From positions 1 through 64,000 of the forward strand of contig JAFWJH010000003.1 in the NCBI GenBank assembly GCA_017511645.1: a stretch of DNA of 64,000 nt, written 5' to 3'. The notes beneath the pieces are model-generated. The model was not told the DNA's origin, searched no databases, and saw nothing but the letters and a program-made list of their open reading frames with translations. Below, piece after piece: positions 1 through 64,000 of this stretch. Positions within the stretch are counted from its first letter, which is position 1, and every line of letters begins with the position of its first letter. The stretch is from Candidatus Saccharimonadota bacterium. GTDB taxonomy: Bacteria > Patescibacteriota > Saccharimonadia > Saccharimonadales > Saccharimonadaceae. Both the position numbers and the translations under genes were made by a program.

Positions 1-52
1 ATCTATGACGGTGAGAAACATGCTGGGCTTTGGAAAGCCGAATAAAAAGTAA
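1..52 (+). CDS. 3' end of an upstream gene (partial, unidentified)
   Basis: Two forward frames stay open from the window edge: one ends at TAA 43-45 and one at TAA 50-52. The second gives a lysine-rich tail (GFGKPNKK), which looks like a plausible protein C-terminus. Too little is present to choose the frame or name the product. The bases 53-113 that follow show nothing recognisable. Confidence 0.3.
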   Translation, partial: SMTVRNMLGFGKPNKK

Positions 53-113
53 TTTTTACAACATTTTATATGTGACCGGTGTTTTTTAGGTGGAAAACTT
101 TGTTGGAGAAATC

Positions 114-140
114 TTGACTTTATTCTGCTCACGATATAAT
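114..140 (+). promoter_or_regulatory. Sigma70-type promoter of the dnaX operon
   Basis: TTGACT (114-119) and TATAAT (135-140) are separated by 15 bp, slightly short of the optimum. The predicted transcript starts near 147 and reads into the gene at 178 and then dnaX and dnaB. Confidence 0.7.
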
Positions 141-177
141 AGAATATTAATACTATGTTTAGACAGGATGCGAGGTG

Positions 178-696
178 ATGTCTGAAATATCAGAAAAACA
201 AATAAAAAGACTCAGGAGTTTACTTAGCGAAGCTGAAACTAATTTGTCGGCCGCGAAAGAACTATTGATTTCTATTATCGGTGACGGCGAAACGATTTCG
301 GCGCCACGCGAGACGATTGTGTCAAGCCCTGAAGGTAAGATTATTGAAGGGATTTTTGATGGGCAAATCATGATTGGACCCGATGGCAAGAATTATCCAG
401 TGCCAGCCAACTATGCTTCGAAGTCGAAACTAGTCGAGGGCGATATCATGAAACTCACCATCACAGAAGACGGTAAATTCCTCTACAAGCAGATTGGCCC
501 AGTAGAGCGTAAGACCGTAATCGGCACTTTGATTCGGCACGATGACAAATATTTTGTAGAAGTAGCTGGTAAAGAATATCAGATACTCTATGCTTCGGTG
601 ACTTATTTCCACTTGCGCGAAGGGGCGCAAGTCTCAGTAGTAATTCCAGCCAATAATGAAGAGGCTACTTGGGCGGCCGTAGAAGCGGCGCTCTAA
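178..696 (+). CDS. Conserved CPR-type protein of unknown function
   Basis: A 172-residue protein. Residues 1-35 form a probable charged coiled coil (KQIKRLRSLLSEAE), then comes a beta-rich segment with GQIMIGPDGKNYPVPANYA and KLVEGDIMKLTI, and a second small beta domain. I recognise this arrangement from CPR genomes, where it is sometimes mislabelled ribosomal protein L7/L12, but I know no function. No signal peptide or membrane segment. ATG at 178 is preferred over the in-frame GTG at 175 because GCGAGG lies just upstream, though the spacing is short either way. The stop codon overlaps the dnaX ATG by one base, so the two are likely translationally coupled and the protein may act near the replisome; that role is inference from position only. 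Confidence 0.75.
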   Translation: MSEISEKQIKRLRSLLSEAETNLSAAKELLISIIGDGETISAPRETIVSSPEGKIIEGIFDGQIMIGPDGKNYPVPANYASKSKLVEGDIMKLTITEDGKFLYKQIGPVERKTVIGTLIRHDDKYFVEVAGKEYQILYASVTYFHLREGAQVSVVIPANNEEATWAAVEAAL

Positions 697-2138
697 TGTC
701 GAAGGCCTTATATCGCAAGTATCGGCCAATCTGCCTAGACAACGTGGTGGGGCAACCGCAGGTAACCGAGCCATTATCTAACTCATTAAAACAGGGAAAA
801 GTAAACCACGCGTATCTTTTTATTGGTCCACGCGGTACCGGCAAAACTTCAGTAGCAAGAATCTTTGCACACGAAGTAAATGGTTTTAAATATGAAGTCG
901 AAGACGACTATGTAGATATTGTCGAGATTGATGGTGCAAGTAATCGCGGGATCGATAATATTAGGGAACTGCGTGAAAAGGCCGCAATCGCGCCGACGAG
1001 TGGCAAATATAAAATATACATTATAGACGAAGTTCATATGCTAACCAAAGAAGCGTTTAACGCTCTACTTAAAACTCTGGAAGAGCCACCAAAACACGTG
1101 ATATTTATTATGGCAACGACAGATGCTTATAAGGTACCGGTTACAATTACCTCGCGAGCGCAGACTTATACGTTTAAATTAGCTGATGCAAAGATAATGA
1201 CAGATTTTTTGCGCAAAGTTGCTGACGAAGAAAAAATCAAGATCGAAGACGAGGCGCTAAAAATCATAGTGCGGCGAGGTGGGGGGTCGTTTAGAGACTC
1301 GTTATCATTGCTCGATCAGATTTCGACTTTGTCTGATGCTGAGATCACTAAGGAACTCGTGATTTCTGCAATGGGGTTACCAGAAGATGAAAAGATTTTA
1401 AATCTACTAGATAATTACGCTATGGGAGATTTAGATAAGATATCTGCGGCGCTAAAAGATTTACTATCTGCTGGAGTAAAGCCGGAAACTATTGCAGAAG
1501 AATTAATTGAAAGAATTATAGCCGAGCCTAAGCAAGAGTTTTTGTCGCTGCTGGCAAAACTACCTGATGTAAAAGCACCCTTTGCGGAAGCAAAACTTTT
1601 GGTCGCCCTTGTTAGTGGGCGGGTCCTGCCCGAACATCCTTTTTCCAGGCGAACTTTCTCGTCTTCGACTTCATACACTGGGTCGCAGACAGAACCGCCT
1701 GCTCCGCAGGCGAACCTGTCTGGACCGTCAAGAATATACGTCTCAGAGCGAGAAAATCAAAAAATGCCCTTGAAAAAGGACATTTCGGACACCCGCCCGG
1801 CACAAACTACGCAAAATATAGCTTTCGACTGGAATAGTTTTGTCAACAAAGTCCAAAGCCTAAACGATGCGGTTTATTTGCAGCTAATGAAAACTTCGCA
1901 CGAACTGATGGGCAATACTCTGCATATTTATCCGGAGAAAAAAATCGTCAAAACTATTTTATCGCGAGATAACAACAAACGAATTTTGAGCGAAGCGGCT
2001 GAAGGTGTAAAAATTGAAATTCATGAAATAGATGAAAAACCAACCACCCACACAAAAGACGAAATGCTATCTAAAATATCTGATATAATGGGAGGAGAGG
2101 TACGAAATGATACAGGAGGAAACCCGTTCGAAGAATAA
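696..2138 (+). CDS. dnaX: DNA polymerase III subunit gamma/tau (clamp loader ATPase)
   Basis: AAA+ ATPase that loads the sliding clamp. The first ~220 residues match DnaX: Walker A GPRGTGKTS (about residue 38), Walker B IIDEVHML, sensor 1 MATTDAYKVP, and SRAQ. The zinc module that normally sits between Walker A and the VEIDGAS strand, with four cysteines, is replaced by a short cysteine-free stretch (VNGFKYEVEDDY). A Pro/Ser-rich linker of about 100 residues (roughly 310-405) follows and contains a DNA palindrome at 1686-1722. The C-terminal ~80 residues probably form the tau-like partner-binding domain and end in NPFEE. ATG 696 is chosen over upstream starts because the family N-terminus is MSKALYRKYRP. 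The gene overlaps dnaB by 32 bp. Confidence 0.95.
   Translation: MSKALYRKYRPICLDNVVGQPQVTEPLSNSLKQGKVNHAYLFIGPRGTGKTSVARIFAHEVNGFKYEVEDDYVDIVEIDGASNRGIDNIRELREKAAIAPTSGKYKIYIIDEVHMLTKEAFNALLKTLEEPPKHVIFIMATTDAYKVPVTITSRAQTYTFKLADAKIMTDFLRKVADEEKIKIEDEALKIIVRRGGGSFRDSLSLLDQISTLSDAEITKELVISAMGLPEDEKILNLLDNYAMGDLDKISAALKDLLSAGVKPETIAEELIERIIAEPKQEFLSLLAKLPDVKAPFAEAKLLVALVSGRVLPEHPFSRRTFSSSTSYTGSQTEPPAPQANLSGPSRIYVSERENQKMPLKKDISDTRPAQTTQNIAFDWNSFVNKVQSLNDAVYLQLMKTSHELMGNTLHIYPEKKIVKTILSRDNNKRILSEAAEGVKIEIHEIDEKPTTHTKDEMLSKISDIMGGEVRNDTGGNPFEE
1686..1722. repeat. Palindromic element inside the dnaX linker
   Basis: CAGACAG (1686-1692) pairs with CTGTCTG (1716-1722), and CGCCTGC (1696-1702) with GCAGGCG (1706-1712). 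A symmetric AAC/AAC bulge separates the two 7-bp arms and the loop is TCC. It is read in frame through a poorly conserved linker. It could be a mobile palindrome tolerated in a flexible region. Confidence 0.6.
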
Positions 2139-3474
2139 TGGTGGCCGCGTGCCGCCGCAGGATATCGTAGCCGAGAAGTCTCTGCTCGGGGCTTTGATGA
2201 TTTCTAATGATGTTTTGCCTGAAGTGCTAACGATTTTGCGCCCACGTGATTTTTATGAAGATCGGCACAAAACTATTTTTCAGGCGATGCTAGATTTATA
2301 TGACAAGCATCAGCCGGTAGATTTACTTACTCTTACATCGGAGCTGAAGTCAAAAAAGAAATTAAAAGAAATTGGTGGAGCACCCTATTTAACGGAATTA
2401 TCTAACTTTGTGCCAGCGGCATCACACGCCAAAGCTTATGCTGACATTATCGAAAAAGCCTCAGTTAGGCGGCGGCTAATTAAGGCTGGCACCGAGATCG
2501 CCAATAAGGCTTATGAAGACGACGCCAATGCTGATAATTTGATTGGCGAGGCCGAACGTGAACTATTTGAGGTGTCAGATAAAATTATCAAGAGTGATTA
2601 TGTACCGATGGAGGAATTGCTCGCGGATGCGTTTGACCGGATCGAAGAGCTCCACAAGAACAAGGGGGCTTTGCGCGGGTTAAAGACTGGATTTCGCGAC
2701 TTAGACAAGAAAACCGCTGGGTTTCAAAAGGGTGACCTAATTATCATCGGGGCTCGCCCAGCAATGGGTAAAACTACTTTTGCGCAAAACTTGGCTTACA
2801 ATATTGCTAGTATTAATAAGAAAGGCGTGTTGTTTTTCTCGATGGAAATGGCAGCGAACGAAATTATCGATCGGATGATTTCGGATGTTTCTGGTGTAGA
2901 TAACTGGAAGATGCGTACTGGCAATTTGTCTGACGAGGAATTCTCACGAATTGGCGATGCGTTAGGCGAAATGGATGAGATCCCGATCTATATAGATGAT
3001 ACTAGCTCCATGACAATCGTAGAATTACGCAACAAGGCGCGCCGCGCCATGCACGACCACGATATTGGTATTGTAATTGTAGACTATTTGCAGCTAATCT
3101 CGGGTTCGGATCGCTACGCTGGCAACCGCGTACAGGAGGTGACAGAAATCTCGCGTGGCCTAAAGATTTTGGCACGCGAACTAGAGATTCCAGTAATTGC
3201 CCTAGCGCAACTATCGCGCAACGTAACTGGGCGAGAAGATCCGCGCCCAGTGTTATCTGACCTACGTGAATCAGGTTCGATTGAGCAGGATGCCGACCTT
3301 GTAATGTTCCTCCACCGGCCAGATTATTACAAACAAAATGATGACAATTACGAAGAAACTCATATTACTGAGCTCTTAGTGGCAAAACACCGGCATGGTG
3401 CGGTGGGTAAAATTGAACTTTACTTCCACCCAGAACTTTTGCGTTTTATGTCGCTCGACAAGACTAGGGAATAG
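2107..3474 (+). CDS. dnaB: Replicative DNA helicase DnaB
   Basis: Hexameric 5'-3' helicase that unwinds DNA at the fork. Of 455 residues, about 15-170 form the DnaB N-terminal domain (EKSLLGALM, LVDLLTL-like helices) and ~185-450 the RecA-like domain. Visible motifs are Walker A GARPAMGKTTF, the Walker B strand IVIVDYLQLI, and SDLRESGSIEQDADLVMFLHR. No intein is present, and the length is normal for the family. A strong GGAGGAGAGG ribosome site at 2091-2100 sets the ATG at 2107 even though dnaX continues to 2138. The dnaX-dnaB overlap puts clamp loader and helicase in one transcript. Confidence 0.97.
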   Translation: MIQEETRSKNNGGRVPPQDIVAEKSLLGALMISNDVLPEVLTILRPRDFYEDRHKTIFQAMLDLYDKHQPVDLLTLTSELKSKKKLKEIGGAPYLTELSNFVPAASHAKAYADIIEKASVRRRLIKAGTEIANKAYEDDANADNLIGEAERELFEVSDKIIKSDYVPMEELLADAFDRIEELHKNKGALRGLKTGFRDLDKKTAGFQKGDLIIIGARPAMGKTTFAQNLAYNIASINKKGVLFFSMEMAANEIIDRMISDVSGVDNWKMRTGNLSDEEFSRIGDALGEMDEIPIYIDDTSSMTIVELRNKARRAMHDHDIGIVIVDYLQLISGSDRYAGNRVQEVTEISRGLKILARELEIPVIALAQLSRNVTGREDPRPVLSDLRESGSIEQDADLVMFLHRPDYYKQNDDNYEETHITELLVAKHRHGAVGKIELYFHPELLRFMSLDKTRE

Positions 3475-3501
3475 TTTATTCTTATGTTTATATAAATATG
3501 G

Positions 3502-3507
3502 TATAAT
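3502..3507 (+). promoter_or_regulatory. -10 box of a leaderless transcript (TATGGTATAAT context)
   Basis: TATAAT at 3502-3507 is followed by 6 bases and then the GTG start at 3514, so the predicted transcription start coincides with the start codon. No ribosome binding site can fit. This is one of about 19 such arrangements in the window. Confidence 0.6.
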
Positions 3508-3513
3508 GTTTAT

Positions 3514-4959
3514 GTGAAGAAAATTACGATTTCTAAACTTTTTTTGTACCGGTATCGGTTTATTATTGGGTATGTAATACTTGGTGCATTTTTTATCGCC
3601 CTACTTTTCGTACTGCCGACCTTTGCGCAAAATGGCTTATCCGAGGCTGAAATTAATTCCGCAACCAACTCGTATTATCTTGGTAAAAGTGGGATTTTAA
3701 ATGGTGATTTAGTAGACTTACCCTACCGATTGCTACAAAAATTATCTATTACGGTATTCGGACTTTCGGCTTACGCAATTAAATTGCCTAGCGTAATTAT
3801 GGGCTTACTGTTAGGGCTACTGCTGATTTTGCTGCTGAACCGTTGGTTTAAAAGCAACGTGTCACTTTTGGCATCATGTCTAATCGTGTTATCTACGCCA
3901 TTTCTATTTTTGGCTGGGAGCGGCACGCCACTAATTATGTTGGTATTTTGGCCAACTTTGCTACTTTGGTTGGGATCAAAGATACAAGGCGAGAAGCGCC
4001 CACGCCCAGCATATTGTTTCTTGTTTGCAATAGCGATGCTTTTGTCGATCTTTACACCATATATGATATATTTCGCGGTGTTTTGTGTGTTATTTGTGCT
4101 GGCGCAACCACATCTACGTTTTGTGATTAAAGATTTACCCAAGTTACCTCTTATGATGGTGATTTTGATAATGCTAGCTGGGTTTACTGTGCTTGGCGTT
4201 AGTATCTTTCATAACCCAGCAACTATTATGAAATTATTATTTAGCGAAGATTTTCACGTGGGACAGTTCTTTAGCAATATCGCAGCGGGGCTAGCGCCGG
4301 TATTTTCGTGGCATAATAGTTTGGAAAGTGTATTCTTGTCACCGCTAATTAGTCTGCCAACCTTTGCGTTAGCACTAATCGGGCTATTTTCTACCACTAA
4401 AGGGTTCTTCGCATCACGCAACTCGATTGCGTCAATCCTATTAGTATTTTGCTTAATTATAACTGGGTTTAACCCAGACGCGATTGTGTTCTTTATCTTG
4501 CCGTTTTCGATATTAGTGGCGCACGGGCTAAAATATTTACTCGAAAAATGGTACGGACTTTTTCCAGAAAACCCATATGCTAGAATCTCGGCTTTACTGC
4601 CACTTACAATATTATTCGGTTTTATGATCATTCCAGGGCTTCTACAATATATATATGGTTATCGCTATAATCCTAATATCGCAAATGAGTTTAGCGATAA
4701 ACTTGAAGTAATTAGAGAAAATTTAAATGATGAATATCTACTGGTGTTTGAAGATTATGATTTTTATAAAATACTTGAAAATAAAACCGATATCAAGATT
4801 ATAGATAATATAGAAAATGCAAATAAATTGGCGGTGCTAGGTAAATTAGAAGAAGTGCCAGATGGCTATAAACTAGACCGAATAATCACTTCCCCAATGC
4901 GCGACAATTCTGATATAATATACCTATACACATATACTGAAAAAGTGGAAGGAGAATAA
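3514..4959 (+). CDS. Polytopic membrane protein, GT-C (PMT/ArnT-like) glycosyltransferase candidate
   Basis: A 481-residue protein with about ten hydrophobic segments up to residue ~390 and a soluble C-terminal domain of ~90 residues. After the first membrane segment comes an acidic loop (SEAEINSATNSYYL) and then FGLSAYAIKLPSVIMGLLLG. That order resembles the DE-motif loop and second helix of GT39/ArnT-type lipid-linked sugar transferases, which would transfer sugars to proteins or lipids outside the membrane. The identification rests on topology and these motifs, not on clear catalytic residues. It starts with GTG directly behind a -10 box (leaderless). It ends one base before the ebfC ATG, so it probably heads the ebfC-recR transcript. 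Confidence 0.6.
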   Translation: MKKITISKLFLYRYRFIIGYVILGAFFIALLFVLPTFAQNGLSEAEINSATNSYYLGKSGILNGDLVDLPYRLLQKLSITVFGLSAYAIKLPSVIMGLLLGLLLILLLNRWFKSNVSLLASCLIVLSTPFLFLAGSGTPLIMLVFWPTLLLWLGSKIQGEKRPRPAYCFLFAIAMLLSIFTPYMIYFAVFCVLFVLAQPHLRFVIKDLPKLPLMMVILIMLAGFTVLGVSIFHNPATIMKLLFSEDFHVGQFFSNIAAGLAPVFSWHNSLESVFLSPLISLPTFALALIGLFSTTKGFFASRNSIASILLVFCLIITGFNPDAIVFFILPFSILVAHGLKYLLEKWYGLFPENPYARISALLPLTILFGFMIIPGLLQYIYGYRYNPNIANEFSDKLEVIRENLNDEYLLVFEDYDFYKILENKTDIKIIDNIENANKLAVLGKLEEVPDGYKLDRIITSPMRDNSDIIYLYTYTEKVEGE

Positions 4960-4960
4960 T

Positions 4961-5263
4961 ATGGGCCAAACGATGGATCAAATGAAATTGCTAAACCAGC
5001 TACGCAAAGCTCAAAAAGAGCTGAAAAACGAAATTGTAGAAGTAGAAGCCGATGATGGCGCAGTGGTAGTGCAAATCAATGGTGAATTAAAAGTCAAAAA
5101 AGTAAAGATCGACCCAGAGAAAGTAGACTTTGATGATATCCACGAGCTCGAACGTTGGATAGAGAATTGTATGCGCGACGGTTTTGCTAAGGCACAAGAA
5201 ATTGCTACTGACAAAATGAAACCATTAATGGGTGGACTTGGCAATCTCGGGCTTGGGATGTAA
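4961..5263 (+). CDS. ebfC: YbaB/EbfC-family nucleoid-associated protein
   Basis: Small dimeric DNA-binding protein of 100 residues, the normal family size. The N-terminal helix (MKLLNQLRKAQKELKNE) is followed by a strand-rich core (VVVQINGELKVKKVKIDPE) and a second helix, ending in the Gly/Met-rich tail LMGGLGNLGLGM typical of the family. A GGAAGGAGAA site at 4946-4955 supports the start. The conserved dnaX-ebfC-recR neighbourhood of bacteria is kept here, with dnaB and one membrane gene inserted. Confidence 0.9.
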   Translation: MGQTMDQMKLLNQLRKAQKELKNEIVEVEADDGAVVVQINGELKVKKVKIDPEKVDFDDIHELERWIENCMRDGFAKAQEIATDKMKPLMGGLGNLGLGM

Positions 5264-5869
5264 ATGCTGCCGCAGGCCCTAGAAAACGTAATTGAAGCGC
5301 TGGGAATGTTGCCCGGAGTTGGTCCGCGTACAGCAGAGAGATATGCATATTATCTTTTTAAAACTAGCCCAAAGGTAGCGGAAAATATCGCAGATTCATT
5401 GGATAATCTACATAAGGGAGTCAAATTTTGTCCGGTGACTTTTGCATTGATTAATGCAGATGAGGAAATGTCGCCACTATACACCGACCCAGAGCGCGAT
5501 AAGACTACGGTGCTAGTAGTAGAAGAACCGCTAGATATTTACGCCATAGAGCAAACTCGTGGTTATAAAGGTACTTATCACGTACTAGGTGGCGCTGTGT
5601 CGCCGATTGACGGCATCACGCCAGATCAGTTACATATTCAAGAATTAATTAGACGGGTGAAAGACGATAATGTTTCCGAAATTATCATCGCAACCAATCC
5701 ATCAGTAGAGGGTGAATCTACTGCGCTTCTAATCGAAAAAATGCTACACGAGAAAAACCCAGATCTCAAACTTACGCGATTAGCGCGCGGGTTGCCGCTA
5801 GGCGTAGATTTGTCTTATGCCGACCAAATTACGCTAAGCGCAGCCTTAGAGAATAGAACTAAATTATAG
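5264..5869 (+). CDS. recR: Recombination mediator RecR with degenerate zinc finger
   Basis: RecR helps load RecA at gaps together with RecO/RecF. The helix-hairpin-helix (ALGMLPGVGPRTAERYAYYL) is intact, and the Toprim part reads VLVVEEPLDIYAIEQT with HVLGGAVSPIDGI. The zinc finger between them normally has four cysteines; here only one remains (GVKFCPVT), and the following region (ADEEMSPLYTDPERD) has none. Length (201) is otherwise normal. ATG 5264 directly follows the ebfC stop codon. The gene overlaps the convergent acyl-CoA ligase gene by 6 bp. Confidence 0.93.
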   Translation: MLPQALENVIEALGMLPGVGPRTAERYAYYLFKTSPKVAENIADSLDNLHKGVKFCPVTFALINADEEMSPLYTDPERDKTTVLVVEEPLDIYAIEQTRGYKGTYHVLGGAVSPIDGITPDQLHIQELIRRVKDDNVSEIIIATNPSVEGESTALLIEKMLHEKNPDLKLTRLARGLPLGVDLSYADQITLSAALENRTKL

Positions 5870-7597
5870 CTGCTCTAACGCCCTGAAGTCTACTTTAGCT
5901 AACTTAGTTTTTGGTAAAGCATCAATAAAGCGGATTTCGCGTGGAGCCTCGTATTTAGCGAGATATTGTTTATAAATCGCAGTGAGCTCTTTTTTGACAG
6001 CACGCTCAGAAATATCTTTTTTTGGCACTACAAATACAACAACTTTTTCGCCACGTACTTTATCTTCGCGACCCACTACGGCACAGGCTTCAACTTTTTT
6101 ACACTTCAAGGTTACCTCTTCAATGTTTGCTGGATAGATATTGTAGCCATTTGAAATAATCATACGCTTGAGGCGCGAACGAAAATGAACCACACCATGC
6201 TGGTCGATGTAGCCAATGTCACCGGTGCGAAGATATTTTTTACCATTTAATGTTACGAAAACTTTTCTAGTTTCTTCGGGGTTATTTAGATAGCCCTTCA
6301 TGACTGATAAGCCATTTACAATAATCTCGCCATCTTCACCAAGATTGACCTCTTTTTTAGTTTTGAGATCCAAAATACGTACGTCATTATCAGGAATAGG
6401 ATATCCTATGCCATCTGGGTCTTTTGCGACGCTGCGCGGTGAGAAAATAAAACCACCGGAAGCCTCGGTGAGGCCATAACCGTTCTCGATAATAGCCTTC
6501 GAGCCATGTTTTTTAAGAAAATCGTTAATTTTCTCTTTGTTTGACATGCTGATAACGTCCCCGCCAGACACTACGCCCTTGATGCCTCTGAGTTCGTTTT
6601 TACCAAATTTAGTCTTGGTGAGGTATTCAAAGAAAGTTGGCACACCAACCAAAATATTTATTTTATATTTTTTGATATATTTACGAAGTTTTTTAGCATT
6701 AAGCTGCGGAATAAGGACAATACGGCAACCAAAATAAAGTGGCATATGCATGCAAACACCTAGACCAAAAGCGTGAAAATTAGGCAGAAAAGTTAAAAAA
6801 GTATGTTCGGGCTTAATCAGCTCCGGTACGAGATATTTAGCGCCTAACGCTTGAGCATTGAAATTTAAATTTGATAAAATGATGCCCTTAGGTTTGCCGG
6901 TAGTGCCACCAGAATACATAATAACAGCCGGATCAGTAGAATTGACTCTAGCGTGAGGGTTACCAATAAATTTGCTAGCTTTGGATAAGAATCGATCCCA
7001 AGTGATCACGTGTTGAGATTTTTTGATATGATTTTTACGCCCTTTAGTAAGTTTGTAAACTGCTCGCACGATGAGGGCCATTGAACGCGTAGCTGAGACT
7101 ACTACGACTTGCTCTACATCAGTATTTTTGATAATTGCTTCGACTTTGGGATAAGAAATATCGATACAGAGCATAATTCTAGAATGAGCTTGGTTGAGAT
7201 ATTCTTCAATTTCTTTTTCAGACGAAAGAGGATGAATCATGTTGGCTACAGCGCCAATCTCATTGATAGCATAAAACATATATACTTCTTCTGGGGTATT
7301 AGGCATACAGACAGTGATGTTCTCGCCTTTTTCGGCGCCAGCAGCTTTGAGCGCGGCAGCGACTTTGTTGATCTTTTTAATCATGTCTTTGTAAGTGATT
7401 TGAGTATCATAGTAATCTAACGCGACGTTGTGCGGCCACTTACAAGAAGCCTCGTAAACCGCATCATAGAGACCGCCGTCAAAATACTCAATGTTATGAG
7501 GCAACTTTTCGATGTAGCCGTATTTCGCACGCTCAATCCGCATATCAAGCTTGCGAATAGTGTTTTTTATTTTGTTATAAATATATTCTAAAGGCAT
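5864..7597 (-). CDS. ANL-superfamily acyl-CoA synthetase / AMP-dependent ligase
   Basis: 577 residues. The diagnostic ANL cores are present in order: A3 MYSGGTTGKPKGIILS (~225-240), A5 NGYGLTEASG (~370), A7 YLRTGDIGYID (~455), A8 RLKRMIISNGYNIYP (~475), and the A10 lysine in PKTKLAKVDFR (~565). It should adenylate a carboxylate and transfer it to CoA or another thiol; long-chain fatty acids are the likeliest substrate. The N-terminal 60 residues are basic. Gene order (pgsA and cdsA follow) suggests activation of scavenged host fatty acids for phospholipid use, which is inference. ATTATA at 7605-7610 (TATAAT on this strand) lies 7 nt before the ATG, so the transcript is probably leaderless. 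Confidence 0.88.
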   Translation of the reverse strand: MPLEYIYNKIKNTIRKLDMRIERAKYGYIEKLPHNIEYFDGGLYDAVYEASCKWPHNVALDYYDTQITYKDMIKKINKVAAALKAAGAEKGENITVCMPNTPEEVYMFYAINEIGAVANMIHPLSSEKEIEEYLNQAHSRIMLCIDISYPKVEAIIKNTDVEQVVVVSATRSMALIVRAVYKLTKGRKNHIKKSQHVITWDRFLSKASKFIGNPHARVNSTDPAVIMYSGGTTGKPKGIILSNLNFNAQALGAKYLVPELIKPEHTFLTFLPNFHAFGLGVCMHMPLYFGCRIVLIPQLNAKKLRKYIKKYKINILVGVPTFFEYLTKTKFGKNELRGIKGVVSGGDVISMSNKEKINDFLKKHGSKAIIENGYGLTEASGGFIFSPRSVAKDPDGIGYPIPDNDVRILDLKTKKEVNLGEDGEIIVNGLSVMKGYLNNPEETRKVFVTLNGKKYLRTGDIGYIDQHGVVHFRSRLKRMIISNGYNIYPANIEEVTLKCKKVEACAVVGREDKVRGEKVVVFVVPKKDISERAVKKELTAIYKQYLAKYEAPREIRFIDALPKTKLAKVDFRALEQL

Positions 7598-7635
7598 ACT
7601 ATATATTATACCTTATTTTATGGTAAAATAAACGT

Positions 7636-8067
7636 ATGAGTATTTTTAGTGCGGACAAAAAGTTTGAGAAGTTTGAGGATGTAACGCCTGAGATTTTGAA
7701 AAAAGAAAAGGTTAAACTATTACTGTGCGATTTAGATAATACACTAAGGCTACATTCTGAAAAAGAGCCAGCTGATGAGCTAGCAGAATGGGTTGAAGAT
7801 TGCCGCAAGGCTAAAGTTAAAATTGTCATAATATCTAATAATGGTCGTAAAAAGATGATGCAGAAGTTTTGTGAACCGCTAGGCGTGCCGTGCGTGTGGT
7901 GGGCGAGGAAACCGGTGAGCGTAAAACTTACTGAAACAATGGAAAAATATAATTTTAAACCATCAGAGACGGTGATGCTAGGTGATAAATGGTCAACAGA
8001 TGTGCTAGCAGCGAAGTTTGCTAAAGTGCGAGCTTGGAAAGTAGAACACCGAAGGAATATTGTATGA
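7636..8067 (+). CDS. YqeG-type HAD phosphatase, candidate phosphatidylglycerophosphatase
   Basis: 143-residue HAD subfamily IIIA protein. Motif I LLCDLDNTL, motif II IIISNNG and motif III MLGDKWSTDV are all visible. YqeG/PGP-type proteins of this size dephosphorylate phosphatidylglycerol phosphate or other small phosphates. The next gene, overlapping by 4 bp (ATGA), is pgsA, whose product PGP is exactly the expected substrate, so a PGP phosphatase role is well supported by context. A -10 box TAAAAT (7624-7629) lies 6 nt before the ATG, predicting a leaderless message. Confidence 0.8.
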   Translation: MSIFSADKKFEKFEDVTPEILKKEKVKLLLCDLDNTLRLHSEKEPADELAEWVEDCRKAKVKIVIISNNGRKKMMQKFCEPLGVPCVWWARKPVSVKLTETMEKYNFKPSETVMLGDKWSTDVLAAKFAKVRAWKVEHRRNIV

Positions 8068-8615
8068 AGAAAAATAAATTGACCGGACCGACTTATTTAA
8101 CCATTGCGAGAATGATTGTTGCGGTGGTGTTTATGGTCTTCGTGTTAATTCCTGCGACTTGGACAAGAATTGTAGCACTAATATTATTCGTAGCGGGGGC
8201 AATATCAGATTTAATAGACGGCAAATGGGCTCGCAAGCAAAAAATCGTTACTGACCTAGGCGCATTTTTGGACCCACTCGCCGATAAGATGCTGGTGAAC
8301 TTGGCGTTTTTAGCGCTAGTAGATATAGGTGCAGTGCCAGTTTGGGTATTTGCAATCATTTTAGTAAGAGATTTTGCGGTAGATGGCATGCGGATGATGG
8401 CTGCGCGCGACGGCGTCACGATCGCAGCTTCGCTTTACGGCAAACTAAAAACCACTCTACAATTAACCGCTTTGATTATTATTCAACTTAATTTAGTCGT
8501 CAATATTAATTTATTTACTATACTTGGTAATATCGCGCTCTATGTGGCACTAATTCTGACTGTATTTTCGGGCGCAGATTATTTAATTAAGGGTTGGAAA
8601 AAATTAATCAAGTAA
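8064..8615 (+). CDS. pgsA: CDP-diacylglycerol-glycerol-3-phosphate 3-phosphatidyltransferase
   Basis: Makes phosphatidylglycerol phosphate from CDP-diacylglycerol and glycerol-3-phosphate in the membrane. 183 residues with about five membrane helices. The CDP-alcohol phosphotransferase signature DGKWARKQKIVTDLGAFLDP continuing to LADK is complete (all four Asp of D-G-x2-A-R-x8-G-x3-D-x3-D). ATG 8064 is preferred over the in-frame start at 8034 because the protein then begins MKKNKLTGPTYLT, AAGGA lies upstream, and it forms an ATGA junction with the phosphatase gene. It ends head-on against cdsA with no gap. Confidence 0.93.
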   Translation: MKKNKLTGPTYLTIARMIVAVVFMVFVLIPATWTRIVALILFVAGAISDLIDGKWARKQKIVTDLGAFLDPLADKMLVNLAFLALVDIGAVPVWVFAIILVRDFAVDGMRMMAARDGVTIAASLYGKLKTTLQLTALIIIQLNLVVNINLFTILGNIALYVALILTVFSGADYLIKGWKKLIK

Positions 8616-9299
8616 CTAAAAGAAAATTGCTGAGATAATTAGTAGCACTGTACATGTAAACGCGGTAGAGTCGATACGGTCTAGAAAACCACCGTGGCCC
8701 TCGGTGCCACCAACAATAAGTTCGAGTTTCTCGAAAAACTTATTCTTGATGACAATTTCATTAGAATCTTTAACCTTGAACTGACGTTTCAAATAACTTT
8801 CAAACAAATCGCCCATCAAAGCTAGCGGGCCACATAAAAGATAGAAATATTCATAGCGGCCAAGCGCGGTGGTGAGAATAGCTACTAGGGTAATAGAAAT
8901 TGCAAGCCCGAGCACAGTGCCTTCCCAGGTTTTGTTTTTAGAAACTTTGGGGAAGGGGCGAGATTTTTTAATAATCTTGCCACCGAGAGCTTTACCGCAA
9001 AGATAGGCAAAAATATCGTAGCCACAGACGCCAAAAATAATATACCAAACCTCTACCACGCCAACTTGCGCGATAAACATCGAGCCATAGAATAAGAACA
9101 TAATCTCGATAATAGCTAAAATTACATTTTTAAAATGCGCAACCTTTTTAAAAAAGCTCAGCAGCTCAATGCCAGCCACCACTGCAAATAGTCCAAACAA
9201 GATCTTAAACGGTACCGCATCAAAAGTGTACATGGCGACAAGCGCCACAACAAACAACCCTAGCCCGCATATCACTCTCACCCGAAAGTTTTTATCCAT
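8616..9299 (-). CDS. cdsA: Phosphatidate cytidylyltransferase
   Basis: Converts phosphatidic acid and CTP to CDP-diacylglycerol, the substrate of PgsA. 227 residues with about seven membrane segments. The family features SKNKTWEGTVLG and the C-terminal GGFLDRIDSTAF are present. The start is set at 9299 rather than 9326 because a -10 box (TATAAT on this strand, 9306-9311, in TGGTATAAT context) lies 6 nt before the MDKNFRVRV start. The upstream start would lie inside that promoter. The protein is slightly short for the family. With pgsA and the YqeG-type phosphatase it completes PA to PG. Confidence 0.92.
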   Translation of the reverse strand: MDKNFRVRVICGLGLFVVALVAMYTFDAVPFKILFGLFAVVAGIELLSFFKKVAHFKNVILAIIEIMFLFYGSMFIAQVGVVEVWYIIFGVCGYDIFAYLCGKALGGKIIKKSRPFPKVSKNKTWEGTVLGLAISITLVAILTTALGRYEYFYLLCGPLALMGDLFESYLKRQFKVKDSNEIVIKNKFFEKLELIVGGTEGHGGFLDRIDSTAFTCTVLLIISAIFF

Positions 9300-9340
9300 A
9301 TTCACATTATACCACCATTTCGGCATGTTATAATATTATT

Positions 9341-10321
9341 ATGTATAATGTGTTTTCGGAGTTTTTGAAAAATAAGAAAAAAATTTGTGTGATACAGGCG
9401 GAAAACCCGGATGGCGATTCACTTGGGAGCGCAATTGCGCTAGATTATTTACTGAGAGACAAACAGGTTTCTTTGTATTGCCCAGTAGACATACCAAAAT
9501 ATCTGCATTATTTTGCAGATTGGTCACGAGTTACAAGTGAGTTTGATTATAAAGCAGACGGGTACATTATTGTAGATACCGCGGCAAGCGTACTGTTATC
9601 AAAATTACTAGACGATGCAGCGATTCGCAATCGCCTATACTCGGCGCCGGTACTTATAATAGATCATCACGAAACTCCAGACGATATCGATTTTTCACAC
9701 GACAGTATTATAGAGGTGCGGCCAGCCTGTGCGGAGGTAATTTATAGGATTGCTAAAGATTTAAATATCGAAATCAATCAAGCCGCAGCGGAAGCAATTT
9801 TTCAGGGTATCTTGTCGGACACGCTAGGTATGACTAGCCCGTCGATGACGGCTGAAACTTTTGAAATTGCAGCCGATCTTACCAGGATCGGGGCAAAAAT
9901 ATCTGACCTAGAAGATCGCCGGCGTGAATTTATGAAGAAGTCACCACGCATATTAGACTATAAAGCAGATTTGATAAAACGGATCGAGTATTCGCTGAAT
10001 GGCGAGCTCGCGACCGTCCATATCCCTTGGGATGATATTCGCGAATATTCCGACGAATACAACCCAAATGTATTAATTTTGGAAGAAATGCGCCTAGTAG
10101 AGGGGATAAAAGTAGCTGTGGCAATTAAAACCTACCCAGACGGTAAGGTGACAGGAAAAATTCGCACTGCGACCGAAGCACCTATAGCCGAAAGAATCGC
10201 GGGGTATTTTGGGGGTGGTGGACACCCACAGGCAGCTGGGTTTCGGACTTATGATACTACTTACGAAGAAGTAGTACGCGACCTAGTAAAAATCGTACCG
10301 GAGCTATTGCAAGATGTTTAG
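9341..10321 (+). CDS. DHH-DHHA1 phosphoesterase (NrnA-like oligoribonuclease / pAp phosphatase)
   Basis: 326 residues. Metal-binding motifs NPDGDSLGSA (~21), IIVDTAAS, the DHH motif IDHHETPDD (~107) and ILSDTLGMTS are present, and the C-terminal DHHA1 domain ends with GGGGHPQAAGF. NrnA-type enzymes degrade 2-5-mers of RNA and 3'-phosphoadenosine-5'-phosphate; RNA turnover is the likely role in a small genome. TATAAT at 9329-9334 lies 6 nt upstream of the ATG (leaderless), and the reverse-strand cdsA promoter sits just beside it. It overlaps the next gene by 8 bp. Confidence 0.88.
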   Translation: MYNVFSEFLKNKKKICVIQAENPDGDSLGSAIALDYLLRDKQVSLYCPVDIPKYLHYFADWSRVTSEFDYKADGYIIVDTAASVLLSKLLDDAAIRNRLYSAPVLIIDHHETPDDIDFSHDSIIEVRPACAEVIYRIAKDLNIEINQAAAEAIFQGILSDTLGMTSPSMTAETFEIAADLTRIGAKISDLEDRRREFMKKSPRILDYKADLIKRIEYSLNGELATVHIPWDDIREYSDEYNPNVLILEEMRLVEGIKVAVAIKTYPDGKVTGKIRTATEAPIAERIAGYFGGGGHPQAAGFRTYDTTYEEVVRDLVKIVPELLQDV

Positions 10322-11040
10322 CAGAAAATTACTATTAAGTAAAACACACGACTACTCGACCGTCAAAAACCCTAAGCTGACCGTTGTGTTTATCCATGGC
10401 ATCGCGGCGGACTCGGGGAGCTTTAGTAATGCTATTAAATATCTAGAGGGCACGACTTCGCTAAGAGATGTGCGGTTTGTGGCATTTGATTTACTCGGCT
10501 CAGGCAAATCTTGCTCAGACGATAAACTAAATTATGACTACAAAGACCAGCTGACAGCACTACATAATTCTATTGAAAAATTAAATCTTAATACACCATT
10601 GGTACTGATAGGACATTCGATGGGAACTTTTATCGTGACGCGCTATGCAGATACCTTCAAAAAGTCGGTGAAACATTTAATTCTAGTATCGCCACCGATT
10701 TACACTGAAAAAGATTTAGAAAATCCAGCTTTTGACAAGGCATTAGATGTATTTCGCGATGCAGTGAGCTTAAAAAATCGCCAAGTGTTAGAAACTAAGG
10801 CATTCAACAACTCAATTAAAAATATTGTCACTAGCAAAAAGAATTATAAAGTTCTGGCCAATCTTAAAACTCACGCTACATTAATATATGGTGATAAAGA
10901 CGCATTTATCGCGATGTATAACTTGCCAAAAATCTTAAAAGACAATCCAAAATATTTAACAGCGATAAAAACGATAGGCCACCATGGCGTATCGCGCGAA
11001 AAGTATAGTAAAATGGTGGGGGTACTAGAGGGAATTTTGA

Positions 11041-11048
<8 letters not shown>
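10314..11048 (+). CDS. Alpha/beta-hydrolase fold protein
   Basis: 244 residues. The oxyanion motif VFIHGIAADSGSF (~25) and the nucleophile elbow LIGHSMGTF (~97-105) are visible, with the likely acid in IYGDKDAF (~200) and the likely base in IGHHGVS (~225), so the Ser-Asp-His triad is complete. No signal peptide, so probably cytosolic. Substrate unknown; esterase or lipase-like lysophospholipid hydrolysis would fit the nearby lipid genes, but this is speculation. It is coupled to both neighbours through 8-bp overlaps. Confidence 0.82.
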
Positions 11049-14485
<3,437 letters not shown>

Positions 14486-14489
14486 GTTT

Positions 14490-15056
14490 TTATATTATAC
14501 CATTTTTTAGATCTTTTTCAATCTGTTTGCGGTAGCGGTCTTCTTCGCTAAATATACAGCCGCAATATTTTTGCATGTAGAGGCCGAGCTCGCGAGCCTT
14601 GGCTTGGCCTTCGCGAAACCCTACCCGAAAATCACGATACAAAAACTCGATACCGGCCATGGCGGCGAGCTCTTCGCAAACTTGTTTTAATTCTTCGTGT
14701 TTTTGATAAGGTGAAACAAGGAGCGTAGTAGTAAAAGCTTCGTAGCCATGCTTGGCGGCGTAGCGCACAGTTTCGGTGAGTCGTTTCTTATAGCAATAAT
14801 TTACGCAGCGATTTGGGATATCCGACACGACACTTTTACAAAACTCGTCCAAACCATAATCTTCAATAAAGATCGACTCGACATCTATTTTTTTACAATA
14901 GTCTTTCAAGCAATCGCGGCGGGCCTTGTATTCCATATATGGGTGAATGTTTGGGTTATACCAAAAAACTGTCGGCTCTATACCCTCGGCACGCAAACTA
15001 TCAATACAATAAACGCTGCATGGAGCGCAGCAGGTGTGCATTAAAACTTTTTTCAT
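14490..15056 (-). CDS. queH: Epoxyqueuosine reductase QueH
   Basis: Performs the last step of queuosine formation, reducing epoxyqueuosine. 188 residues of the QueH (DUF208) family, the non-cobalamin alternative to QueG. The N-terminal HTCCAPCSVYC motif and C-terminal CGCIFSEEDRYRKQ supply the cysteines used for metal/Fe-S binding. It is the first gene of the queH-queA-tgt operon, 4 bp ahead of queA. TATAAT on this strand (15064-15069) lies 7 nt before the ATG, so the message is predicted to be leaderless. Confidence 0.95.
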   Translation of the reverse strand: MKKVLMHTCCAPCSVYCIDSLRAEGIEPTVFWYNPNIHPYMEYKARRDCLKDYCKKIDVESIFIEDYGLDEFCKSVVSDIPNRCVNYCYKKRLTETVRYAAKHGYEAFTTTLLVSPYQKHEELKQVCEELAAMAGIEFLYRDFRVGFREGQAKARELGLYMQKYCGCIFSEEDRYRKQIEKDLKNGII

Positions 15057-15104
15057 TACAATTATTATAGCATTTATGCTACAATTAATCTATAAAGGAG
15101 GTCC

Positions 15105-16211
15105 ATGTCTAAAAATATCGAGACAGATTTAAAAACGTTTGTGAAGTTTTGGTTGGTACCGCTGGGTATCGCTGCGGTGATTCTTGTATTATACAAAGCC
15201 TTGACCGGGCTAATCATTATCGGCAGTGCGATTTTCTTGGCGCTTGCCTTGAAGCCTTTGGTTCGCAAAGTAGACGGGTTTTTTGTAAAACATTTTGGTA
15301 AAGACAAAAAACATCAGACCTTGTCGGCAGTGTTGGCATATCTAATCGTAGTATTAGTACTAGGCGCGATTGTGGCGATAGTGGGGCCGGTAGTAGTAAA
15401 CGAAACCGCCAAGTTTGTCCAGCATTTCCCAGAAACTTTTGAAAATAATTTTGGCGGCTGGGAAGGCGTAAATAATTTTGGCAGGAGTATTGGTATTAGC
15501 AATCTAGAAGGTGAGATTTCGAATGCCCTAACTGGGCTATCTAATAATCTGCTTGGTTTACTTGGCAATAATTTGATGTCTGGCGTGAGTGGTATAGCTG
15601 ATGTAGTAACAAAGGTTATTTTGGTACTAGTACTAACTTTGTTGTTCCTGCTAGAAGGGCCAGCACTAGTGAATGGATTTTGGAAGAGCATGGGCGCCGA
15701 CGATAAAGAAAATAAGGCTACCGGTGTGGCGCGCCGAGTCGTGTCGCAAATGGCAGATGTGGTATCTACCTATGTATCGCGGCAAGTGATTGTGGCGATG
15801 ATCGACGGGCTAGCGAGTGGGTTAATTGTATTTATCTTGTCACTATTTCTCGGGATCTCATCTAGCCTGGCAGTGCCAATGGGCATGATTACGATGCTGT
15901 TTTATCTAATTCCAATGTTTGGACAATTTATCGGCGGGACACTAGTAACGGTAATTTTACTATTTTCCAACCCTATCGCTGGGGCGGTGTTTGCCGTAGT
16001 ATATATAATATATGCGCAAATTGAGAATAATCTGATTGCGCCAAAGATCCAGGGCAGTGCGCTCAACTTACAACCAGTGGTAATTCTTAGTGCGATTGTA
16101 ATTGGTATGTATATGTTTGGCTTGCTCGGTGCGATTATTGCTATTCCGATTGCCGGCTGTATCCGCGTATTAATTGACGAATATCCTAACATCAAAGCTG
16201 CTAGGGAGTAG
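15105..16211 (+). CDS. AI-2E/PerM family membrane transporter
   Basis: 368 residues with about eight membrane segments, including the conserved C-terminal pair around IPMFGQFIGGTLVTVILLF and LLGAIIAIPIAGCIRVLIDE. The family exports or exchanges small molecules, sometimes autoinducer-2 or ions with Na+/H+; the substrate cannot be read from sequence. A textbook AAAGGAGGT site lies just before the ATG, unlike the leaderless neighbours. It is the first gene of a four-gene membrane operon, 1 bp ahead of the next. Confidence 0.85.
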   Translation: MSKNIETDLKTFVKFWLVPLGIAAVILVLYKALTGLIIIGSAIFLALALKPLVRKVDGFFVKHFGKDKKHQTLSAVLAYLIVVLVLGAIVAIVGPVVVNETAKFVQHFPETFENNFGGWEGVNNFGRSIGISNLEGEISNALTGLSNNLLGLLGNNLMSGVSGIADVVTKVILVLVLTLLFLLEGPALVNGFWKSMGADDKENKATGVARRVVSQMADVVSTYVSRQVIVAMIDGLASGLIVFILSLFLGISSSLAVPMGMITMLFYLIPMFGQFIGGTLVTVILLFSNPIAGAVFAVVYIIYAQIENNLIAPKIQGSALNLQPVVILSAIVIGMYMFGLLGAIIAIPIAGCIRVLIDEYPNIKAARE

Positions 16212-16212
16212 C

Positions 16213-17277
16213 ATGTCCGCAAAAAAACTGTCTCCTGAATGGCGTAAAATATTGCTAGCGGTGCTATTTATCGCGCTTAATGTTGGTGTGATAGCTGTTA
16301 CAGCTACGTCGGAGTTTGGCAATTCTAGCAACGCCGCGAAGTTGTCGGAAATCAAAATTAATTGGTGGCTGCTTTTGCCAGCGGTACTATGTTTTTTGGT
16401 CGCTATTACGGCTGAGATTTCAAAATATGCTTTGATGATCAAAAGGATGTCGTCGGCTAAAAACTTCAAAGAAAAAAATGGTTGGAAACTAGCGCGACGC
16501 ACAGTGCTACTTGGTCGCTACTACGACAACATTACGCCAGCGGCAGTGGGCGGGCAACCATTTCAGATTTACTATATGCGCAAAAATAGTGGGCTGCCGA
16601 GCGGAGCGTCTACGTCGATCCCGATGTTTGGCATGATATCTTTACAAGTAGCATTTATTATAATTGCGCTGATTTGTTTCTTGTTTGGCGGAGTAGCGGG
16701 AGATTACCCGGCGTTAATCGTAACGGCCTGGATCGGTTTGGCATTCTACGCGTTTTGGCCAATCATGGTAGCAGGAGTGAGTTTTTTTCCGAAGCCCACT
16801 ACGGCGTTTATCAAATGGATTGTAAAAGTTTTGGCAAAAATCAAAATCGTAAAAAATCGCGAAAAGGCTTTGAAGAAAGTAGAGAATGAAGTAAAAGAAT
16901 ATGCCGACTCGGTAAAAATGATTTTAAAAACTAAGGGGCTGTTTTGGCAGACAATTTTGTTATCTTTGATATTTAATTTGTTTATTGCGGCGATTCCGTT
17001 TTTCGTACTGACTGCATTTGGTGGCGATGTAAACTTTTGGTCGTGCCTTGGTACAACCATCGCTGTAATGAGCGCAGTATATTTCGTGCCAACACCAGGT
17101 AACGCCGGCGCGGCTGAGGGTACGTTCTTTGTGGTATTTTCAGCACTGTCGTCTGGCTACGTGTTTTGGGCGATGCTGGTGTGGCGTTTCTTTTCATATT
17201 ATATATATATAATAATAGGGCTGGTGCTCTACTTCTTGTCGTATCTAGAAAAACGACGAAAGGGGGTAGATGCTTAA
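16213..17277 (+). CDS. Flippase-like membrane protein (LPG synthase TM region / YbhN family)
   Basis: 354 residues with about eight membrane helices. The signature FVPTPGNAGAAEGTFF (near residue 295) matches the flippase-like UPF0104/MprF N-terminal domain family. There is no soluble lysyl-transferase domain, so it is probably a lipid translocase or glycolipid helper and not a full MprF. Start 16213 (MSAKKLSPEW) is chosen over 16174 because AGGGAG lies just upstream and it follows the previous stop by one base. It overlaps the ABC subunit by 8 bp. Confidence 0.85.
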   Translation: MSAKKLSPEWRKILLAVLFIALNVGVIAVTATSEFGNSSNAAKLSEIKINWWLLLPAVLCFLVAITAEISKYALMIKRMSSAKNFKEKNGWKLARRTVLLGRYYDNITPAAVGGQPFQIYYMRKNSGLPSGASTSIPMFGMISLQVAFIIIALICFLFGGVAGDYPALIVTAWIGLAFYAFWPIMVAGVSFFPKPTTAFIKWIVKVLAKIKIVKNREKALKKVENEVKEYADSVKMILKTKGLFWQTILLSLIFNLFIAAIPFFVLTAFGGDVNFWSCLGTTIAVMSAVYFVPTPGNAGAAEGTFFVVFSALSSGYVFWAMLVWRFFSYYIYIIIGLVLYFLSYLEKRRKGVDA

Positions 17278-19021
17278 ACTATTTAAGTTTTTAAAACCTT
17301 ATTGGTGGCAAGTGTTGATTTTGATATTGGCGACGGGCGGGCAAGTTTTTGCCACTCTACAATTACCGGCATTAATGGCAGATATTATTAATAACGGTAT
17401 AGTAGCCGAAGATACTGGCTATATTTGGCAGACTGGAGTAATCATGGCTGGTATTGCCGCAGCTTCGGCGGCTTGTTCTTTGCTGGCTGGCTATATGTCG
17501 GCGAGAGTCGGGGCAAACTTTGCGCGTGATATCCGGGCGGCAGTCTTTGAAAAAGTTGTTAACCTGAATATTGTAGATATTAAAGATTATAGTACTGCTT
17601 CGCTAATCAACCGCACAACCAATGATGTCAACCAAGTCCAGGAAGTTACCATGATGATGCTGTCAGTAATGCTGCTAGCGCCAATGTTTTGTATTATTTC
17701 TCTGATTATGGCGGTCCGCACTGCGCCGGACATGACTTGGATCATCGCGGTAGGAATCGTGGCGATACTAGCATCCGTAATAATCATTATGTCGCTGGTA
17801 ATGCCGAAGTTTAAAATCTTTCAGAAATTGATTGATAAAATTACTTTGATTACGCGGGAAAATTTGACTGGGCTAAGAGTAATTCGTGCGTTTAACAATG
17901 AGAGATTAGAAAAGAAAAAGTTTGAAAAAACTAACGATGAACTGACGCGGTTGTCAATTTTTCTAGACAAGATTTTAAAATTAGAAGGTCCACTGGTAAA
18001 TATTATATTCAATGGGCTAACACTTCTGTGCACTTATATTGGTATTTCGCTACTTAATAAAGATTTTGCGTATCTAGGGAATATGTCGGCTTTTGCGCAG
18101 TACGTGAGTTTTGTGATGATGTCGTTTTTAATGATGTCGATAATGTTTGTAATGTTGCCACGAGCCAATGTGTGTGCGGGGCGGATCAATGAGATTCTAA
18201 GAATTAATCCAAAAATCAAATGGCTGAAAGAAACTAAAGGTCTGCCAAACAAAGTTGTGTCGGTAGAGTTTAGAAAGGTAGATTTTCGTTATCCGGGCGC
18301 TGAAGAAAAAGTGCTAGATGGTATTACTTTTACTGCCAATGTGGGCGAAACTACGGCGTTTATCGGCTCGACAGGATCTGGTAAGTCTACTTTGATAAAC
18401 TTAGTGCCGAGATTTTACGAGGCGACGAGCGGCGAAATTTTAATTAATGGTGTAAATATTAAGGATTACACCAAGGAAGACTTAATACGAAGAATCGGAT
18501 TGGTGCCACAACGCGGGATATTATTTGCTGGCACAGTCAAATCTAATATTATGTTCGGTGCACCAAATGCGACTCTAGCTCAGGTGAAAAAAGCAGCCGA
18601 AATAGCGCAGGCAGCGAGTTTTATCGAAAAATTACCAGGCGAGTACAACGCACATATCGCACAGGGTGGCACTAATGTTTCGGGCGGACAAAAGCAACGT
18701 CTAGCAATAGCCAGAGCGATTTGTAAAAATCCTGATATTTTTATTTTTGACGATTCTTTTTCAGCGCTTGATATGAAAACCGATGCGAAACTACGCGAAG
18801 CTTTAACACCAATTACTAAAGATATGGTAGTGTTGGTAGTTGCACAACGAGTAAGCACGATTAAAAATGCTGACCAAATTGTGGTGCTAAATGAAGGGAA
18901 GATAGTAGGGAAAGGCAAACATAAAGATCTCCTCGCAAAATGTAAGACTTACCAAGAAATTGTAAAATCGCAACTTTCTGAAAGGGAGTTTAATAAAGAA
19001 ATGAAGGTGGCCCGTGGATAA
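17270..19021 (+). CDS. ABC exporter half-transporter, subunit 1 (degenerate catalytic site)
   Basis: 583 residues: a six-helix membrane domain (~1-310) followed by a nucleotide-binding domain. Walker A GSTGSGKSTL, Q-loop GLVPQRGILF, signature VSGGQKQRLAIARA and Walker B IFIFDDSFSALD are visible. The catalytic Glu after Walker B is Asp, and the H-loop His appears replaced (VVAQRVST). This is the pattern of the degenerate half in heterodimeric exporters. The partner is the next gene, overlapping by 8 bp. Substrate unknown: lipid, peptide or drug. Confidence 0.92.
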   Translation: MLKLFKFLKPYWWQVLILILATGGQVFATLQLPALMADIINNGIVAEDTGYIWQTGVIMAGIAAASAACSLLAGYMSARVGANFARDIRAAVFEKVVNLNIVDIKDYSTASLINRTTNDVNQVQEVTMMMLSVMLLAPMFCIISLIMAVRTAPDMTWIIAVGIVAILASVIIIMSLVMPKFKIFQKLIDKITLITRENLTGLRVIRAFNNERLEKKKFEKTNDELTRLSIFLDKILKLEGPLVNIIFNGLTLLCTYIGISLLNKDFAYLGNMSAFAQYVSFVMMSFLMMSIMFVMLPRANVCAGRINEILRINPKIKWLKETKGLPNKVVSVEFRKVDFRYPGAEEKVLDGITFTANVGETTAFIGSTGSGKSTLINLVPRFYEATSGEILINGVNIKDYTKEDLIRRIGLVPQRGILFAGTVKSNIMFGAPNATLAQVKKAAEIAQAASFIEKLPGEYNAHIAQGGTNVSGGQKQRLAIARAICKNPDIFIFDDSFSALDMKTDAKLREALTPITKDMVVLVVAQRVSTIKNADQIVVLNEGKIVGKGKHKDLLAKCKTYQEIVKSQLSEREFNKEMKVARG

Positions 19022-20786
19022 GAAGCCAACTAAACGCAAAACTAGCGAAACGATAAAATCGTTTGTTAAGTTTTTGATATCGATTAAAAAATATCGCGGT
19101 TGGATCATCTTGTCTATCTTTTTAGCGACGGGGTCGGCACTCTTAGGTATCTTTATTCCAAAAATTTTGGGCGACATGACCAACATTGCCGTAAATACAT
19201 ATCAGGATATAGACTTTAGTGCGATTATTGGGAAAGTTTGGCTAGTAGTGGGATTATTTGTGGGGTCGGCGATCTTAAATTACATACAGGCATATATATT
19301 GACAGTGGTATCGGCAAAATATACGAGAGATTTGCGCAACAAAATTATTGACAAGATTGCTAAATTGCCAATTTCGTATTTTGATAAGCATAAATATGGC
19401 GACACTTTGTCGCGTATGACAAATGATATCGACGTACTGGCGACGTCTTTGTCGCAAGAAATTACTGATGTATCGCTGAGCTCTACTATGTTAATTGGCA
19501 TTACTGTAATTATGCTGACAATTAGCGTACCGCTATCTTTAGTAGCCTTTGTAGTGGTGCCGCTTTCGGTGATTGTGGTAGGTAAAATCATGGGGCATGC
19601 GCAAAGATATTTTAATGAACGACAAAATACCTTGGGAGTATTAAATAGCAGGATCGAGGAAGATTATGCTGGGCAGATTATCATCAAATCTAATTCGCAC
19701 GAAGAGGCGTCTTTGCAAGATTTTAACAATGTAAACAAAAAGTTAGCCAAAATTACTATGCGGGCGCAATTCTTGTCATCGCTTTCTATGCCGGTGACAC
19801 ACATATTTACTAATCTTGGTTATGTGATAGTGGCAGTGCTGGGCGGCATATTTACTATCAACGGTCAGATTAATATTGGTTCTTTACAAGCGTTTATTCA
19901 ATATGTGTCGAGATTTAATCGCCCGATTACCGAAATCGCATCTACTACATCAACTATGCAAAGTTTACTCGCGGCCAGTGAACGGATCTTTGAGTTCTTG
20001 AGCGAACCAGAAGAAGAACCTGATCCAGATCCGGCTAAAACGATTGAAAAAGTGAAAGGTGAAGTAGAATTCCATAATGTGAACTTTGGCTACTTTGAAA
20101 ACAAGCCGGTGATTCGTGATTTTTCTGTAAAAGTCAGGCCAGGCATGAATGTCGCAATTGTAGGGCCGACCGGTGCCGGAAAGACCACTTTAATCAACTT
20201 ATTAATGCGATTTTATGATCCAACGTCTGGCTATATTACTATCGATGGCGTGCCGACGCGCGAAATGAAGCGGTCAGATGTACGAAGATTATTTGGTATG
20301 GTATTACAGGATACCTGGTTATTTAGCGGCACAGTGGAGGATAATTTGCGTTATGGTAACCAGGGTGCGACTCTTGCCGACGTAATTCGTGCCGCAAAAT
20401 CTAGTAATGTCCATCATGTGATTGAGGCGCTGCCCAAAACTTATCATTCGGAAATCTCGGAAGATTCGGATAATATTTCGGCTGGCGAGAAGCAGTTAAT
20501 CACCATCGCCCGGGCAATGGTGGCAAACCCGCCAATGATGATATTAGACGAAGCGACATCAAATGTAGATACCCGCACCGAACAGCTAATTCAAGATTCG
20601 TTTGAAAAACTCACGCATGGCAGAACTTCATTCGTAATTGCGCACCGATTATCTACGATTCGTAATTCAGACTTGATACTAGTGATGCGGGACGGAAATA
20701 TTGTAGAACAGGGCAACCACAAAGAGTTATTAAAAGCCAATGGGTTTTATGCGGAATTATACAATTCGCAGTTTGCCGAGAATTAA
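19014..20786 (+). CDS. ABC exporter half-transporter, subunit 2 (catalytic site intact)
   Basis: 590 residues, six-helix membrane domain plus nucleotide-binding domain. Walker A GPTGAGKTTL, Q-loop GMVLQDTWLF, the variant signature ISAGEKQLITIARA, Walker B MMILDEATSNVDTRTE with catalytic Glu, and H-loop VIAHRLSTIR are present. The pairing of this canonical Walker B half with the degenerate upstream half fits a LmrCD/TM287-288-type heterodimer. Its 3' end overlaps the convergent tmk gene by 30 bp. Confidence 0.93.
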   Translation: MDKKPTKRKTSETIKSFVKFLISIKKYRGWIILSIFLATGSALLGIFIPKILGDMTNIAVNTYQDIDFSAIIGKVWLVVGLFVGSAILNYIQAYILTVVSAKYTRDLRNKIIDKIAKLPISYFDKHKYGDTLSRMTNDIDVLATSLSQEITDVSLSSTMLIGITVIMLTISVPLSLVAFVVVPLSVIVVGKIMGHAQRYFNERQNTLGVLNSRIEEDYAGQIIIKSNSHEEASLQDFNNVNKKLAKITMRAQFLSSLSMPVTHIFTNLGYVIVAVLGGIFTINGQINIGSLQAFIQYVSRFNRPITEIASTTSTMQSLLAASERIFEFLSEPEEEPDPDPAKTIEKVKGEVEFHNVNFGYFENKPVIRDFSVKVRPGMNVAIVGPTGAGKTTLINLLMRFYDPTSGYITIDGVPTREMKRSDVRRLFGMVLQDTWLFSGTVEDNLRYGNQGATLADVIRAAKSSNVHHVIEALPKTYHSEISEDSDNISAGEKQLITIARAMVANPPMMILDEATSNVDTRTEQLIQDSFEKLTHGRTSFVIAHRLSTIRNSDLILVMRDGNIVEQGNHKELLKANGFYAELYNSQFAEN

Positions 20787-21365
20787 GCCGAACACTTCTT
20801 CTATAGTACCGGAGGCGTCAATGAGTTGTAGGTCAAAATCTTTGGCGATTTTTGGATAAGCGTTGTTAACTTTTTGCTGAAAATCGTCAGGTTTTGCTTC
20901 AAAAGTTTCGGTGGCTTTGCCGCGACCTTTTTGACGATCTAGACGAACTTTATCTGGCACGGTCAAGATAAAACCAAAATCTGGTTTGAAATATTTTTCT
21001 GGCAGGGAGTCTTTGGTGAGGCGGATAATCTTGCTACGCGATACGCCTTCGCCGTAACCTTGATAGGCGATAGTAGACCAATAATTGCGCGCCGAAATTA
21101 CGACACCGCCACGCCTTAATACCGGCTCGGCAATTTTTTTCCATAATTCTACACGAGCGGCGGTAAATAACAACACATTAGTAAGTGGATCCAAATTATA
21201 ACCACGCGTCAAAATCATATCATGTAAATCGTGCGCTTGTGGGAGGTCGCCGTCTGGCTCATCCATTACTACCACTTCTTTGCCTTGTTTTTTGAAATAG
21301 TCTTCTAGCAGACGAGCTTGGGTAGATTTGCCGGTACCATCTTGGCCTTCGATTACGATATACAT
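20757..21365 (-). CDS. tmk: Thymidylate kinase
   Basis: Phosphorylates dTMP to dTDP. 202 residues. P-loop IEGQDGTGKSTQARLL at the N-terminus; the usual DRY motif region appears as SARNYWSTIAYQGYGEG; a lid segment RQKGRGKATETFE follows. It starts 1 bp after the thymidine kinase stop, so tdk and tmk form a two-step thymidine to dTDP salvage unit. Confidence 0.92.
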   Translation of the reverse strand: MYIVIEGQDGTGKSTQARLLEDYFKKQGKEVVVMDEPDGDLPQAHDLHDMILTRGYNLDPLTNVLLFTAARVELWKKIAEPVLRRGGVVISARNYWSTIAYQGYGEGVSRSKIIRLTKDSLPEKYFKPDFGFILTVPDKVRLDRQKGRGKATETFEAKPDDFQQKVNNAYPKIAKDFDLQLIDASGTIEEVFGLILGKLRIV

Positions 21366-21950
21366 TTAGTTTTCCTCCAAATATTTTTGATAACAAGCCG
21401 GGCAAAGGGCACGATATTCAATTTTACTAGTGCCGTCAATCAAGATATCTGGGCCGTCCGCCAATAATTTGTCGTCTAAAAATCTAGCATTATAAGTAGC
21501 CTTGTGGCCGCACTCGCAGATGGTTTTGATTTCTTCAATATCGTGCGCGATTTGGAGTAATCTAGTGGCACCTTCAAACCCACCGTCTTCGCAGCGAAAG
21601 TTGAGGCGCAATCCATAAGCCATTACCGGAATACCAAGCTTAATAGTAACCATCATTAATTCATCGGCTTGGCGCGGAGTCAAAAATTGTGACTCATCTA
21701 CTAGTACACAATGAACATCTTTATATTCTGACGAGATTTTTTTAAATAAATCCGTACTACGTTCAAAACAAAAATCAGTCTCACGCTCGGGGCCAATGCG
21801 AGTCAAGAGCTTGGTGCCGTTTTTGGTATCGGTGGCAGGTTTGATCACGCAGACTTTATGGCCGCGCTCTTCATAATTAAACGCAACTTGTAAAAGCTGC
21901 ATCGTCTTGCCACACCCCATTGCGCCATACCGAAAATATAGTTTCGCCAT
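21366..21950 (-). CDS. tdk: Thymidine kinase (type II)
   Basis: Phosphorylates scavenged thymidine. 194 residues. P-loop FRYGAMGCGKTMQLLQ, Walker B CVLVDESQFLT and the lasso region with GTSKIEYRALCPACY are visible. The four zinc cysteines (CECG and CPAC) are kept. AGAGGAAAA just before the ATG is the ribosome site. A TATAAT on this strand lies further upstream, next to the divergent ung promoter. Confidence 0.95.
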   Translation of the reverse strand: MAKLYFRYGAMGCGKTMQLLQVAFNYEERGHKVCVIKPATDTKNGTKLLTRIGPERETDFCFERSTDLFKKISSEYKDVHCVLVDESQFLTPRQADELMMVTIKLGIPVMAYGLRLNFRCEDGGFEGATRLLQIAHDIEEIKTICECGHKATYNARFLDDKLLADGPDILIDGTSKIEYRALCPACYQKYLEEN

Positions 21951-21988
21951 TTTTCCTCTTTTGTAAAATTATATCATATAATATACAC

Positions 21989-22636
21989 ATGGATGAGAGT
22001 TGGAAACCTTTCCTAAAATCAGAGTTCAATAAGCCGTATTTTAGAGAATTGTCGGAGTTTTTACATGCTGAGTATGAGAATAAAACTATTTTTCCACGCA
22101 AGGAATTAGTGTTTTCGGCCTTTACGACTAATCTAGATGAGGTAAAGGTAGTAATACTAGGCCAAGACCCATACCACACACCGGGCGCAGCGGAAGGGCT
22201 GGCTTTTTCGGTGCCACCGCGCCAGCCAATTCCGCCGTCACTGATAAATATTTACAAAGAAATCGATGCGGATATCGGGCATCACGCTAACAAAACTGGC
22301 AGTTTGAGGGATTGGCAAAAACAAGGTGTGCTGCTACTTAATACGGTTTTAACCGTAGAAGCGCACAAGGCCGGGTCGCACCGCGGCAAAGGTTGGGAGA
22401 TTTTTACTACCGAAGTGATTAAATACTTGAATGAAACTCGCCCGCACCTGGTATTTATATTGTGGGGTAGAGATGCGCGTAGTAAAAAGCCGCTTATTGA
22501 TAGTAATAAACACTTAATACTGGAGTCGCCGCACCCGTCACCACTTTCGGCGCATGCTGGGTTTTTCGGCAATCATCATTTTTCTAAAACCAATGAGTTT
22601 TTGAAACAGCATGGTATGGACGAGATTGTATGGTAA
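21989..22636 (+). CDS. ung: Uracil-DNA glycosylase (family 1)
   Basis: Excises uracil from DNA. 215 residues. The water-activating loop GQDPYHTPGAAEGLAFSVP, the LLLNTVLTV strand, the HLVFILWG segment and the Leu-intercalation loop HPSPLSAHAGFFG are complete. Start 21989 (MDESWKPFL) is taken over 21920 because TATAAT at 21977-21982 lies 6 nt before it, predicting a leaderless message. A uracil-repair enzyme beside dCMP deaminase and thymidine salvage genes fits control of dUTP/dTTP balance. Confidence 0.95.
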   Translation: MDESWKPFLKSEFNKPYFRELSEFLHAEYENKTIFPRKELVFSAFTTNLDEVKVVILGQDPYHTPGAAEGLAFSVPPRQPIPPSLINIYKEIDADIGHHANKTGSLRDWQKQGVLLLNTVLTVEAHKAGSHRGKGWEIFTTEVIKYLNETRPHLVFILWGRDARSKKPLIDSNKHLILESPHPSPLSAHAGFFGNHHFSKTNEFLKQHGMDEIVW

Positions 22637-22639
22637 ATA

Positions 22640-23749
22640 TTAGCGCCATGGATTGCTAGGGTCCGGGTCGGTAGGGTCCCACCCGCGTCTGGAGTCGTTT
22701 TCGTCGATTTTAATGGCCGTAGGTTTTACGACTCCCTGCGGAAGTTCGTCTGAGTCATAAATTTTTACTGTGGTGCCGGGCAATATATTATCGTAGATCC
22801 ATTTAGCATCAATCGCGGCTAGCCGAACACACCCAGCGGAAGCACCATTGCCAAGTTTATTATATTCAAGATATTCTAGATTATCCCATGAAGGACTGCC
22901 TTTGGAAAAATATGGAACGGAATGGAAATAATACGGACCGTTAATTCGCACTGCGTAATGCCCCCAAACGTTGCCAACCAGAAATAATGTGTCGTACCTA
23001 TCTGACACCGTAAAAGTACCGAGCGGAGTCACCGAATTTGGTGCGCCGGTAGAGCTAACAAAAGTTTTGGCAATATTTGTATAATTACCATTTTTATCCA
23101 AAGAATAAACAATTACTACATTTTGTTTGCGATTTACTTCGATATAATATGGGTTCTTAGCTACAGACGACACACCGGCAGATTGCGGGGAAGGAATAAT
23201 GCTAAGTCTTATTTCCTTAATAGACTCATTGCCAGATTCGTCCCTCGCGACAATGCGGATATCGTAATCTCCAATTTTTTCTAAATTGTATTCACCTTCT
23301 ATGAAAAACTCGACGTCTTGGAGTGAATTATCGTCAGCCTGGTAATGGCTTAGGATATCTTTTTCTTCGTCTATACGGAAAGTTAAGATATCGTCGCCAT
23401 TAATCGTAGGTGGGGTGGTGTCGACCACAGAATATGGAATATCGATAATTCTTTGAGTGCCGAGTTTACTAGTGATAGTGACAGTTTGATTTTTGTCACC
23501 AATGCTAGAAGTGTCTATCATAGCATTCTCGTCAATAAGCGTGCCGGTTTTTATTTCTTCAAATAATGTAGCTGTGGTATTTTCGGTGTTGACTTCGTAT
23601 TTTGGGTTGTCTATTAAAATATAGTCAATCTTTGCCAAAAATCCCAAAATCAAACCGACAACAACACAGCACACAACAAAAGAAATGCTGATAGCAAAAA
23701 TAATTATTTTACGTTTTTTGTTTTTTGATATTTTGGCTTTTTTACCCAT
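22640..23749 (-). CDS. L,D-transpeptidase with Ig-like domain (secreted, membrane-anchored)
   Basis: 369 residues. A basic N-terminus and one membrane helix (~16-38) anchor it outside the membrane. Residues ~110-185 form an Ig-like fold (TPPTINGDDILTF, RDESGNESIKEIRLSI). The YkuD catalytic domain (~200-345) has HSVPYF with the conserved His and ASAGCVRLA with the catalytic Cys and Arg. It would form 3-3 peptidoglycan cross-links or attach proteins to the wall. Its ATG follows the deaminase stop codon by one base, so the two are co-transcribed. Confidence 0.92.
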   Translation of the reverse strand: MGKKAKISKNKKRKIIIFAISISFVVCCVVVGLILGFLAKIDYILIDNPKYEVNTENTTATLFEEIKTGTLIDENAMIDTSSIGDKNQTVTITSKLGTQRIIDIPYSVVDTTPPTINGDDILTFRIDEEKDILSHYQADDNSLQDVEFFIEGEYNLEKIGDYDIRIVARDESGNESIKEIRLSIIPSPQSAGVSSVAKNPYYIEVNRKQNVVIVYSLDKNGNYTNIAKTFVSSTGAPNSVTPLGTFTVSDRYDTLFLVGNVWGHYAVRINGPYYFHSVPYFSKGSPSWDNLEYLEYNKLGNGASAGCVRLAAIDAKWIYDNILPGTTVKIYDSDELPQGVVKPTAIKIDENDSRRGWDPTDPDPSNPWR

Positions 23750-23750
23750 A

Positions 23751-24299
23751 TTATACCCACTGCGATAATCTAGCGTACTCGGCGGAATCTTTTTCGTAAG
23801 AATCTAGAATATCTTCAATGTAGGTTTTGCCGTTGGTGATGTTTAATGTCTCTACTTCTGGCATGGAGGAGAGCAGACGAATTACAGCTTCGTCGGTCTC
23901 AACATTAGTCATGGATTTTTTGGGGTCGGTAGAGTGTGAATGGACGCGAAGATCTTTGTAAACGAATCTTTTGATGCCAGCCTGCAAGCAATATTTAAGG
24001 CAGTTTTCACAGGTGGCCACACGATTATAAATCGTACAGCCAGTGAGGTCTTGGTGCGCAAACAAAATTGCGTTCATTTCGGAGTGAATAGCAAAATAAT
24101 ATTTCATAGGGCGTTCACTTAAAGTCATTTTAGACTCGTCGGCACCTTGTAGCATACCATTGTAACCCAGCGAAATGACGCGTTTTTTAGGATCGACAAT
24201 TACACAGCCCATTTTAGACGACGGGTCTTTACTTTTTACCGCAACCGTTTCGGCAATTTTCATGAAATATTCATCCCACTCACGTTGTTTTTGATCCAT
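23751..24299 (-). CDS. Deoxycytidylate deaminase
   Basis: Converts dCMP to dUMP for dTTP synthesis. 182 residues. Zinc motifs HSEMNAILFA (His and catalytic Glu) and CENCLKYC are present. HSE replaces the more usual HAE. Upstream TATAAT on this strand (near 24321-24326) is followed by a GGAGG ribosome site and the ATG at 24299, so this gene uses a normal leader. It is co-transcribed with the L,D-transpeptidase and belongs with tdk, tmk and ung as a pyrimidine deoxynucleotide set. Confidence 0.9.
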   Translation of the reverse strand: MDQKQREWDEYFMKIAETVAVKSKDPSSKMGCVIVDPKKRVISLGYNGMLQGADESKMTLSERPMKYYFAIHSEMNAILFAHQDLTGCTIYNRVATCENCLKYCLQAGIKRFVYKDLRVHSHSTDPKKSMTNVETDEAVIRLLSSMPEVETLNITNGKTYIEDILDSYEKDSAEYARLSQWV

Positions 24300-24346
24300 A
24301 AGTCCTCCAATTTACCCCTATTATAGCATGATTTTTTATAGGGGGG

Positions 24347-24376
24347 TTGAAATATTTTCCGATTTATGACTATAAT
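24347..24376 (+). promoter_or_regulatory. Promoter of the cutinase-vWA gene
   Basis: TTGAAA (24347-24352) and TATAAT (24371-24376) are separated by 18 bp. A leader of about 21 nt carries GGGAG, a ribosome site, before ATG 24404. Confidence 0.7.
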
Positions 24377-24403
24377 CTCGCAAGATTAAAATGGGAGTAA
24401 AAT

Positions 24404-26095
24404 ATGCCGATCAAACTGCGAGAAAAGTCTGGCAAAATAAAAGTAAAATATTTGATATCTGCGGCTATGATGGGTGCAACTTTGGTGCCAAAATTGCAAA
24501 CTCAAGCCGCGAGCTGTCCAGATGTGCGGATAGTGTTTGCGCGTGGGTCGGGTGGGGAACGATGGAATGACCAAAATTACTTAGAGTTTAAAAATACAAT
24601 CGAGAGCAAGCTCGCCATGATAGATCTAAATTACGAATTCGTTGATTTGGACTACCCAGCGGTAAGTGTGGGCGCGGATAATTTGGAAGCGACGATGGGT
24701 GCATTATTTGGCGCGGGGGATACGTATGAGTTTGGCGAGAGCGTTAATACTGGCGTGGAAAATTTGGCAAAAATGGTAAACAGCGACTGGTGCAAAAATA
24801 CCAAATACGTGCTGGGTGGATACTCGCAAGGCGCAATGGTGGTATCAAAAGCCCTGGGGAGTTTAAACGCGGACCGACTAATCTATGCGGCGACGTTTGG
24901 CGACCCTAAGATTTATTTACCAGAAGGCAAAGGTTTATTACCGGCGGCCTGTCGGGGAGCGAATTTATCAGACTATCGGATGTATGTGCCAGATTGTCAG
25001 GCTTACAAAGGATTGCTTGGTGCGTATGTGCCATACGAGCCAGAGGCCTTAACTGGTAAAGTTGGGACGTGGTGTAACAAGCGCGATATTTTTTGTAGTT
25101 CGCATCTAAGTGTAAGTGACCATGTGGGGTATGTGTCGGACGCATTATACGAAGACGCCTCGCGAGTGATTTTTGATAAAATTACCAAACATTTTGGTAT
25201 AGAAAATCATATTTCGTCGCCACACGATACGGCGATTTTGATAGATTCGACTGGCTCGATGTCTAGCATGATTTCAAAATACAAAGCCGAGGCGCTGAGG
25301 CTCGCGAAAGAAACTCTTGATTCTGGCGGACGGGTAGCACTATATGATTACCGCGATCTTGGCGACCCATACCAGCCGGTAGAACATTGTAATTTTGACA
25401 CTTGCACACTAGAAATCTTTCAAAGCGAACTGGCCTCGATTCGAGCGGACGGTGGTGGCGACACGCCAGAGTCTCTACTGTCGGCGTCATTTCATACGAT
25501 GAAAAATCTGAAGTGGAAATATGGCTCGACAAAATCTCTCGTAGTGCTGACGGATGCCAACTTTTTGTCGCCAGACCGCGACGGGATGACTTTTGACAGA
25601 GTAGTGGCTCTAAGTAAGACGATTGACCCGGTGAATTTTTATATTATTACAACTTCTAGCTATGGCAAATATTATAATGATTTGGCCGAGCAGACCGGCG
25701 GCAAGGTGGTAACGAATATTGATGAATTGAGTTTGTTGACAGACTACATTATTGAACGATATGATAGTTTGCCGCGCGTAGAAGAAACTGCTGATATTGC
25801 GGCGCGACCCACCCTAGAAATTAATGAAATTGAGCGAGATGGCAGTAGTGCGAAAATTAAGTTTACCACTAACGGCGCGCGGACTTTGGTGATTTTAAAT
25901 GACAAGATTTTGGGCATTACGGAGGACACAGAGATTACAATTAGCGGGCTAAGTGGTGATAATGAATTAATGCTAGTGCCGCTCGGAGATGATATTCGTG
26001 GGGAAGGAGTGAAGATAGAGCTGGGTGGGTATGGCAATAGTAGTAGCGATACTGAGCCGATTATTCCCAAGGCACCGAATACTGGAAGGCACTAA
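24404..26095 (+). CDS. Secreted cutinase-like / von Willebrand factor A fusion protein
   Basis: 563 residues. Signal peptide ~1-36 (basic start, hydrophobic core, cleavage near QTQAAS). Residues ~37-245 are a cutinase-family hydrolase: VRIVFARGSGG, nucleophile GGYSQGAMVV, then CNKRDIFC and a His in SVSDHVGY for a Ser-Asp-His triad. Residues ~258-445 are a vWA domain with MIDAS DSTGSMSS, GGGDTPES and LTDANF. A beta-sandwich (~455-545) follows. The C-terminus ends PKAPNTGRH: an LPXTG-like motif with no membrane helix or basic tail behind it. Cutinases of this kind are typical of Actinobacteria, the hosts of known Saccharibacteria, so transfer from a host and action on host lipids are plausible inferences. 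Confidence 0.88.
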   Translation: MPIKLREKSGKIKVKYLISAAMMGATLVPKLQTQAASCPDVRIVFARGSGGERWNDQNYLEFKNTIESKLAMIDLNYEFVDLDYPAVSVGADNLEATMGALFGAGDTYEFGESVNTGVENLAKMVNSDWCKNTKYVLGGYSQGAMVVSKALGSLNADRLIYAATFGDPKIYLPEGKGLLPAACRGANLSDYRMYVPDCQAYKGLLGAYVPYEPEALTGKVGTWCNKRDIFCSSHLSVSDHVGYVSDALYEDASRVIFDKITKHFGIENHISSPHDTAILIDSTGSMSSMISKYKAEALRLAKETLDSGGRVALYDYRDLGDPYQPVEHCNFDTCTLEIFQSELASIRADGGGDTPESLLSASFHTMKNLKWKYGSTKSLVVLTDANFLSPDRDGMTFDRVVALSKTIDPVNFYIITTSSYGKYYNDLAEQTGGKVVTNIDELSLLTDYIIERYDSLPRVEETADIAARPTLEINEIERDGSSAKIKFTTNGARTLVILNDKILGITEDTEITISGLSGDNELMLVPLGDDIRGEGVKIELGGYGNSSSDTEPIIPKAPNTGRH

Positions 26096-26295
26096 TTAGA
26101 GCTGAGGTGATAGTGGTCGCCATAGTCGCATTTGTAGACGGAGAGGGGGCCGGAATTATGGTCATACTCGGCGACTTTGGCGGCGAGCTCGGCTTCTTCG
26201 CGAGTGTGATAGATAATCTTATGATTATCGCCTACCCAGCAGCGCTCGGGCTCGTAGATCTGATTAGGGTTTAAGTGTTTGTTTCGGTTGGCCAT
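26092..26295 (-). CDS. Small hydrophilic protein of unknown function
   Basis: 67 residues beginning MANRNKHLNPNQIYEPERC and containing HTREEAELAAKVAEYDH and CDYGDHYHLSS. Rich in His, Tyr and Asn, with two Cys. No signal peptide or membrane segment. The start at 26295 is preferred to one at 26358 because a TACAAT -10 box (26303-26308 on this strand) lies 7 nt before it. The last 4 bp overlap the end of the convergent cutinase-vWA gene. Function unknown. Confidence 0.65.
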   Translation of the reverse strand: MANRNKHLNPNQIYEPERCWVGDNHKIIYHTREEAELAAKVAEYDHNSGPLSVYKCDYGDHYHLSSN

Positions 26296-26399
26296 ATTTT
26301 TTATTGTAGCACAGATTGAGTGAAATGTCAAGTTTAACAGGGGTGGATGTAGTTTCAAAACTCGTATTTTTCTCAGCGGTTAAAATGCGCGCCAAGATA

Positions 26400-26467
26400 A
26401 TTTTTACAACACCCGGCGGCTCTCAAACTGGTACTGTCCAGTTTTCGAGCCGTGGAGTTGTAAAAAA
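26400..26467. repeat. Long interrupted palindrome in an intergenic region
   Basis: TTTTTACAAC (26401-26410) pairs with GTTGTAAAAA (26457-26466). Inside, CGGCTC pairs with GAGCCG and AAACTGG with CCAGTTT, giving about 23 paired positions around a short loop. A-run and T-run flanks on either side would also suit a bidirectional terminator between the small gene at 26295 and the surface protein gene at 26550. The rest of 26296-26549 shows no gene. Confidence 0.55.
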
Positions 26468-26549
26468 TATATGGGCGATTTCAAAATGCTTCAAAAAATA
26501 GAGTTTTGAAGTTTGGGAAACCTATGTGACGGCCACCCGCTGGATGATA

Positions 26550-28190
26550 CTACTCTGCTACGCAACGAATAGAAAAGCCCTCGCCCTTGCTGTAGCTAGC
26601 AGCCGGTGAGACATTACTCGGTAAGAAGCCCAGGCCATAAGCACTACCGGTATTATTGACGGCGTTAGACCAATAGTAACCATTGTTCTCTCCATAAAAT
26701 ATACCTTTCCACACGTCTCCAGCTCGTACAAAGTAAAGAGGATTAGCCAACATTTCGGTGTATCCTACCGATGCGGTCCCGGCATAGCCAGCAGTGTTTT
26801 GATCATCTTTAGTAATGCTGTAAGCATAGAGCAGTTTAGAAAACTCATAGCCGCCAGCCATAGAAGCAGCATTAGGCAATCTCCAACCTTTCGGACAAAT
26901 AGAGTTAGCTGCTATAGTGTTATTAGTGGAATAACTAGATGAATTATTAGATGCTATAGCTGCAGTCCAGTTATAGTAATTACCTGTATAGCCATGTCCA
27001 TCCATTGCACCATTTGGTGTTACTAGGCCATTATCATAGGAATATGGGTTATTATTATCATTTTGCCAAGTAGTAGAGCTTAGACTACCTTCTGGAATAG
27101 TGGCTCTTTCTGGTACCCAAGTAATCACTTCATTTACCCCACTACAATCAGCGGAAGTAGTAGTTCCTGGATCACTTGAGTTAGTACAGGTGTATCCATT
27201 AGCTGTATCGTAGCCATAACTACCATAGAGCTTAAGATTAGTGTTCTCTGAGGTTAGTTTTACTGCATTAGTGGGAGTTGTTTCTAGGCCTAGGTCTAGG
27301 TTTTCTGTCATCCAACATTGGCCGTTTCTATTATCCGAAGCGTCATTTTGTAGTTTAGCAACCCAGTAAAGTTTATTATCTCTAGTATCAACCAACTCTA
27401 ACTCTGATGCTGTCCCAAAGACATAAGTGGCGTTACAGATAGCCGTGGTCATATCCTGCATAGTGTAGTATTCTCCGCTCTCACCAGTAAGTGGATCGGT
27501 AGCTTGGATTTTTTGTTTGCCAGCATTTTTGAAGGCTTCAGCTAGAGTAATAGGTTGAGTTGATGTGGATGGATGAAGCATCACGTATTTTACTCTGCCG
27601 GTATAAGTACCTGCCGTTTGGGTACCACTAATATAGGCATCATAGGTAACAGAAACGTGTGAGCCAATAGATTTATCTACAGTGCCAGATTCTTTTCTAA
27701 CTACTTCAGTCCAGTTGGTAGGAACAAGATTAAAATGATTATTATAGTTAGAGTTAATAGTAAGACCACTTTCTGTGGTGCTTAGCTTCATGGACCAGGA
27801 AGACGTTGTGGTGTCTATGTTATTTGGGTCGTAAACTCCGGTAGGGATATTGTCATTATTGTTGCCTACGAGATTAGTATTGCCTTCGGTATCATCACTG
27901 ACCCCTCTAGCGTATATGATATAACCACCTACGTCATTACAATACATAGTGAAGTTAGTAGGCGCTTCTCCGAGATTAGGATAATACTGATTATTAACAA
28001 CTGATTGAGTATGGGTAGTAGAAGATCCGCCGTCTATAGTACAAGAAACTGGGAGGTTTAATGTGACGCTATCCGTACCGGCATTATCGGCAGAGGCAGG
28101 TGTGCTGAGATAAGATGTGAGGCTCACGACAAAGCCTAATATTAGTAACATAACACTATACAGATATACTTTGATTAGTTTGTGGCTCAT
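26550..28190 (-). CDS. Large secreted surface protein, paralogue A, C-lectin-like C-terminus
   Basis: 546 residues. N-terminal signal/membrane segment (~8-30: SVMLLILGFVVSLTSYL, then PASA). Residues ~40-215 are a beta-rich Thr/Asn/Ser domain with two Cys (LPVSCTIDGGSS, TMYCND). Residues ~280-546 carry WMTENLDLGL, ICPKGWRLP and YYWSNAV, and end FSIRCVAE, the pattern of Fibrobacter-major-paralogous / FGE-type C-lectin-fold domains. No sortase motif. It is paralogous to the protein at 59814-61385 over the whole length and shares the same leader RNA. Start 28190 is set by GAGG in GTGAGGTAAAGCC. Adhesion or host recognition is likely but inferred. Confidence 0.85.
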   Translation of the reverse strand: MSHKLIKVYLYSVMLLILGFVVSLTSYLSTPASADNAGTDSVTLNLPVSCTIDGGSSTTHTQSVVNNQYYPNLGEAPTNFTMYCNDVGGYIIYARGVSDDTEGNTNLVGNNNDNIPTGVYDPNNIDTTTSSWSMKLSTTESGLTINSNYNNHFNLVPTNWTEVVRKESGTVDKSIGSHVSVTYDAYISGTQTAGTYTGRVKYVMLHPSTSTQPITLAEAFKNAGKQKIQATDPLTGESGEYYTMQDMTTAICNATYVFGTASELELVDTRDNKLYWVAKLQNDASDNRNGQCWMTENLDLGLETTPTNAVKLTSENTNLKLYGSYGYDTANGYTCTNSSDPGTTTSADCSGVNEVITWVPERATIPEGSLSSTTWQNDNNNPYSYDNGLVTPNGAMDGHGYTGNYYNWTAAIASNNSSSYSTNNTIAANSICPKGWRLPNAASMAGGYEFSKLLYAYSITKDDQNTAGYAGTASVGYTEMLANPLYFVRAGDVWKGIFYGENNGYYWSNAVNNTGSAYGLGFLPSNVSPAASYSKGEGFSIRCVAE

Positions 28191-28193
28191 GGC

Positions 28194-28394
28194 TTTACCT
28201 CACTTAGATTATTAAGCTCTTGTGGTGCCACCTTTATAACGGGAATTAACAAAAATGGCACCGCAAGGGGTGCAACATCTAGTCAATCACGCTAGGTAGC
28301 GTTGAAAGCTGGATACCTTACGGTGCCAATATTACTTTTCAACGCTACGACGTGATATAAAAACCACTAGCGTACAGATTAACTAAATGTTGCA
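28194..28394 (-). promoter_or_regulatory. Structured leader RNA, copy A (with the copy at 59614-59813)
   Basis: Untranslated leader of the 26550-28190 gene. TACAAT on this strand (28400-28405) is the -10 box, 6 nt before the outer helix. The outer helix pairs 28377-28394 with 28271-28288 (18 continuous pairs, two G-U). A second helix pairs 28335-28347 with 28297-28308. GGCACCGTAAGG (28316-28327) is complementary over 12 positions to CCTTGCGGTGCC (28257-28268), which itself forms a hairpin with GCACC followed by ATTTTTG. A third GGCACC lies at 28234-28239. Copy B has different helix sequences but the same pairings. The rest of the gap 28406-28497 shows nothing I can name. Confidence 0.8.
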
Positions 28395-28497
28395 CTTAAA
28401 TTGTAACACGTGAAATACTCAGACGGTAGACTTGATTTTTGCTGAAAATGTATCATAACAGCATTATGTTAGTGGTTGCGTATCTGTAAAATCGTGG

Positions 28498-28503
28498 TAT
28501 AAT
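28498..28503 (+). promoter_or_regulatory. -10 box of typA (leaderless, TGGTATAAT)
   Basis: TATAAT in extended context CGTGG lies 7 nt before the typA ATG at 28511, leaving no space for a ribosome binding site. Confidence 0.6.
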
Positions 28504-28510
28504 AGCATTT

Positions 28511-30328
28511 ATGACTTTGAATAAAGACTTAATTCGTAATGTGGCGATTATCGCACACGTAGACCATGGCAAGACCACCCTCGTGGACGGCCTACTTAAG
28601 CAGTCTCATACTTTTCGCGAAAATCAGGCCGAGATGCAACAAACCCTAATCATGGATAACATGGATCAAGAGCACGAGCGGGGAATTACGATTACCGCCA
28701 AGCAAACTTGTGTGTATTATGATGGCTATAAGATTAATATTATCGACACGCCGGGGCACGCGGACTTTTCGGGCGAGGTCGAGCGCACACTAAATATGGC
28801 AGATGGGGTGTTTTTAATCGTAGATGCGCAGGAAGGCCCAATGCCGCAGACGAAGTTTGTCTTACAAAAGGCCTTAGAGCTAAACCTTAAACCAGTGGTG
28901 ATAATTAATAAAATTGACAAGCCAGCCGCGCGGATAGACGAAGTAAAAGACGAAATTGAGAGCCTGTTCTTAGAGCTTGCCACCGACGAGTCGCAGCTGT
29001 TTTACCCGATATATTATGCGGTAGCGCGCGAAGGCCGGGCCGGCAAGACGACTGAGCTAGATGATGATTTACATGTAATTTTTGAATCTATCATCAACGA
29101 CATCCCAGCACCAAATGTAGATAGCGACAACGAAAACGCGCAGCTGCTAGTGGCGGCGCTTGCGGCAGATAATTACTTAGGCAAATATTGTATCGGCAAA
29201 GTTTTTCGTGGACATCTGAAAAAGGGTCAAAATGTAAAGATTTTACAAAATGACCAGGTTAAAAACGCAAAGATTGATAGGATTTTCTCTTATCGTGGAC
29301 TAGCGAAAGAAGAAACCGACAAAGCAATTGCTGGCGATATCGTAGCAATTACTGGCGTGGCGGAGGCAAATATTGGCGATACTATTGCCACCGGCGACAA
29401 CCCAGAAGCTTTGCCGACGATTGAGCTCGAAGCACCGACGCTTTCTATCTATATCGGACCAAATACCTCACCGCTCAAAGGGCGTGAAGGCGAATTTACG
29501 ACTTCACGGCAAATTGCCGAAAGATTAGAAAAAGAGCTTGAAACTAACATCGCACTCAAAATCAAACCAGACGGACTAGGATACAAAGTGTCGGGGCGGG
29601 GCGAATTGCACCTCTCAGTACTTATCGAAACTATGCGGCGCGAAGGCTACGAGCTAGAAGCGGGGCGACCAGAGGTAGTTTATAAGGAAATCGACGGCGT
29701 AAAATGTGAACCAATGGAAGACCTCACCGTAGAGGTAGCGCCAGAGTTTGTGGGCGCGGTAAGTCAGGAACTCGGTGTACGCAAAGCGGAGCTAGTTTCG
29801 CAAGAAATTACAACTTCTGGCTCGACAAGGTTTGTTTACAAGATTTCTACCGCAGCATTAATTGGCTTGCGAAATAATCTACTTACCGCAACCAAAGGCA
29901 CAGTAATAATGTCTAGCATCCCAAGTGGCTACAAACCGGCAGATTCTAAATATAAGCCGGAGCGAAACGGAGCACTAGTGTCGTTTGAGACCGGTGTATC
30001 TACGGCTTATGCGCTAGACGCAGCGCAAGCACGCGGAGTATTATACATTCCGCCGCAGGTGCCGGTGTATCAGGGAATGATTGTGGGGCTTTCAAACAAA
30101 AAGGATGATTTAGATATTAACGTTTGCCGTGAAAAACAGCTCACCAATATGCGAACGCACGCTTCGGATGGAGCGATACAGTTAACGCCCTATACACAAT
30201 TGTCACTTGAGCAATGTCTTGATTTCTTGCTTGATGATGAACTCCTAGAAGTTACGCCACAGTCGCTACGCCTACGCAAGCGGCAGCTTGACCCAGTGAA
30301 GAGGAAAAGAGAAAATCGTGCTAATTGA
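28511..30328 (+). CDS. typA: Ribosome-associated GTPase TypA/BipA
   Basis: Translational GTPase that assists ribosome assembly and stress adaptation. 605 residues, normal length. G1 [10 protein letters not shown]2 RGITI, G3 [12 protein letters not shown]4 NKIDKPAAR are visible. Domains III and V follow, and the C-terminal domain carries GMIVG and LRLRKRQLD. Upstream TGGTATAAT lies 7 nt before the ATG, so even this housekeeping gene appears leaderless. It overlaps tatD by 11 bp. Confidence 0.97.
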
Positions 30329-31067
30329 TACACATTGTCATCTACACGATAGAGAGTTCTTCCCGGAAGCGCAAGCCGAAGAGATGTTAAAACGGGCGCA
30401 CGAGAGGCAAGTAGAAAAAATCATTTGTATCGGCACTAGCCACGATGATTCTTTAGCAGCACGTGATTTTGCGGCAAAGCATGATAATGTATATTGGACC
30501 TATGGTATCCATCCTGAATTTGCCCATGGTGATGGGCCGACTGGATGCACCCATGAGCAGGACATATCTGCCAACTACCCTTCGCCCATAGCCATTGGCG
30601 AAGTGGGGCTGGACTATCATTACGAAGGCTATGATCGCAAGGCGCAAATTCGACTGTTTGAAGAGATGCTGCAACTAGCCACAGACCATAATTTACCACT
30701 ATCTTTTCACGTGCGCGAAGCGTTTGATGACTTTTTTCCTGTAGTGGCGAATTTTCCAAAATCACGCGGTGTAGTTCATAGTTTTTCAGACAATAAGAAA
30801 AACTTAAAGCGCATTTTAACTGAAACAGATTTCTATGTAGGTGTCAATGGTATGGCCACATATTCGACCCTACCTACGCCGCCGATTGAGCGTATCCTCT
30901 TAGAAACAGATGCCCCTTTCTTGACTCCAAAACCATTTCGTGGTATAATTAATGAGCCGGCTTATATTCCCGCAATCGCCGAGTGGCTAAGCGAGAAATT
31001 AAGCCTTGACTACAAAATTATAGAGAGGGAGACCACGGAGAATGCAAGAAAACTCTTCGACATTTAA
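30318..31067 (+). CDS. tatD: TatD-family metal-dependent deoxyribonuclease
   Basis: 249 residues. Metal ligands HCHLHD (~5-10), GEVGLDYHYE (~92), SFHVRE (~131), VHSFS (~150) and ETDAPFLTP (~194) follow the family order. A non-family stretch (AHGDGPTGCTHEQD, ~69-82) interrupts the region after GIHPEF and is encoded partly by a palindrome at 30522-30537. The GTG start at 30318 gives [11 protein letters not shown], the family N-terminus, and lies inside typA (11-bp overlap). Its 3' end contains the start of a 49-residue gene. Confidence 0.9.
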   Translation: MLIDTHCHLHDREFFPEAQAEEMLKRAHERQVEKIICIGTSHDDSLAARDFAAKHDNVYWTYGIHPEFAHGDGPTGCTHEQDISANYPSPIAIGEVGLDYHYEGYDRKAQIRLFEEMLQLATDHNLPLSFHVREAFDDFFPVVANFPKSRGVVHSFSDNKKNLKRILTETDFYVGVNGMATYSTLPTPPIERILLETDAPFLTPKPFRGIINEPAYIPAIAEWLSEKLSLDYKIIERETTENARKLFDI

Positions 31068-31191
31068 GATTCCTTCCTTTGCCAAGCGCGAAGTTTATAA
31101 TTTTGACGCCACAAAAGAGACTTTTGAAATATACGAGGAACTAAACGCCATCGCAGAGGAGATTGAAAAATGCCGCGCAAGAAATTACTAA
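31042..31191 (+). CDS. Very small conserved-looking ORF between tatD and the next gene
   Basis: 49 residues starting MQENSSTFKIPSFAKREVYN and ending AEEIEKCRARNY. It overlaps tatD by 26 bp and the next gene by 22 bp, filling what would otherwise be a ~100-bp gap. CGGAG lies just before the ATG. The predicted protein is acidic and helical in its second half, with no membrane segment. The nested spacing and full in-frame length support a real gene. Function unknown. Confidence 0.6.
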   Translation: MQENSSTFKIPSFAKREVYNFDATKETFEIYEELNAIAEEIEKCRARNY

Positions 31192-31535
31192 GAAAATACT
31201 TTGCGGGCGAGCGGGGGTATTCTAATAAACTGAGCCTAAACGACCTAATCAATGCCGAGTCGGCGCTGGGGCGGACGCTTTTTGGGCCAATTCCGGATGG
31301 ACATCAGAGAGAGTTTTTTGAGTCTAAGAAAAATGTTTGGATCTGGCACGAAAGTTGGGCTGACCAATTTGGCAAATTACAGCAAATGACAATTCGCTAT
31401 GAAGTGCGGCCAACTGGCGTGTATAAAAAACCAGTTGGCGGCAGCTATAAAAAGATCGAAGGACAAGAACTAGATAATTTTTGTAAAGCGGCGCGCAGTT
31501 ACCTCGACCTTGTCAAAACCAAGCTTTATTGCTAA
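31170..31535 (+). CDS. Conserved hypothetical cytosolic protein
   Basis: 121 residues, basic N-terminus (MPRKKLLRKYFAGERGYS), then LINAESALGRTLFGPIPDG, WIWHESW and a beta-rich middle ending in a helix. The LFGPIP / FWHE-like region is reminiscent of small CPR proteins found near tatD, but I know no function. GAGGAG lies 9 nt before the ATG. Translation is probably coupled to the 49-residue ORF that overlaps its start by 22 bp. Confidence 0.7.
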   Translation: MPRKKLLRKYFAGERGYSNKLSLNDLINAESALGRTLFGPIPDGHQREFFESKKNVWIWHESWADQFGKLQQMTIRYEVRPTGVYKKPVGGSYKKIEGQELDNFCKAARSYLDLVKTKLYC

Positions 31536-31544
31536 AATGTGCTT

Positions 31545-32015
31545 ATGAATAAAAAGCGCGTTTTCTCAATTACAACTTTTATTATCGGAATTATCGCACT
31601 CATTGCTGGTGTGGTTTTTTTAGTAATCAGATTAATTAACGCTAATAGTATGCAGGATGGAGAATTTTTAGTCTCTATAGGTGAATGGGTTAAAGAAAAC
31701 GGCAAATGCGAGCAACTAAAATGCGCAGAAAATACAAAATGCATGGATGAAAATGGAGAATCAGCATTGCGTTGCGAAGATGGTGGTGTAATATGGAACT
31801 TTACCGAAATCGGTAAAGGTACCTTAACTACTAATGACCATCTTAATGATTACGATTTTAGTTGGGCCCTAGAGAATGGGAAAATCATTATTAAGACCGA
31901 TTGGCTTTATACGATGAACGATGAGTTTGATTATGAACTAGACCAAAACAACAATATTCTGACTATCACGCGCGAAGGTGAAGAAGCTGTTAAGTTTGTG
32001 CCGGTAGCTGAGTAA
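31545..32015 (+). CDS. Single-span membrane protein with Cys-rich ectodomain
   Basis: 156 residues. One N-terminal membrane helix (TTFIIGIIALIAGVVFLVI) followed by an exported domain with four Cys (CEQLKCAENTKC, LRCEDG) and an acidic beta-rich C-terminal half. ATG 31545 is chosen over GTG 31539 because TAAAAT (31533-31538) lies 6 nt before it, the leaderless layout used elsewhere. It may be a small lipocalin-like or disulfide-bonded surface protein, but no family is recognised. Confidence 0.65.
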   Translation: MNKKRVFSITTFIIGIIALIAGVVFLVIRLINANSMQDGEFLVSIGEWVKENGKCEQLKCAENTKCMDENGESALRCEDGGVIWNFTEIGKGTLTTNDHLNDYDFSWALENGKIIIKTDWLYTMNDEFDYELDQNNNILTITREGEEAVKFVPVAE

Positions 32016-32016
32016 T

Positions 32017-33480
32017 TTAGTTTACATCAATTTCGGTACCGCAGGTAGTATCAATGCCGAGGTTCGACAACACAATCATCTCGTCATCCGGGATCATATG
32101 GGTGGCGTGAAGTTGGGCGCCCCTCAGTTTTTCTAAATTATCAAGAGCTTTTTTCACGACTGGGTTGGTGGTAGAGCAGATAGAAAGCGCGATCAAAACT
32201 TCGCCGATTTTGAGGTAGCTTTCTTTAAAATTCGAAGTCTTGTTTTTGACCTCTAAGATTGGCTCGAGCACAGCAGGAGCGATTAAATCCATTTCGTCTG
32301 GTATTTTGGAAATTGTCTTGATAGCATTAATCATAGTGCTAGAGATCGGCGAGAGGTATCCGGTCTTGCGGCCGGTAATGTATTTTTTGCCAACCTTGAT
32401 ACAGGCACTAGGCAGGTTGCCGGCAGACTCGCGTTTTTTGGCGGCTTCTTTGGCAACACTGCGCTCGTTTTCGGAAATCTCAAGCTCATTCATAAGGAGT
32501 TTGATGCGCTCAGGCACTGTTTCATCTACGGCGCCTTTTTTAAGGTCTACCAAAGCGCGGTAGTAGCGACGAATAATTTCGTCTTTGGCGGCACGCTGGA
32601 CGGCTTTGTCATCGGTGATACATTTACCAATCACATTTACGCCCATATCAGTAGGGGAGAAATAAACACTTTTGCCGTTAATACGAGTCAAAATCTCTTT
32701 TAATACTGGGAAAGTCTCTAGATCACGATTGTAATTCACGGCTGGGATGCCATATTTTTCTAGGTGGAAATAATCAATCATGTTCTTGTCGCCTAGGTCA
32801 GCAGTGGCGGCTTCATAGGCGATGTTAACTGGGTGTTTTAGAGGCAAATCCCATACCGGGAAGGTCTCAAATTTAGCATAGCCGACCTTGTGTCCACGCT
32901 TAGACTCGTGGTAGAGCTGAGAAAGCGCTGTTGCCAGCTTGCCAGAGCAAGGGCCTGGGGCCGAGACAATCACGAGCGGCTTGGTGGTCTCGATATATGG
33001 ATTGGCGCCGTAGCCCTCTTCGGACACAATGGTATCTACGTCAGTAGGATAGCCCTTGGTAAAAGCATGAAAATAAGGCTTGATGTGGTAATCTTCGAGT
33101 TTTTTGGCAAAATCTTTAGCTTTTTTCTGACCATCAAAAAGAGTAATAACTACAGAGTTTACCATAATGCCTTTGGAGCGCAAAAATTCAATCAAACGCA
33201 GAACTTCGGTTTCGTAAGAAATCATGTGGTCGGCGCGAATCTTAGACTTTTCAATAGCGTTCGCGTTGATGCATAAAATGACCTCAGCGTCGTCTTTGAA
33301 TTCTTGGAGGAGACGAATCTTGAGGTCAGGGAGGAAGCCGGGTAGGGTGCGGGCTGCATGCTGGTCGTCTATTAGCTTGCCGCCAAACTCAATGTAGAGT
33401 TTATCGAACATTTTAATGCGTTCTTTAATTTTCTTTTTCTGGATTTTTAAGTATTTTTCAGCATCAAAACACTTTTTCAC
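32017..33480 (-). CDS. DUF1846-family protein
   Basis: 487 residues. The main domain starts at FDKLYIEFGGKL and contains FLRSKGI, GYGANPYIETTKPLVIVS, APGPCSGKLATALSQLYHE and KFETFPVWDLPLKHPVN, all typical of DUF1846, a widespread family with a nucleotide-binding-like fold and no settled biochemical role. A basic N-terminal extension of ~24 residues precedes it. The start is GTG 33480 with AAGGAGGT just upstream. An alternative ATG lies at MFDKLY. It stands alone between two forward genes. Confidence 0.85.
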   Translation of the reverse strand: MKKCFDAEKYLKIQKKKIKERIKMFDKLYIEFGGKLIDDQHAARTLPGFLPDLKIRLLQEFKDDAEVILCINANAIEKSKIRADHMISYETEVLRLIEFLRSKGIMVNSVVITLFDGQKKAKDFAKKLEDYHIKPYFHAFTKGYPTDVDTIVSEEGYGANPYIETTKPLVIVSAPGPCSGKLATALSQLYHESKRGHKVGYAKFETFPVWDLPLKHPVNIAYEAATADLGDKNMIDYFHLEKYGIPAVNYNRDLETFPVLKEILTRINGKSVYFSPTDMGVNVIGKCITDDKAVQRAAKDEIIRRYYRALVDLKKGAVDETVPERIKLLMNELEISENERSVAKEAAKKRESAGNLPSACIKVGKKYITGRKTGYLSPISSTMINAIKTISKIPDEMDLIAPAVLEPILEVKNKTSNFKESYLKIGEVLIALSICSTTNPVVKKALDNLEKLRGAQLHATHMIPDDEMIVLSNLGIDTTCGTEIDVN

Positions 33481-33570
33481 CGAAACCTCCTTGTTTTATT
33501 CTATTATATGGCTTACTGAGATATACTGCAAGCACTATTAAAATTAGAGAAATGTGTTATAATATATTTT

Positions 33571-34734
33571 ATGATATATCTGGATTATGCGGCGGCGACA
33601 CCGGTGTCGCGCAAGGTTTTGGCAGCGATGGAACCGTATTTTACGGACGAGTTTTTTAATCCGTCGGCGGCGTATTTGCCAGCCAAAAAAGTGGCAGCAG
33701 AATATGAAGTCGCAAAAGGTGTAATTGCGCATGCAATTGGTGCCAAATCTAATGATTTAGTCATTACTGGCGGCGCGACGGAGGCGAATAATCTTGCATT
33801 TACGGCGCTAGGGGCAGAACCTTATCCTTGTCATGAAGGTGCTGCGCCAGGAATACTTTACCTCGAAACCGAGCATGATTCGGTGCGAGCGGTGGCCGAG
33901 AAATATGGTGGTGAGGCAATTAAGGTTTTACCGAACGGGGTGATTGATTTAGCGGACTTGAAAGCGAAAATTACAGACGAGACCAGATTAATCTCAGTAT
34001 CGCTAGCAAATAATGAGCTTGGTACGATACAACCTCTGGCAGAAATTGGTGCTCTGGTAAAAAATGTCAGAATTGGCCGATTGAAACGGGGGATTAAGAC
34101 GCCGATTTATCTGCATTCGGATGCTTCGCAGGCGCTGAATCTGCTAGACATCAATGTAGCGCGGCTTGGCGTAGATATGCTAACTTTAAACGCCGCTAAG
34201 ATATACGGCCCGAAAGGGGTGGGGGCTTTATATGTCTCTCATGACGTAAAGTTGACGCCAATCAGCGTGGGCGGTGGGCAAGAACAAGGACTGCGCTCTG
34301 GCACCGAGAATGTGCCGGGCGTGATAGGTTTTGCAACGGCCATCCACGAGACAAAGGAACACCTAAACGGCAACCGCAAAAAATACGCGAATTATAAGAG
34401 GATATTACTATCCGAGCTCAAAGATTATGAGTTGGTTAATAAAAAGCACTCACTTGACAATTTTGTAGTTTTGTGCTATAATGGTATCGATGCAGAGAGG
34501 TTAATTTATCTCCTTGAAGAACGGGGGGTGTATGTGGCGACTGGCGCGGCTTGCGCGGCGTCAAAAGGTAAAAAATCGCATGTGTTAGCGGCGATTGGGC
34601 TAACCGATTCCCAGATTGCCGGGTCACTACGCTTGACGCTGGGCGAAACCAATGACGAGGAGCAGGTCCACGAAGCGGCAAAAATCATAAATCAGGTCGT
34701 GCAAGATGAAAAGAGGAGAACTAAGAATGAGTAG
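33571..34734 (+). CDS. Cysteine desulfurase (IscS/NifS family)
   Basis: PLP enzyme that takes sulfur from cysteine. 387 residues. N-terminus YLDYAAATPVS, TGGATEANNLA, HSDASQALN, PLP-lysine region LNAAKIYGPKGVGALY (NAAK replacing the usual SAHK) and the active Cys loop GAACAASKGKKSHV are present. A palindromic insert lies at 33814-33845. It overlaps mnmA by 8 bp, so sulfur relay to MnmA for tRNA 2-thiouridine is its probable main job. A scaffold iscU is not seen nearby. TATAAT at 33558-33563 lies 7 nt before the ATG. Confidence 0.92.
   Translation: MIYLDYAAATPVSRKVLAAMEPYFTDEFFNPSAAYLPAKKVAAEYEVAKGVIAHAIGAKSNDLVITGGATEANNLAFTALGAEPYPCHEGAAPGILYLETEHDSVRAVAEKYGGEAIKVLPNGVIDLADLKAKITDETRLISVSLANNELGTIQPLAEIGALVKNVRIGRLKRGIKTPIYLHSDASQALNLLDINVARLGVDMLTLNAAKIYGPKGVGALYVSHDVKLTPISVGGGQEQGLRSGTENVPGVIGFATAIHETKEHLNGNRKKYANYKRILLSELKDYELVNKKHSLDNFVVLCYNGIDAERLIYLLEERGVYVATGAACAASKGKKSHVLAAIGLTDSQIAGSLRLTLGETNDEEQVHEAAKIINQVVQDEKRRTKNE
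33814..33845. repeat. Palindrome inside the cysteine desulfurase gene
   Basis: GCAG-x-ACCTT (33814-33823) pairs with AAGGT-x-CTGC (33836-33845). It encodes an extra peptide (AEPYPCHEGAAP) not expected in the family between the NNLA helix and the ETEHDS strand. Comparable in-frame palindromes occur in dnaX and obgE. Confidence 0.5.
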
Positions 34735-35773
34735 CCAGACGGTTTTTGTCGGGATGAGCGGCGGCGTGGATTCATCTGTCTCGGCTTTACTTTTGAAAGA
34801 ACAGGGTTACAAAGTGATCGGTGTTTATATGAAAAACTGGTCACGAGACCTCCCGGGTATGAAATGCCCTTGGGCGGAGGACTTAGCTGACGCCAAACGC
34901 GTAGCTGTAAAGCTGGGTGTAGATTTTGAGGTGTGGGACTTTGAAGAAGCCTACCGCGACAAAGTCGTAGAATACATGTTGGCTGAGTTTAAAAAAGGCA
35001 ACACGCCAAACCCAGACATAATGTGTAATCAAGAAATTAAGTTTAAATTGTTTTATGAAAAAGCGATGGAGCGCGGCGCTGATTTTATTGCAACTGGGCA
35101 TTATGCCAGAGTATTGGATGGCCAACTTGCGCGTGCCATAGACGAAAATAAAGATCAGACATATTTCCTTTATCGCATCTCAGAAGAAGCTCTGGCGCAC
35201 ACGATTTTCCCGATTGGTGAGATGACGAAGCCGGAGGTCAAAAAACTAGCCGAGAAAAAAGGCCTCCATAATGCATACAAAAAAGAGTCGATGGGAGTGT
35301 GTTTTGTGGGTGAAGTCGGAATGAAAGACTTTCTTAAAGAATATATCGATATTCAGCCGGGCGAAATCCGCGAGATTGAAAGTGAAAAAGTTTTAGGATA
35401 TCATGAAGGCGCGGTGTTCTATACGATAGGACAAAGGCATGGACTATATTTGTCTGGCGTAGCGGGTGAAACCAATGACGGCATGCCGTATTATGTAGTT
35501 AAAAAAAATCTCGAAAAAAATATTGTTTATGTGTCAAAAAATCTGAATAATGAAAATATTTGGACGAAAGAATTGGTTTTGAAGGATGTGCTTCTTCGAA
35601 CAAATCTTAAAAAGGAAATATTGGTTCGCTTACGTCATCGCGCACCACTTATCCCAGCCAAGTTTGACGGCAAAAAACTAATTTTTGAATCCGAAATCAA
35701 GCGCCCCGCCAGCGGCCAATCGGCAGTGCTTTACGACGGCGAAATCTGCCTAGGTGGTGGAATTATTGTATAA
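34727..35773 (+). CDS. mnmA: tRNA-specific 2-thiouridylase MnmA
   Basis: Thiolates U34 of Glu, Gln and Lys tRNAs. 348 residues. The PP-loop GMSGGVDSSVSALLL, NPDIMCNQEIKF (first catalytic Cys) and SMGVCFVGEVG (second catalytic Cys) are intact, followed by the central YTIGQRHGL and a C-terminal beta-barrel. Start 34727 is preferred to 34706 because AGAGGAG lies just before it. It overlaps the cysteine desulfurase stop by 8 bp and, at the 3' end, the convergent methyltransferase-HD gene by 24 bp. Confidence 0.96.
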   Translation: MSSQTVFVGMSGGVDSSVSALLLKEQGYKVIGVYMKNWSRDLPGMKCPWAEDLADAKRVAVKLGVDFEVWDFEEAYRDKVVEYMLAEFKKGNTPNPDIMCNQEIKFKLFYEKAMERGADFIATGHYARVLDGQLARAIDENKDQTYFLYRISEEALAHTIFPIGEMTKPEVKKLAEKKGLHNAYKKESMGVCFVGEVGMKDFLKEYIDIQPGEIREIESEKVLGYHEGAVFYTIGQRHGLYLSGVAGETNDGMPYYVVKKNLEKNIVYVSKNLNNENIWTKELVLKDVLLRTNLKKEILVRLRHRAPLIPAKFDGKKLIFESEIKRPASGQSAVLYDGEICLGGGIIV

Positions 35774-37081
35774 CTTACGGAAATCTGCTGGGTCACGTGT
35801 AATAAGTTCTATCTTGTCGAGCGCAGCTTCAAAATCTGGATCTTTGAAATAGATCTTCTTAGCCGCGTAGCCAGATTTGCCACCATATTTTTCCCGCAAA
35901 ACCTGGCGCGTAATTTCGATAACTTCATTTTCTGTTTTGGATGAATATTTATCGCGGATCGCCTCGTAACAACGTTTTAACATCACGCCTATGTTGGTGT
36001 TTCTGTCGGCAGAGGAAACTATTTTGCCATAGATACTGCGTGGGTCGTGTTTGTTCGAAGCGCGATGATCTTCGATCGCTTCGGCCATAATTTTAAGCTG
36101 TTTTGAATCAAAAAACTTTGGCAATTCTGGGTCTTCTAGTAACATTTTGGCGGAAACTTTTTCATGTGTAGCATCATCTACGCTACGGCCTAGATCATGA
36201 AAAGCGGCAATCACGTAAACCATATTGTAATTGATTTTACGCTCTGGGCATCCCGTAAAATCATTTGCTTTAATTGACCCATCATTGATTTGTTCAGCAA
36301 AATTAAGACTACGCGAAATTACCTGCCGAATATGTTCGTCGCTATGACCGGCCATTTTTTTATACAACGGCATAATTTCATCTTCAATATATTTTTCAAT
36401 TTCCGGCTCAACATTAGTCGGTTTTTCTATTACAAGACGAAGCCAGTTAATGCCAGAATTACTTTTACGTTCAATGAGTTTAATAATATTAAACCCAGTA
36501 TCTTTAATAATGCGCTCAATATCGTCTTTGGAATAATATTGAAAGAAGCGTTCGGCGCCCATATGATAATCGCCGCCATAATCTATCCACTCTGCATCTT
36601 TATTATGCTTGGCGCTACTATTTTGTACATCAAAAATCATCCGGCCGCCAGGATATAGTAGACTATGAATATTAGAAAGTGCAGTTTTAGCATCGTCTTT
36701 AGTAAAGTGCACAAAAACATGCCACGCCAGGCAGCCATGATATTTTTTATCTAGTTTATCGGTTAAAACATTAAACTTAATCGGGTTGAGGCCGTTCTTT
36801 TTGATTTCATCTAAAAACCCTTTTACCGTATCGCTAGCTGTAGCTACATAACCATGCTCTGCCAAAGCTTTTGCGGCGGCACCATTGGCCGAGCCGATTT
36901 CTAAAATCGTCGCGCTCTCAGGAAGAGCAGAAAAACCATTAAGCCAAAACTCGAGCTCTTTTTCAAACTTCTTAGCGGCAGCCTCCTTACCGATACTTTT
37001 AACGCGGCGGTCAGTGCCATCAAAATAACTTTGAAATAATTTCTCGTAAATTTTGAGAGTCTTGGTGTTTTCTTTACTCAT
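35750..37081 (-). CDS. Class I methyltransferase - HD hydrolase fusion protein
   Basis: 443 residues. Residues ~40-205 form a SAM-dependent methyltransferase (ATILEIGSANGAAAKALA for SAM binding, FDVQNSS after a GGRMIF strand). Residues ~225-440 form an HD-type phosphohydrolase: HSDEHIRQV, AAFHDLGR (HD pair), HEKVSAKML, EDHRASN and SADRNTN give a complete metal site. I know of no standard family with this order. A joint action on a nucleotide or small signal is possible, but the substrate is unknown. TATAAT on this strand (37089-37094) lies 7 nt before the ATG. Confidence 0.85.
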   Translation of the reverse strand: MSKENTKTLKIYEKLFQSYFDGTDRRVKSIGKEAAAKKFEKELEFWLNGFSALPESATILEIGSANGAAAKALAEHGYVATASDTVKGFLDEIKKNGLNPIKFNVLTDKLDKKYHGCLAWHVFVHFTKDDAKTALSNIHSLLYPGGRMIFDVQNSSAKHNKDAEWIDYGGDYHMGAERFFQYYSKDDIERIIKDTGFNIIKLIERKSNSGINWLRLVIEKPTNVEPEIEKYIEDEIMPLYKKMAGHSDEHIRQVISRSLNFAEQINDGSIKANDFTGCPERKINYNMVYVIAAFHDLGRSVDDATHEKVSAKMLLEDPELPKFFDSKQLKIMAEAIEDHRASNKHDPRSIYGKIVSSADRNTNIGVMLKRCYEAIRDKYSSKTENEVIEITRQVLREKYGGKSGYAAKKIYFKDPDFEAALDKIELITRDPADFRKLYNNSTT

Positions 37082-37099
37082 AAATATGATTATAGCATC

Positions 37100-37124
37100 A
37101 AAAAAAACGCCCCGCGAAGGGCGC
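37100..37124 (-). terminator. Intrinsic terminator of the 67-residue gene
   Basis: On the reverse strand CGCCC (37119-37123) and GGGCG (37108-37112) form a stem with loop TTCGCG, followed by an eight-T run (37100-37107). It ends the gene at 37132-37335 just before the -10 box of the next reverse gene. Confidence 0.8.
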
Positions 37125-37131
37125 TTTATAA

Positions 37132-37335
37132 TTAAGCATTCATGATGAGAAGATTTGCGAAAAGTAAGGTCGCCGCAAGCACGCTCATCGAGATAACGAA
37201 GAACATGTTAGACTTTTGGCCGCGCTGATATTTTTCGTAGTGAACACCACTCTTTTTGCAGGATTTCTTTGCGCAAGTAGAGCGAGTACATTTTTTAGCA
37301 GTTTTGGTTGCAGTTTTTTTCTTTGCTTGAGCCAT
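37132..37335 (-). CDS. Small Lys/Cys-rich protein with C-terminal membrane anchor
   Basis: 67 residues. The first ~40 are strongly basic with several Cys (KKCTRSTCAKKSCKKSG) and resemble a histone-H1-like tail. Residues ~42-65 form one hydrophobic helix (NMFFVISMSVLAATLLFANLLI). AAGGAAAA lies before the ATG and an intrinsic terminator follows, so it is a single-gene unit. The basic part may bind nucleic acid or the membrane surface. No family is recognised. Confidence 0.6.
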   Translation of the reverse strand: MAQAKKKTATKTAKKCTRSTCAKKSCKKSGVHYEKYQRGQKSNMFFVISMSVLAATLLFANLLIMNA

Positions 37336-37413
37336 AATTTTCCTTTTTTATAATACTTATGATTATAATATCACAGATTTACTAAGTACACAAGAAATGT
37401 TATAATTACATCT

Positions 37414-39294
37414 ATGGATGCGAATCAAATTAGACAAAAGTTTTTAAATTTTCAAGTTAAAAAAGGGCATAAAATTATTCAGCCGGCGCCGCTAGTACTA
37501 GAAAATGACCCAACAACGCTTTTTACCGGCTCTGGTATGCAACCGCTTTTGCCATATTTGCTCGGCAAAGAACATCCAGAAGGTACTCGGCTAGCGGATT
37601 CGCAGCCCTCGATGCGCCTGCAGGATATCGAGGACGTAGGCGACCCGCGCCATACGACGGTGTTTGAAATGCTAGGCAACTGGTCGCTGGGAGATTATTT
37701 CAAAGAAGAACAGATTCGCAATTTCTTTGAGTTTTTGACAAAAGAAGTGGGGCTAGACCCAGCCAAAATTTATGTGACATGTTTTATTGGTAACGAAGAA
37801 TATGACATTCCCAAAGATACCGAAGCGGCGAAAATTTGGCAAAAAGTATTTAGTGAGGCAGGTATCGAGGCAAAAATTGCCGAGATCGGCTCGGCGGCAG
37901 ATGGTGACAGGCGCGGGATTAAACCGGGCGAACGAATCTTTTTCTACGACGATCATGAAAACTGGTGGAGTCGTGGCGGCGGCTGTGAAACCACACCGAT
38001 TGGCGACCCTTGCGGCCCAGATTCAGAAGTTTTTTATGATTTCGGCGAAGAATTGCAGGACGAAGCTAAGTATGGCTTGGCGCACCCAGCCAGCGACGGG
38101 GCGAGATTTATGGAGATCGGCAACCAAGTGTTTATGCAATACCGACGCAACGAAGATGGCACGTTCTCGGAGTTAGCTAAGAAAAATGTTGATTTTGGTG
38201 GCGGACTTGAGCGTATCGCGGCTGCAGCGATTGGGTCATTTGATGTATTTAAGATTTCTTTGATGAAGCCGATTATCGACAAACTCGAAGAAATTTCTGG
38301 TAAAAAATATGATAATAACACTGACGAAATGCGGGTAATTGCCGACCACATTCGTGGCGCATATTTGCTGGCAGCGCAGGGACTTACGCCGTCAAATAAG
38401 ACGCAGGGTTATGCAATGCGCCGGCTGATTCGGCGGGCGATTTTGCGTGCGCTAGATCTTGGCATCTCGGCGAATTTCTTAGCAGAAATTGTGCCAATCG
38501 TAGCAGAAAATTACAAAGAATTGCCAGATTCGATACTAACGCACCGGGAAAGCGCACTCGATGTACTACTCAAAGAGGAGAACGTATTCAGGAAGACCTT
38601 AAACAAAGGACTGAAAGAATTAAACAAGATGAATAAAAGAATCCTATCTGGATATGACCTATTCAAACTTCAGGATACCTATGGTTTTCCGCTTGAACTA
38701 TCAGTAGAGGAATGTTATCGCGAGGGAATTGAACTGACTAAGAATTATCGTGAAGAGTTTGAAGAGGCTTTAAGAGAGCAGCGCGAGCGGTCGCAAACCG
38801 CCTCAAAGGGTATGTTTAAGGGCGGCCTCGAAGACCATGGCGAGCAAACTGTGAAATACCACACGGCTTGCCACCTACTTTTGGCGGCCTTACAAAAACT
38901 AATTAGTCCAGATATCGTACAAAAAGGCTCAAACATTACCGCTGATCGTGTAAGGTTTGATTTTAATCTAGATCACAAGATGACACCAGAAGAAATTGCC
39001 GCGGTAGAAAATCAAGTAAATGAATGGGTCGAAGCAGATCTACCAGTAGTATTTGATGAATACGAAAAAGCCTATGCGCGTGACACCCTGAGGGCGCACG
39101 GGCAATTCTGGGATAAATATCCTGAGATTTTGAAAGTTTACACAATCGGAGATTTTGATAACCCGATTTCGCGCGAAGTTTGTGGCGGCCCGCACGTTGA
39201 ACATACTGGGGTGCTTGGTCACTTCAAGGTAAAAAAAGAGGAGTCATCTTCGGCTGGAGTGCGACGAATTAAGGCCATTTTGGAAGAAAAATAG
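37414..39294 (+). CDS. alaS: Alanyl-tRNA synthetase lacking the C-terminal domain
   Basis: 626 residues against ~870 in typical bacteria. Class II core: FTGSGMQPLLPYL, FEMLGNWSLGDYFK, YDDHENWWSRGGG, FGGGLERI (motif 3). The editing domain keeps its metal ligands HTACH and CGGPHVEH (~485 and ~595). The C-Ala oligomerisation/tRNA-binding domain that normally follows is absent; the protein stops at RIKAILEEK directly after the editing domain. TATAAT at 37401-37406 lies 7 nt before the ATG. Confidence 0.95.
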   Translation: MDANQIRQKFLNFQVKKGHKIIQPAPLVLENDPTTLFTGSGMQPLLPYLLGKEHPEGTRLADSQPSMRLQDIEDVGDPRHTTVFEMLGNWSLGDYFKEEQIRNFFEFLTKEVGLDPAKIYVTCFIGNEEYDIPKDTEAAKIWQKVFSEAGIEAKIAEIGSAADGDRRGIKPGERIFFYDDHENWWSRGGGCETTPIGDPCGPDSEVFYDFGEELQDEAKYGLAHPASDGARFMEIGNQVFMQYRRNEDGTFSELAKKNVDFGGGLERIAAAAIGSFDVFKISLMKPIIDKLEEISGKKYDNNTDEMRVIADHIRGAYLLAAQGLTPSNKTQGYAMRRLIRRAILRALDLGISANFLAEIVPIVAENYKELPDSILTHRESALDVLLKEENVFRKTLNKGLKELNKMNKRILSGYDLFKLQDTYGFPLELSVEECYREGIELTKNYREEFEEALREQRERSQTASKGMFKGGLEDHGEQTVKYHTACHLLLAALQKLISPDIVQKGSNITADRVRFDFNLDHKMTPEEIAAVENQVNEWVEADLPVVFDEYEKAYARDTLRAHGQFWDKYPEILKVYTIGDFDNPISREVCGGPHVEHTGVLGHFKVKKEESSSAGVRRIKAILEEK

Positions 39295-39312
39295 AGGACA
39301 CAAAATTCCTCT
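39293..39312 (+). terminator. Weak terminator-like hairpin after alaS
   Basis: AGAGGA (39293-39298) pairs with TCCTCT (39307-39312) around the alaS stop codon, followed only by a broken T-rich stretch (CTACACTTTTATT). Termination is possible but inefficient. Confidence 0.35.
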
Positions 39313-39352
39313 CTACACTTTTATTATATCACACTTATGCTAAAAAGTCAAT

Positions 39353-40576
39353 CTAATTTTGCAGAAGTTTAGCAATTTTAGCTTTGAGTTTGTTTTCTTC
39401 GGGAGCGCCAGCAATGGTATCTACCCCTACTCGTAGCAAGCCAATAGCCGTAGCAAATGAATGATCTAGGTGGTCTTCTTCGCCTATGACAAGATTAGGA
39501 AGCTCATCGACATCCATTAGATGAATAATCGGGCGACGTGAAAACGGTAGATTTTGATACCAATCCGAAACGGCAAGAGTTTCTTGAAGCATTGAAAGGC
39601 TAGCGCCACCACCACAAAGCAGGACATTGCGCGGCAGGCTACCGATATTATCAAACTCTTCTAGGGCCACCTCAATACCAGTAAGCCAAACAGACAAGTT
39701 GCGCGAAAGCGCAGTCTCGACTTTAGCCTTGATGCGGTCATCTAATTTGCCAGAATCAAACTCTAATTTATAACGCTCGGCAGTGTCGGTATCTACACCG
39801 AGAGATTCGGCGATTTGGTGAGTGAAACTTTTACCACCGATAGAAAACATCTTAGTGCCCTCGACGCCGCCATCTTCAACTACGGCGATATCAGTAGTGC
39901 CCCCACCGATGTCCATCACAACGCTAGAAAAACTAGACTCGAGATCATCGCCAAGGCAGGCGCGACAAACCGCAAAAGGCTCGACCGCCACAGTAAGCAG
40001 GTCAAGATTAAGCTCGGCACAGACTTTTTCGATGGCAGCTACGTGGATAAGTGGTGCAAAAGCGGTATAAAATTGAATCACTACATCAGAGCCCTTAAAG
40101 CCGATAGGGTTAGAAATTTTGTAGCCGTCAATAGTAAGGGAAACAATGGCGGAATTGATCAGGCGGACTTCAACATTTTTATTACCAGTTTCGAGAGCTA
40201 CGGTCTTGCGGGCAACCTCACCAGATTTCTCTTGGACTTTTTTAATAATGTCGTTCATCTCGGCTTCGGTAATAGGCTTATTCGGGTTTTTGCGACTATA
40301 ACGGACAGTAGTAGTATTGCCTTTAATTAATTCGCCAGCAATACCGACTACGGTAAGCTCGGCGCGCTCGCCTGCTTGGCGTTCCACTTCTACGAGAGCC
40401 TCTTCGCACACGGAAACTACAGCAGGAATGTCTGCCACAGCGCCAGCGTGCATATTGCCATCTAACTGCTTCGCCTTGCCAGTACCCAAAATCTCTAAGT
40501 CACCTTTTTTGGTAGGTTTGGCCAAAATAGCTTTAACAAATTCAGTGCCAATATCAAGAGCCAGAATAGTACTCAT
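39353..40576 (-). CDS. FtsA-like actin-fold protein with SHS2 domain
   Basis: 407 residues. Actin-fold phosphate loops LALDIGTEFVKAILA and VVMDIGGGTTDIAVVE and the adenosine motif LCGGGASLSML are present. An inserted SHS2-like domain contains ISNPIGFKGSDVV, close to the FtsA signature NPIGMKG. The C-terminus NKLKAKIAKLLQN could be the amphipathic helix that ties FtsA to the membrane. PilM, the pilus actin homologue, is the main alternative, but no pilus genes are nearby. It stands alone with a leaderless -10 box (40583-40588) 6 nt before the ATG. Confidence 0.7.
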   Translation of the reverse strand: MSTILALDIGTEFVKAILAKPTKKGDLEILGTGKAKQLDGNMHAGAVADIPAVVSVCEEALVEVERQAGERAELTVVGIAGELIKGNTTTVRYSRKNPNKPITEAEMNDIIKKVQEKSGEVARKTVALETGNKNVEVRLINSAIVSLTIDGYKISNPIGFKGSDVVIQFYTAFAPLIHVAAIEKVCAELNLDLLTVAVEPFAVCRACLGDDLESSFSSVVMDIGGGTTDIAVVEDGGVEGTKMFSIGGKSFTHQIAESLGVDTDTAERYKLEFDSGKLDDRIKAKVETALSRNLSVWLTGIEVALEEFDNIGSLPRNVLLCGGGASLSMLQETLAVSDWYQNLPFSRRPIIHLMDVDELPNLVIGEEDHLDHSFATAIGLLRVGVDTIAGAPEENKLKAKIAKLLQN

Positions 40577-40597
40577 GGTTTAATTATAGCACAGTGT

Positions 40598-40625
40598 GGA
40601 CTTTTCTTTCGGAAAAGAAAAGTCC
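40598..40625. repeat. Perfect 12-bp hairpin between two reverse genes
   Basis: GGACTTTTCTTT (40598-40609) pairs fully with AAAGAAAAGTCC (40614-40625), loop CGGA. It lies 3' of the pseudouridine synthase gene (reverse strand) and 5' of the FtsA-like gene promoter. No T run follows on either strand. Confidence 0.6.
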
Positions 40626-40653
40626 AACAAAAGAAACCAGCTCTAGAAAGAAA

Positions 40654-41355
40654 TTAGAAGTCAATTCCAATTTCTTTTTTGTTTATGATCTGGAATTTTC
40701 CTGGTTTTAAATTACCTAATTCAAATATGCCAAATTTGGTTCTATGTAGTCTTTTAACTTTATAACCAAGAGCGGCAAAGGTACGGCGGATTTGACGATT
40801 GCGGCCCTCGGAGAGTTTAACAATGTAATGATCTTGATCTCTAATTACTAAAAACTTCGACGGGCCGTCGTCGAGCATGATGCCGTAATCGGAAATCATT
40901 TGCTGATGCAATGGCTCGAGCGGGCGATCTAGTTCAACTTCATAGATCTTTTCCTTATGAAACTTGGGATGAGTCATTTGGAAGGCAAAGTCGCCGTCAT
41001 TGGTAAGCAAAATCAAACCTGAGCTATCTTTGTCTAGGCGACCGACGGTTTTTAATTTACGGTATTCTTTGGGCAATAATTCATATAAAGTGGGCGCTGG
41101 GCCTTGAGCACGACGCGAACAAACATAACCGATAGGCTTGTGAAACGCAATATACGAGAAATCCGTCTCGAACGGTATTATACTTCCATTATAACATACT
41201 TTATTATTTTTGTCAATTCTATCACCTAGTTTGGCTGGTTTTTCATCTATCAAAATTCGGCCGGCGGTAATCAAATCGTCAGCCTCGCGACGCGAAACTC
41301 CTAAACGTTCGGCGAGAAACTTATTGAGCCGGATTTGGCTGGGAGGGTTGAGCAT
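40654..41355 (-). CDS. RsuA/RluB-family 16S/23S rRNA pseudouridine synthase
   Basis: 233 residues. N-terminal S4 RNA-binding domain (LNKFLAERLGVSRREADDLI) followed by the catalytic core with GRLDKDSSGLILLTNDG (catalytic Asp) and EGRNRQIRR. Substrate could be 23S U2605 (RluB) or another single uridine; the family assignment is firm but the target is not. It starts 35 bp inside the response regulator gene. Confidence 0.92.
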   Translation of the reverse strand: MLNPPSQIRLNKFLAERLGVSRREADDLITAGRILIDEKPAKLGDRIDKNNKVCYNGSIIPFETDFSYIAFHKPIGYVCSRRAQGPAPTLYELLPKEYRKLKTVGRLDKDSSGLILLTNDGDFAFQMTHPKFHKEKIYEVELDRPLEPLHQQMISDYGIMLDDGPSKFLVIRDQDHYIVKLSEGRNRQIRRTFAALGYKVKRLHRTKFGIFELGNLKPGKFQIINKKEIGIDF

Positions 41356-41899
41356 CGTCTACCTGATAGTTAGAAAAATCTGGCAAATCGGCGGTTGGAG
41401 TAGCCGGAGCCTGAGCGGGGGCGGCCGTAATATCTGGAGTAACTGGTGCGGTTGCTGATGCCGCCTGAGCTGGCGCAACTGACGCCTCTGAATTAACTGA
41501 AACTTCTGGAGTAGCCGGTGCGGCAGCCGGACGATCGCCTAAAACTTCGTGGATAGTGTTTATTACGTCTTCGATGCCAACTTGAGATTTTACCAAGTAG
41601 CGGTCGGCGCCTAACCTTTCGCCGCGTTGACGTTGATCTTCGGCTGATAGAGCGGTCATCATAACAACTTTAATGTTTGCGGTCTCTGGAGTAGAACGCA
41701 AAATATCTAACATGTCAAAACCAGAAATCTTTGGCATCATTACATCGGATAAAATTAGGTCTGGTTTTTCGCGTACGGCCATAGCAAGAGCCTCTTCACC
41801 ATCACCGGCCGATACCACATCGTAACCTTCGGCGGTGATGCGGATTCCGTAAATCTCTCTTAGGCTTGCGTCGTCTTCGACTACCATTATCTTACTCAT
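41321..41899 (-). CDS. Receiver-domain response regulator with Pro/Ala-rich tail
   Basis: 192 residues. Residues 1-120 form a receiver domain: acidic pocket VVEDD, phospho-Asp in LILSDVMMPK (~52), Thr in MMTALS (~81), Lys in YLVKS (~103). There is no DNA-binding output domain; the remaining ~70 residues are a disordered Pro/Ala/Val tail ending NPAQ. Output may go through protein contact via this tail. It overlaps the sensor kinase stop by 4 bp, so the pair is co-expressed. Confidence 0.92.
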   Translation of the reverse strand: MSKIMVVEDDASLREIYGIRITAEGYDVVSAGDGEEALAMAVREKPDLILSDVMMPKISGFDMLDILRSTPETANIKVVMMTALSAEDQRQRGERLGADRYLVKSQVGIEDVINTIHEVLGDRPAAAPATPEVSVNSEASVAPAQAASATAPVTPDITAAPAQAPATPTADLPDFSNYQVDDAQPSQPNPAQ

Positions 41900-43281
41900 T
41901 GTTGTACTCCGTTTAGATTGTTATTAATTTGGGGTGCAGGTTGGGTGGGTGCGGTTGGCGGCGCAGGCGGAGAAATTGGCGGAGCCGGAGGGGGGGTTGG
42001 CGCTGGGGTCATCACTGGCGCCATTGGTGCCGGAATCTGAGGCGCGGATTGTGGAGCCGGTTGGGTTGCCTGAGGTTGTACCTGTTGAGCCTGCAGCTGC
42101 TGATTACGCACTACAATCATACGCTTTTCGTATTCTTCGCTAGTAATGCGGGGGAGGGAAACAAAGAAAGTAGAGCCCTCGCCAAAGGCCGATTCGGCCC
42201 AGACGCGACCACCCATTGCTTCGACGCGCTGCTTGACTAAATAAAGGCCTAGTCCGGTACCGCCGATAGTGCGGGTATCAGAATTGTCGGCACGATAAAA
42301 CTTTTGGAAAATATGCCCAAGATCATCGGCCGAAATACCGATACCAGTATCGGTAACATTAATTAGCACGCGATCGCCATCTCCTCTTACATTGACATAA
42401 ATCGAGCCGCCAGCTGGGGTGTATTTGATGGCGTTTTCGATCAGATTATCAAGAATTTCACGCATAAAATTAACATCAACAAAGCCATATACAACTTGGC
42501 TCATCTGACGACCTTCACCAAATGAAATCGGATCGCTGGAGCCAAAGGTAAAATTAAGCTTGGCATCTTTGGCACGGACAATATAATCATCAGAAATAGT
42601 CTTGACTAGACCGACCATTTCGACCGGCTCAAAATGTGGTTTGACTTTACCGTCATCTAGTTTGGTAACATCGAGTAAATCTTGAAATAGTTTACCTAAA
42701 TGCTTGGATGCTTTTTCGGCGGCGGCAAGGTAGCTCCGTGCGCGTTCGTCGATAGTAGCGGTCTGAGGATTTAAAGCTAAAGATAAGTATCCATCAATAG
42801 TGGCAACTGGGGTACGCATCTCGTGCGAAGCAGTGGAAATAAACTCAGTCTGCTCACCTTCTTCGGCTAGCTCTTTAGTAATGTTGCGAAAAGTAATGAT
42901 GCGATTTTGCCCCATACCCTCAGCCGGCAACACCGAGATAGCTATCGGGATACGCTTGTCAGACTGACCGGCAATCAAGCAACCCTGAAAGGAATCTAGC
43001 GGCTGGCCAGAATTCATAGCCTGAAGGAGAGGGTTTTCCAAATCCGAAAGTTCGCGGCCTTCTTTGGTTTCTAATTTTAACAAAAGCCCGTAATCTAACC
43101 CAATAGCTTTGTCAGCAGAGCCACACTCGGTCATTGTAATGGCGGCAGGGTTGATAAACTGTATCACGCCAGACTTGTCGGTAATAATCACGCCGTCGTG
43201 GATGTTTTTTAATGCCATCTCAGCCAGACCGGCCTGATTTGCCGAGCTATTTTTGGGCTGATTACGTTTAAACATACTCAT
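41896..43281 (-). CDS. Soluble PAS histidine kinase with Pro/Gln-rich tail
   Basis: 461 residues. PAS domain ~28-135 (GVIITDKSGVIQFINPAAI), HisKA H-box STASHEMRTPVATIDGYL (~155), N-box LIENAIKYTPAGG, G1 DTGIGI, G2 GTGLGLYLV. No membrane segment, so it senses a cytosolic signal. The last ~75 residues are Pro/Gln/Ala-rich repeats (PAPQSAPQIPAP, PPAPPISPPAPP) parallel to the tail of its regulator. Reverse-strand -10 TAAAAT (43290-43295) lies 8 nt before the ATG, back-to-back with the promoter of the gene at 43330. Confidence 0.92.
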   Translation of the reverse strand: MSMFKRNQPKNSSANQAGLAEMALKNIHDGVIITDKSGVIQFINPAAITMTECGSADKAIGLDYGLLLKLETKEGRELSDLENPLLQAMNSGQPLDSFQGCLIAGQSDKRIPIAISVLPAEGMGQNRIITFRNITKELAEEGEQTEFISTASHEMRTPVATIDGYLSLALNPQTATIDERARSYLAAAEKASKHLGKLFQDLLDVTKLDDGKVKPHFEPVEMVGLVKTISDDYIVRAKDAKLNFTFGSSDPISFGEGRQMSQVVYGFVDVNFMREILDNLIENAIKYTPAGGSIYVNVRGDGDRVLINVTDTGIGISADDLGHIFQKFYRADNSDTRTIGGTGLGLYLVKQRVEAMGGRVWAESAFGEGSTFFVSLPRITSEEYEKRMIVVRNQQLQAQQVQPQATQPAPQSAPQIPAPMAPVMTPAPTPPPAPPISPPAPPTAPTQPAPQINNNLNGVQQ

Positions 43282-43329
43282 CTAGGTTTATTTTAACACA
43301 AGCTGAATAAAATGTGGTAATATTTAATT

Positions 43330-45012
43330 ATGAATAAAGACGTCATTTATATCGAGCCGGAAGATGATATTACCGATATCATTACCAAAATCGAAAATTC
43401 TAAAGAGAAAATCGTCGCGCTGGTGCCACCAAAAAAGGCTGGCGTGTTTCGTAGCGTAGTGAATATTAAATTGATTTCAAAAGTAGGAAATACTTCTGAA
43501 AAAACTGTAGTATTAGTAACTACCGATCCATCTATTGTCAAATTAGCGGCCGCTACCAAGATACCGGTTACCAAAAACCTCCAGACGCCGCCAGCGGTGC
43601 CAGAGATGGACCTTGAGGTAGAAGAAACCTCAGAGGAAGAAGTGGTAGATGCACCTGAAGACGAAGAGGAGACAGTAGAGGAGGTAGCCGAAGAAGTTGA
43701 AGAGCCTGAGCCAGAAAAGAAGGAAAAGAAACCAAAGAAAAAAGAAAAAAAGGCCAAAAAATCGAGTGAAAAGACCGGTAATCCGGTAATAGACTGGATC
43801 AAGGCACACAAGAAACTCACGATTTTTGCTGGGATTGCAGCAGTGGCATTGATTATTTTCCTGGTTTGGGCGTTTGCGATAGCCCCAGCTGCTACTGTTA
43901 CGGTAGGTATCCAGACGGAGTCTAAAAGCTTTGCAGAGAATGTATCATTCACTACAAATGCAACAGACGAGAACGCAAAAGAAGGTAAGCTATATCTACA
44001 AGAAAAGAAAGTAGAAAAAGTACAAGAGGTGAAATTTGAGGCTACTGGTAAAAAAAATGTCGGCGAAAAAGCAACCGGCACTTTGGTCATAACCCGTAAT
44101 TTTTTCATGGGCGGGTCGATCGAAATTCACGAAGGTAATATTTTTACAATAAACGGATTAAATTATCTAGCGACAGAAAATGTATCCATTGGATGGTCTG
44201 GTTGGGGATCATCACCTAGTGAAATGAAGGAAAGTGTAAAAAACTGTGCGAATGCATCGACTGCTATAGATAATGAGTTTTGTACTAAAATAGCAAAGGT
44301 AAAAGTTGTCGCCGCTGAAGGTGGGTCTAAATATAATATACCAGCGTCTAGTGGTGGGTGGAGCTCAGTAGTGCAAGTAGATATTAGATCCGACGATCCT
44401 ATGTCTGGTGGTACAGACAATGTCGTCACCATCGTAGAACAATCAGATATTGAAAAGGCAAAAGACCAACTAAAATCTTCTAGTGAAGAAGAAGTGAAGC
44501 AAAAACTTTATGAAGATGTCGGCGATAATATGATGATTATCGAATCTAGCTTCAAACAAGAAACTGCCGCGGCCGAAGCCACTCCAGCTGCGGGCGAAGA
44601 GGTAAAGGAGGGCACTACCCCTACTTTGAAGGCCACCACTACCGCTACTGTATACGCAATAGATAAAGCAAAGATGGAAGAGTTTATCACCGAAAAGGCT
44701 AAGTTAGACGACGATCAAAAGATTTACGAGATTAAAGATCCATTTATCGAGAACTTTGGTGAGGTAAGTGGTGGGTATACTGGTCGGCTTAAGACTAACT
44801 ACGCGGTAGGCCCAAAGGTCACTGACAGCGATATTTTAGAGATGATTAAAGGCAAAGGCGTAGGTGATGCCCAACATGACCTTAAGAATATTAACGGTAT
44901 TGTATCGGTATCGATCGAGACTTCTTATCCGTGGGTAAGTGTTATCCCAGGGGACACCAATAAGATCACTATCAATATAGAGGTGAAGGAAAAAGAGGGT
45001 GGCTCTGAATAG
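43330..45012 (+). CDS. Large membrane-anchored CPR protein, baseplate-J-like ectodomain
   Basis: 560 residues. The N-terminal ~80 residues (MNKDVIYIEPEDDITDIITK, VALVPPKKAGVFRSVVN) form a small alpha/beta domain common in CPR proteins. An acidic stretch (~95-140) is followed by a Lys-rich stretch (KKEKKPKKKEKKAKK), one membrane helix (~165-188), and an exported domain of ~370 residues with repeated beta segments similar to baseplate J/gp47-like CPR proteins. Function unknown; envelope structure or secretion is likely. TAATAT at 43318-43323 lies 6 nt before the ATG. The opposite ends of the acidic and basic runs suggest an intracellular tether. Confidence 0.75.
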   Translation: MNKDVIYIEPEDDITDIITKIENSKEKIVALVPPKKAGVFRSVVNIKLISKVGNTSEKTVVLVTTDPSIVKLAAATKIPVTKNLQTPPAVPEMDLEVEETSEEEVVDAPEDEEETVEEVAEEVEEPEPEKKEKKPKKKEKKAKKSSEKTGNPVIDWIKAHKKLTIFAGIAAVALIIFLVWAFAIAPAATVTVGIQTESKSFAENVSFTTNATDENAKEGKLYLQEKKVEKVQEVKFEATGKKNVGEKATGTLVITRNFFMGGSIEIHEGNIFTINGLNYLATENVSIGWSGWGSSPSEMKESVKNCANASTAIDNEFCTKIAKVKVVAAEGGSKYNIPASSGGWSSVVQVDIRSDDPMSGGTDNVVTIVEQSDIEKAKDQLKSSSEEEVKQKLYEDVGDNMMIIESSFKQETAAAEATPAAGEEVKEGTTPTLKATTTATVYAIDKAKMEEFITEKAKLDDDQKIYEIKDPFIENFGEVSGGYTGRLKTNYAVGPKVTDSDILEMIKGKGVGDAQHDLKNINGIVSVSIETSYPWVSVIPGDTNKITINIEVKEKEGGSE

Positions 45013-45030
45013 GTCAAATGGGGTTAAAAA

Positions 45031-46368
45031 ATGAAGATTTTAGCCCTCGATGTAGGCGAAAAACGCATTGGTGTAGCCAAGGCTGATTCAAGCACCCGGA
45101 TCGCGGTACCAGTCGGGTTTGTTGAAGTAGACGGCTCAGAATGGCAGGAAATCGCTCGTATTGCGCGGCTAAATAGCACTAATTTCTTTGTGTTGGGGCT
45201 GCCACGCAGTAACGAAGGTAACGAGACAGCCCAATCTGTGTACGTGCGAAACTTCGCAAAAACCCTAGTAGAAAAAATACCTGACGCCAAGATCCGCCTC
45301 CAGGATGAGTCACTTACCTCTGTAGTAGCCGAAGAAAGGCTAAAATCTCGTAAAAAGTCGTATGAAAAAGGTGAAATTGATGCCGAGGCCGCTTCGATTA
45401 TACTGCAAGATTTCTTAGAAAGTTTTAGGGCAGACTCTACAGAACCACTCCCTGAAAGCGATAAAATTGACAAAGTAAAATTAAAGACAAAGAAAGCAAA
45501 GCATAAAATGAAAACGACGACCAAATGGATCTCTGGCGTAGTAATACTGGTAATATTAGGACTGACAATTACTGGAGTGGCTTTGTTTATTAGGGACCAG
45601 AGATATAAAGAATATGCCGAGCAATTTGCCGAAATAGAGTCCCAGATGGAGGCAGACGTGTTTGACCTGACTATCCGGCCCGGAGAGACTATTTCAGAGG
45701 TAAAAAAAAGTCTAATAGAAGTAGGCTATAGCACAGAGGAAGCAGATGCGGCGTTGAATGCGAATTATAACTTCGCTTTTTTACAGGGGCGGCCAGAGGG
45801 GGCTAGCCTAGAAGGCTATCTCTATGGCGAAACGCATCAATTCTACGGTGATACTCCGGCAACAGAAGTGATAGAAACATATCTTAAGGGGATGGAAAAA
45901 GTCATCACTGAAAACGACCTAGAAGCTAAATATGCCGCGCAGGGGTTATCTCTGTACGAAGGCATCACACTGGCATCGGTAGTACAAAAGGAGGCGCCCG
46001 CCCCCGAGATGCCAACTGTAGCACAGGTATTCTTGACACGTTTGGCGTACGGAATGCTCCTGGGAAGCGACGTAACAGTGTCCTACGCGGTAGATATGGT
46101 CGATCCTGATAGGCAGACGTATGTAGATAATCAAGCGGCTCTGACGATCGATTCTTGCTATAATACGCGGCTTTACGCTGGGCTGCCCTGTGGGCCCATC
46201 TCTAACCCTGGCCTTGCGGCGCTCCTAGCAGTAGCCGAGCCATCAGATACGGCTTATCTTTACTTCTTGACAGGAGACGATGGAGTGATGTATTATAGTT
46301 ATACAGAGGCAGAGCATATTCAGAACATTTACAGCCATTGCCAAAACCTCTGTAATGTATCATTATGA
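45031..46368 (+). CDS. RuvX (YqgF) nuclease fused to MltG-like lytic transglycosylase
   Basis: 445 residues in one frame. Residues ~1-140 are RuvX/YqgF, the RNase H-fold 16S rRNA processing/resolvase family: LDVGEKRIGVAKAD, GLPRSNEG, DESLTSVVAEE and DAEAASIIL keep the acidic residues. After a Lys-rich linker (KLKTKKAKHK) a membrane helix (~167-187) starts an MltG-like endolytic transglycosylase: LASVVQKEA, YNTRLYAGLPCGPISNPG and EAEHIQNIY. The usual V-E-K-E of MltG is V-Q-K-E here. An internal ATG at 45508 could also give MltG alone. It overlaps the LysM-CHAP gene by 4 bp, forming a wall-remodelling pair. Confidence 0.88.
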   Translation: MKILALDVGEKRIGVAKADSSTRIAVPVGFVEVDGSEWQEIARIARLNSTNFFVLGLPRSNEGNETAQSVYVRNFAKTLVEKIPDAKIRLQDESLTSVVAEERLKSRKKSYEKGEIDAEAASIILQDFLESFRADSTEPLPESDKIDKVKLKTKKAKHKMKTTTKWISGVVILVILGLTITGVALFIRDQRYKEYAEQFAEIESQMEADVFDLTIRPGETISEVKKSLIEVGYSTEEADAALNANYNFAFLQGRPEGASLEGYLYGETHQFYGDTPATEVIETYLKGMEKVITENDLEAKYAAQGLSLYEGITLASVVQKEAPAPEMPTVAQVFLTRLAYGMLLGSDVTVSYAVDMVDPDRQTYVDNQAALTIDSCYNTRLYAGLPCGPISNPGLAALLAVAEPSDTAYLYFLTGDDGVMYYSYTEAEHIQNIYSHCQNLCNVSL

Positions 46369-47423
46369 CGAAAAGTAAGAAAAAGTTTAACCTAAAAGAG
46401 CATAAAAACGTGCTTTTTTATCTAGTAGCGGGGATCTTAACCTTAGCGTTGGTTTTTGTGGGTTCGTTAGATAAGTACAACTCCGAAGTCAGCCTTAGTC
46501 TTGATACTTTTGCTAAAAATGACAATAATATCTCGGTAGACCAGCTCTCTGAGCTCTATATGGTGGCTGGGTTATCTAATGCGCTAAACCTAGCTAGCGC
46601 CACTGATGTAGCATCGAATTATGTAATGGTAAACTCTATGCATGACTCGGGTCAAACCTCTAGCGGCAAGATCGAAAAACCAAATCTCACCAATATTCAA
46701 GCCTCTCGGGGGGTAATCGAGCACGTGGTAGGTGACGGCGAGACTATGGATACAATTGCCGCGCAATATGGCGTCTCGACAGATCAAATTCGGTGGTCTA
46801 ATAATCTTAAAACTACCGATGTTTCAGCTGGTATGACACTTTTTATTCCGAGCACCTCTGGTATTGTATATACAGTAAAAGCTGATGACACCGTAGAGAG
46901 TATTGCGTCGAAGTATGGGTCCAGTGCGCCAGAGATTATTGCAATGAACGACCTCGAGGTATCCGGCATCTCTGAGGGCATGCGGATCATTATTAAGGAT
47001 GGTACGTTGCCAAGCACCGAGCGCCCAGAGTATGTGGCGCCAGTAACGACGCGAACCTACGCTACTTATACCTATTTAGGCAATTCTTCGAACCGAGCTA
47101 ACCTAATGTGTAACAGGAGCCTTGGCGCTGGTCAATGTACGACTTGGGGGTGGCTGAAGCGGCCAGATCTCGGCTTTATTAAAGCAAATGCTAACCGCTG
47201 GGACGACGTGGCTAGATCGGCTGGATTACTAGTGAACAGGACCCCGTCGGCAGGGGCAATCTTCCAAACTGATTCGGGTTGGTACGGACATGTAGGGTAC
47301 GTGGAGTCAGTCAATAGCGATGGATCTATTAATGTTTCTGAACGCAACTATGCTGGATGTTATGGAGTACTCTTCTCAACTATCCCGGCTAGCGATGTAG
47401 GAAATTTCAATTATATTCATTAG
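46365..47423 (+). CDS. LysM-LysM-CHAP peptidoglycan hydrolase
   Basis: 352 residues. N-terminal membrane helix ~16-34. Two LysM domains (VVGDGETMDTIAAQYGVST, ~125-168; TVKADDTVESIASKYGSS, ~174-218) bind glycan. The C-terminal CHAP amidase/endopeptidase has catalytic Cys in AGQCTTWGWL and His in WYGHVGYVES. It would cleave peptide cross-links in its own or a host's wall. The ATGA overlap with the RuvX-MltG gene suggests coordinated expression. Confidence 0.93.
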   Translation: MTKSKKKFNLKEHKNVLFYLVAGILTLALVFVGSLDKYNSEVSLSLDTFAKNDNNISVDQLSELYMVAGLSNALNLASATDVASNYVMVNSMHDSGQTSSGKIEKPNLTNIQASRGVIEHVVGDGETMDTIAAQYGVSTDQIRWSNNLKTTDVSAGMTLFIPSTSGIVYTVKADDTVESIASKYGSSAPEIIAMNDLEVSGISEGMRIIIKDGTLPSTERPEYVAPVTTRTYATYTYLGNSSNRANLMCNRSLGAGQCTTWGWLKRPDLGFIKANANRWDDVARSAGLLVNRTPSAGAIFQTDSGWYGHVGYVESVNSDGSINVSERNYAGCYGVLFSTIPASDVGNFNYIH

Positions 47424-47424
47424 C

Positions 47425-48417
47425 CTAGTTTAAGCTCCAGTTATTGGCACCGAGAGAGCGAACGGCGCCGCGGATTTCCAGCAAAGTCATGGTCTGATTA
47501 AACTCTGAGGCGGAAATACCTAGAACTTTCATGATATCCTCGCCATTTCTAAGACCCTCAGAAAGAGCGCGCAGAATCGCCGTCTCCCCCTCTGTATCAC
47601 CAAATAGGAGGGTCTGGCTAGGCTTTTTGCGCTTTTTAATATAAGCCTCAGGGAAGAGCAGACGCAACAAATCTTCTGGGCCAGTATAGGGGTTGGCACC
47701 CTGACGGATCAGCCTGTTGCACCCAATCGAATAGGGGTTAGTAATATTGCCTGGCACCGCAAAAACCTCTTTGCCTTGATCTATAGCGTGGGCGGCGGTA
47801 TTGAGCGAGCCAGATTTTTCGGCTGCCTCTACCACTATTACAATATCTGCTAGGCCAGAGATAATGCGATTGCGCTCCAAGAAACTAGTTTTCGGGAATA
47901 CTTCTGTGCCCGGACCGTATTCACTCATTACAGCGCCACCCCTGTCGATGATTTCTCGCGCAAGAGGACGGTGTGCGGTAGGATAAATATTATCTATCGC
48001 GGTGCCTAGCACAGCCACGGTAATGCCACCGGCGTCAAGGCAAGCCTGATGGGCAATACTATCTATACCATAAGCTAGGCCAGATACGATCACTACACCC
48101 TTTTTGGCTAGCTCATAGGCCATTTTATACGCTACTTCTTCGCCATATCTCGTATTGTGGCGGCTACCTACTATTGCGACAGTTTTTGGGCGAATTGTCT
48201 TGACTGGTGTTCGGTTTTTTGTGCTTGATTTTTGGCGCTTTTCATGTTGTTTTATAGTTTTTTGATCTGGCGTTTTTGACATATTTTCTGGCATTTTACC
48301 ATAAAAATACAATGTTTTAGGCTTAAGCGCAATGGTACTTAACACCTCTGTAAAATTATGCTCTAGGGGTGAAATTTGGTTGATTTTTGTAAAAAAGTGT
48401 GAAAAAAGTGTTGACAT
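47425..48417 (-). CDS. dprA: DNA-processing protein DprA
   Basis: Loads RecA on incoming single-stranded DNA in natural transformation. 330 residues. Rossmann-like core VAIVGSRHNTRYGEE, VSGLAYGIDSIAH, SEYGPGT, FLERNRIISGLADIVIVVEA, VPGNITNPYSIGCNRLI and the C-terminal winged helix are visible. A basic low-complexity insert (~48-78) separates the short N-terminal domain. The ATG 48417 overlaps the -35 box of the divergent RNA promoter, with CGAGG (48425-48429) as ribosome site. Expression of the two may interfere. Confidence 0.93.
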   Translation of the reverse strand: MSTLFSHFFTKINQISPLEHNFTEVLSTIALKPKTLYFYGKMPENMSKTPDQKTIKQHEKRQKSSTKNRTPVKTIRPKTVAIVGSRHNTRYGEEVAYKMAYELAKKGVVIVSGLAYGIDSIAHQACLDAGGITVAVLGTAIDNIYPTAHRPLAREIIDRGGAVMSEYGPGTEVFPKTSFLERNRIISGLADIVIVVEAAEKSGSLNTAAHAIDQGKEVFAVPGNITNPYSIGCNRLIRQGANPYTGPEDLLRLLFPEAYIKKRKKPSQTLLFGDTEGETAILRALSEGLRNGEDIMKVLGISASEFNQTMTLLEIRGAVRSLGANNWSLN

Positions 48418-48439
48418 ATTTTACCTCGTGTGATATAAT
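48411..48439 (+). promoter_or_regulatory. Near-consensus sigma70 promoter of the orphan RNA
   Basis: TTGACA (48411-48416) and TATAAT (48434-48439) with exactly 17 bp between: the best promoter in the window. It drives the RNA at 48446-48757 and not topA directly, because a terminator intervenes. Confidence 0.85.
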
Positions 48440-48445
48440 GAAGAC

Positions 48446-48757
48446 AGTTGGGTCACAAAAAAGTGCCCCACACCGCACCTAAATAAATTACTAATTTCGG
48501 CTATACTACTTCCAGTGTAGCAGAAATTGCGTGCTTTTGAAACCCTTTCGGCTTTTGAATTTCTTCATGGTTCACAAGTTTATAAGTATTACCTCCACTT
48601 AGAAAGGCCCACTTCGAAGGCATAGCAATCCCTCTAACCGGCGGGCCCCAAATTGTGTGAGGTGGGTTACGCTCCGGGGGTTCACCCGGTATAGTAGTGA
48701 AGCGTTAGAGGGCCAAAAAGACCTTAGGTGATGCCCACCCTTACCTAAGGTCTTTTT
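48446..48757 (+). ncRNA. Orphan structured RNA of about 310 nt upstream of topA
   Basis: Predicted start 6-7 nt after the -10 box; end at an intrinsic terminator. No ORF of note. Helices seen: AATTTC/GAAATT (48493-48498 with 48523-48528) enclosing GCTATACT/AGTGTAGC (48500-48507 with 48514-48521); CCCTCTAAC/GTTAGAGGG (48630-48638 with 48704-48712) enclosing CCGGG/CCCGG (48674-48678 with 48685-48689). Length resembles RNase P RNA, but I cannot find its conserved GAGGAAAGUCC or ACAGAA cores, nor tmRNA or SRP signatures. Either a very divergent housekeeping RNA or a new one. Confidence 0.7.
48716..48757 (+). terminator. Strong intrinsic terminator of the orphan RNA
   Basis: AGACCTTAGGT (48719-48729) pairs perfectly with ACCTAAGGTCT (48743-48753), flanked by an A run before and a T run after. 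It separates the RNA from topA. Confidence 0.92.
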
Positions 48758-48799
48758 TGTTATTAAAAATATCAAGATGTTTATGCTTGCGTGATGTGA

Positions 48800-48805
48800 T
48801 ATTAT
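48800..48805 (+). promoter_or_regulatory. -10 box of topA (leaderless)
   Basis: TATTAT at 48800-48805 lies 6 nt before the topA ATG at 48812, so topA has its own promoter beyond the RNA terminator. Confidence 0.5.
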
Positions 48806-48811
48806 AGTATT

Positions 48812-51115
48812 ATGTCTAAAAACTTAGTGATAGTAGAGAGCCCAGCAAAGGCACACACGATCGAGAAGTATCTTGGATCGGATTTTAAGGTGCTGGCTAG
48901 CGTAGGACATATTCGTAAAGATACAAAAGTAGATAAAACTACTTTTGATGTGACTTACGAAATTGACCCTGGGCATAAATCTATTATTACCGAGCTTAAA
49001 AAAGAAGCTAAGGCGGCTGATAAAATCTGGCTCGCGACCGATGAAGACCGCGAAGGCGAATCGATTTCTTGGCATCTATGTGAAGTACTGAAACTACCAA
49101 AAGACACAGCCAGAATTACTTTTCATGAAATTACCAAGCCGGCGCTAGAAAATGCCATTAAAAACCCACGCACAGTAGACATGGATATGGTGGCTAGCCA
49201 ACAGGCGCGGCAGACTTTAGATATGTTAGTGGGGTATGATCTGTCTGATATCGTGCGGAAAAAAGTACCGGGTGCGATATCGGCAGGGCGAGTACAAAGC
49301 CCAGCACTGCGGCTAGTAGTGGAACGCGAAAAAGATATTGATAAGTTTGAAAGCAAGTTTAGCTTTAAAGTTACTGGGAAATTTACTAAAAACACGGCTG
49401 GTTTTGACGCTGTCTTAGATGGTAGAGGCCCAGAAACTGAAGATGATGCCAAAAAATTATTAGAGAAACTTACTGATGCTGAGTTTAATGTATCGGATGT
49501 AGAAGAAACTGAAGGCTCCAAGGCCAACCCGGTACCATTTACCACGGCGGCTTTGCAGATTGAGGCAAACTCTAAACTTGGGTTTTCGTCGCGCACCACG
49601 ATGAGTGCAGCACAAGGGCTATACCAAGCTGGCTTAATCACTTATCACAGAACCGACTCGTTGAATTTATCCACTCAAGCGATTGGAGCGATATCTGGGT
49701 ATGTCGAAGAAAACTTTGGTAAAAAATATCTCAAGGTGCGACATTTCAAAACCAAAGACGCCAGTGCGCAAGAGGCACATGAGGCAATTCGTCCGACCAA
49801 TATCGCAAATTTAAATGCTGGTAAGAATGATTACGAGAAGCGGCTTTATAGATTAATCTGGACGCGGACGGTAGCCACGCAAATGGCAAATGCTAAGGTC
49901 GCCAAAACTACCATCAAAATTACTGGGGAAAATGAGATATTTGTTGCAAAAGGCGAAGTGGTGATTTTTGATGGTTTCCTCAAAGTCTATGGCAGTTCAA
50001 AAGATTCGGAATTACCAAAGGTGGCGAAGGGCGACAAGCTAGATTGTCTTGAGATTACCGCACGGCAAACTTTTGCCAAACCGCCGGCTAGATACACTGA
50101 AGGTTCGCTAGTAAAAAAGCTCGAGGAGCTAGGTATTGGCCGGCCATCTACCTATGCGTCGATCATGACGGCGATCCAGGCGCGCGGATACGTAGTGAAG
50201 GGCGAAAGCGAAGGCGAAGAGCGTGAAGCGATTGAGCTAAAAGCTAAAAATAATAAAATAACACGCACTGTAGTAAAAGAAAAGTTTGGTGCCAACAAGG
50301 GTAAGCTAATCCCCACACCAATCGGCGAGCTGGTGTCTGGATTTTTGACTGATAATTTTAAAAATATCGTAGATTATAAGTTTACGGCAAATATCGAAAA
50401 GGATTTGGACCTCGTGGCCGACGCGAAGTTGGAGCGCGTAAAGATGTTGAAAGATTTTTATGGGCCGTTTCATGATACGGTGCTGGTCGCTAATGGTGTA
50501 GAACGCTATAATAACGCCCGACTTCTAGGACATCATCCTGAGACGGGTCAACCGATTTACGCTAAAGTAGGGAAGAATGGTGGGTTTATTCAGCTAGGCG
50601 ACAACGAAAAGGAAGCCGGCGAAAAGCCACGTTTTGCGCCTTTGCCAAAGCGAAAATCTGTTAAAACTGTAAACTTAGACCAAGCCTTAAAGCAGTTGGC
50701 TTTGCCGGCTCTGCCACGTGTGCTGGGTAAAGCGCCAGATGGAACAGAATTAATTGCCGCAAATGGTCCATTTGGCCCGTATCTTAAAGGTGGCAAATAT
50801 AATATCCCGATGAAAGATTCTGACCCCTATACGGTGACGCTAGAAGAGGCTCTGCCTTTGTATCAGGCTAAAGTGGACTCAATTATTGCCGACTGGGGCG
50901 AGATTATGATTATAAATGGTGCCTATGGGCCATACGTCAAGGGACCTGGCCGGCGCAACAATGTAAAAATCCCGAAAGAAACCAATCCTAAGACGATTAC
51001 GCTTAAGCAAGCCGAAGAAATGCTGGCCAACAAGCCAAAAAAAGCGACTCGTCGTGGTGTACGTGGTGGCACAAAAAAGAAGACCACTACCAAAAAGAAA
51101 ACATCAAAGAAATAA
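48812..51115 (+). CDS. topA: DNA topoisomerase I (zinc-finger-free)
   Basis: Type IA topoisomerase relaxing negative supercoils. 767 residues. Toprim VIVESPAKAHTIEKYLG, ATDEDREGESI, catalytic Tyr in LITYHRTDSLNL, then EGSLVKKLEELGIGRPSTYA. The C-terminal region lacks Cys4 zinc ribbons and instead has repeated toprim-C segments (NGGFIQLGDN, NGPFGPYLKGGK, NGAYGPYVKGPG) and a Lys-rich tail (KKKTTTKKKTSKK), as in actinobacterial TopA. It abuts the convergent obgE gene with no gap. Confidence 0.97.
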   Translation: MSKNLVIVESPAKAHTIEKYLGSDFKVLASVGHIRKDTKVDKTTFDVTYEIDPGHKSIITELKKEAKAADKIWLATDEDREGESISWHLCEVLKLPKDTARITFHEITKPALENAIKNPRTVDMDMVASQQARQTLDMLVGYDLSDIVRKKVPGAISAGRVQSPALRLVVEREKDIDKFESKFSFKVTGKFTKNTAGFDAVLDGRGPETEDDAKKLLEKLTDAEFNVSDVEETEGSKANPVPFTTAALQIEANSKLGFSSRTTMSAAQGLYQAGLITYHRTDSLNLSTQAIGAISGYVEENFGKKYLKVRHFKTKDASAQEAHEAIRPTNIANLNAGKNDYEKRLYRLIWTRTVATQMANAKVAKTTIKITGENEIFVAKGEVVIFDGFLKVYGSSKDSELPKVAKGDKLDCLEITARQTFAKPPARYTEGSLVKKLEELGIGRPSTYASIMTAIQARGYVVKGESEGEEREAIELKAKNNKITRTVVKEKFGANKGKLIPTPIGELVSGFLTDNFKNIVDYKFTANIEKDLDLVADAKLERVKMLKDFYGPFHDTVLVANGVERYNNARLLGHHPETGQPIYAKVGKNGGFIQLGDNEKEAGEKPRFAPLPKRKSVKTVNLDQALKQLALPALPRVLGKAPDGTELIAANGPFGPYLKGGKYNIPMKDSDPYTVTLEEALPLYQAKVDSIIADWGEIMIINGAYGPYVKGPGRRNNVKIPKETNPKTITLKQAEEMLANKPKKATRRGVRGGTKKKTTTKKKTSKK

Positions 51116-52498
<1,383 letters not shown>

Positions 52499-52533
52499 TT
52501 AATTATGCCATACTTATTGATAAAAATCAATGC

Positions 52534-52562
52534 TTGACAACAAAAAAGTTATGCTTTATTAT
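52534..52562 (+). promoter_or_regulatory. Promoter of the small RNA upstream of trmD
   Basis: TTGACA (52534-52539) and TATTAT (52557-52562) are separated by 17 bp. The predicted start is near 52568. Confidence 0.75.
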
Positions 52563-52567
52563 AGACA

Positions 52568-52726
52568 TAAGCTGGTACGCTTCACAGGGGTTCCACTGAT
52601 TTACTTAGTGGAGTGTGGAGACTCGTTAAAAACAAAAACAGCGGATTAAAACAAACCAATGTGCCCCAAGGGTGGGCGCGCATCAGCGCGAAAGAGAGGA
52701 AAGCTGCAAAGTCGCCTCTCTTTTTC
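52568..52726 (+). ncRNA. Small structured RNA of about 160 nt upstream of trmD
   Basis: Bounded by a near-consensus promoter and an intrinsic terminator. A long hairpin near the 5' end pairs CTTCACA with TGTGGAG and TCCACT with AGTGGA (about 52573-52613). The 3' half has GCCC/GGGC and GCGC/GCGC helices (about 52660-52690). trmD has its own -10 box after the terminator, so this is probably a free RNA, though an attenuator is possible. No SRP, 6S or tRNA signature is visible. Confidence 0.65.
52691..52726 (+). terminator. Intrinsic terminator of the small RNA
   Basis: AAAGAGAGG (52691-52699) pairs with CCTCTCTTT (52715-52723), followed by T residues to 52725. Confidence 0.8.
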
Positions 52727-52732
52727 TTGTGG

Positions 52733-52738
52733 TATAAT
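52733..52738 (+). promoter_or_regulatory. -10 box of trmD (leaderless, TGTGGTATAAT)
   Basis: TATAAT with extended TGTGG lies 6 nt before ATG 52745. Confidence 0.6.
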
Positions 52739-52744
52739 AGGGGC

Positions 52745-53389
52745 ATGATAAAGTTTACCATTATTACGCTGTTTCGGGAGGCCTTAGAACCGTATCTCAA
52801 AACTTCGATGATGTGGAAAGCCACCGAAAAAGGCTTGGCAGAGTTTGATTTTGTGAACTTGAGAGATTTTGGACTGGGGCCACACAAATCCGTAGACGAT
52901 ACGCCGTATGGAGGTGGGGACGGAATGCTGCTTCGATGTGAGCCGGTTTTTGCCGCGATTGAGTCTGTAAAGGCCAAAGATCCCGACGCAAAAGTTATCT
53001 TGCCTACCCCGGTAGGGAAGATTTGGAATCAAAAAATGGCCAGATCTATAAAAGACGGACACTACATCATTCTGTGTCCTCACTACGAAGGGTATGACGA
53101 GCGAATTTTGTCGATCGTAGATTACAAAATTTCGCTTGGTAAATACGTGCTTACCGGCGGGGAGTTGCCAGCGCTCATCATTATCGATTCGGTTGTAAGA
53201 TTAATTCCTGGCGTACTAGGTGGGGAAAAGTCGGCTGAGATTGAGAGTTTTTCAGATGGAGACAATCTAGAATATCCACAATATACCAAGCCTTATGATT
53301 TTCGTGGTATGACCGTGCCAGATATCTTACTTTCTGGTAATCACGGTGAGATTGCTAAATGGCGCGAGGACCACAGCGGCAAAGCATGA
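52745..53389 (+). CDS. trmD: tRNA (guanine-N1)-methyltransferase, C-terminally shortened
   Basis: Methylates G37 of tRNA. 214 residues against ~245-255 usually. SPOUT core: DDTPYGGGDGML, CPHYEGYDER, YVLTGGELPALIIIDSVVRLIPGVLG. The Arg of DSVVR is kept. The catalytic Asp expected in the motif DSF appears as Glu (AEIESFSDG). The protein stops at WREDHSGKA, so most of the last helical part of the C-terminal domain is missing. Start 52745 (MIKFTIITLF) is chosen over 52613 because the latter lies inside the small RNA. An ATGA overlap couples it to recG. Confidence 0.93.
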   Translation: MIKFTIITLFREALEPYLKTSMMWKATEKGLAEFDFVNLRDFGLGPHKSVDDTPYGGGDGMLLRCEPVFAAIESVKAKDPDAKVILPTPVGKIWNQKMARSIKDGHYIILCPHYEGYDERILSIVDYKISLGKYVLTGGELPALIIIDSVVRLIPGVLGGEKSAEIESFSDGDNLEYPQYTKPYDFRGMTVPDILLSGNHGEIAKWREDHSGKA

Positions 53390-55401
53390 ACTTGTTTGAT
53401 TCCGTAGACACATTAAAAGGTATTGGCCCCAAGACGGCAGAAACTCTGAGAAAGTTTGGCATCAAGACAGTGCGGGATTTTTTTTACAATTTGCCAAAAG
53501 ATTACGATAATTACGAAGCGCCGACCTCTATTTCGCAGGTTCGGCCCGGCAAGGTAGTAATCAGGGGTAAAATAGACAGCCTCTCTACCCGCCGCGCAAG
53601 AAAGCGAAATTTATCTATCACCGAAGGTGTCATCAGAGATAATACTGGAGCAATTAAGGTGGTGTGGTTTAACCAAAATTACCGAGTGCGGCAGTTTTCA
53701 CCAGAGAAAGAATACTATTTTACCGGTAATTTCGAGCTCAAAAACGGCCGTTATAGCTTAATCTCGCCGTCGGCGGCCGAAGTAGCCGATATCGACCCCC
53801 AGACGGGCCTTAGCCCTATCTACGTGGCTCACGGGGGGTTAAAGTCGCACGATTTCCGGCGTCTGGTAGCAAATTCGCGGGAAAAGTTTAGTGAAATCCC
53901 TGATTTACTACCTACGGTGAAATCTGGTACACGCAAAAATGCCCTATTTTACGCTCATTTTCCTAATTCGGAAAAAACTATCCAGGGGGCGCGTGATTAT
54001 TTGGCCTACGAAGAACTATTTGAGCTGATTTTAGCGGCAAAACTAAACCGCCAAGAAAACGAAAAACTAAAAGCTGCGGAAATACCCTTTGATAAGGCAA
54101 AAATACAAGAATTTGTGGCGAGTTTACCGTTTAAACTAACCAATGCGCAGAGGTTGGCGGCTTGGGAAATCTTCCAAGATATGGAGAAGGGCACGCCGAT
54201 GAATAGGCTTTTACAGGGCGATGTGGGCTCGGGCAAAACTATGGTGGCGGCGCTCGCGGCGTATGAAGCGATTTTACAAGGCCATCAAGTGGCGATTTTG
54301 GCCCCAACGGCGATTTTGGCGACTCAGCACTATGAGGGGCTGAATAGAACCCTCGAAAAATTTGGCGTAAAAACGGCGCTTCTTACAGGGGCGACTAAGA
54401 AAAAGTCTGAGCTCAAAAAAGAAATCGCTAGAGGCAAAATTGACCTAGTGATTGGTACGCATGCCCTGCTTACTGATGATACCGAGTTTTCAAACCTCGC
54501 TCTAGTAGTGATAGATGAGCAACACCGATTTGGTGTGGAACAGAGACAAAAATTGCTCCTAAAATCTCCGTCTGGCCTGGCACCGCATCTACTCGCAATG
54601 ACGGCCACCCCCATTCCGCGCTCATTACAGCTGACGGTATTTGGCGATTTGGACGTTTCGATTTTAAACGAATTGCCGAAGGGGCGTCAGCCGATTACTA
54701 CCAAGATATTAACAGAGCTAGAAACAAAAGAAACTCTATACCCCCAGATTCAGGGCACTATACAAGCTGGACAGCAAGTATATTGGATCTGCAAAGCTAT
54801 CGACGACGACCCGCGCACCGAAACTACCTCTGTAAAATCGCGCTGCACTAAGCTTAAAAATACCTTTCCGCGGGCTAAGGTAGAGTTTTTACACGGGCGG
54901 ATGAAGCCGGCTGAAAAAGACGAAATTATGGAGAAGTTTTCGCGCGGTGAGATTCAGATACTAGTGTCTACTACTGTGGTAGAAGTGGGAGTAGACGTAC
55001 CAAATGCTACTCTAATGACGATTGAAAACGCCGAAAGCTATGGCCTGGCGCAGCTACACCAGCTACGGGGCCGCGTGGGGCGGGGAAATAAGGCGTCGTT
55101 CTGTTATCTACTCACCTCTGGCGATATGCGGCCATCTAGGCGACTGAAAGAGCTCGAAAAATCTACCGATGGCTTTTATTTGGCAGAGGTAGATTTAAAG
55201 CTACGGGGCCCCGGCGAGATCTATGGAGCCTTGCAACATGGGGCGCTGGATCTACGTATTGCTTCGCTCTCTGATACGAAATTGATCCGCCGCGCGCAGA
55301 CAGATGTTGTGCAATTCTTGAAAAATCCTGATAATATGGTAAAATATAAAGAACTGATGAGTGGTATCTCAAAATATCAACAACTAACTACCCTAAATTA
55401 G
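53386..55401 (+). CDS. recG: ATP-dependent DNA helicase RecG
   Basis: Remodels stalled forks and branched DNA. 671 residues. N-terminal wedge/OB domain (LKGIGPKTAETLRKFGI, then RPGKVVIRGKI), Walker A QGDVGSGKTMVAA, Walker B VVIDEQHRFGVEQR, TATPIPRSL, HQLRGRVGRG. Complete and normal in length. Start 53386 (MNLFDSVDTL) makes an ATGA junction with trmD. It ends one base before rsmD. Confidence 0.96.
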   Translation: MNLFDSVDTLKGIGPKTAETLRKFGIKTVRDFFYNLPKDYDNYEAPTSISQVRPGKVVIRGKIDSLSTRRARKRNLSITEGVIRDNTGAIKVVWFNQNYRVRQFSPEKEYYFTGNFELKNGRYSLISPSAAEVADIDPQTGLSPIYVAHGGLKSHDFRRLVANSREKFSEIPDLLPTVKSGTRKNALFYAHFPNSEKTIQGARDYLAYEELFELILAAKLNRQENEKLKAAEIPFDKAKIQEFVASLPFKLTNAQRLAAWEIFQDMEKGTPMNRLLQGDVGSGKTMVAALAAYEAILQGHQVAILAPTAILATQHYEGLNRTLEKFGVKTALLTGATKKKSELKKEIARGKIDLVIGTHALLTDDTEFSNLALVVIDEQHRFGVEQRQKLLLKSPSGLAPHLLAMTATPIPRSLQLTVFGDLDVSILNELPKGRQPITTKILTELETKETLYPQIQGTIQAGQQVYWICKAIDDDPRTETTSVKSRCTKLKNTFPRAKVEFLHGRMKPAEKDEIMEKFSRGEIQILVSTTVVEVGVDVPNATLMTIENAESYGLAQLHQLRGRVGRGNKASFCYLLTSGDMRPSRRLKELEKSTDGFYLAEVDLKLRGPGEIYGALQHGALDLRIASLSDTKLIRRAQTDVVQFLKNPDNMVKYKELMSGISKYQQLTTLN

Positions 55402-55402
55402 T

Positions 55403-55927
55403 ATGTATTCAACAAAAATTACCTCTGGCAAATATCGCGGCCAAACTATCGCCACTCCGGGCTCTGGCACCCACCCGATGGGCTCTAGGGAAAAAATGGC
55501 TCTATTTAATATGATTAGCGGGTATCTGCCGGGCGCAACAGTGTTAGACGCCTACGCCGGCTCTGGAGCACTAGGGATAGAGGCTTTGTCGCGCGGAGCC
55601 AATAAGGTAGTATTCGTAGAAAAAAACTCGCGTGCTGCCAAAGTGATTCGGGAAAACTTAAAGAAATTGGGTCTAACAGAGATGTCATTAGTAACGGAAG
55701 CGGACACTAAAAACTTTGCGCCGACCGATAATTTTGATGTTATTATCGCTGATCCGCCATATGACAATTTTGAGATTAACGGAGCAAAAAACTTAGCAAA
55801 ATCATTAAAAAATGACGGGGTATTTGTATTGTCACACCCTGATGAAGTGCCAGAGATAGAAGGGCTAAAACTTCAAAAAACTCATAAATACGCTGCTGCA
55901 TACATTTCTATCTATACTGCTGCATAA
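55403..55927 (+). CDS. rsmD: 16S rRNA (guanine966-N2)-methyltransferase
   Basis: 174 residues. N-terminal ITSGKYRGQTIATPG, SAM motif VLDAYAGSGALGIEALSRGA and catalytic DPPYDNF are diagnostic. Last gene of the trmD-recG-rsmD operon, one base after recG. Confidence 0.95.
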   Translation: MYSTKITSGKYRGQTIATPGSGTHPMGSREKMALFNMISGYLPGATVLDAYAGSGALGIEALSRGANKVVFVEKNSRAAKVIRENLKKLGLTEMSLVTEADTKNFAPTDNFDVIIADPPYDNFEINGAKNLAKSLKNDGVFVLSHPDEVPEIEGLKLQKTHKYAAAYISIYTAA

Positions 55928-55937
55928 CGGATATGGT

Positions 55938-55966
55938 TTGACTTTTTATATCAAGTGTGATATAAT
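55938..55966 (+). promoter_or_regulatory. Promoter of the sortase-motif protein gene
   Basis: TTGACT (55938-55943), 17 bp, TATAAT (55961-55966), then AAGGAG before ATG 55988. Confidence 0.8.
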
Positions 55967-55987
55967 TAAAAGATAAGGAGTTATTTT

Positions 55988-56452
55988 ATGTATTATCAGG
56001 GAGAAGCGGAGAAAAAAGAACGTCGCAAGATTATCGCTGTGGCTACAGTAGCAGTCACGTTGATTTTGATTTTGATCGTAGCGATTATCGTGGTAGCGAC
56101 TAAGAAATCTAGCCGCACTAATGTCGCTAGCGAAGACAACACTTCATTCGAGCTAGCAGAAGAAACCACAGAAACCAACACCGAAGAAACTGAAGAAGAA
56201 TCTGAAGAAAAAGCGCAAACCGAAGAAAAGACTGAAGAAGAAAACGACGCGACAATCGGCGTAATATCGACCGAAAAAAGCGACGACACTGCGGCTGAGC
56301 CTGCGGCTACGACCGAAACCACAGCTACAGTAGCAGTCATTAGCGAAGAAATGCCTTCGACCGGCCCAGGAGAAATCTTGCCAATCGCAATTATGCTCGG
56401 CACCATAGTAGCATACCTATCTTCGGTAGTGCTAGCAAAAAGAGAAGCTTAA
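55988..56452 (+). CDS. Acidic surface protein with N-terminal anchor and LPXTG-like C-terminal signal
   Basis: 154 residues. A membrane helix at ~15-38, a Glu/Thr-rich disordered centre (ETTETNTEETEEESEE), then MPSTGPGEILPIAIMLGTIV and a short basic end (AKREA): the order of a sortase sorting signal with M in place of L. It could be an anchored spacer or a signal for a class-specific sortase, or simply a two-span protein. No sortase gene is present in this window. Its own promoter and terminator make it a single-gene unit. Confidence 0.75.
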   Translation: MYYQGEAEKKERRKIIAVATVAVTLILILIVAIIVVATKKSSRTNVASEDNTSFELAEETTETNTEETEEESEEKAQTEEKTEEENDATIGVISTEKSDDTAAEPAATTETTATVAVISEEMPSTGPGEILPIAIMLGTIVAYLSSVVLAKREA

Positions 56453-56470
56453 AATCTAGCAAAACACCAA

Positions 56471-56498
56471 AAGCGAGGCACGAAAACCTCGCTTTTTG
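56471..56498 (+). terminator. Intrinsic terminator after the sortase-motif gene
   Basis: AAGCGAGG (56471-56478) pairs with CCTCGCTT (56487-56494), followed by TTT. Confidence 0.88.
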
Positions 56499-56525
56499 GC
56501 GCGGGGTATGTTATAATAGTTTTAC

Positions 56526-56610
56526 GCCCGGATGGTGGAATTGGTAGACACGTATGCCTTAGGAGCATATGCCGCAAGGTGTGCAGGTTCAAATCCTGTT
56601 CCGGGCACCA
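56526..56610 (+). tRNA. tRNA-Leu, anticodon TAG
   Basis: Acceptor arms GCCCGGA (56526-56532) and TCCGGGC (56600-56606) pair fully; CCA is encoded at 56608-56610. Anticodon stem TATGC/GCATA with loop CTTAGGA gives TAG (56560-56562), reading CUN leucine codons. A long variable arm typical of tRNA-Leu and a GGTTCAAATCC T-arm are present. A TATAAT lies about 10 nt upstream. Confidence 0.96.
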
Positions 56611-56622
56611 AGTTGAGATCTG

Positions 56623-56645
56623 AAATCGCGAGAGCGATTTTTTTT
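56623..56645 (+). terminator. Intrinsic terminator after tRNA-Leu
   Basis: AAATCGC (56623-56629) pairs with GCGATTT (56634-56640), loop GAGA, followed by a T run to 56645. Confidence 0.88.
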
Positions 56646-56665
56646 GTGCTATAATCGTAAGCAGT

Positions 56666-58255
56666 ATGGGAAAAATCACGAAGTATCTGAACCAGTTGAT
56701 CGTCGGAAATGTTTTTGACACGCCGGAAATACTAGAAACTTACTCCACTGACCGTTCGGTACTCAAAATCAAACCTAAGTTTGTAGCTTTTCCAGAGTCT
56801 ACTGATGATATTCGTAAGCTTCTCAGATTTTTTAATCAAATCGCAACAAAAGACATCCCGGCATCAGTGACCGTATGCGGCTCGGGATTAGACGAGGGCG
56901 GGGCTGATTTATCATCGGGGCTAGTCATTTCTACAGAAAAACTCAACCGGATGCTAGAAATTGACCCACGCGAGAGGTTGGTGCGAGTACAGGCCGGTAT
57001 CACTTTGAAGGAGCTTAATACCGCACTCTCCGTGTCTGGCCTCACGATACCAATAAGTGGCCATAGCGGTGATACAATTGGCGGGCTGATTTCAAACAAC
57101 CCGGTGGATAATTGGAGCGGCAAATATGGCGGCATCTCTAATTTTGTCGAACGGATTGAAGTGGTGCTAGCAAACGGCGAGTGCCTACAAACTTCGAGAA
57201 TGAAAAACTACTATGTTGCCAAAAAAGCGGTTGAAAAGTCTCTCGAGGGCGACATTTATCGTAAAATTTCGAAACTATTAAAATCTAAAGTAGCGATAGT
57301 CAAGGGGATCGAACAAAACATAGTACGTGACAAAAGCGGCTATCCTACCATTGCCAAAGCCCAGCGCAAAGACACACTAGACTTGATGCCACTATTCTTT
57401 GGAGCACAGGGCACACTTGGCGTAGTGTCGGAAGTAATTCTACGTGCGGTGCCACTAAGCAAAAAACCAGCCCGTCTGGTGGCAACTTTTAAAGAACTTG
57501 GGTCGGCGCTAGAGTTCGCGCACAAAATCAAGGATCTAAAGCCACGCGAGATTAATCTATGCGACCTTAAAATCATCCAGGAAGCACGCGAATCCGGCAA
57601 AAACCTAGACGGCGTGATCCGCAAACTAGAGGATGGTTTTGTGATTTTTGCGAGTTTTGATGAAAAAGTCAATAGCTGCCTGAAAAAAGTTTCACTTCTG
57701 CAGAAAAAACTGCCACGCGGCGCAAAGTTGATCTTGGAGTCGCCCGAAAACACTCTAGCACTAAACGAATTTGAAAACGCCTTGCCGGTGTATCTAAATT
57801 CGCCGAAAAATGGCGAACGAGTGCCGATTTTGAATAATTTTTATTTACCCGAATATACGATTGATAGCTTTATGAAGGATCTAGAAGTACTAAAACAGAA
57901 GCTAGGCTTAGATTTGGCGTTGTTTGGGTCGTATCTAACGAATAATTATAATCTTCGGCCAAAGTTTGATTTAGAGGATAAAGATTTTAATAAAAAAGCG
58001 GCGACTTTTTTGCGGGCGGGCGCATACGTGATTAATCGCCAGGGTGGCAAGCTGGCCGGCGGCACGCCAGAAGGCCGAGTCAAAGCTGTGGTAACCAACA
58101 CCGAACTAAAAGATGCCGAAAAAGACCTTTACGACGAAATCAAAAAGATTTTTGACCAAAACAATATTTTGAACCCAGACGTCAAGCTGGGAGCCAGCTC
58201 AAAGTTTACGCTGACGCATTTTCGGTCTACTAGTCTACCCAAGATTATGGTATAA
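56666..58255 (+). CDS. FAD-linked oxidase (GlcD/D-lactate dehydrogenase-like)
   Basis: 529 residues. PCMH-type FAD-binding domain ~35-240: FVAFPESTDDIRKLLRFF, VRVQAGITLKELN, SGHSGDTIGGLISNN, FFGAQGTLGVVSEVILR. The C-terminal cap carries NRQGGKLAGGTPEG and ends with FDQNNILNPDVKLG, typical of the family. It oxidises a 2-hydroxy acid or similar donor, D-lactate being the common substrate. No Fe-S partner subunit is nearby. TATAAT (56650-56655) lies 10 nt before the ATG. Confidence 0.88.
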   Translation: MGKITKYLNQLIVGNVFDTPEILETYSTDRSVLKIKPKFVAFPESTDDIRKLLRFFNQIATKDIPASVTVCGSGLDEGGADLSSGLVISTEKLNRMLEIDPRERLVRVQAGITLKELNTALSVSGLTIPISGHSGDTIGGLISNNPVDNWSGKYGGISNFVERIEVVLANGECLQTSRMKNYYVAKKAVEKSLEGDIYRKISKLLKSKVAIVKGIEQNIVRDKSGYPTIAKAQRKDTLDLMPLFFGAQGTLGVVSEVILRAVPLSKKPARLVATFKELGSALEFAHKIKDLKPREINLCDLKIIQEARESGKNLDGVIRKLEDGFVIFASFDEKVNSCLKKVSLLQKKLPRGAKLILESPENTLALNEFENALPVYLNSPKNGERVPILNNFYLPEYTIDSFMKDLEVLKQKLGLDLALFGSYLTNNYNLRPKFDLEDKDFNKKAATFLRAGAYVINRQGGKLAGGTPEGRVKAVVTNTELKDAEKDLYDEIKKIFDQNNILNPDVKLGASSKFTLTHFRSTSLPKIMV

Positions 58256-58279
58256 TGTATAAAATTATAGGAGTTATTC

Positions 58280-59557
58280 ATGAAAACTACAGTTAAAAAA
58301 CTGTCTGATTCGCGCGTAGAAATTAAAGTTACTTTAGACGCGAAAGATTTGAAGCCAGCCAAAGAAAAGGCACTCGAAAAATTAGCCAAAGAAATCCACG
58401 TTGAAGGGTTCCGCAAAGGTAAGGTGCCGGTAGATGTAGCCAAAAAGTTTATTCCGGAAAATGATCTAAATGCCGAGACGGTAGATACGGCTGTGCGTAC
58501 TACCGTGATCGAGGCTTTCTCAAAAAATGAAAAATCGCCTTTGGTGCTACCTAATGTAAATGTCACAAAATATGTACCAGACGAAGTAGTAGAGTATACC
58601 GCTACGGCTGATATTATTCCAGAGGTAAAACTTGGCGACTATAAAAAACTGGGTGTAAAGAAAGAGGAAGTCAAAGTTTCAGACAAAGAAATTAAAGAAA
58701 TCTTAGACAATATCGCGACTTCATTTGCTGAGAAAAAGACTACCAAACGTGCAGCGGCAGAAGGCGACGAGGTGATTATTGACTTTGTTGGTAAGAAAGA
58801 CGGCGAAGCGTTTAAGGGCGGTTCGGCCAAAGATTATCATTTGACACTAGGATCCAAAACTTTTATTCCGGGGTTTGAAGACGGCATCATCGGGCACGAG
58901 CCGGGTGACAAGTTTGATCTTAAACTTACTTTTCCAAAAGATTACGGCGTAAAAGACCTTGCCGGTGTGAAGACGGTGTTCGAGGTGCTAGTCAAGCAAG
59001 TAAATGAAGTCAAGAAGCCTGAGATTGACGACGAAATGGCCAAAAAATGTGGTCCGTTCAAAAATCTAAAAGAACTCAAGGCCGATATCGAGAAAAACTT
59101 AGCAGCGCAAAACTCACACAAGCTCGAAGAAAAGTTTAAAGATGACCTCGTCAACGCTTTAGTTAAAAAATCTTCTGTGCCAGCACCCGAGATTTTGATC
59201 GACGACCAAATGCGGATGATCAAAGACGATATGTCGCGCAACGCTGCGGCGCAGGGAATGAGCTTTGAAGATTTCTTGAAAGCCAACAACGAAACAATGG
59301 ACAACTGGGAAAAGCAAGCTCGCAAAATCGCTGAAGCGCGAGTAAAAGCATCTTTGGCTCTCCAAACCCTCGCAGTGGAGAATAAGATTACGGTGTCAGA
59401 CGACTTAGTTTCTGCGAAAATTGCCGAACTAAAAGATGTGTATAAAAAATCGCCCGAAGCTTTGAAAAATTTGAAAGATCCAAACGTAAAAATGGATATT
59501 AAAAATCGGATGATTATCGAAGCGACTTTGGACTTTTTGGTAAAAGCCAATAGTTAA
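58280..59557 (+). CDS. tig: Trigger factor
   Basis: Ribosome-bound chaperone and prolyl isomerase, 425 residues. The ribosome-binding N-domain has FRKGKVPVDVAKKFI (usually GFRxGKxP), the FKBP domain spans ~150-235 (GDEVIIDFVGKKDGEAF, FIPGFEDGIIGHEPG), and the helical C-domain ends with LDFLVKANS. TATAAT with TATGG context at about 58249 and AGGAG before the ATG show a conventional leader. A terminator follows. Confidence 0.96.
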   Translation: MKTTVKKLSDSRVEIKVTLDAKDLKPAKEKALEKLAKEIHVEGFRKGKVPVDVAKKFIPENDLNAETVDTAVRTTVIEAFSKNEKSPLVLPNVNVTKYVPDEVVEYTATADIIPEVKLGDYKKLGVKKEEVKVSDKEIKEILDNIATSFAEKKTTKRAAAEGDEVIIDFVGKKDGEAFKGGSAKDYHLTLGSKTFIPGFEDGIIGHEPGDKFDLKLTFPKDYGVKDLAGVKTVFEVLVKQVNEVKKPEIDDEMAKKCGPFKNLKELKADIEKNLAAQNSHKLEEKFKDDLVNALVKKSSVPAPEILIDDQMRMIKDDMSRNAAAQGMSFEDFLKANNETMDNWEKQARKIAEARVKASLALQTLAVENKITVSDDLVSAKIAELKDVYKKSPEALKNLKDPNVKMDIKNRMIIEATLDFLVKANS

Positions 59558-59572
59558 TTTGCACATCAACGG

Positions 59573-59598
59573 AAAATAGCCTTGCGGGGCTATTTTTT
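59573..59598 (+). terminator. Intrinsic terminator of tig
   Basis: AATAGCC (59575-59581) pairs with GGCTATT (59588-59594), followed by a T run. Confidence 0.9.
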
Positions 59599-59602
59599 GT
59601 GC

Positions 59603-59608
59603 TATAAT
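59603..59608 (+). promoter_or_regulatory. -10 box of leader RNA copy B
   Basis: TATAAT at 59603-59608 lies 5 nt before the first base of the outer helix at 59614, so the RNA starts almost at the helix, as in copy A. Confidence 0.65.
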
Positions 59609-59613
59609 GAAAA

Positions 59614-59813
59614 TGCTATATTCAATTATTTAAAAGTCAGCGGTTTTTATATCGTAGCTGTTCATGAAAAAAGTAATGGCACCGTAAGGACCAACTTTTC
59701 ATGGACAGTTGCTGGCGTGAATAATTGGATATAGCACCCCTTGCGGTGCCATTTTTGTTAATTCCCGTTATCAGGTGGCACCACAAGAGCTTAATAATTT
59801 AAGTGAGGTAAAG
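59614..59813 (+). promoter_or_regulatory. Structured leader RNA, copy B
   Basis: Leader of the surface protein at 59814. Outer helix 59614-59630 with 59720-59736 (17 continuous pairs, one G-U). Second helix 59658-59670 with 59696-59708 (13 pairs). The enclosed GGCACCGTAAGG (59678-59689) can pair with CCTTGCGGTGCC (59739-59750), giving a pseudoknot. GCACC/GGTGC (59734-59738 with 59745-59749) followed by ATTTTTG looks like a terminator and competes with the outer helix. A further GGCACC (59777-59782) gives a third partner. GGTTTTTATATC and the stretch from CCCCTTGCGGTG to the ribosome site match copy A nearly base for base. Confidence 0.8.
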
Positions 59814-61385
59814 ATGGGCCACCAAATAATTAATGTTAATACTAATAAAGTATTAAAAGTATATCTGTATAGTATAGTATTATTAATACTAGGTTTTATA
59901 GTAAGTTTTAGCTCATATCTTAATGTATCTGTCTTTGCTGATAAATCTAATGTAGATAAGCTAACTCTAGATTTGCCAGTATCTTGTACTATAGACGGAG
60001 GATCATCTTCTGTTCATACTCAATCAGTAGTAAATAATCAGTATTATGATAATCTAGGTGGAGCACCTACTACGCTTACTACTTATTGCAATGATAATGG
60101 CGGGTACATTATCTATGCGGTATCTTCTGGCGATAATACCGAAGGTAATACTAATCTAGTAGGCAATAATGGTAGTAATATACCTACTGGCGTTTATAGT
60201 CAGGGCGATACTACTTCTTCTTGGGCTTTCAGAATAGATAGATTAGACAATACTTTAGAATTGAATCCTAACTATAGTGGGGGCTTTAGCACAGTGCCTA
60301 GTACCTGGGATTGGGTAGCCAAAAAACCATCTGGTACTGTAGATAGTAGTACCGGTTCTAAGATCACTGCTACTTATGCTGCCTATATTAGTGGTACTCA
60401 AACTGCTGGTACTTATACTGGACAAATGAAATATATGTTATTTCATCCTTCTGGTTCTCAGGCTCCTACTACTATTGCTCAGGCTCTCTCAAATAATGAC
60501 AAACAAAAGTATAATGACTACTACAAAATCCAAGACATGAACTCTACTATTTGTAGTGAAGTAAACGTCTTTGGGGCCGCATCTGAAGCAGAACTGATAG
60601 ACATAAGAGACAATAGTGTCTACTGGGTGGCCAAACTAGAAGATGGTCATTGTTGGATGACAGAGAATCTAGATCTAGACTTTAATACTACTAATCCAGA
60701 TGGTAGTATTGCTATGCGTACCTTTACGTCTAATGATACTAATCTTACTCTCTATGGTTCTAAAGGTTACGACACAAATAATGGTTACTCTTGTTCTAAT
60801 GATGATCCTACTTGTACAGGAGGCACTATTGCCTGGACTCCACTAAGAAGTACTATAACACCAAGTAGCCTAAGCTCTTCTACTTGGCCTAATAACAATA
60901 GTTCACCATATTCCTATGATCGTGGTAATGCTGAACCAGATGGTTACAAAGATGGCCATGGTAAGTCTGGCAACTATTACAACTGGACCGCAGCCGTAGC
61001 ATCCAATGCTTCTGGCAACATTACAGGCGGCAATGCTGCTAACTCTATTTGTCCTAAAGGCTGGAGACTACCAAATACTAGAACCTATGAATTCTCTAAA
61101 CTATTATATGCTTATGATATTACTAAGGACGATAAAAACACGGCAGGATATGCTACAGGTGGCTACAACAAAATGGTAGCTAGCCCGCTCTACTTTGTGC
61201 GGTCCGGCTACGTCAATAGTGGCTCGCTTTACAATTCAGCTATCAGCGGCGACTATTGGTCTAGCGCGGTAGACAGTGGTTCTAACGCCTTCGACCTGTA
61301 CTTCAGTTCTAGTAATGTTAACCTGGCCAACAGCTACAGCAACAGCAGGAGCAGCGGCTTTTCAGTCCGCTGCCTCGCTGAATAA
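59814..61385 (+). CDS. Large secreted surface protein, paralogue B, possible variable C-terminus
   Basis: 523 residues, paralogous to the protein at 26550-28190. Signal/membrane segment ~16-38 (VYLYSIVLLILGFIVSF). Beta-rich N-terminal half with LPVSCTIDGGSSSVHTQS. C-terminal half with CWMTENLDLDF, ICPKGWRLP, FVRSGYV, DYWSSAVDS and the end SVRCLAE, a C-lectin/FGE-like fold as in Fibrobacter-type paralogous proteins and retroelement target proteins. Codons shift from AAT/ACT-rich to AAC/AGC/TAC over the last ~200 bp. Start 59814 is set by GAGG in GTGAGGTAAAG. Host adhesion is inferred. Confidence 0.85.
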   Translation: MGHQIINVNTNKVLKVYLYSIVLLILGFIVSFSSYLNVSVFADKSNVDKLTLDLPVSCTIDGGSSSVHTQSVVNNQYYDNLGGAPTTLTTYCNDNGGYIIYAVSSGDNTEGNTNLVGNNGSNIPTGVYSQGDTTSSWAFRIDRLDNTLELNPNYSGGFSTVPSTWDWVAKKPSGTVDSSTGSKITATYAAYISGTQTAGTYTGQMKYMLFHPSGSQAPTTIAQALSNNDKQKYNDYYKIQDMNSTICSEVNVFGAASEAELIDIRDNSVYWVAKLEDGHCWMTENLDLDFNTTNPDGSIAMRTFTSNDTNLTLYGSKGYDTNNGYSCSNDDPTCTGGTIAWTPLRSTITPSSLSSSTWPNNNSSPYSYDRGNAEPDGYKDGHGKSGNYYNWTAAVASNASGNITGGNAANSICPKGWRLPNTRTYEFSKLLYAYDITKDDKNTAGYATGGYNKMVASPLYFVRSGYVNSGSLYNSAISGDYWSSAVDSGSNAFDLYFSSSNVNLANSYSNSRSSGFSVRCLAE

Positions 61386-61460
61386 TCATCCCCGCCCTAC
61401 CATTAAAAAGGAGTTGGCCTTTATTGTAATAAAAATCTGGAAAAATCAAGAGGTTTGTGG

Positions 61461-61466
61461 TATAAT
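61461..61466 (+). promoter_or_regulatory. Promoter -10 of the rpsL operon
   Basis: TATAAT in TGTGGTATAAT context; the -35 region is weak. Transcription should begin near 61473 and includes a 155-nt leader. Confidence 0.65.
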
Positions 61467-61472
61467 GAGGAT

Positions 61473-61627
61473 AAGAGTTTCGGCTGGTTTGTAATTGCTG
61501 TAAACAAACTGGCAAATAGTGACCGCTATATCTAGGGTTTGGAGGCTGATTTTGGCTGGTAAAACACCACATATAGCGTAGCAAAAGTCACTATATATTA
61601 TATGTTAATCTAAACAGGAAAGATTTA
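61473..61627 (+). promoter_or_regulatory. Structured leader of the rpsL-rpsG operon
   Basis: GTTTGT/ACAAAC form a small hairpin near 61486-61509. AGTGAC-CGCTATAT (61518-61531) pairs with ATATAGCG (61571-61578) and GTCACT (61587-61592), enclosing a ~40-nt loop. Such a leader is a good candidate for autogenous control by S7 or another ribosomal protein; binding is not shown by sequence. Confidence 0.55.
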
Positions 61628-62041
61628 ATGCCAACTATTAATCAGTTGATTCGCAAGCCTCGCAAAAAAGCTGCGAAAAAATCTAAATCTCCGGCACTTG
61701 GCTCAATCGTAAACACCTTGAAAACCAAGCGCTACGAGAAAGCTGCGCCTTTGAAGCGTGGTGTATGTATAAAAGTTACTACTAAGACACCAAAGAAACC
61801 AAACTCCGCTATGCGTAAGGTGGCACGTGTGCGTCTAACCAACGGCCAAGAAGTTTGGGCCTATATTGGCGGCGAAGGTCACAACCTACAAGAGCACGCT
61901 GTAGTGCTAGTGCGCGGTGGTCGTGTGCCAGATCTTCCGGGTGTGCGTTATCACATTGTGCGCGGGACTTTGGACCTCCAAGGCGTACAAGGTCGCAAGC
62001 AAGGTCGCTCTAAGTATGGTGCGAAGAAGGAGGATAAGTAA
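61628..62041 (+). CDS. rpsL: 30S ribosomal protein S12
   Basis: 137 residues. Decoding-centre segments [15 protein letters not shown] and [17 protein letters not shown] are intact, with the streptomycin-site lysines unchanged. AGGAAAG precedes the ATG. It is followed 2 bp later by rpsG. Confidence 0.98.
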
Positions 62042-62043
62042 TT

Positions 62044-62520
62044 ATGCCACGTAAAACTACTAAATCATTAGTGCGTAAAGTTAATCCTGATCGCAAATAT
62101 CAATCTATGCTAGTTCAAAGACTCATCAACAAGTCTATGCTAGACGGCAAAAAGCAAGTTGCCGAGCGCGCAGTATACGCTGCAATTGAAGGTGCTGCTA
62201 AGAAATTAAAGTCTGAGAACCCGGTAGAGGTGCTCGAAAAAGCTATCGCCAACGTATCGCCAGATTTCGAGGTGAAGTCGCGTCGCGTGGGTGGTGCGAA
62301 CTACCAGATTCCATTCCCAATCTCGGGGCACCGCCAACTACATTTCGCGTTTTCGTGGCTAGTTCAGTCTGCTCGTGCCCGCAGCGGTATGCCATATGCT
62401 AAGCGCCTTGAAGCAGAAATTGTAGATGCCTACAACGAAACCGGTGCGGCCTTCAAGAAGAAGGAAGACTGCCACAGAATGGCCGAAGCAAACCGCGCAT
62501 TCGCACACTTTGCGAGATAA
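62044..62520 (+). CDS. rpsG: 30S ribosomal protein S7
   Basis: 158 residues, normal length. Nucleates 3' domain assembly of 16S rRNA. Features include LVQRLINKSMLDGKK, VLEKAIANVSPDFEVKSRR and VGGANYQIPFPI. The C-terminal end is AEANRAFAHFAR. fusA, which often follows, is not next. Confidence 0.98.
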   Translation: MPRKTTKSLVRKVNPDRKYQSMLVQRLINKSMLDGKKQVAERAVYAAIEGAAKKLKSENPVEVLEKAIANVSPDFEVKSRRVGGANYQIPFPISGHRQLHFAFSWLVQSARARSGMPYAKRLEAEIVDAYNETGAAFKKKEDCHRMAEANRAFAHFAR

Positions 62521-62588
62521 AAATTGTAATTACAATTTTATTCTACTTATGCTATAATTGGCATAAGTAGATTTTTTAGGAGGCAAAA

Positions 62589-63593
62589 ATGGTAAAGGTG
62601 GCAATCAACGGCTTCGGACGAATTGGCCGGAATGCGCTAAAGATATTATTAGAACGACGCGACGCACAAGTGGTGGCGATTAACGACATCACTGACGCCA
62701 AGACATTGGCGCACTTATTAAAACACGATTCTTCTTACGGCACTTACGACAAAAAAGTCTCTGCCGGCGAAAACTCGATTATTATCAACTCACGCGAAAT
62801 ACCAGTCTATGCCGAAAAAGACCCAGCAAAGCTACCTTGGGCAGATTTGGGTGTAGATATTGTAATTGAATCAACCGGGTTTTTCACCAAGCCCGAAGAT
62901 GCGCGCGCACACATCAAAGCTGGCGCAAAGAAAGTAGTAATCTCGGCCCCAGCCAAAGGCGAAGGTGCCAAGACTGTAGTACTCGGCGTAAACGAAGAAG
63001 TTGTAGACGACACCGACGAGATTTTATCGAACGCTTCTTGTACCACTAACTGTATCGCGCCCGTAATGAAGGTGCTTGAAAACGAATTTGGTATAGATAA
63101 GGCGATGATGACCACCGTGCACTCTTACACTGGGTCGCAGAGAATATTAGATGCTCCGGCCAAAGATTTGCGCGAAGCGCGTTCAGCTGCTGAAAATATC
63201 GTACCGACTTCTACTGGCGCTTCAAAAGCAGCAGCACTAACCATTCCAAGCCTTGCTGGTAAGTTTAATGGGTTGTCGGTGAGGGTACCGACTCCGGTAG
63301 TGTCTTTATCTGATATTACTGCAGTATTAAAGCGTAACACTACCAAAGAAGAGCTTACTGACATCTTCAAAAAAGCCGCAAAAGAGCCATACTATGAAGG
63401 TATCCTGGGTGTAACCGAAGAAGAGCTTGTGTCGTCCGATTTTATTGGTGATCCGCATTCTTGTATTGTAGATTTACCATTAATCGACGTGGTGGGTGGC
63501 AATATGATAAAAATCGTAGCTTGGTACGACAACGAATGGGGATACTCTAATCGCCTAGTAGAACTCGCAATTGATTTTGGAAAGGGTAATTAG
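62589..63593 (+). CDS. gap: Glyceraldehyde-3-phosphate dehydrogenase
   Basis: Glycolytic NAD-dependent enzyme, 334 residues. NAD-binding VAINGFGRIGRNALK, catalytic Cys in SNASCTTNCIAPV, HSYTGSQR, and WYDNEWGYSNR. The AGGAGG site before the ATG and TATAAT near 62552 give a conventional leader. The next gene begins on the last base of its stop codon. Confidence 0.98.
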   Translation: MVKVAINGFGRIGRNALKILLERRDAQVVAINDITDAKTLAHLLKHDSSYGTYDKKVSAGENSIIINSREIPVYAEKDPAKLPWADLGVDIVIESTGFFTKPEDARAHIKAGAKKVVISAPAKGEGAKTVVLGVNEEVVDDTDEILSNASCTTNCIAPVMKVLENEFGIDKAMMTTVHSYTGSQRILDAPAKDLREARSAAENIVPTSTGASKAAALTIPSLAGKFNGLSVRVPTPVVSLSDITAVLKRNTTKEELTDIFKKAAKEPYYEGILGVTEEELVSSDFIGDPHSCIVDLPLIDVVGGNMIKIVAWYDNEWGYSNRLVELAIDFGKGN

Positions 63594-64000
63594 TGGAAGT
63601 ATATATTGGGTCAGATTATCGTGGGTTTGAAAGAAAGCAAGCTTTGCTTAAGTTTTTGGCGGAGAAAGATTACAACGTGACCGACGAGGGTGCTTACGAA
63701 TATCACGAAGGCGATGATTTTAACGATCCAGCTATGGCTGTAGCCAGGGCAGTGCGCGAAGATCCCAGTGCAAGGGGCATATTAATCTGTGGCTCGGCAC
63801 ATGGCGTAACGATTCAAGCCAACCGTTTTAAAGGTATCCGTGCGGCACATTGCGATACCGCAGAGTCTGCCAAATTAGCACGCGAGCATGACGATGCAAA
63901 TATATTATGTCTTTCCGCACTGTTTGTAGATGACGCGGCAGCGCGCGAAATTGTAGCCACATTTTTAGAAACTGATTTTTCTAAATTAGAGCGCCGCGTA
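63593..64000 (+). CDS. RpiB/LacAB-family sugar-phosphate isomerase (partial, runs off the window)
   Basis: 136 codons are visible from GTG 63593, which overlaps the gap stop codon by one base. The N-terminus EVYIGSDYRGFERKQ and ICGSAHGVTIQANRFKG follow the RpiB pattern with the active-site Cys kept. The usual GSDHRGF His is Tyr, and CGSGIG is CGSAHG. It would interconvert ribose-5-P and ribulose-5-P. Co-transcription with gap links glycolysis and pentose supply. The divergence leaves LacA/B-like substrates possible. Confidence 0.85.
   Translation, partial: MEVYIGSDYRGFERKQALLKFLAEKDYNVTDEGAYEYHEGDDFNDPAMAVARAVREDPSARGILICGSAHGVTIQANRFKGIRAAHCDTAESAKLAREHDDANILCLSALFVDDAAAREIVATFLETDFSKLERRV

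Follow-up and report, generated by a model that had tools for sequence, protein, structure and literature searches.

Structured leader RNAs of Candidatus Saccharibacteria that most likely act as transcription attenuators of surface-protein genes

Introduction

Transcription attenuators built on an intrinsic terminator, including riboswitch platforms, the T-box and protein-binding leaders, have in common a 5′ leader with a terminator-like hairpin and U-tract before the ribosome-binding site (RBS), and an antiterminator pairing that is mutually exclusive with that hairpin. The leader described here has both, and differs in that the antiterminator strand is provided by the tip of a long 5′-terminal rod, whose base also supplies the 5′ arm of the terminator, that its helices are freely replaceable, and that it has no conserved ligand-like core besides the tip and a junction, and no Rfam family. 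Among large surface-protein families, the vlhA genes of Mycoplasma are a phase-variable lipoprotein family; the likeness lies in about 40 paralogous surface-protein genes, all behind a common upstream element, in less than 1 Mb. In our case this element is a structured RNA and not a simple-sequence repeat. Integron attC sites are likewise imperfect palindromes with free sequence and preserved structure, whereas the rod leaders have a sense-strand G-U bias, a promoter and terminator context, a conserved tip instead of conserved ends, and a dispersed arrangement.

Saccharibacteria are epibionts of other bacteria, have genomes of less than a megabase, and have been little studied as to regulation. 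Here we analyse a stretch of 64,000 nucleotides (the window) from a 524-kb, 77%-complete assembly, together with related Candidatus Saccharibacteria assemblies mostly from ruminant gut, and propose that its leaders represent a new cis-acting RNA family of the 5′ leader type, most likely working as transcription attenuators. Searched against Rfam 15 at gathering thresholds, a comparison that the original prediction had called for, the window and 17 loci of both flavours of the leader matched tRNAs only, and relaxed thresholds gave chance-level matches or none. In the open-access literature, with subscription journals and preprints little covered, we found no account of an RNA like this from Saccharibacteria or Patescibacteria. 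We class the leader as a new RNA family among the attenuators, with no counterpart in Rfam 15.

Architecture of the Leaders

The original prediction had placed switch-like leaders before two paralogous genes, at 59614–59813 (+) and 28194–28394 (−). Both are present there (Table 1), and each folds far below its dinucleotide shuffles (z = −6.4 and −9.2, respectively). Their outer helix has 17–19 pairs, the second helix of copy 1 pairs as claimed, and the invariant GGCACCGTAAGG lies at 59678–59689 (+) and 28327–28316 (−), with its 12-position complement CCTTGCGGTGCC downstream. The GCACC/GGTGC hairpin indeed precedes ATTTTTG, and is flagged by a terminator scan in both copies, while the third element, (T)GGCACC, is found near the ribosome site at 59776 (+) and 28230 (−). 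That GGTGCC has three exclusive partners is supported by the covariation, hairpin co-change and pairing excess described below, and the further covarying copies sought as a check exist in many genomes. To this earlier description we add a fixed promoter geometry, a small hairpin (P2), two extra copies in the same genome and a three-base overlap of rod and terminator; that the window leaders act as switches is an inference.

Table 1. Positions of the leader elements and downstream genes in the window.
Feature	Position	Strand	Remarks and basis
Copy 1, −10 box TATAAT	59603–59608	+	5 nt before rod; from sequence
Copy 1, rod (H1, H2, P2, H3, tip)	59614–59736	+	Putative RNA 5′ end; folds
Copy 1, covariance-model match	59614–59756	+	E = 8e-25
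Copy 1, H1 5′ arm	59614–59632	+	Partner 59718–59736; fold and covariation
Copy 1, P2	59642–59653	+	Small hairpin with U-rich loop at H2/H3 junction; fold
Copy 1, second helix	59658–59670 with 59696–59708	+	13 pairs
Copy 1, tip T-GGCACCGTAAGG	59677–59689	+	Complementary to D; pairing counts, covariation
Copy 1, H1 3′ arm	59718–59736	+	Final GCA doubles as start of terminator 5′ arm
Copy 1, D (GCACCCCTTGCGGTGCCA) and U5	59734–59756	+	Terminator-like hairpin; can instead pair with tip or F; terminator scan
Copy 1, F (TGGCACCACAAGAG)	59776–59789	+	Second partner of D; pairing test and fold
Copy 1, RBS AAGTGAGGT	59801–59809	+	From sequence
Gene 1, secreted FISUMP-domain surface protein	59814–61385	+	Likely start ATG at 59814; TIGR02145 above cut-off
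Copy 2, −10 box TACAAT	28400–28405	−	From sequence
Copy 2, rod	28271–28394	−	5′ end at 28394; folds; covariance-model match, E = 1.2e-22
Copy 2, tip GGCACCGTAAGG	28316–28327	−	From sequence, pairing counts
Copy 2, D and U5	28251–28273	−	Terminator-like; terminator scan
Copy 2, F	28217–28230	−	From sequence and fold
Copy 2, RBS	28197–28205	−	From sequence
Gene 2, secreted FISUMP-domain surface protein	26550–28190	−	TIGR02145 above cut-off

All copies follow a common layout of a TATAAT-like box, a rod of about 125 nt, an element D, a spacer, an element F, the RBS and the start codon. The rod is a three-way junction (H1, H2, P2 with its U-rich loop, H3 and the tip), variable in sequence and constant in architecture, and in all copies it gives a near-perfect stem of 35–45 bp at the predicted 5′ end of the RNA. 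The 5′ side at the H2/H3 junction is U-rich in 88 of 112 copies. A TATAAT-like box stands 5–8 nt before the rod in 131 of 133 copies (120 at exactly 5 nt and 130 at 5–6 nt), compared with 10.3 expected from shuffling, and the RNA is predicted to start at the rod base, 5–6 nt past the −10 box. Directly after the rod follows D (GCACCCCUUGCGGUGCC-A-UUUUU), which alone folds into a hairpin of 5–6 pairs before five U's, terminator-like in both window copies, and these U's are invariant in 30 aligned copies. The final 3–4 nt of the rod form the 5′ arm of this hairpin, the first three bases of the putative terminator being the last three of the rod. By the terminator scan, this GC-rich hairpin and its U-tract sit between the predicted promoter and the gene; because the stem is so short, termination could be weak.

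Covariation and the Pairing of Tip and D

The helix at the rod base is maintained as a structure. Among 81 distinct rows aligned to the covariance model, H1 has standard pairs in 96.3% of cells and two-sided changes at 17 of its 17 pairs, and H1 together with tip:D scores 0.479 for covariation, a value reached in 0 of 500 shuffles; counts from such rows lean towards the model, and slid controls gave at most 0.10. In a structure-free MAFFT alignment of 30 copies, 93.5% of the H1 cells were still paired and 14 of the 17 pairs changed on both sides. H1 holds 152 G-U cells against 17 A-C, indicating selection on the sense RNA strand. For H2 and H3 the backing comes from individual folds and inspection by eye in place of column counts, since MAFFT aligned these helices poorly.

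The tip (GGCACCGYRAGG) is complementary over 12–13 positions to the 3′ part of D, that is, to the 3′ arm of the D hairpin and, in some flavours, to the first U's, so tip:D and the hairpin are mutually exclusive. At least 10 of 13 pairs are possible in 133 of 133 copies. The own tip and D of a copy make 12.09 pairs on average, compared with 11.32 ± 0.07 after exchange of D among the copies (highest value among 5000, 11.59), with a slight bias to own pairing as the 13-mer tip was picked as the best complement within each rod; the fixed motif and column counts guard against this bias, the latter giving 26 two-sided cells in tip:D compared with 8.3 ± 2.2. The calculated energy of tip:D is −27 kcal/mol, or about −21 after opening of the apical stem, against −7 for the D hairpin, hence energies favour tip:D.

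A strong test of this pairing is offered by a second flavour of the leader in other genera and families (TGTC...GACACC-UUGC-GGUGUC-GUUUU, with the open tip ACGGCACCGCAUAA), in which letters differ and complementarity stays. Divergent tip and D sequences remain complementary in GGCACCACGC/GCGUGGUGUC (L219), AAGCGGCAUCGCA/UGCGGUGUCGCUU, GGACAUCGCG/CGCGGUGUCC and GGGCACCGUG/CACGGUGUCC. Changes in the rod base are likewise matched in the two terminator arms (TGC..GCACC..GGTGC and TGTC..GACACC..GGTGTC), the D hairpin alternating between GCACC/GGUGC and GACACC/GGUGUC in step with the rod base. Pairing in cis would require the tip to bend back along the rod until it meets D; arms of about 26 nt (lower) and 22 nt (upper) would make this possible. 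A compensating correlation between the arm lengths was looked for and not found, and their negative correlation probably reflects a misplaced junction.

A Plausible Mechanism and Its Alternatives

The attenuator reading, which we hold with moderate confidence, can be outlined as follows. The RNA would start at the rod base, whose last 3–4 nt are the 5′ arm of the terminator. As long as the rod is complete and its tip bound to D, both terminator arms would be kept apart and polymerase would read through; once the rod base opens and the tip is released, the D terminator could form and transcription would stop. This scheme presumes that termination occurs, that tip:D is the ON state, that pairing takes place in cis, and that the balance responds to some signal. 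In the genus of the window, F may then take D over in the read-through RNA and, where F complements the start region, that RNA might also be controlled at translation. The leader would in this way gate a large surface-protein family in this genus, and other accessory genes in other genera.

The place of F deserves separate attention. D and F can form at least 11 of 13 pairs in 62% of the genus copies, against 1.8% after shuffling, and an edge pair of D:F changes from A-U to G-C on both sides together (L016, L027, L066, L071). Because F is made after the U-tract, D:F cannot affect termination; its conservation needs a separate reason, and it should act in the read-through RNA. In the ATGGGCCAC group (n = 23) F strongly complements the start region (z = −4.1), as it does, with one exception, in the ATGCGG groups (z about −2 to −5), and no such pairing is seen in copies starting with ATGAAG. 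Masking of the start codon by F thus appears real in some start contexts and is not general, making a translation layer plausible. A switch acting wholly at translation, with D passing between tip and F, F otherwise masking the start codon, and the D hairpin being no functional terminator, would account for this complementarity and for the D:F excess, and an inverted repeat covers the start codon in two restriction-modification genes (L193, L196). We nevertheless consider such a switch improbable: it fits poorly with the ATGAAG copies and with the class-wide second flavour, where F is weak or absent yet D retains its terminator-like hairpin and T's, and it leaves the conserved U-tract unexplained. 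In L193 and L196, both type III methylase genes, the repeat (TTTTAGGCA..TGCCTAAAA in L193) has a 5′ arm that overlaps an F-like GGCACCG, which could pair with D instead.

About equally doubtful is an explanation with no cis switch, in which the rod serves constitutively in 5′ protection or processing (for example as a target of RNase III) or gives rise to a short terminated RNA that acts in trans. The long stem at the predicted 5′ end of every copy would suit such a role, as would the terminator adjoining the rod; neither the covarying tip:D complementarity nor the dual use of the rod base as terminator arm is explained by it.

A DNA-level role has to be weighed against the way in which rods differ between close relatives. 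At one orthologous locus of two related genomes (G368 and G181), identity is 94% over 600 upstream bases, 100% in promoter and H1, and 95% from D to F, whereas the inner rods are 64% identical (random rods, 0.62 ± 0.05). Between G368 and G282, by comparison, the inner rod is 98% identical and the upstream flanks just 86%. Wholesale change on both strands of the inner rod is found at L257/L263/G181 C2:87614 and several other orthologous loci, some of them with H1 changed too; pairing stays intact in the replaced rods, and tip and D are constant. This looks like module replacement and not drift, and it poses an evolutionary puzzle, as paired helices are exchanged wholesale between close relatives while the flanking promoter, tip and terminator remain fixed. 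Inversion of the inner rod between H1 repeats was rejected by eye, since the orientation of the tip is unchanged in every replaced rod. Gene conversion with a different rod as donor was checked by searching two of the replaced rods in 174 genomes; each had a single relative (G282) as its sole substantial match, and no donor at another locus.

Module replacement may keep some DNA-level process in play, and arms that pair while their sequence is free are reminiscent of attC sites. That the leader is primarily a DNA palindrome, a recombination or diversification site of the integron attC or REP type with incidental RNA, is nonetheless very unlikely; the G-U over A-C asymmetry in H1, which points to one-strand RNA selection, rules this out as the primary role, and promoter, U-tract and RBS context are fixed while the copies are dispersed singly, without arrays. 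That the leader belongs, in divergent form, to a known class, for instance the T-box (RF00230), can hardly be entertained, even though tip pairing is loop-to-strand, GGUGGCACC stands before the RBS in the window copies, and AGGTGGCACCAC in their F (the GGTGGCACC string that prompted the idea) resembles the antiterminator core, since Rfam gives no match, none of the downstream genes is of the tRNA-charging or amino-acid kind, and the resemblance is lost in other genomes (AAATGGCACCGCTAGGG). As for a UGGN bulge pairing with the NCCA of tRNA and a specifier codon, UGGCACC is present in F, where its conserved partner is D, and inspection by eye recognised no specifier loop.

Distribution and the Surface-Protein Family

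In the window's genome there are four copies of the leader, and the two outside the window also precede secreted proteins with closely similar starts. With the covariance model, at least one copy was found in 69 of 174 genomes of the genus. The family is patchy over the class Saccharimonadia, with the second flavour in 52 of 393 genomes and 27 of 152 genera, and none was found outside the class, as a 240-genome sample of the phylum gave three matches, all inside Saccharimonadia. Viral or mobile carriage was rejected after three exact-pattern scans of viral contigs returned no copy. One copy (L046) comes from a rabbit-gut MAG that bears the label Oscillospiraceae; its contig probably belongs to Saccharibacteria and was mis-binned. 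Second-flavour leaders precede two type III DNA methylases, one Tsp45I-type restriction enzyme, OmpA-like and DUF4352 proteins, one Imp-YgjV membrane protein, and FISUMP-like secreted proteins; such functionally mixed genes outside the genus argue against a single metabolite ligand.

High copy numbers are seen in G181, a related MAG of which 793 kb hold 39 sense copies, 12 of its 13 weaker matches being antisense overlaps of these; G282 and G368 have similar raw counts of 52 and 48 (E ≤ 0.01, antisense overlaps included). G181 also has 39 FISUMP-type ORFs, totalling 65 kb or 8% of the genome, of which 33 lie directly behind a leader. Three of the six ORFs lacking one are cut off at contig ends, where five of the six leaders unlinked to such an ORF also lie, and the leader-to-gene link is near one-to-one. 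Many copies in G181, G368 and others lie less than 500 bases from contig ends; short-read assembly is probably interrupted where leader and gene start recur, and the true copy numbers may be higher. An RNA that precedes nearly every gene of the largest surface-protein family would give a concrete, mutable handle on the choice of surface in an epibiont. With it, the catalogue of RNA families gains one of class-wide range, and the control of these proteins becomes testable.

Since tip and D hardly differ between the copies in one genome, each leader could act on every other. On this basis the leaders may be imagined as one network coordinating the choice among about 40 surface proteins, where the unique, module-replaced rod would give each locus its identity and ensure self-folding, an idea that we regard as speculative and unlikely. 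RNA-based expression choice coupled to a surface-protein family bearing its own diversity-generating retroelement would, to our knowledge, have no counterpart.

Reverse transcriptases are present in G368, G282 and G003, and none was found in the window's 77%-complete genome. G181 carries a diversity-generating retroelement (L277; C3, about 20.6–24.6 kb) with a reverse transcriptase of 388 aa containing GNLTSQ, an Asn-rich template repeat and an adjacent FISUMP target, whose gene, unlike most of its paralogues, has no rod leader. Between template and target, 23 of the 56 A positions are changed, against 0 of 141 other bases.
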